Shown here piece after piece: positions 1 through 24,549 of a stretch of DNA of 24,549 nucleotides. The stretch comes from Spirogloea muscicola (Eukaryota > Streptophyta > Zygnematophyceae > Spirogloeales > Spirogloeaceae), in the NCBI GenBank assembly GCA_009602725.1, contig WELB01000011.1, positions 1 to 24,549 of the forward strand, in the 5' to 3' direction. Under the pieces are notes generated by a model that was not told where the DNA came from, did no database searches, and worked only from the letters and a program-made list of their open reading frames with translations. A program made the position numbers and the translations under genes. Position 1 is the first letter of the stretch. Every line of letters starts with the position of its first letter.

Positions 1-292
1 CGGGCGGCGCAGCAACGGCGGGCGATCCGCCGTGCGCCGGCGCAACGGCAGCGGAGAGAGCCCTGGCAGCGAGCTCCGGGCCCAGCAGCCCCGGCCAGCA
101 GGAGTCGTGGCCAGAAACTCCGGCGCCGGCCGTCAATCGCGGCGGCCATGGCGGCGGCGGCAATGGTGGCAGCGGCGGCGGCGGCGACGGCGGTGGTGGG
201 CGGCCACGGGGCGCCACGCGCGGTGTGCTGAGAGGCCCGGAGGCCGAGCTCTGCAGGGATTGCCACGTGTCCTGGGCCCGCTAAGGCGCCCT

Positions 293-637
293 CCGTGGCG
301 GTGGACGTGCACGGGGCTCTTGGGTCCCAGTGGCTTGACCTATTGGCTGGGCTTGCGCGGCGGGCTGTGTCCCGCAGACGCGGCGAGCCAGCCGACTTCA
401 ACGCCGCGGGCTCGTGGGCTCAGGTACATCGGATGCGCCTCTCTGTATCCCTGCTTCTGCTGACACGGGGGTATTGAGGGCGCCCCTGTCTGCCTAGCCT
501 TTGGCTCCGTCATGAACACCTGTATGCATCTGGCTGGCATTTCACAGCCGATTCTTCCATATCAGCAGCCGCTTTCTTTTCTTTCTGCAGCGGTCCATGG
601 CCCACGCTCTGCATCTGCGAGCTGGCCGTGCTCTCGC
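293..637 (+). mobile_element. 5'-truncated LINE C-terminal fragment, split by a nested insertion
   Basis: The plus strand encodes the LINE tail 'VAVDVHGALGSQWLDLLAGL', then 'DFNAAGSWAQVHRMRLSVSL', reaching about 451. The tail resumes at about 583 with 'QRSMAHALHLRAGRALA'. The two halves are adjacent in uninterrupted copies such as 6830-7020, so the 131 bases between them are a later insertion, listed separately. Homology stops exactly at the single N at 638. The fragment has no 3' UTR of its own and is a dead relic. The GC-rich sequence at 1-292 shows no recognised coding content. Confidence 0.8.
452..582 (+). mobile_element. Nested LINE 3' end inside another LINE copy
   Basis: It begins with the last codons of the LINE protein (LLLTRGY then stop at 475-477) and continues through about 100 bp of 3' UTR. 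A hairpin, GGCTG / CAGCC, lies at 532-549, and the copy ends in a T-rich tail. It interrupts the host between 'LSVSL' and 'QRSMA'. The same 120 bp occurs inverted at 11900-12020 with only about two differences. The host/insert junction shares only CTG, so any target-site duplication is very short. Confidence 0.75.
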
Positions 638-639
638 NG

Positions 640-862
640 TTCACCGTCGCCCAACAGCTGCGGCCGGCTAGGACCAGTGGACTCACCCACGATAGCTGCG
701 AGCGGGACATCCAGCCGCTCGCTCGCAGGGGTGGTGGCCACTGCATCCGGCCGCTCGCTTGCAGGGGTGGTGGCCACGGTATTAGACCGCTCGCTCGCAG
801 GGGTGGTGGCCGCTGCGGCCGATCCCTTTCGCTTCTTGGCACCCTTCTTGCCTGCCATTGAC
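640..862 (-). CDS. Possible N-terminal exon of an unknown lysine-rich protein with 12-residue repeats
   Basis: I do not recognise this protein. On the minus strand an ATG at about 862 opens 'MAGKKGAKKRKGSAAAATT', a basic patch resembling a nuclear localisation signal. It is followed by three copies of a 12-residue unit of the form ATTPASER plus four residues, then a neutral stretch up to the N at 638. The reading frame is open, and the repeat period of 36 bp keeps it open, which mildly supports coding. No donor site, later exons or homologous domain were found, and downstream (leftward) sequence is LINE. It may be the first exon of a gene cut by an assembly join or insertion, or a chance frame over a minisatellite. 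Confidence 0.25.
714..825. repeat. 36-bp minisatellite, three copies
   Basis: The core GCAGGGGTGGTGGCC starts at 725, 761 and 797, a strict 36-bp period with point differences between units. On the minus strand it encodes a 12-residue repeat containing ATTPASER. It is a direct tandem repeat without unique spacers, so not a CRISPR array. Confidence 0.85.
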
Positions 863-869
863 ACGTCAC

Positions 870-1240
870 ACTGTGGTTGCGCCGAAAAGACTTGTTTCCT
901 CTGATACCACTGTAAAGAATGAGGATCGTCAAGCCCAAGGACGAGGCGGTGGTGTCGCGAAGCAAAGGAGTCGGAGCCAAACATATGCAATGGGTCAAAA
1001 CAAACCAGCTGTTGAAATGTAAACAATGCCAAGTGTAAGCGTCTGGGGGGGGAGAGAGGCCTGCGACTGGCTGCCCCTCCTCCTGAAGTAGCCATCGAGG
1101 TTCTCGGGGCCCTGCCCCCGGCCTCATGGGATTATTAGGCGCCCGGCCACTTGCTAAGCCCTCACAGAAGATCCACCCGTGGCCGCCGCCTCCGCCGCTG
1201 GAGTCGCCGCCGATTGCGGGGACCCGCGCGGAATACTAAT
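870..1240. other. Intergenic stretch, nothing recognised
   Basis: GC-rich sequence with no coding frame or LINE tail that I can support. Near 1222-1250 there is a short run of TACTAA-like units. After about 1240 base composition becomes clearly more AT-rich. Confidence 0.4.
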
Positions 1241-2330
1241 ACTAATACTAGTAGAGTTCTAACACTAGATTCCGGCTTTGCCGCCGTCGCGCTCCTGAAT
1301 TCCATATTGCTCCTTCATCAGCGTCGCGCGCCATTATTCAGAGATGCGCTTTCTCTAATATCGCGCGCCCGTCCTTCGCCTCCTCAGTACCCCATCCAGC
1401 TATCATTCCCATGATATAGATGTTCCATCTTGTGTAACTTCGTTACATGTTGCCTCTCTTTAGTGAGTTAAAGATTGTCTGCCCTGCCTGGTGCTGATTA
1501 CTCTGCATATTGACAGAGAAGTCTTAGACAAAAAGCTAGTACCTGTCAGATATATAAAGACAGACCTAGCTAGCCGGCTCGATCATGCTAGTCCTGATAG
1601 ACCCCACTCGTTGCAGTCTTCTCTCTGCTTCGCCGAGGATTGCAATTGTATGGCCTATTCCCATTGAATTTAGCAGGGGCAGGGGGGGAGCTGCAGCTCC
1701 GAGATGGGGGTACTGACAGAGTTCACATTGTATCTGCTCGATAACTTAATAGGTGAGCCAACACCAATAAAGCTATCGCCGATGGCGAAAACATATGTGA
1801 TATCCACCAAAGGCGTTGCTTCATAAAAGAATGTGGAAGTACACACCCGTCGGTGCACCAAATGTAGTTATCCACCAGAAATGGCCGTGCTCATAGATTG
1901 CCTCGTCAGCTGCTTCTCAGCCAGTTACACTTATTAGATCCTCGTAGTTGGAATGGTAGTCCGGAGGAGAAGTCAATGAGCTGGAGTGGATGATGGACGG
2001 CAATTGCGACAATTTTCGACTGACTCAACTTAGCAGCTTTTCGAATGAGAGAGAAACAGGTCAAGACCAAGACGACAAGTATTATTGGCGCTTTGATACC
2101 TGGGACCAAATTTGAATGTCTCGGTTGGCCTCCAACCGAGAATGCCATATCCGTCAGCTGAGCGCCAGCGACTTTCTTGTTCGTTCGTTCATCACATAGT
2201 GTCCACGCCAGAGATATGTATAGTCGATGTTACATGATTTCTGAGTAAGAATGACGTCCTAAAACAATTGACATCCACATGCATGACAGGTCTAGCAAGA
2301 CAATCTGTACCCATATATAAGACGAGAAGA
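1241..2330. other. AT-richer stretch without a recognisable gene
   Basis: About 1.1 kb of moderate GC. Minus-strand frames of 63-80 codons exist (for example 1906-2148, with a hydrophobic run 'APIILVVLVLTCFSLI'). They show no family pattern, no convincing splice continuation and no link to the hydrolase gene on the right. It could be intergenic, a decayed element or an untranslated region. Confidence 0.35.
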
Positions 2331-2400
2331 GAAGTGAGCTCCTCCAAAAGGGGGGTGCGGCTGTGAATGGCCAGCCCATAAAGAATGGCCTTAAGACCCA
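2331..2400 (-). mobile_element. Decayed LINE 3' hairpin relic
   Basis: In minus orientation it reads as the LINE 3' end: CATTCTTTATGGGCTGG, a short loop, CAGCC, then a tail corresponding to GGAGGAGCTCACTTC. The hairpin lies at 2359-2377. The closest layout is that of the copies at 17610-17690 and 18240-18290. No protein tail remains. Confidence 0.55.
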
Positions 2401-2659
2401 TATAGGTCTACAGATTGTCGTTGTGTCGATGTCAGCAACCACCTATCCGCAAATCTGATGGCACCATCTGTTACTGGCTCTGGCTTGCAATTTCCTTGAT
2501 TTTGTAAACCTCAAGAATGATTTGCAACATTGTCACTCCACAAAATGCACGATCCTATGAGGCAGCTACTATACGAGGAATACAACAGGGGTTAACTAAT
2601 ATAAAGCATGTATCACAAGATCACAAAGATTTGGGCAAGCAAATGGTCATCACAAGTGG
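2401..2659. other. 3' flank of the hydrolase gene
   Basis: AT-rich sequence beyond the predicted stop of the minus-strand hydrolase. No repeat or coding frame is supported. It probably holds that gene's 3' UTR, though no poly(A) signal could be assigned. Confidence 0.35.
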
Positions 2660-4881
2660 TCATGACATTACAAAATCATGTATGTGTGAATTGATAGTCT
2701 TGAAATCATCCCACATCAACCAATATGTGAGCTGCACGAGTGCAAAGAGACGGTACTTCATAAGTGGAACAACTGGTCACTGCTTCATCCAATCATGAAT
2801 GGGATGCTTTGTCATCGGGCTCAGCGAGTCATGCACATGCACTGAAGAGCACCGAAACGAGCTCGTGAAGTAAGTGGTGGCTACTTAACACTACCGTGCG
2901 TTCGACACGTGCATAAGGGAGGACAATGGAGAGCCAAGGTCGACGTAAAAGCACAAATTTCAAGCTACTGGGTGTATAAAGACATTGTCTCGACAGATAC
3001 TACACTGAGATGGAAATATGAAGTAGGAGGCTATCAAACCTGCGGAAAGTGGAACACTTGTTGATGAGGTACCAATTTCGTTGGAGTTGCCATCATGTCA
3101 GCAGTAGCATATTTATCCTTCTCTCCCCAGAGAAGAAGTACAGGAATGAATGTTGGTACAGTGGGCTCTTGAAACCAGAGTCCTTTGAAGAATGCTCTAT
3201 GATAGTTGATTGAACAACACAAAGCTCCAGGTACACTGAAGGCTTCCACATGCCTGGAAGATATCGAGTTTGTTAGTACGTCGTCTCAAACTTGCATAAC
3301 AATGATAGCTCAATAGTAGAATGTGACTCGAAGCAACCTACTTGGTGACGTCCTCTTCAGAAAGCCTTTGAAGAGGTTCTCGCTCATATCGACGTCGCAG
3401 CTTCTTGTATCTGAGCTATAAGACAGACCGTTCGATGTGTACATGCACCAAGCAGCACTAGGTCCTGGCTACTGATCAATACACCAACCTCACAAGTGAA
3501 GGTCGAGAGCAATAGCAAGGGAGATTCACCTCCAAATTGTAGCACAAGCGTGGCTTATTCATTCACTTTGCGACCCAGAATGCATAAAGACAACATACGA
3601 GAAACCTTTTGCTGACCCCTGACAGTGTTGGACAAAGGTTAAGACTCTGCGAGGTCACATCCAGTAGCGTGAAGAAGAGCTTACCTGTTGAGGGTCATAA
3701 GTATTTCAGGAATGCTTGGAATCTGGAAGATATCTGAGAAAGCAAAGGTCATGACACTCTTAAGGTCGTTAATGAGCGGCACGGCAAGGCATCAATCAGT
3801 CAAGCTAAGCTCACCAAGTCCTATTTGCTAACATGTCCAGGTTGAAGGGCAATGTCATCTGTCTTATGGTGCTCTACTCCATTCAACGAAAGTAGCACAG
3901 CAGCACTAAGTGCACGAGGGATGCTCAGAAATTGTATACAAGTCATGACCGAGCCGAGCACAAGGTAAGCAAGGTACAGAAGAGCCGGAACATACACCAA
4001 TACCAGTATCGTAAGGCTTTAGTAGGGGTTCGCCAGAGCGAAAGGGCCCCTTTGAGCACTTTCGGGTGCGGTCCATTGAGCACAATCAACTTCTGTAGCT
4101 TGTCAGGGTAATCCATCGCAAAAGCCCAAGCAACCAATGCTCCCCATCCATGGCCCACCTGGGATCACGCATGTGCAGGGCGTAACAGGACGACCACAGC
4201 AAGGTTGCTGCACAGCGGGTATGCAAGTCAGGCAGACGTTTTATGATGGGCAGGTGGGTCTGGCACAGCTGACATCGCACCAAAGCCAATGCGGTTGTCC
4301 TTGAAGATGTGACTGCAATGACTGCCGCTAGGTCGTCCGTCAGCTGCTTCTGGCTGTAATTACAGATGCCGGGAATCTGGGAAGACAGGTTGTAGCCCCG
4401 CAAGTCCAGACCGACGACATGGAGTCCAGCCAGCGCCAAGGGTGCAAGCTGGCGGCGCCAGCTGTACCAGAATTCGGGGAAGCCGTGGAGGAAGACGACC
4501 TGCATGAGCGTCAAGCACGTGAATCTCGTGGCTGCCGTGCGAGACAGAATATTTATCGGACATGGCTGTGCGTCTCCAAGCTAGAGCAGTATGAGCAGCA
4601 TAGTCAGGCTGCTGAGCACTTCTGTACTCGGGAAGTGGTGGCCAGGGAGGCCTTGCCGGCATTCGTCGTCGAGAGCTTGCAGCACAAGGCAGAGTTGCAC
4701 AGGGCAGGGCGCTGGCGTATTGTGCTGGAGCTCGGCGGCTCACCGGTCGGCGAGCGAGGTCGCCACCCTCGACATAATGCAAGGAGACTGGTCCACGGTG
4801 AAGCCAGCGGTGGACGAGCTCGGCGCCGTCCACGCGCTCGCAGGCAGGAGGAGAGGGGCCCGGCGGGGAGCCGAGCGCCAT
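2660..4881 (-). CDS. Epoxide-hydrolase-like alpha/beta-hydrolase, 7 exons, catalytic residues replaced
   Basis: Exons (minus): 4881-4744, 4499-4281, 4158-3996, 3733-3685, 3410-3342, 3253-3040, 2731-2660. All junctions are GT-AG and all phases close to give 307 aa, about the usual length of plant or microbial epoxide hydrolases. In order: N-terminal 'LHYVEGG', oxyanion loop HGFPEFW (51-57), nucleophile-elbow region 'VGHGWGALVAW' (120-130), lid 'IFQIPSIPE', 'INYHR', acid region 'LWGEKDKY' (Asp259), and a last helix 'WDDFKTINSHIHDFV'. Active epoxide hydrolases have HDWG at the elbow and SHW near the C-terminus. Here these read HGWG (Gly123) and TYW (Tyr287), so nucleophile and base are both missing although the frame is intact. 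Family assignment is strong. Hydrolase activity is doubtful; a pseudoenzyme, or a decaying gene, is likelier. The first ATG after the upstream LINE relic was chosen as start. The last exon is the least certain. Confidence 0.85.
3266..3274 (-). promoter_or_regulatory. Canonical branch-point sequence TACTAAC
   Basis: On the minus strand TACTAAC lies about 20 nt before the CAG acceptor of hydrolase exon 6 (3253). This matches the optimal spliceosomal branch site and supports the intron 5 boundary. Confidence 0.6.
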
Positions 4882-4984
4882 TGCGGTAGGCGCCGCGGCG
4901 CGCGCGCAGTGGCGAGGGGGCCGTCGGTGGACGCCATGCCGGACGGCGGAGGGGCCCGAGGGATGCGAGAACGTGTTCGAAGAA

Positions 4985-5046
4985 AATGCGTGTATATTAA
5001 GAGATGGGGAGGCCATGTGTGGCCAAGTACAAAGGCAAGCACATTG
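4985..5046 (-). mobile_element. LINE 3' end, subfamily C
   Basis: This 62-bp segment recurs almost exactly at about 19934-19990 and 20597-20658. It contains the perfect hairpin GGCCATGTGTGGCC (5011-5024). In the other copies it lies downstream of a minus-strand LINE tail ending SDLYVLTRGY, so it is a LINE 3' UTR end. It starts 104 bp upstream of the hydrolase ATG and contains the TATA-like word TTAATATA on the same strand as that gene. Confidence 0.75.
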
Positions 5047-5091
5047 AAGGAGTGTTGCAGGGCCCAAACGGGAACGTATGAAGGATGTTCA

Positions 5092-5200
5092 TTCATTTTT
5101 GAATTGGCCTCCCTTTCAATTCATGCGCCCCGCGCGCCTTCTCTCTCTTTTGGGCTGGCTTTCCCAGCCCCTATCCTCAATGGGCGAGCACTTTGTTGTT
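5092..5200 (+). mobile_element. Hybrid LINE 3' end: subfamily B followed by subfamily A hairpin
   Basis: First comes the B module: GAATTG and CAATTC separated by 10 nt, then ATGCGCCCCGCGCGCCTTC. It runs directly into the A hairpin GGGCTGGCTTTCCCAGCCC (5152-5170) and its tail AATGGGCGAGCACTTTG. B before A in the same sense also occurs at 5505-5722, so this is a structured composite and not a random junction. Confidence 0.7.
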
Positions 5201-5504
5201 ATGAAGAATGGTAAGAGCACATGTACAAGTGTTCAACCTATATATGTAGCGTGGAGCTTGTTGATCGTCCATCCGCAGAGGTCATAGAGAAATGAGTAGA
5301 TTCGTAGTCTGCGCGTCGCGGAACTTCAAACACATTGACAGGGGTCTCTCCCATTCGACGCCCGAGGGTGTGGCATCGAGCAGTGCATGCAGGCTGGACG
5401 GAGCAGGGGGGGTTGGGGGAATCGCGACAGCTGCCCGGTTCCGCGGGGTCGCGCGTCATGGACCCGGCCCAACACTTCCGAGCCCCGGCCGCGACGACCC
5501 GAGC
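5201..5504. other. Stretch of unclear origin, perhaps decayed LINE
   Basis: No gene recognised. On the minus strand a frame reads 'VNVFEVPRRADYES', faintly resembling the LINE nuclease-region motif 'RIHTRRADLVAS' at 14000-14110, but the similarity is short and could be chance. Composition becomes very GC-rich toward 5500. Confidence 0.25.
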
Positions 5505-5722
5505 GCGGAGAAAGTGGGCGATGGGCGAGCACTTTCTTCCTCGAGAAAGTGGCTCTCCCAATGGGGCAAGAAGGGCTCGCGCAAGAGAGAGGAAGCGCGG
5601 CCAGATTGACTGGTGGGCTGGGAAAGGCCAGCCCAAAGACATGGACAATGTCTGAAGGAGCCGGAGAGAAAGCGCGCGGTGCGCATGAATGTGAAAGAGA
5701 GGCCAATTCAAGCCTTACAATA
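5505..5722 (-). mobile_element. Hybrid LINE 3' end (B then A) with opposed tail fragments
   Basis: In minus orientation: B module (about 5716-5666), a spacer, the A hairpin (5615-5634), then a variant tail matching 13460-13510 and 19020-19050. At the left edge a plus-sense tail word, GATGGGCGAGCACTTTC (5520-5536), faces the minus-sense tail, giving two LINE 3' ends end to end. Confidence 0.65.
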
Positions 5723-5760
5723 GTCCTGATAACGGGGAAATGAGCTGGATAAGGGGGGCA

Positions 5761-6386
5761 CTAATATCCTCGAGTGAGCACATACAGATCTGACAAACTA
5801 CGCTGAGGAGCCAGACCACCACCACAGAAGCCATTAGCCTGGCCTATGTACGCCCAGCACGCTGCTATATCGCCGGTGCCTGGGAGCGCTGCAGACTCAA
5901 TGACAGCCGCATTCTGTAGCAGGCAATGATGGCTTGCGGGACGCTAGAATGACCTAAACTACCTGCCCGACTATGTCGGCAGGCATCAAGATGCTGTGAC
6001 AGGCGATGGAGGAGGGAAGACCACTTAGTTTCATGGCCGCCGTATATGTCCATGGCGCATGGGAAGAAGTGGTCGCCCTCGGGGTGGTCCTTATAATGGC
6101 GCTCCTTCTTCTTCTGTGCATGATGTGTCGCCCTTGCACAGTCGGCATGGGTGCCCCTGGCTGGAATGCGTCGATGAGTACGACGTCGAGGAGAAGACGA
6201 GGCCCACCGCTCCAGGGGGTAGCAACCACATTCAGACGCCTGATGTAAGGCCTGCCACGCTTCTGGATTACCGGCATGATGCCCGGCACCTCCATGGCCG
6301 CATGATAAACCGCCTCGCGCACCAAGCTATACATAGCGTCTCTGAGAAGATTGTGGGAGGCGTTTCGTTCACTTCCCTCAACACAT
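5761..6386 (-). mobile_element. LINE C-terminal copy with part of a nuclease-like domain
   Basis: This is the longest minus-strand LINE fragment. From its 5' side it encodes 'HNLLRDAMYSLVREA', 'MEVPGIMP', then 'GGPRLLLDVVLIDAF'. After a frame change come 'MDIYGGHETKWSSLLHRL', 'CYRMRLSLSLQRSQA' and the terminal 'SLSDLYVLTRGY' with stop TAG at 5761-5763. The nuclease-like segment aligns with 14000-14110, where the probable acidic position is preserved (RRADLVAS); here it reads RRLN. Frame shifts show it is dead. The terminal 'YVLTRGY' matches subfamily C. Confidence 0.75.
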
Positions 6387-6700
6387 AGGAAAAGAGAAGG
6401 GCTCGCCCAATGAAGAAAGAGCTTGGCCATTGAGGATAGGGGCTGGATAGGATAGGGCCAAAGAAGACTGAGCAATGGACAAGGAGGGGGCCAGGGGAAG
6501 CGCTAAGAAGAAGAGGGGCTAGCAAAGCCAGCCCAGAAAAGAATGAACAATACCCGAAGGCCACAAAGGCCACAAAATGGTGCCGAAAAGGAATGAACCA
6601 TACCAGGACAGAATTGATGCAGATTGATGCTCATTATCCACGAGTGAGCAACAGCAAATCAGGATAACTCGAAGCAGGAAAACCAGCAGCCGATGCCTAT
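6387..6700 (-). mobile_element. LINE 3' end (subfamily A) with two hairpins
   Basis: In minus orientation the protein tail 'SSYPDLLLLTRG' (about 6685-6645) is followed by about 240 bp of 3' UTR, a good hairpin at 6516-6534, the conserved block GCGCTTCCCCTGGCCCCC, a second degenerate hairpin near 6439-6460, and the tail. The doubled hairpin suggests one short 3'-end insertion inside the UTR of another. Confidence 0.65.
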
Positions 6701-6704
6701 GACC

Positions 6705-7236
6705 GCTCACACCCAGCTAACTGTGCCACCACGGCTGGGTATGCGGTCGCCTGCGCTGCTCGGGCCAAAGAGCTGGAGTACGCGGATCATCCGCGGGAAG
6801 ACGAGTTCTTCCCGTTGGCCATCGACACACATGGGGCGCTGGGCGCTCGGTGGCTCGAGCTGCTCACCCAGCTCGCCCGCCACACCATCGCCCGGCGCTT
6901 TCATGGAGAGCCGGTTGACTTCCCTGCAGCCGGGTCGCTGGCGCAAGTGTATCGAATGCGCCTGGCCGTCTCGCTGCAAAGGTCCATGGCCCGGGCGCTG
7001 CACCTTCGTGCCGGCAGAGCCCTCGCTGCTGCCTCCGGTTCTGGCCAGGGGACCCACTTCCAGGAGCCCAGCATCTCTGATCTGCGGCTGCTTAGCAGGG
7101 GTTACTGAGTGTCTCGTAGCTGCTTTTTTTCTGTTTCTTAGCGCTTCCCCTGGCCCCCTTCTCGTACTCTGTTCATTCTTTTTCGGGCTGGTTGTTCCAG
7201 CCCCTATTCTCAATGGGCGAGCACTTTCTGAAAGCA
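6705..7236 (+). mobile_element. Best-preserved plus-strand LINE C-terminus with complete 3' UTR
   Basis: One frame, from about 6711, reads 'NCATTAGYAVACAARAKELE', 'DEFFPLAIDTHGALG', 'DFPAAGSLAQVYRMRL', 'QRSMARALHLRAGRALAAAS', then 'SISDLRLLSRGY' and TGA at 7106-7108, with no interruption. It defines the consensus of the tail domain. The 3' UTR holds GCGCTTCCCCTGGCCCCC, the hairpin at 7185-7203 and AATGGGCGAGCACTTTC. It is only the last 130 or so residues of a retrotransposon protein; no reverse transcriptase remains. Confidence 0.85.
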
Positions 7237-7283
7237 ATTTTCCTGACGAAAGCCAGAGGCTGCATGCGGATGGAAGCTTAGTA

Positions 7284-7410
7284 CCCAGAGTGAGCAGCAG
7301 CAAGTCCGAGTAACTCGCAGCTGGGAAAGAGGCACTCACTCCGCCTAGACTCAGATGCAGCAGCCTCGGTGCGGAACACAAGCGCTAGCCAGCGGCGTTG
7401 AAGTCGGCCT
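7284..7410 (-). mobile_element. LINE tail remnant at the eIF2B beta 5' flank
   Basis: In minus orientation it reads 'DFNAAG', then, after internal deletions, 'SASFPAASYSDLLLLTLGT'. The deletion joins the middle of the tail domain to its end. It stops about 74 bp before the eIF2B beta start codon. Confidence 0.6.
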
Positions 7411-7483
7411 GCGCTGGAGTCCCACAGCGCCTCCGCTCCCAGGCTCCCCAAGCTCCCCGCCTGCCCTCGCCGGGCCGCCCTGC

Positions 7484-10022
7484 ATGGCCGACGCGCTGCC
7501 CGCCCTCGTCGCCGACCTGGCCGCCCGCCTCCGCCGCAGGTGAGACGCAGAGAGCACAGGGCGAGGTGCGGAGACGCGCAGAGGGGGGCCGCGGCTCTTG
7601 CCCTCCTCTCCTCCTCTCTCCCTGGCGCCTCACCAGTCACCCCCTCCTTCCCTCCCACCGCCGGGGCTGAGCCACTGAGACGGCCCGAAGAGGCCAGCCT
7701 GCGGGCCAGGCACATGGCACTCCACAGCTTCCTCTGTATGCACTTGGCCGGCCACCGCAGCCGCCCCAGAGTGTCAGCAGCCGCTCCCGCTGCTCGCCTG
7801 CAGGCAGGTGGAAGGGTCCATCCACAGCGCCCGGCGCACCGCCGAGCTGCTGCGGCAAGTCATCTCGCAGCACCGCATGCCCGCTGCCGGCCCCGCCGCC
7901 CCCGCGCTCCTTGACGCCGTCAGGGCCGTCGGCCGCCTCCTCACTGCCGCAAACCCCACCGGTGGGCGCCTCGCCTTTGCGCCTCGCCCAGCTGGCTTGC
8001 GCCCTCCTTTGCTCGCTACTGACCCACCGTTTCCGCGAGGCCTGCTGCGATCAGAGCTGGCAGTGGGCAACATCGTCAGGCGCGTCCTGCACATCATCCG
8101 CGAGGAGGATGTGGCTCTTCTTGCTGAGGCCAGCGCCACTGTAGCTGCCGCTGTGTCTGGCCAGAGCTCGGAGGCCAATGGAGCAGTTGATTTGCTGAGC
8201 CGCCAGCACGGAAGCGCCGCACAATCGGCAGCGGCCTCCAACATCAACGCACTCCGTGCCCCTTCTCTCTCCAATCTGCTGGAGCTCCCAGTGGAGCGTG
8301 GCACCAGGTTGAGGCAGGAAGCTGGCAGTGCCCAAGATTATGGCAGTCCGATGGAGTCGGAGGTCAAGAGCAAGCGTAATCCTCGCTCTTCATTGCCTGT
8401 CTGCGACCCATCATTCCAGCTGCGTTCAAGAAAGCTACATTGTTGTTCTCGGGTGTTGTGTTATCACGTCCATGCTGCAGCTTCGAGTGGAGGAAACACA
8501 TAAGCTTGGATACTGAAGGGCTGCTGTCTAGCACTACCTGTGTCCAGTGATGTCTCACCTCAAGGGCAGTCAGGGGTCTGTGTCATCTCCCTGCTGATTT
8601 GGTGACCCCCATGGCTCACAACAGTTGGTAAAGGCAAGCATTCTTGGAGCTGGAGATTGAAGCACAATGTCATTGAGGGGGTGAACGAGTTACTCGACGA
8701 GATTAACAATTACTCGTCCCAGGTGGCAGACCAGGCCCTGGAGCACATCCACCAAAAGTAAAGCATCGCCTCCTCCTGGACGGAGGTCGTCATCTCGCAG
8801 GAATGCGTATAGCGAAAGGCCCCCAGTGTACACAACTTGCGGGTTTAGGGTTTTGGCTTCCTTGTGGAATCTTAAGGCAGTGTTGTACAGACTCACAGGA
8901 AGCTCTTGATCTTGCTGTGCAGTGAAGTAATACTAACAGTGGGTCGGTCCCCTACTCTATTGAAATTCTTCAAAGAGGCAAAGAAGAAGCGCTTGTTCCA
9001 GGTGGTTGTGGCAGAAGGTGCTCCGAGGTTCGATTGACACCCTCTACATGTCAGATACTCCACATTTTTTTGTCAGATGTCCGTGCCTGTACTTGGACCT
9101 ACTTAATATGTTACGACTTCTATTTCAACATTCAGATATGATGGACAAATTCTTGCAAAGGAGCTCGCAGCGGTGGGGGTTCAGACGACATCGATAACTG
9201 ACTCGGCAATATTTGCCATGATGGCCCGCATCAATATGGTAAGGCTCGTGCTGTCAGCTCGCTGAGATGCGTTAGGCAGCTGTTATGGGTTTAGGGTTAG
9301 CAGTAGCTAATGCCTGTTGTAGCACATTGGGTTGGACTTGACCAGCAGGGTGTGGCAGGTTATTGTTGCAGCGCACGCTGTGATGGCTGACGGAGGCGTC
9401 ATAGCGCCTGTGGGGTTGCACATGACAGCCTTGGCTGCTCAAAGGCATGCTGTACCCTTTGTTGTGCTCGCTGCTGTCTTCAAGGTCAGGAGCTCCATGA
9501 CTCGCAGCATAAATAGGGCTTGGACTCAATGATTATGCACAGCCTTCTGCATGTGCGTGACACTGCTTTCTTGGTTCTGGGCAGCTGTGCCCCCTGTTCC
9601 CACAGAATCATCCGTCGCAGTTGAACGAGCTGAAGTCGCCTGCTGCCATCTTGTCTGTGGGCGACTATGCTGCATGTTTGGCGGGTGCTCCTGGCCCTCC
9701 TCCTACACATGTGCCGAATCCAGCCTTTGACTACATTCCTCCACATCTCATCTCTCTCTTCATAACAGACACGTAAGACATTCTAGCTCCCCATGTCACT
9801 GCTTGTGTCTTTAGCAGCTTTGCACTGTGCGTGCTTGTGCCAATGAGCCTCCTCGGCCTATACAAGCCCCAGTATTTCTGATTGCGGTCGAGCGACAGAA
9901 TGGTCTTGTCAGTAATTGTCAGTAATTGCAACAGCCTGTGCTGTTGCAGTGGAGGTCACAATCCATCTTATATGTACAGACTGGTGCAAGAATATTACAG
10001 CCCCGAAGACTTGACAATATAG
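7484..10022 (+). CDS. EIF2B2: Translation initiation factor eIF2B, beta subunit, 9 exons
   Basis: Exons: 7484-7539, 7804-7961, 8055-8375, 8634-8757, 8923-9027, 9136-9238, 9359-9484, 9585-9772, 9950-10022. All introns are GT-AG and phases close to 417 aa. eIF2B is the cytosolic GDP-GTP exchange factor for eIF2; beta is one of its regulatory subunits. Family signatures: N-terminal helical 'ELLRQVISQHR' and 'AVGNIVRRVLHIIREED', then 'KHNVIEGVNELLDEI', 'QALEHIHQNEVILTVGRS', 'VVVAEGAP', 'ITDSAIFAMMARIN', 'MADGGVIAPVGLHMTALAA' (about 298-316), 'FDYIPPHLISLFITDTGG' (from 379) and C-terminal 'YMYRLVQEYYSPEDL'. Exon 3 carries an alanine/serine-rich insertion of about 80 residues relative to the animal protein. 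Intron 2 (93 bp) is open and a multiple of three, so retention would not break the frame. Identification is firm; exon 4's acceptor (8633) is the least typical. Confidence 0.94.
8841..8854 (+). repeat. Telomere-type word in eIF2B beta intron 4
   Basis: GGGTTTAGGGTTTT, about two units of the TTTAGGG repeat used by plants and many green algae. It is too short to be a telomere and is an isolated intronic word. Confidence 0.5.
9287..9300 (+). repeat. Telomere-type word in eIF2B beta intron 6
   Basis: GGGTTTAGGGTTAG, two TTTAGGG-like units in the same orientation as the word in intron 4 of the same gene. Confidence 0.5.
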
Positions 10023-10307
10023 CGGCCATTGGATGGCCCGAATTGGCCATTGTTTCGCTCCCCCTGTTGCGGACAGACGTACCTACTAAGCGCCTGCTTT
10101 GCCACAAGTTTGGAGCAGATTGCTAGTCACTCTTTGGAGGAAGCAGGCCTCTGTGTGGCGCCAAACTGGGGGAACAGGTTGACAAACAAATCGTTCCCAT
10201 TCTTTGGCCTGCTGAATGTTTGTCAAAACAAGCAGAGCTTTGCAACTAGTGTACACATCTATACAAAGTGATGCACACAGGCATATTGAATGACCATTTT
10301 TGGCTAG
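10023..10307. other. Shared 3' intergenic space between convergent genes
   Basis: The 285 bp between the stop codons of eIF2B beta (plus) and the VMA22-like gene (minus) contain no LINE hairpin or coding frame. Both 3' UTRs must fit here or overlap. No poly(A) signal could be assigned. Confidence 0.5.
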
Positions 10308-11829
10308 TCACGGGCTTGCGCTCCTCGCAAGGTCCTGAGTTTTGAGCTCTGGCTCAGGAGCCATAGCGTCGCTCTTGTTATTGTTGTTGTCAGGGAGGGT
10401 CTGTATTGTTGCTCCCTTGGACCTCCATGCGGTGCCACCCTGAGTACAGAGTTTCAGTCAAGTATGTCAACCCCCGATAGGACAAATAGCAACCCTGTTT
10501 AGCAGTGGAAGAAAAAGTGCACTTTCTCACCTTGAGCTCCAAGTACCGAATGCGCGAGTAATCAACTTCTGATTGTGTGTTGGCCACCTCACTGCAAGCC
10601 GGAGGGCTGCCAGTCAGAGAGTCTCATGTCAGCAGATCAATTCACGTACTTTACTAGCTTGGCTGAGAAAGTACATCATCAGCCAGCCAGGAATAATAAC
10701 TTTAAAACGAAGAGGGCAAGCAATGGGAGCAATCAGAAGGGCTAGCACCGAGTTGTATGTACGAATTGCGACGATGTCAAACAAGCAGTGAGTTGCCTTG
10801 CAAGCTCGACCTTCTTGGAACGAAACTGAGGCTGCCCGTAAGTGAGGCGACACTAGGGTCCCAAACCAGCATAGAGCATCCCCGCTAAGCTTGTCAACTG
10901 GCTGCCGCCATCAAAAGTGGCATCGTCATTGACAAGTGTTCAAGGTGGAATGGCCTGGATGCAGTCCACAGCCTGATAATCGGGGTGTGCACGACCATCC
11001 AGAAGCTGCAGAATTGTCAATCACAGCATGATACACGGCATCACGAGTCCACCCAGGAACTGCAGGCCAGTCACAGAACCACCTGACCTTTGTGGAAGGT
11101 GTGGCTCTTTCCTCCATACAGGGGCTGGCAGCCAGGCTGATTGATGACACAAGGTCGTCCAATTCAGGGTTGCCAGAAGCTGCTGCTGGAGATGGAGGGC
11201 TGCCAGGAGTTATGACCAATGGCGGCTTGCCCGCGCCCTTTTCGGCCTGTCCTGCCTGACGTGCCTGAAGTATTAGCCGAGGCACGCCGTCATCGCCAGC
11301 GGCAGCTGCAAAAGCAGCCGTGCCGCTTAGTCCAAGTGGAGTCCTGAGGGCAAGCAAGGCATCCATCGGCCAAGCGCGGACGACTTGCGAGTCCTGGGCC
11401 GAGCACGACCGTGCTGCACTGTCACAGCGCTCTTTGTCGGCGCTCTGGCGAGGCTATCATGCCCTTGCTTACCCAAGCCGACAGTCGTTGCAGGAGGCGC
11501 GAGCGAGGGGGAAGCGTTGTATTGCAGCCGCCCAATGCTGGACGGCCCCATGGAGTAGCGGGCTCGAGCGAGGTCGAACCAGTCCTGCGAGAGGCAGCTG
11601 ACACGAGTGGGAGGACTGCAGCTTGCGCTCAAACGGCGAGGTGGCATCGAGCGCGGGAGGGCAGCGGAGTTGGGGAGGAGCGCACCGCCTGCAGAGCCCG
11701 GAAGAGGGCCTCCCTGGAGGCGAGCAGCCGATCGGCGGCATCCAGGCAGGCCACGAAGGCCTCCTCGAGGGCCTCCGGAGCCGGCGGCGAAGCTCGGGAG
11801 CCGGTGGCGGCGGCGGGAGGGGCGGTCAT
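10308..11829 (-). CDS. VMA22: VMA22/CCDC115-like V-ATPase assembly factor, 7 exons with a 13-nt microexon
   Basis: Exons (minus): 11829-11686, 11584-11473, 11305-11088, 10889-10811, 10662-10650, 10591-10531, 10439-10308, giving about 252 aa. The family assists assembly of the membrane sector of the vacuolar proton pump, in ER/Golgi. Signatures: an N-terminal helix 'EALEEAFVACLDAADRLL', the hallmark 'LARARYSMG' followed by 'IGRLQY' (about 54-69), a variable linker, then 'DALCWFGTLVSPHLRAASVS' (about 162-181) matching the CCDC115 'WFG-LVP--LR-AQ--F' block, and a C-terminal helix 'NEVANTQSEVDYSRIRYLEL'. Exon 5 is only 13 nt but has a good acceptor (TTTCTCAG) and donor (GTACGT), and it alone restores the phase between exons 4 and 6. 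The exon 3 donor/exon 4 acceptor pair is ambiguous (10884 and 10897 are alternative acceptors), as is the last exon's frame. Confidence 0.75.
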
Positions 11830-11877
11830 GGCTGGCCTGAGCTCGCTAGCTTGCCTCGGCTACGCCAGCGACGAGCA

Positions 11878-11893
11878 GGCCATGGAGTGTGTA
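11878..11893. repeat. Target-site duplication, right-hand copy in LINE sense
   Basis: GGCCATGGAGTGTGTA, identical over 16 nt to 12300-12315. The pair brackets the LINE insertion at 11894-12299. Confidence 0.85.
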
Positions 11894-12299
11894 CAAAAAA
11901 GAAAGCGGCTGCTGATATGAAAGAATCGGCTGTGAAATGCCAGCCAGATGCATACAGGTGTTCATGACGGAGCCAAAGGCTAGGCAGACAGGGCGCCCTC
12001 AATACCCCCGTGTCAGCAGTAGGAAGTCAGATGAGCTGAGGGGAGGAAGAGCAACCCCGCTGCGCAAGCCAGAGGCTGCTGCAAGGGCGCGACCAGCGCG
12101 GCGGTGCAAAGCAAGCGCTTGGGAGCGCTGCAGGGACATAGACAGTCGCATACGGTAGCAGGACACCAGACCCAAAGGCACCGAGCCACCGGGAAGGGCA
12201 GCACCCTGCTCCCGGCGCCGCTGGTCAGCTTGAGAGGCCAGCAGCGAAAGTAACGAGGACCACCGACCCCCGTAACACCCATGGATGTCCATGGCCAGG
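11894..12299 (-). mobile_element. Bounded LINE insertion with 16-bp target-site duplication
   Basis: In minus orientation it encodes 'LAMDIHGCYGGRWSSLLSLL', 'CYRMRLSMSLQRSQALALHR', 'RAGRALAAASG', 'SSDFLLLTRGY', TGA at 11999-12001, then about 105 bp of 3' UTR with the hairpin at 11928-11945 and a T-rich terminus. The identical 16-nt words at 11878-11893 and 12300-12315 mark the duplicated target, so both ends are exact. It is 406 bp, 5'-truncated, and lies 65 bp upstream of the VMA22-like ATG. Confidence 0.88.
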
Positions 12300-12315
12300 G
12301 GCCATGGAGTGTGTA
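12300..12315. repeat. Target-site duplication, left-hand copy in LINE sense
   Basis: GGCCATGGAGTGTGTA, the partner of 11878-11893. Sequence to the right, to about 12497, is the former upstream flank of the VMA22-like gene and shows nothing else recognisable. Confidence 0.85.
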
Positions 12316-12497
12316 TAGAGAAACTAGAAAATTCAATAAAACAAAGAACCCAAAGTTTTGAGCGATGGAGGGCCTGAGTAGCCAAGCCGACGAGCAGGGA
12401 TGAGGGCAAGTGAAGGCCTTCCTTTGCTTGGTCAATCCTTGTCCAGATTTCCTTGGTTTCACAGGCTGGACATGCAGCTGCGAACGCCGCTCGTGTC

Positions 12498-12655
12498 AAG
12501 AAGAAAGTGCGCGCCCATTGAGGATAGGGGCTGGAAAAGCCAGCCCAAAAAGGAACGAACAAAGTACGAGAAGGGGGCCAGGGGAAGCGCTAAGAAAAAG
12601 AAGCACACAAAGAAACAAAAGAGGTGGCAAGGAGGCTAAAGTACGCGGACTACCC
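12498..12655 (-). mobile_element. LINE 3' UTR with subfamily A hairpin
   Basis: In minus orientation: a UTR containing GCGCTTCCCCTGGCCCCC, hairpin GGGCTGGCTTTTCCAGCCC (12528-12546), then the tail ending near 12500. At its 5' edge (12630-12655) a tiny plus-sense LINE piece encodes 'YADYPEG'. No protein tail in frame remains. Confidence 0.7.
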
Positions 12656-12730
12656 GGAAGGAAGTGTGCGCTCATAGAGAAGAGAACGCTCAGTAACCTC
12701 TAGTCAGGAGATGCAAGTCTGAGTAGCTAG

Positions 12731-12964
12731 AAGGTGCTCGCCCATTGAGAAGAGGGGCTGGCAAAGCCAACCCAAAAAGAATGGACAATGTTTAAAGCCG
12801 AAGAAAGAGGTGCTGAAAAAAGGACTACACTACCAAGTGCAAGACAGTGCAGAGGGAGATGCAGATGGCTGCTCGGTATCCACGTGTGAGCAACAGCAGA
12901 TCAGAGTAACTCGGAGCAGGAGAAGTGGCACTCTGCCGAGACCCGGAAGCAGCAGCCATAGCAC
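12731..12964 (-). mobile_element. Nested LINE insertion with 8-bp target-site duplication
   Basis: GTAGCTAG occurs on both sides (12723-12730 and 12965-12972) and only once at the empty site near 13612-13622. The insert encodes a LINE tail ending 'SYSDLLLLTRGY', then a 3' UTR, the hairpin at 12755-12773, and stops at AATGGGCGAGCACCTT. A close relative lies at 15618-15805. Confidence 0.88.
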
Positions 12965-13020
12965 GTAGCTAGCAGGCGGAAAGACGTCGCCCTGACGGAA
13001 GCCGGAGGCCGCCGCCAAAG

Positions 13021-13131
13021 AAATGGCTCGCCTAGTGAGAATAGGTGCTGGAAAAGCCAGCCCAAAAAAGAATCAACAAAGGACGAGAAGGGGGCCAGGG
13101 AAAGCGCTAAGAAAAACAAGCACACAAAGAA
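13021..13131 (-). mobile_element. 111-bp nested LINE 3' UTR insertion with 7-bp target-site duplication
   Basis: GCCAAAG flanks the insert (13014-13020 and 13132-13138) and occurs once at the equivalent site near 13660-13672 in the uninterrupted copy. The insert holds no protein tail, only UTR, hairpin (13045-13063) and tail. Confidence 0.88.
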
Positions 13132-13454
13132 GCCAAAGCTCGGCCTGCGTGCAAGTGAACTGCGAAAGCAGGGGACCGCTGCATCGAGATGGCCAAACGC
13201 ACTCGGAAGACTTGAGCGAGGGACCCGGCGACATTGAAGCCGGGCTGCTCGCCCTGCTGCCCGAGGCGGCGGGCCGCCGCACGCCACGCAAGGCGGTGAA
13301 GCAAGTCAAGCCATTTTGTGCCAAAGGCTCCGTGCACGTCGACTGCCAGTGAAACAAACTCGTCTCCCACCGGGTGGTCCGAGTATTTCCGTTCCTTTGC
13401 GCCCGCCGCTTGGCGGACTGCGTAGCCCGCCTCCTCCGACGAGCGTTGGCGCTG

Positions 13455-13832
13455 CTGGAAACAAAGAAGAAGCGCGGCCAGATTGACTGGTGGCTGGGAA
13501 AGGCCAGCCCAAAGGAGTGGACAAGGTCTGAGGGAGCCTGAGTGCGAACGACTAGGACTAAGACATCAGCCAGGGGACGCTCAGTAACCTCTAGTCAGGA
13601 GTTGCAAGTCTGAGTAGCTAGCTGGCGGAAAGACATCGCCCTGACGGAAGCCGGAGGCCGCCGCCAAAGCTCGGCCTGCGCGCAAGTGAACCGCGAAGGC
13701 AAGGGACCGCTGCATCGAGACGGCCAAACGCAAACGGAAGACTTGTGCGAGGGACCCGGCGACGTTGAAGCCGGGCTGCTCGCCCTGCTGCCCGAGGCGG
13801 CGGGCCGCTGCACGCCGCGCCAGGCGGTGGAG
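13455..13832 (-). mobile_element. Uninterrupted LINE paralogue (empty-site reference)
   Basis: Minus strand: tail domain from about 13832 ('QPGFNVAGSLAQVF' region) through 'GFRQGDVFPPASYSDLQLL' and 'TRGY' with stop near 13587, then a variant 3' UTR with the hairpin at 13492-13510 and the GATTGACTGG-type tail. It is very close in sequence to 12970-13270 and lacks both nested insertions found there. Confidence 0.8.
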
Positions 13833-13924
13833 CTCTTATTTTACATCGGACGGTTTCGGGGTTTGGGGGAGTGACTGAGCCCGCCAGCCGACATTCGTCG
13901 GGCTAGCAGCACCGCTGTTCGCAC

Positions 13925-14125
13925 AAAGAGAGAGAAGGCGCGCGGGGCGCATAAAATGATATGGAGGCCAATTCAAGCCGACACATTGTTCAAAGCAGTC
14001 AGTCGTGACAACGTCGGCGATGAGCCGAGGCCCCCCGCCGAGCGCGCTGGCGACGAGATCGGCGCGCCGGGTGTGGATGCGGCTATCCGCCCCAGCGGTC
14101 GGAGGCATGATGCTGGTATTCAAGA
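13925..14125 (-). mobile_element. LINE nuclease-domain fragment joined to a subfamily B 3' end
   Basis: Minus strand from about 14115: 'IMPPTAGADSRIHTRRADLV', 'ASALGGGPRLIADVVTTDCF', then directly the B module beginning GAACAATGT and ending near 13927. The RRAD and ADVVTTD motifs resemble the restriction-like endonuclease (PD-(D/E)XK type) found C-terminal to reverse transcriptase in early-branching LINEs. The protein tail domain is deleted between nuclease and 3' end. Function is inferred from motif spacing only. Confidence 0.6.
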
Positions 14126-14160
14126 GGGGCTGGCAGAGGCCAGCCCGAGAAAAATGGACA
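14126..14160 (-). mobile_element. Isolated A hairpin fragment
   Basis: GGGCTGGCAGAGGCCAGCCC at 14127-14146 followed by AGAAAAATGGACA, the sequence that flanks the hairpin on its 5' side in minus-oriented copies. The tail is missing. Confidence 0.5.
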
Positions 14161-14190
14161 GAATTCGGGGACGAGTTCGTCTCACTGGCC

Positions 14191-14248
14191 ATTCTTCTTG
14201 GGCTGTCGTTGCCAGCCCCTCGTCTCTATGAGCGAGCAATATCTTTCT
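14191..14248 (+). mobile_element. 58-bp micro-insertion: hairpin plus tail only
   Basis: ACTGGCC is duplicated at 14184-14190 and 14249-14255. Between them lie a 9-nt lead, the hairpin (14200-14218) and the tail ATGAGCGAGCAATATC. Nothing else of the LINE is present. Confidence 0.85.
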
Positions 14249-14275
14249 ACTGGCCGTCGATGTGCGCGGGGCTTT

Positions 14276-14341
14276 TGTCCATTCTTTTTTGGCTGGCTTC
14301 TGCCAGCCCCTCTCTTCTATGGGCGAGCTCTTTCTTCTTTC
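14276..14341 (+). mobile_element. 66-bp micro-insertion: hairpin plus tail only
   Basis: GGGCTTT flanks it at 14269-14275 and 14342-14348. It comprises GTCCATTCTTTTTT, the hairpin GGCTGGCTTCTGCCAGCC (14291-14308) and the tail ATGGGCGAGCTCTTTC. It lies 27 bp from the previous micro-insertion, in the same orientation. Confidence 0.82.
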
Positions 14342-14759
14342 GGGCTTTCGGGTCTCAGTGGCTTGACCTGTTGGCCAGGCTTGCGCGACACAGTGTGTCC
14401 CGTAGGTGAGGCGAGCAGGCCGACTTCAAAGCCACTGGATTGCTAGCGCAGGCGATTGCATGCGCCTGTCCATATCACCAACAATTCATGACCCACGCCT
14501 TGCATCTGCGTGCTGGCCGTGCTCTAGCTGCAGCCTCTGGCTTTCGTCAAGGGGATCGCTTTCCGGCTGCTACTATCTACAATTAGCAGCTCCTAACTAG
14601 AGAATACTAAGTAAACTCCTACCGGAACAGCTTTGGGGAAGCGCTTTTGGCCCCTTCGAACCTTGTCATTTCTTTGCAGGCTGGCTGTTCACACCCCTTG
14701 CTTACTTTGAGAGAGCCACTTTCTTACAGCCGTTGCCTTCCATTGAAGAGCTATTTCTT

Positions 14760-14980
14760 CATTACCTGCTGCTACTTTATCTGAGTTGCGGCTTCTGTCT
14801 AAGGAAACACTGAGGAGGCAACCTCAGTAATTGGTCTCCACGTTTTCATTGTCCGTTCTATTTGGACTGACTTCTCACAACCCTCGCCCTTTTAGCAAGA
14901 GCGTACTTCTTCCCGGCTGCTATTGGACCTTATTCATGTTCTGTGGGCGGGCTTTTCACAGCCCTACCCGCCTTTACAAG
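14760..14980 (+). mobile_element. Two degenerate plus-strand LINE 3' ends
   Basis: A worn tail near 14778-14815 is followed by a weak hairpin at about 14865-14884 with tail AGCAAGAGCGTACTTC. A second, good hairpin GGGCGGGC-TTTTCACA-GCCC is at 14945-14964. The latter is a near-perfect inverted partner of the minus-oriented hairpin at 15007-15026. Confidence 0.55.
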
Positions 14981-15515
14981 AAGAAGTGGCACCCCAATGG
15001 GGGCAAGGGCTGTGAAAAGCCAGCCCGAAATGAATTGACAAAGGTTCGAAGAGGCCAAAACACGCTGAACAGCTACGAAGGGGCAAGGAGAAGGGGCCTG
15101 AAGAAGCTATGGCTGTACGGAGGGGAGGATGGACCACTCACTAGTCACTAGTGAGGAGCCTCAAATCTGACAGACTAGCTGCCGGAAAACCATCCCCCTG
15201 ACGAAAGCCGGAGGCCGCAGCGAGAGCACGGCCAGCACGCAGATGCAAGGCTTGTGCCATGGACAGCTGAAGGGAGACCGCCAATCTCATACCATAGACT
15301 GGGGCCTACGAGCCAGCGGCGTTGAAGTCGGTCGGCTCACCGCGCCTGTGGAACACAGCTTGCCGCGCAAGCCTGGCCAGCCGGTCGAGCCACTGGGATC
15401 CAAGAGCCCCGTGCACGTCCACAGCCAGGGGGACGAACTCATCTGCAGCAGGGTGGTCGGCGTGTTTGGCTGCCTTGCTGCAAGCAGCCTTCGCCGCAGC
15501 AAGAGCTGCTCCTAG
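14981..15515 (-). mobile_element. Minus-strand LINE tail with 3' UTR and hairpin
   Basis: Minus strand: 'GAALAAAKAACSKAAKHADH', 'DEFVPLAVDVHGALGSQWLD', 'RLARLARQAVFHRRGEPTDF', 'MRLAVSLQLSMAQALHLRAG' with frame breaks, 'ASLSDLRLLTSD', stop near 15146, then a 3' UTR, the hairpin at 15007-15026 and tail TTGGGGTGCCACTTC. It supplies the empty site (CCATGGACAGCTGAAGGG, about 15258-15275) for the micro-insertion at 19419-19486. Confidence 0.8.
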
Positions 15516-15617
15516 CGATGAACACTCCATTCCTTTGGATTGCAGTGAGCTCTGCAAGAGCTTACTTCTTTCCCTGCATGCTATCGGCTTTTAGACTCGT
15601 CTAGTCATTCTTTGTGA

Positions 15618-15805
15618 GTTGGCCCTTTCTCTGATCTGCTGTTGCTCACACGTGGATACTGAGCAGCCATCTACATCTCCCTCTGCACCGTCTTGCACTT
15701 TGTAGTGTAGTCCTTTTTCAGCACCTCTTTCTTTGGCTTTGAACATTGTCCATTCTTTTTGGGTTGGCTTTGCCAGCCCCTCTTCTCAATGGGCGAGCAC
15801 CTTCT
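15618..15805 (+). mobile_element. Plus-strand LINE 3' end, close sister of 12731-12964
   Basis: Begins with 'DLLLLTRGY' and stop near 15660, then a UTR nearly identical to the nested insert at 12731-12964. The hairpin GGGTTGGCTTTGCCAGCCC is at 15761-15779 and the tail is AATGGGCGAGCACCTTC. The shared loop and the ACCTT ending define a recently active sub-lineage. Confidence 0.75.
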
Positions 15806-15869
15806 CTTTTCTTCCTTTCAGCTGACCCGAAGGTATTGAGCGCCACTTGCTGACATCTTGGAGACTACT

Positions 15870-16100
15870 ATCTTGTACATTCCTTTGGGTTGGCCTTTCA
15901 CAGCCACTTCTATTAATAGGCAGAGCTGTTCTTCTTTCAGCCCTCGCCCCCTCTGGAAGAGCTCTGGGATGAGCTTTGAATGAGCTCTCGGAATGCTCTG
16001 GAAGTTACTTGATTTACTGGGCTGGCCAATCACTGCCATCGCCCTTTTCTGGAAGAGTCCTTTTTGGCTGAGTTTTGTTAGCGGCAGAGCTTGCGTAAAC
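15870..16100 (+). mobile_element. Worn LINE 3' hairpins upstream of the ROMO1-like gene
   Basis: A hairpin GGGTTGGCCTTTCACAGCC at 15887-15905 has a tail ending CAGAGCTGTTCTTC. A more degenerate one, GGGCTGGCCAATCACTGCC, lies at about 16019-16037. No protein tail. 16101-16243 is GC-rich 5' flank with no repeat seen. Confidence 0.5.
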
Positions 16101-16243
16101 CCAGGGCGTTCCGCCGCATCCCCCGCATGGCTGCCGCTAGCCCCCGCTAGGGCCCCCAAAACCCCCGCGCTTGACAGCGTAAGCGGGAGGGGCGCATTCC
16201 GGCAGAAGCTCGCCACTCCGGCCCGGCTGGGCTAGCAAGGGCC

Positions 16244-17033
16244 ATGGACCGGTGCACGAACCGTGTCATTGCCGGAGTTACCATCGGCAGCGCTGTCGGG
16301 GGTGCCATCGGTCAGCGCCATCGGCTTTATGCTGCCATCCGCATGCTGCTGGCCACCGCTGAGCTGCTGCCTCGCAGCGGCTCGTCGCCTTCCTTAAGAA
16401 CCGCCAAGCGGTGCAGGCCCCAAGAATTTGCGGGCTTGCAAAGAGGCTGAGCAGGCTTGCATTTAAACGAGCTGTCAGCGGCGCTTTCAGGTGCCGTGTA
16501 TGGAACGTATGAAGCCTTCCGCTACAGAGTACGTCTGCTCCTACTTCTCCCACAGCTTTACTCGCTGGCCCCTTCTCCTCTCCTCGAGGAGTGTCATTGC
16601 CCTGAAAGTGCTCAATTGCTTAGAGTGCTCAATTGCTTGGACTGGTCGGCGCTGCACGTACAGCGAATCCACATGGCAAGGCATGGAGTCCGTTTGAGAC
16701 CACCAGTCTGCGCCCCAAATCAGCGATGGTCCTACTGTAGGAAAGGGGTTTGTTTCAGACTGACCGTTGGAGACGATCAGACCTGGTGTAGCTTGTGTAG
16801 GTTGTAGCATCATGTCAGTCAGGAATCGTTACACCTGAGAAAGCCGAAATAGAGACAGGACAGCCTGCAATACTTCATGGTGGATTGCTGCTGAGGTTGA
16901 GCCTGCTGTTTGCAACCAGGTGCCAGGCATAATGAAGGTGAGGTACGTGGGGCAGACGACGCTTGGAAGTGCAGCAGTTTTTGGCCTTTTCCTAGGAGCG
17001 GGGAGCCTCATCCACTGTGGCAAGTCACACTGA
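16244..17033 (+). CDS. ROMO1: ROMO1/Mgr2-like mitochondrial inner-membrane protein, 3 exons
   Basis: Exons 16244-16310, 16491-16528, 16920-17033; GT-AG introns, phases close to 72 aa with stop TGA at 17031. Small proteins of this family sit in the mitochondrial inner membrane. Yeast Mgr2 is a TIM23 translocase subunit that gates lateral sorting, and animal ROMO1 is linked to reactive oxygen and cristae structure. The sequence shows a short N-terminus with Cys4 (MDRCTNRV), a glycine-rich first membrane helix 'GVTIGSAVGGAIGGAVYGTY', a basic loop 'AFRYRVPGIMKVRYVGQ', a second helix 'TTLGSAAVFGLFLGAGSLIH' and the terminal CGK motif. Length and both glycine-spaced helices fit the family closely. 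The alternative exon 2 acceptor at 16479 would change 'GGAIGGAV' and fits the family pattern less well. Exons 2 (38 nt) and 1 (67 nt) are very short. Confidence 0.9.
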
Positions 17034-17600
17034 CCTCCACATCTGCAGCTCCTGCCAGGTATACAGCTCGGTATCCAAGTGTCACAACAAGTGATGAGCA
17101 GAAGGCCATCACCTGCATCTACAACGTCACTCTTGTGGCTCTGGCTCTGCATGCCCGAGCTATCAGCTCATGAGGACTGGAGTGAACAAGCACGTCCTGT
17201 GTACTAGCTGCTATGGGCTTCAACGAGCGTGACTTTCTTGAGATTGGAGTTACTGCAGATTCTACATGCTGGACCTTTTGGACTGGCAGTAGAAGGCCAC
17301 AGAGATCTCCACTCGGCATTCTCAACGTTACTACTTTGAGTGAGTCAACTGTGGACCGTCATTTTATGCCACTGCAACCAATCAGCCCCACAATGGCATC
17401 CAGCCCACGCAGCAAGGTCACAGTTGCAGACAACGGCGGATTCCCAAGGCTCCTTAGCTGCCTTGGTCAATGACGCAACAAGACTCCTGGTGAGACAGGG
17501 GCTAGAGATACAGGCCTGATGCTGTGAGGTAACAGTGGTTGGAAGGCCCGCAAAGAGCAGTCTTTCCAGACATTATCTTTGATTGAACCGTCTTCTTACG
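17034..17600. other. 3' flank of the ROMO1-like gene, nothing recognised
   Basis: An 86-codon plus frame (17213-17473) has no family pattern and falls where the 3' UTR should lie. No hairpin, LINE tail or splice-supported exon was found. Confidence 0.4.
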
Positions 17601-17710
17601 TGCCTCTCCATCTATGAAAGTTAGCTCTTCCAAAGGGGGCAAGGGCTGTGAGAGCCTAGCCCGGAAAGAATGGACAAGGTCCGAAGGGGTCAGAAAGAGC
17701 AAAAACACAT
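17601..17710 (-). mobile_element. LINE 3' end, hairpin relic
   Basis: Minus strand: CGGACCTTGTCCATTC, hairpin GGGCTAGGCTCTCACAGCCC (17643-17662), tail ending GGAAGAGCTAACTTTC. No protein tail. Confidence 0.6.
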
Positions 17711-18160
17711 AGCTATGCAAGTACCACAGACGATGGTACGAAAAGGGGCACTTCACAAGGACATGCAGATGTGCAAAGATGGCGGAGATTTGTAGCTTGA
17801 TTTCGGCATACATGCACAAGTTCATAGAAGCCGGATGTTGCAACTTGACTTTGATAGGACACTCCCTCAAGCATGCCACCGTGACATCGTGTCAAAGGCA
17901 AAGCACTGTTTGACACCAGCCTGGGCCGACTAGGAAGGTTGCAGCAAGGCAGGCGCGTATGTGTAAGCAATGTATGCGAGGCATGCACCTGTAGGACTCC
18001 CACGAAGGGGCCGCAAGAGGCGGAGCACTCATGGGTTGCCAGAGACTGCCTCAGCGCGCTGGGAGCCTCCCAGTACGGCTATGTGGGGCTATGCTGCCGT
18101 TTGCTGGGAGCCGGGAGAATCGGCAGCAGGTGCCGAGGAAGAAGCCCCATTGAATGGGGC
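17711..18160. other. Unassigned spacer with a perfect 8-bp palindrome
   Basis: No gene or LINE tail recognised. At 18144-18160 lies GCCCCATT-G-AATGGGGC, a perfect inverted repeat with a single-base centre, just before the next hairpin cluster. Confidence 0.4.
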
Positions 18161-18345
18161 GACTGTGAGAAAAGAAGATTTCTTCCGAGCGGGGCGAGGG
18201 CTGTCGCAAGCCAGCCAGTCTGAAAGGCCAGCCTTGAAGAAGTAAGCTCATCCAAAAGGGGAGACGCTGTGAAAAGTCACAGCCCGAAAAGCGTAGACAA
18301 GGTCTGAAGGGGCCGGAAGCGCAACGACACACAAATAAGCAAGTA
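18161..18345 (-). mobile_element. Tandem pair of LINE 3' hairpins
   Basis: Minus strand: CGGCCCCTTCAGACCTTG, hairpin at 18266-18284 with tail ATGAGCTTACTTC, directly followed by a second hairpin at 18198-18216 with its own tail. The arrangement suggests one 3' end inserted at, or beside, another. Confidence 0.6.
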
Positions 18346-18469
18346 CCGCGAAGGATGGTCAATTGGTATCCCTAGTAAGCAGCCGAAAGGATGAGGAGTG
18401 AACTAGGTCTAACAAGTAACGTCTTAGAAGGCCCGAGATCACAAAGCACGCAGCTTGCAAGTGGCTATC

Positions 18470-18600
18470 AAAAGAAGAAGGAAGTGCTCGCCTGTAAAGG
18501 GTAGGGGCTGGGAAAAGGCAAGCCCAAAAAGAATGGACAAGGTCCAAAGAGCCAAAAGGTGCCGAAAAGAAAACTACACAGCTAGACACGAGATGACGGC
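18470..18600 (-). mobile_element. LINE 3' end with hairpin
   Basis: Minus strand: TTTGGACCTTGTCCATTC, hairpin at 18505-18525, tail ACAGGCGAGCACTTCC. The UTR start matches the sub-lineage at 12731-12964 and 19533-19730. Confidence 0.65.
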
Positions 18601-18605
18601 AGATG

Positions 18606-18960
18606 GAAGCTTAGGGCAGCAGAGCGAGCAGCCTGGCTTCACTATCGCTCAAGTCTCCGGAGGCGCTTGGTCATTTCCTTGCGATGGTCCCTTGCCTTCA
18701 CGTTTCCCTTGCGTGCAGACCGCACTTTGGCTGCGGGCCCCGGGCTTCCGTCAGGGCGACGTCTACCCGCCTGCTAGCTATTCCTATTAGCGTCGTACTG
18801 ATTAGCGGTTACTGAGAGTCCCCTTACTGCCGTCTTAGTATTTAAGTACCTTGCTTTCTGCTCCATCCGGCTCCTTCCGACCTTGTCAAGTCCTTTGGGC
18901 TGTGGCCTCTCACAGTCAGCCCGATAAGAATTGACAAAGGTGCGAAGGGGCCCAATGACG
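18606..18960 (+). mobile_element. Plus-strand LINE tail with fused opposed hairpins
   Basis: Encodes 'QQSEQPGFT', a decayed middle, then 'GFRQGDVYPPASYSY' and stop at 18787; the closest relative is the tail at 12656-13448. Its 3' UTR reaches GGGCTGTGGCCTCTCACAG (18898-18916) and changes straight into the minus-oriented GTCAGCCCGATAAGAATTG. One hairpin arm is therefore shared by two opposed elements. Confidence 0.65.
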
Positions 18961-19014
18961 GAGGGGCTCTGAAAGCGGTTAGCAGCTACGAAGGGGCTTG
19001 AAGTTGTTAATGTC

Positions 19015-19284
19015 AGAACACAGCCACCAGTCAATCTGGCCGCGCTTCCCCGCGCTTCCTGTTGTTCTCAAGCTTAGTACGCACGAGTGAGCAGCAGCAA
19101 GTCGGAGTAATAACTCGCATGAACTAGAAGAAGTGGCACTCCCAATGGGGGCAAGGGCTGTGAAAAGCCAGCCCGAAAGAAACTTACAAAGGTTCGAAGA
19201 GGCCAAATGACCGAGGGGCCTAAAAGCGCTTAGCAGCTACGAAGGGGCCTGAAGATGCTATGTCAGCACGGGGGGAGGTCGGTA
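19015..19284 (-). mobile_element. LINE tail end and a second 3' hairpin copy, both minus
   Basis: At 19080-19125 the minus strand reads 'ASYYSDLLLLTRAY'. From 19128 a second minus 3' end begins: tail TTGGGAGTGCCACTTC, hairpin at 19155-19174, and UTR to about 19280. At the left edge a plus-sense GATTGACTGG-type tail variant lies at 19023-19045. Confidence 0.6.
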
Positions 19285-19532
19285 CTCAGTAGTTACGTGG
19301 GAGAAGCCTCAAATCCGACAGACTAGCTGCCAGTAAACTATCCCCCTGACGAAAGGCGGAGGCCGCAGCGAGAGCACGGCCAGCACGCAGATGCAAGGCG
19401 TGGGCCATGGACTGCTGATAGAAGAAGAAGTGGCACTCCTAATGGTGGCAAGGGCTGCGACAAGCCAGCCCAAAAAGAGTTGACAGGCTGAAGGGAGACT
19501 GACAATCGCATGCGATAGACTTGGGCCCACGA
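19285..19532 (-). mobile_element. LINE tail with a 68-bp micro-insertion
   Basis: With 19419-19486 removed, the minus strand reads 'RSWAQVYRMRLSVSLQQSMA', 'HALHLRAGRALAAA' with a shift, then 'SLSDLRLLPRNY' near 19290. Nearest relative: the copy at 14981-15515, which lacks the insertion. Confidence 0.75.
19419..19486 (-). mobile_element. 68-bp micro-insertion: hairpin plus tail
   Basis: GCTGA is repeated at 19414-19418 and 19487-19491. The insert is a short lead, the hairpin GGGCTGGCTTGTCGCAGCCC (19452-19471) and the tail TTAGGAGTGCCACTTCTTC in minus orientation. Confidence 0.82.
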
Positions 19533-19795
19533 GCGAAGTGCTCCCATTGAGAAGAGGGGCTGGCAAGCCAGCCCTAAAAAATGGACGATGTCCAAAGCCA
19601 AAGAAAGAGGAGCCGGAAAAGGACTACACTACAAAACATTGCAAAACACGGAGACGAGGCAGAGGGAAGCTCAGTACCCACGACCCACGAGTGAGCAACA
19701 TCAGGTCTGAGTAGCTCGTTGCAGGAAAAGAAGAAATTGCTCGGGAAGGGAAAGAGGCACTCCGCCAAGACCCCAGAGGCGGCGGCCAATGGAGA
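19533..19795 (-). mobile_element. LINE tail and 3' UTR
   Basis: Minus strand: 'LAAASGVLAECLFPFP' near 19790-19735, 'SYSDLMLLTRGS' near 19725-19690, UTR, the perfect hairpin GGGCTGGCTTGCCAGCCC (19557-19574) and the tail AATGGGAGCACTTCG. It is inserted at, or abuts, the 5' end of the preceding copy. Confidence 0.65.
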
Positions 19796-19929
19796 CGAGC
19801 CAGTCACTGGTGCCCGGCGCCGGGCCTAGCAGGCCACGTGGCGGCAAGCCAGCAGGGTGGTGCTCGCGCGCCTGCACGGGCAACACGCGCCACGACACCT
19901 TCGGGAGCCCACCCAACCAGCCGCGGTGA

Positions 19930-20330
19930 AAACGTGTGTATCAAGAGGTGGGGAGGCCATGTGTGGCCAAGTACGAAGGCAAGCACATTGACAAATGTAC
20001 GTCACCTGCTGCTAACGGCTAGCCGGCTAGCTACTCAGACTTGCATCTTCTGACTAGAGGTCGCTAACTGATGCTCGAATACCGGACAGCAATCGACAAG
20101 CTCTTGAACTACCGGCCAAGGCTCGACCAGCTTTCTGATGCAACGCATGAGCCTGAGCTCGCTGCAGACAAGCTGACATTCGACCTCGCAAAAATGACAG
20201 ATAGGCTGCCGGCATACCCATCTGGGCTGGAAGCATATCCTCGCGTCGTGCATATCCGAGACTCGCTATGTTCTCAAGTAGGGTATGAAGCCGGTGGGAG
20301 CCGGCGAAGGAGAGATGGCGCGCGGTGCGC
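19930..20330 (-). mobile_element. Subfamily C LINE tail and 3' UTR, first copy
   Basis: Minus strand: 'LHTLLENIASLGYARREDM', 'AAYLSFLRGRMSACLQRAQA', 'HALHQKAGRALAGSS', 'LLSGIRASVSDL', then a UTR with hairpin GGCCACACATGGCC (about 19958-19971). A plus-sense 'SYSDLHLLTRG' fragment (about 20028-20061) replaces the end of the tail. 19931-20140 is a roughly 200-bp direct duplicate of 20597-20796. The GC-rich 19800-19929 was not identified. Confidence 0.7.
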
Positions 20331-20432
20331 ATGACACGAACCTTTTTCTCATGTTGCCTGAATGTAACCATGTACTGGCTTGAATTGGCCTCCAGTTCAT
20401 TTCATGCGCACCGGGCGCCTTCTCTCGCATGA
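20296..20432. mobile_element. Inverted pair of subfamily B 3' ends
   Basis: A minus-oriented B tail (GGCGCGCGGTGCGCATG, about 20319-20335) faces a plus-oriented B module at 20368-20432 (GAATTGGCCTCC, ATGCGCACCGGGCGCCTTC). The 40-nt spacer is unique. Confidence 0.6.
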
Positions 20433-20596
20433 AAGAAGATGGAGAGACCAGATCAAGCCAATGTCCCTGAAAGGAAGACTCCTCCAGTGCTCCTCCACGG
20501 CTGAAATTGGCCAGCCCAGGGGAAAAGACGCAAGTGCTCGCCCATTGAGGACGAGAGACGGGGCCGAGGTGTTGCCGCCCAAGTGGCTCCTCAGTA
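20433..20596. other. Short spacer with an A-tail fragment
   Basis: At 20527-20545 the minus-sense word AAGTGCTCGCCCATTGAGG, an A-type tail without its hairpin, is visible. Nothing else recognised. Confidence 0.4.
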
Positions 20597-20796
20597 AATG
20601 CGTGTATATTAAGAGATGGGGAGGCCATGTGTGGCCAAGTACAAAGGCAAGCACATTGGACAAATGTACGTCACCTGCTGCTAAGCTGACCCGCTCAGTA
20701 ACCACGAGTCAGCACATAGAGGTCGCTAGCTGACGCTCGAATACCGGACGGCAATTGACTAGCTCTTGTGCCAGCAGCTAAGGCTCGACCAGCTTT
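20597..20796 (-). mobile_element. Subfamily C LINE 3' end, second copy, upstream of glyoxalase I
   Basis: Minus strand: 'KAGRALAAGTRAS', 'IRASASDLYVLTRGY', stop near 20694, then the C 3' UTR with hairpin GGCCACACATGGCC (20623-20636). Homology to 19931-20130 stops exactly at the N at 20797, 197 bp before the glyoxalase I ATG. Confidence 0.75.
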
Positions 20797-20993
20797 NGAA
20801 CGAACTGTGAAAGTGGTGATGCGGAGCGAGGCGGGCCCGACGACGAGAGACGGGGCCGCGCTGTTGCTCCCAAGTGGCTCCCCAGTTGAGGCGTCGAACA
20901 AGGCCCCCTTCTCTTCCATCCACCACCCTCCACCCCCCGTCCCATCCCCATAGCCCGCCCAGGGCCGCCGCCGTCCCCGCCTCCCTCCCCCCT

Positions 20994-23676
20994 ATGGCCA
21001 CGCTGCCCGCCGCAAGACTGGCGGCCGCTCCCCCTCTCGCGCCGCTGCTCCTCCAGCCCGCCCGCCGCGCCGGCCCGGCCGCCCGCCTTCCACCCCAGCT
21101 CCGCGAGCTGCTGCGCTGCCGGCGCGTCGCCTCGCCGCTGCACATCAGCTGCGGCTTTGTGCGCGACGGCCTGCTCTTCTCCCAGGCTCCGCGTGCGTGG
21201 AGCTACCTCCCTCATCCTGAGCCATCAGCTCACTGCTTCTGCTGCAACTGGAACTTGATGCTTGCCCGAGGCAATGCAGCTGAGCCTGGTGGATGGCTCT
21301 CCTGTTTGAACCCGGCAGGTCGGACGCTCCTTCTGCAGGGGGCTGCTGCTGTCGTCATGTCGCAGGCAGCCGCTGGCGAAGGCGCTGTAGCTGCTCCAGC
21401 CGCAGAGTCTGAGGCTGTCAACTTTGCGAAGACTGACGACCGGCGCATGCTGCATGTGGTGTACCGCGTTGGTGATCTGGACCGGACCATCAAGTAGGCT
21501 TGACTGTTTCCTTGTCACACTCGTGCACCAGCAGAGATCCATGCAGCATACACCTTGCGAGGATGCTGATATAAGGCTGGTGAGGGCAGCAATGCAACTT
21601 GAGGCTGCGCGGCTGCGAGCAAATTGGCCAGGTTCTACACGGAGTGCCTGGGCATGAAGTTGCTCCGCAAGCGCGACATTCCCGAGGAGAAGTATTCCAA
21701 TGCTTTTCTCGGCTACGGTCCTGAGACCACGAACTTTGCCGTCGAGCTGACTTACAGTTAGTAGCTTCTGATCCTTCTGCACGGCAAGGTTGCAAGAGTA
21801 GATGACTGAATGCAGGATGCAGGCCGGAGCCCTCGACAGACTGTGGTGTCCATTTGCTGACCTTCGGTCCTCATCTGTGAGCAGACTATGAGAAGGACAA
21901 GTATGACCTGGGCACTGGCTTTGGACATTTTGGTATTGCTGTTGAGGATGTGAGTACAGCCTGTCCACTACTTACAGCTCTCAGCAGCAATCCTTCCTGG
22001 CTGGCGATGCCGCAGCAGACATAAGTTCACACATGTGACAATGCCGCTACTACTGGCAGAAGTACAATGCTCAAAGGCTGAAAGATTGTAGGAGATCATG
22101 CAACCTCAGTCAATGTACTCAACGGAGCAGGTCCACATGATGACAAGTGTGCACCTTCGTGGTCCTCAGACACTTACCTCAACAGCTGACTCATAAAATA
22201 TGCACCCTCTACGCATCTTCTATGTGAATGATTGACCGAAATGTGCTAGCTGGTTGTTGCACTGGCGTTGTTCATGTACAGGTTCCCAAGACAGTTGAGC
22301 TTGTGCGCGCCAAGGGTGGGAAGGTGGCCAGGGAACCAGGTCCAGTGAAAGGTGGAAAGACTGTGATAGCATTCGTTGAGGTTGTTATCTCTCTACCAGC
22401 TCTGGCCATGACCTCCCAATGACTCTGATGCGTGAGACTTAGCGAGCCAGAGTTAGCTCCTCCACTGCAGTGCGAGTAGACGGGGGATGAGGATGAGGGT
22501 TGATGACTGGAGGGTATAGCCAGGCAGGAGGGCTGAGATGTTGAAGAGCTGTGCAGGATGCAGATGGATACAAGTTTGAAATCCTGCAGAGGCCGTCAAC
22601 GCCAGAGCCTCTTTGCCAGGTCATGCTGCGAGTTGGTGACCTGGATCGCTCCATTGAATTCTATGAGAAGGTTCGTTTGTGCATGTAAAGTCTTGCCGCT
22701 CTGTCATTTGGAGGCTGCTTGTTGCTGTCGTTTTGAGTAGCTTGTCCACACTTGTTGGGCTGCCCATGCACATCAGCGGCCCTTCGAAAGGACAGTCCAT
22801 CTAGGCCTACTTGATGAGGCTCCTGCCTGCTATTGTCAGACAGGTAACGAGAAGCACACATCTGCTCTTGAGACATGAATTACTTACTGTACTGAGCTGC
22901 TTACTGCACTCGAGCTCCTCTCCCTTGGCAGGCGTACGGGATGAAGTTGCTACGCAAGCGCGATAATCCGGAGAACAAGGTATGCTGCGCACGTGCCAGC
23001 GTGACCTAGAGAGGGAGGAAGCTGACGCTGACAAGTGGCAGCATTTCGGCTCACGGCGACAGTAGCATGCAGATGACAAGTGGGAGCTTCTGATGATTGT
23101 CAACATGCAGTACACCATTGCAATGATGGGCTACGGGCCTGAGGAGCAGAACACAGTGGTGGAGTTGACGTACAATTATGGCACGAAAGAGTATACACAG
23201 GGAGACGCCTATGGCCAGGTGCTCACTTTGTTCTTGTCAGGCAAGGTTGTTGTGACGGGCTGGGCATGGAGCCCAGCATTTGAGTGGTAGGCCGCCAAAG
23301 CGAGAAGTGCTAGCAATGTGGTACTGACAGCAGAGCACCCTAACTGCTCTGCAGATTGCGATCAGCACAAATGACGTCTACAAAACAGCAGAAGCCGTGA
23401 GAGAGGCTGGTGGCAAGATCACAAGAGAGCCAGGCCCGTTGCAAGGCCTGAACACCAAGATCATGGCTTGCCTGGACCCAGATGGCTGGAAGACGGTGAG
23501 TGAAGTGGCCACCACACAGCAGGGAGACGGGAAGGATCTGGTGCGAGGTGTCTTGCCATCGGGTGACGGAAGAGTGGATGTGCCAATCCTGCCATGCACT
23601 GGGCCTGAGAGGTTGTGCGTACGTGGGCGAGCAGGTGTTCGTGGACAAGGAGGACTTTCTCAAGGAGCTGGAGTAG
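20994..23676 (+). CDS. GLX1: Glyoxalase I (lactoylglutathione lyase), two-domain plant type, 10 exons
   Basis: Exons: 20994-21192, 21319-21493, 21632-21756, 21885-21949, 22282-22380, 22557-22670, 22932-22979, 23111-23218, 23355-23495, 23635-23676. All GT-AG, phases close to 371 aa. The enzyme isomerises the hemithioacetal of methylglyoxal and glutathione to S-lactoylglutathione. Residues 1 to about 100 form an Ala/Arg/Leu-rich extension without acidic residues at first, resembling a plastid or mitochondrial transit peptide. Domain 1 (about 109-235): '[20 protein letters not shown]', '[12 protein letters not shown]', '[16 protein letters not shown]'. Metal ligands are His112, Glu163, His181 and Glu229. 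Domain 2 (about 240-371): '[19 protein letters not shown]', '[14 protein letters not shown]', '[17 protein letters not shown]'; equivalent positions are Gln242, Glu293, Gln311 and Val359, so it is not a metal site, as in known plant homologues. Intron 1 (126 bp) is open and in frame. Identification is firm. Confidence 0.96.
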
Positions 23677-23764
23677 CGGGAAGGGAGGTGGGGCGAGGAG
23701 AGGGGGCCGCATCCATCCAGGAGGCGGAGAATGGGAGGCGGACAGCACTCCCGTGGGAGGGGGG

Positions 23765-24095
23765 GGGGGTGAGGTGCTGTGGAAACCAGCCCAGAAAGAA
23801 TGATGAAGAAGAGAGGCCCAGAAAGAAGAAAGGGCTCGCCCAAGGAGTATAGGAGGATAGGGGCTGGGTTGAGGGTTGAGGGTTGAGGGTTGAGGGTTTC
23901 GGGGGGGAGCTGTGGAAACCAGCCCAGAAAAAGAAGAAAGTGCCCGCCCATTGAGGATAGGGGCTGAGAAAGCCAGCCCAAAAAAGAAGAGCGAAGTACG
24001 AGAAGGGGGCCAGGGGGAGCGGCGAGAAAAGCAAGCACACAAAGAAACAAACAAGCCCAGAAAAGGGCGGCTGGGGGGGGGAGGGGGGGCTGCTG
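23765..24095 (-). mobile_element. Cluster of three minus LINE 3' hairpins downstream of glyoxalase I
   Basis: Hairpins or half-hairpins at about 23773-23792, 23860-23924 and 23961-23979, with tails resembling CAATGGGCGGGCACTTTC and GGCGAGCCCTTTC. The block GCTCCCCCTGGCCCCC follows at about 24008-24023. The middle hairpin's loop holds a heptamer array, listed separately. These probably lie in or just past the glyoxalase I 3' UTR. Confidence 0.65.
23866..23899 (+). repeat. GGGTTGA heptamer array, four units plus GGGTTT
   Basis: Four perfect GGGTTGA units (23866-23893) followed by GGGTTT. The unit differs by one base from the telomere-type GGGTTTA. It lies between the two arms of a LINE hairpin (GGGGCTGG on the left, CCAGCCC on the right at 23918-23924). 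Confidence 0.85.
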
Positions 24096-24450
24096 TCTGG
24101 CTCTGGCCAGGGGACCCACTTCCAGGAGCCTAGCGTCTCTGACCTAAGGCTGGTTAGAAGAGAGAGAAGGCGCGCGGGGCGCATGAATTGAAAGGGAGGC
24201 CAATTCAAGCCAATACATTGTTCAGGCAGAGTCGAGTGCAGACTAAACAATGCTACATAATACGGAGACCTAATCTAAGGTACCTAAGATGACATTAGTA
24301 CCCACGGGTGAGCACAAACAAATCTGACAAGCTATAACTTGGGGAGCTGGAGCGCCGCCACGAAAGCCGGAGGCCTGACTTAGAGCGCGCCCTGCAGGGG
24401 GGGTTAGAAGGGGTTACCGAGTGATCCGTAGCTGCTTTGTTTCTTTGATC
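24096..24450 (+). mobile_element. Plus-strand LINE tail split by a subfamily B insertion
   Basis: Left part 'SGSGQGTHFQEPSVSDLRLV' (to about 24154) is nearly identical to 7040-7090. After the insertion, 'RRGYRVIRSCF' corresponds to the end of the tail and the UTR start GTAGCTGCTTTG. From 24450 to the window end no further LINE sequence was identified with confidence. Confidence 0.75.
24161..24401 (-). mobile_element. Subfamily B LINE insertion with 9-bp target-site duplication
   Basis: GGTTAGAAG is duplicated at 24152-24160 and 24402-24410. In minus orientation the 241-bp insert reads a worn tail ending 'YSLSDLFVLTRGY' (stop near 24295), then a 3' UTR with GAACAATGT, GAATTG and CAATTC arms 10 nt apart, and the terminus GCGCGCCTTCTCTCT. 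It fixes the B module as a genuine LINE 3' terminus. Confidence 0.85.
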
Positions 24451-24549
24451 CAGCATCTGGCCCGGCTGGTTGATGCGCGTCGTCGAAGTCGGGGGGGCAG
24501 CTTGGGCCACTCCAGCATTCCGCAGGCCTTAGTTGCATATTATAGAATG

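What the first reader, a model, noticed from the sequence alone, without database searches (positions are those of the whole stretch)
14161..14360. Micro-retrotransposon insertions of 58-68 bp consisting of a 3' hairpin and tail
Two insertions (14191-14248, 14276-14341) sit 27 bp apart in one LINE copy. Each is flanked by a 7-nt target duplication (ACTGGCC, GGGCTTT) and contains only a hairpin (GGCTGG-loop-CCAGCC) and about 30 nt of tail. Removing both restores the host reading frame. They are far shorter than usual dead-on-arrival LINE copies, so the hairpin plus tail may be all that is needed for reverse-transcriptase recognition and integration. About thirty such hairpins occur in 24.5 kb, so this could be a very dense population of minimal mobile units. 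Conserved 3' stem-loops recognised by the LINE reverse transcriptase are known for some families (for example UnaL2-type); such short inserts at this density I infer to be unusual.
Basis: partly seen in the sequence, partly recalled or inferred. Interest (0 to 1): 0.85.

Follow-up and report, generated by a model that had tools for sequence, protein, structure and literature searches.

The report
Very short broken-off retrotransposon copies
The two 58- and 66-base inserts are real, but they look like the short end of a continuous range of unfinished copies made by a recently active jumping gene, rather than a new kind of miniature mobile element.

Summary
Both inserts (14191-14248, 14276-14341) have exact 7-nt target duplications. 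Thirty-nine other genomic places match the joined host, without either insert, in one unbroken match each (84-92% identity); the window's own match splits with two 7-nt overlaps.

The hairpin+tail is the 3' end of a LINE. Two copies sharing 3,927 bp at 99.9% identity end in it. Their ORF has an R2-like reverse transcriptase; a low-confidence model of its C-terminus best matches the R2 endonuclease region. Sixty-six places have an identical 107-aa C-terminus.

I find no separate 60-bp class. At 60 exact-hairpin sites the 5' ends fit a constant drop-off near 0.5% per nt, though a systematic sample holds more short copies than its own fit. Truncation runs on through the hairpin: a few inserts carry only tail, the clearest 25 bp with a 10-nt duplication.

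Best reading: target-primed reverse transcription of this LINE, usually aborted within a few hundred nt. LINE inserts under 50 bp are already reported for Anolis CR1 (PMC5389967).

The parts
14167..14433 (+). host: fragment of the C-terminal ORF of the hairpin-bearing LINE family (DEFVSLAVDVRGAFGSQWLDLLARLA...), a pseudogene
   Evidence: 39 paralogs without the inserts elsewhere in the genome
14184..14190 (+). target duplication 1, upstream copy (ACTGGCC; second copy 14249-14255)
   Evidence: 7-nt overlap of the split match
14191..14248 (+). insert 1, 58 nt: short 5' piece, hairpin, tail
14269..14275 (+). target duplication 2, upstream copy (GGGCTTT; second copy 14342-14348)
   Evidence: 7-nt overlap
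14276..14341 (+). insert 2, 66 nt: TGTCCATTC... piece, hairpin, tail
   Evidence: covariance model hit 71.9 bits. The breakpoint scripts overran this one into its neighbour (extent 108), so its ends rest
14124..14160 (-). third hairpin element next to the finding, opposite orientation, tail cut short
   Evidence: nhmmer and R1 hits; the paralogs begin at query base 6 or later, so its edge lies near 14166
6785..7105 (+). C-terminal ORF of a longer copy of the same LINE family, 100% identical in protein to 65 other genomic places
7185..7229 (+). hairpin and tail at the 3' end of that LINE copy, 76 nt after its stop codon
   Evidence: same layout in the two 3.93-kb copies
2318..2395 (-). another short insert, 78 nt, 9-nt duplication (ACCCATATA 2309-2317 / 2396-2404)
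   Evidence: coordinates read
5518..5542 (+). 25-nt tail-only insert without hairpin, 10-nt duplication GAGAAAGTGG (5508-5517 / 5543-5552)
19426..19485 (-). short insert (about 63 nt) in a LINE fragment; empty paralog at window 15090-15313

Best explanation
The inserts are extreme 5'-truncated ('dead-on-arrival') copies of a recently active LINE whose RNA ends in a conserved hairpin plus pyrimidine-rich tail. Inferred mechanism: the LINE protein (R2-like reverse transcriptase, probable restriction-like endonuclease) engages the 3' end of its RNA, nicks the target and primes cDNA synthesis at the tail. It usually falls off within a few hundred nt, and the stub is sealed in with a short target duplication. 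A 58- or 66-nt insert is what remains when it stops about 10-15 nt past the hairpin. Shown: the inserts, their duplications, the empty sites, long source copies with the same 3' layout, the RT domain, and a continuous truncation spectrum that includes tail-only stubs. Supported by a low-confidence model: the endonuclease domain. Inferred: RNA recognition by the hairpin, the priming point, and abortive synthesis as the cause.
For: Exact inserts and duplications; 39 paralogous empty sites. Source: two copies sharing 3,927 bp at 99.92% identity, stop codon 76 nt before the hairpin, ending ...GGGCGAGCACTTTCTTCT. RVT_1 8.3e-16; best solved relatives are R2 proteins, 7e-07. The modelled C-terminal domain matches R2 chains in the top six rows, Z 10.2-8.2, next 5.8. 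66 of 150 scored places with a 100% identical 107-aa C-terminus. Among 60 exact-hairpin sites the 5' extents fit a constant hazard of 0.0051/nt (chi-square 6.3 over 12 bins), with 9 of 60 under 40 nt against about 11 expected. Exact 24-mers of the active subfamily fall from 1121 at the hairpin to 171 (-300), 87 (-600), 42 (-1000), 36 (-3500). Duplications of 7 nt or more at breakpoints: 39 of 208 against 17.3 shifted / 16.0 permuted; short class 14 of 81 against 6.8 / 5.1. Tail without hairpin or with its 3' arm only: 19 of 96 strict tails by script, reversed control 0, of which 4 carry a degenerate hairpin by eye.
Against: Most copies show no detectable duplication; in the short class none of 81 reaches 9 nt, as by chance (0.6-0.8). 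Neither of the two long copies has one of 6 nt or more. In the systematic sample 33 of 87 copies lie under 40 nt where its own constant-rate fit expects about 23; I put this down to diverged copies, which is not shown. The drop-off slows with length: 42 words at -1000 against 0.6% of 1121 expected, and 16 of these 42 continue to -3500. Hairpin pairs show no more compensatory change than shuffles (3 cells against 4.0). A proposed closing helix failed its test. The endonuclease model is of low confidence (pLDDT 54.4), and Foldseek's best match is only E 3.3e-03.
Confidence: 0.9

Rival explanations
1. The hairpin plus tail is an independent, SINE-like unit of about 60 nt with its own transcript, mobilised in trans by the LINE protein.
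For: Hairpin and tail are shared by several subfamilies with different sequence upstream; inserts of 44-76 nt with candidate duplications recur; in the systematic sample 33 of 87 copies have under 40 nt of recognisable sequence upstream, about 23 expected from its own fit; a slight maximum at 20-39 nt in pooled data (35 of 227).
Against: No clustering of 5' ends at 60 exact-hairpin sites: extents 5, 6, 9, 9, 15, 23, 28, 28, 39, 42 and so on, fitting one hazard. Tail-only stubs shorter than the proposed unit exist. Diverged copies lose detectable upstream similarity, which would inflate the short class in the systematic sample (inference).
Confidence: 0.06
2. The inserts are fragments of older, longer LINE copies left by deletion or rearrangement.
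For: Many hairpins in the window lie in nested LINE debris.
Against: Exact 7-nt duplications hug each insert and 39 paralogs lack both inserts, which deletion inside an older insert would not by itself produce at such short spans twice.
Confidence: 0.02
3. The inserts are short DNA transposons (MITEs) or introners.
For: Short inserts with 7-nt duplications inside a reading frame.
Against: The two inserts have no terminal inverted repeats and unlike ends (sequence, by eye); 3' ends are shared and 5' ends vary, as in LINEs; the same 3' end is continuous with a reverse transcriptase ORF. Splice use was not tested.
Confidence: 0.02

Closest known systems
CR1 (and L2) LINE insertions of Anolis carolinensis (PMC5389967; passages, section 15)
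   Same: 5'-truncated copies that keep the 3' end; many severely truncated inserts under 50 bp; truncation probability falls with distance from the 3' end; under 10% (CR1) and under 7% (L2) full length
   Different: Those clades are APE-type LINEs of a lizard (recalled); here the LINE is R2-like with a probable restriction-like endonuclease. By exact words, -1000 is 3.7% as frequent as the hairpin
Restriction-like-endonuclease LINEs, R2 group (PMC5678591, PMC7650587; passages only)
   Same: long ORF with R2-like reverse transcriptase, C-terminal domain whose model best matches the R2 endonuclease region, 5'-truncated copies of many lengths
   Different: dispersed copies instead of a fixed rRNA site; zinc knuckle spacing by eye CX1CX12HX3C, not the CX2-3CX7-8HX4C given for the group
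Stringent-type LINEs recognised through a 3' stem-loop (UnaL2, zebrafish L2; PMC4176376, PMC3747384; passages only)
   Same: a conserved hairpin at the 3' end followed by a short tail, shared by related elements
   Different: no covariation above control here; recognition by the protein not tested; tail is pyrimidine-rich

Membership tests
5'-truncated LINE copies | shared 3' end, variable 5' end | tested here: met
5'-truncated LINE copies | short target-site duplications | tested here: met
   for the two inserts exact 7 nt; for the population enriched, 39 of 208 against 16-17, most without a detectable one
5'-truncated LINE copies | a long coding element with the same 3' end in the genome | tested here: met
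   L100, L101; full length not proven, the 5' end is where the two copies cease to match
restriction-like-endonuclease LINE (R2 group) | single ORF with R2-like reverse transcriptase | tested here: met
restriction-like-endonuclease LINE (R2 group) | C-terminal restriction-like endonuclease | tested here: inconclusive
   model order helix-3 strands-helix-strand-helix; top six VIA rows R2 (Z 10.2-8.2) but pLDDT 54.4; Foldseek best R2 at E 3.3e-03, none at 0.001; sequence search of the related family I C-terminus found no relative
restriction-like-endonuclease LINE (R2 group) | N-terminal zinc fingers and Myb motif | tested here: inconclusive
   CxxC...HxxxxC fingers by eye; Pfam only below cut-off, 0.087; no Myb row listed
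restriction-like-endonuclease LINE (R2 group) | no APE endonuclease domain | tested here: met
   no such Pfam row in the 1328-aa frame at E up to 5
stringent-type LINE with recognised 3' stem-loop | conserved stem supported by compensatory changes | tested here: not met
   stem conserved in sequence (71.9% of cells paired, 33.8-56.9% when slid), compensatory cells 3 against 4.0 in shuffles
stringent-type LINE with recognised 3' stem-loop | protein binds the stem-loop; its loss abolishes movement | not testable with these tools
   needs a bench assay
SINE / minimal independent unit | discrete 5' end shared by copies | tested here: not met
   at 60 exact-hairpin sites
MITE | terminal inverted repeats | tested here: not met
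   inspection of the two inserts only

The most novel reading that the evidence does not exclude
Short RNAs made only of the 3' hairpin and tail, for example processed or independently transcribed ends of LINE RNA, serve as templates in trans, so that a roughly 60-nt or even 25-nt end is a self-sufficient retrotransposition substrate that litters the genome at around 100,000 copies.
Probability: 0.06. Interest if true: 0.8.

Novelty: new member of a known kind. Interest (0 to 1): 0.33.

Why it matters
The LINE appears recent and very prone to stop early. By rough extrapolation (0.645 hairpins per kb x 153 Mb) there are about 100,000 hairpin-bearing copies. By exact markers, the word 300 nt upstream is only 15% as frequent as the hairpin word (171 against 1121), a low estimate, since the window's own longer copy misses that marker. 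Stubs of 25-100 bp are easily overlooked by repeat annotation (inference), can frameshift genes and disturb gene models, and give a natural assay of reverse-transcriptase drop-off and of what the 3' end alone can do.

Tried and rejected
Closing helix: in some copies the GTCCAT motif upstream can pair with ATGGGC in the tail. Own pairs were not better than permuted ones among 183 copies (-7.45 against -7.37 +/- 0.15; 1429 of 5000 permutations as good), so it is dropped. Hairpin covariation was sought on 40 diverse copies and was not above control.

A plain search for the longest repeat flanking each hairpin was uninformative because pyrimidine tails match by chance. A first local-alignment breakpoint script left many short copies unassigned and was replaced by an anchored one, which still overran the second insert of the finding into its neighbour.

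I first took L078 (family I) as the source LINE. Twenty more loci showed that family I has a different 3' end, so the source was looked for again with the family II C-terminus. The family I query is therefore not a census of the hairpin LINE. I also first read the counts at -1000 and -3500 (42, 36) as a plateau of the same copies; linking the places shows that only 16 of the 42 carry both words, so that reading is dropped.

Rfam had no match at gathering scores. Of the 17 'tail' rows, by eye 4 carry a degenerate hairpin, 5 sit behind another tail, and 8 (one ambiguous) are isolated; only the window case has a long duplication that is not pyrimidine repeat. Passages of two further papers were read and not used (PMC2734521; PMC3446292).

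Full report
Observation. The host is a LINE protein fragment; joining the flanks reads GDEFVSLAVDVRGAFGSQWLDLLARLARHSVSRR*, so the frame is rejoined but the copy is a pseudogene anyway. A 135-nt query with both inserts left out matches 39 other places in the 153-Mb genome across both junctions, each as one row, at 84-92% identity, a few with small indels (40 scored of 949 candidates). The window's own match breaks into 1-30, 24-50 and 44-135: the two 7-nt overlaps are the duplications. These are insertions.

Density. The strict hairpin pattern occurs 8 times in the window against 0.15 expected. A profile of hairpin plus tail, built from these sequences, finds at 16 bits or more 29 copies in the window and 87 in 134,896 readable bases of 16 systematically placed 10-kb stretches (two of them all N; 0 to 15 copies per stretch), with none in reversed sequence. 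That is 0.645 per kb, or roughly 100,000 per genome if the sample is fair. One exact 20-mer of the hairpin occurs 1526 times (748+778), its reversed control 0.

What the hairpin is. It is the 3' end of a LINE. Two copies with unlike flanks share 3,927 bp at 99.92% identity. Their ORF stops 76 nt before the hairpin, and the shared sequence ends GGGCTGGTTGTTCCAGCCCCTATTCTCAATGGGCGAGCACTTTCTTCT, with one variant base between them. Full length is not proven: the 5' end is where these two copies cease to match. The window's own longer copy (6785-7229) has the same layout. The ORF has a reverse transcriptase (RVT_1 8.3e-16; best solved relatives R2 proteins, 7e-07). Its last 270 residues, modelled from 12 aligned copies at low confidence (pLDDT 54.4), match R2 proteins in the first six VIA rows (Z 10.2 to 8.2, 141-156 residues), the next row being a spliceosome core chain at 5.8; the tool warns that models without relatives often reach Z 7-8, and Foldseek's own best match, again R2, has E 3.3e-03 with none at 0.001. 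The 107-aa C-terminus is 100% identical over its whole length at 66 of the 150 places scored (the window's included), and the 150 are at least 94% identical: the family appears recent.

A related LINE family is present too. Twenty loci picked from the list show that family I, although its protein is homologous, ends ...CCTCCCTTTCAATTTCATGCGCACCGCGCGCCTTCTCTC in the loci where its end could be read, generally without the hairpin. Family II ends found in the same loci (L085, L093 twice, L099) carry it: the profile match begins 90-105 nt after the start of an LL(T/S)RGY-stop motif. My first source candidate, L078, belongs to family I; a hairpin follows its 3' end directly, as in the window at 5118-5195 and in L093.

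Is there a 60-nt class? For 60 places with the exact hairpin, the length of family sequence upstream of the hairpin spreads from 5 nt to beyond 420 nt (8 open-ended). The drop-off is constant within error (0.0051 per nt; chi-square 6.3 over 12 bins), and 9 of 60 lie under 40 nt where about 11 are expected. Pooled over 258 elements the rate is 0.0069 (chi-square 7.2) with a slight maximum at 20-39 nt (35 of 227 at risk, 12.8% expected). In the systematic sample the rate is 0.0079 (chi-square 11.7) and 33 of 87 lie under 40 nt where its fit expects about 23.

Genome-wide markers. Exact 24-mers of the active subfamily fall from 1121 copies at the hairpin to 171 at -300, 87 at -600, 42 at -1000 and 36 at -3500. 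By linked places, 39 of the 87 at -600 also have the -1000 word, and 16 of the 42 at -1000 have the -3500 word; the other 20 places at -3500 lack the -1000 word. So the loss is steep at first and slower further on, slower than 0.5% per nt would give. These counts are rough: the -100 word occurs 1668 times because other subfamilies share it, and the window's own longer copy misses the -300 word by mismatches. On the printed places for C1-C4, C6, C7 and C8 below 335 kb, 24 of 62 hairpins have the -100 word 80-120 nt upstream on the same strand.

Truncation goes on past the hairpin. Among 96 strict matches to two tail types, 77 have a hairpin, 2 only its 3' arm, 17 neither by script; by eye, 4 of the 17 do have a degenerate hairpin, 5 follow another tail, 8 are isolated (one ambiguous). 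The reversed control is 0. The clearest is window 5518-5542: 25 nt of tail only, between two copies of GAGAAAGTGG; the candidate duplications of the others are 5-8 nt and mostly pyrimidine, so weak. If these are insertions, the hairpin is not needed in the inserted DNA, though it may still be needed in the RNA.

Target duplications in general. At estimated 5' breakpoints of 208 elements (50 of 258 dropped as open-ended or too near the ends of their loci), repeats of 7 nt or more are found in 39, against 17.3 at shifted positions and 16.0 with permuted partners; of 8 nt or more in 20 against 8.3 and 6.5. In the short class (under 60 nt upstream) they are 7 nt or more in 14 of 81 against 6.8 and 5.1, 8 or more in 4 against 2.0 and 1.4, and 9 or more in none. 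An earlier, cruder version gave 66 of 201 against 38.6 for 7 nt or more. Enrichment is clear, but most copies show none. Paralogous empty sites in the fetched DNA support further short inserts with overlaps of 4 to 9 nt, for example L056+320, L066+207, L037+217 and window 19485 minus (129 elements gave some candidate, many of them weak and not counted here; its output was cut).

Structure of the hairpin. Forty diverse copies keep GGCTG...CAGCC in sequence; compensatory changes do not exceed shuffled controls. The two inserts fold better than shuffles (z -2.95 and -4.46), three others tested do not or barely (z -1.94, -0.68, -0.07). A closing helix seen in one class failed a permutation test. 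That the LINE protein recognises the hairpin is therefore inference from its position and conservation.

Known kinds. In Anolis, truncated inserts keep their 3' end, and many CR1 inserts are under 50 bp (PMC5389967, passages and section 15). [quoted passage not shown] One review gives 100-1,000 bp as the lengths of truncated LINEs (PMC3747384, passage), which explains why 58-66 bp looked striking. The restriction-like-endonuclease LINE group is defined in PMC5678591 (passages).

Verdict. A real and striking landscape, with an ordinary mechanism as the best account: abortive target-primed reverse transcription of a recently active R2-like LINE.

Noticed in passing
L080-L098, L078 around 7260-7470: A second, homologous LINE family with a different 3' end (GGCTTGAATTGGCCTCCCTTTCAATTTCATGCGCACCGCGCGCCTTCTCTC), generally without the hairpin.
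   Followed up: partly
window 5118-5195; L078 7380-7470; L093 about 1060-1133; L019: The 3' end of that second family is directly followed by a hairpin element; at window 5147 one 7-nt duplication (TATGAAG) seems to enclose the composite, which suggests template switching or a fused subfamily.
   Followed up: partly
L032, L060, L063, L075, L027, L016 about 9250-9320: Tail units repeated head to tail without a hairpin between them, possibly slippage at the start of reverse transcription or repeated tail-only insertion.
   Followed up: partly
L100, L101: The two long LINE copies show no target duplication of 6 nt or more, unlike the two short inserts.
   Followed up: partly
G000 C20:1130796-1135995 and C338:9309-14508: A pair of inverted LINE copies about 4.9 kb apart with the same frame lengths appears on two contigs, perhaps a duplicated or alternative haplotype contig.
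   Followed up: no
window 708-816: Three tandem copies of a 36-nt unit inside a coding-like frame.
   Followed up: no
window 4086-4580 (-) and 21363-23500 (+): By eye from the translations, exons that resemble an epoxide-hydrolase-like protein and a glyoxalase-like protein; not searched.
   Followed up: no
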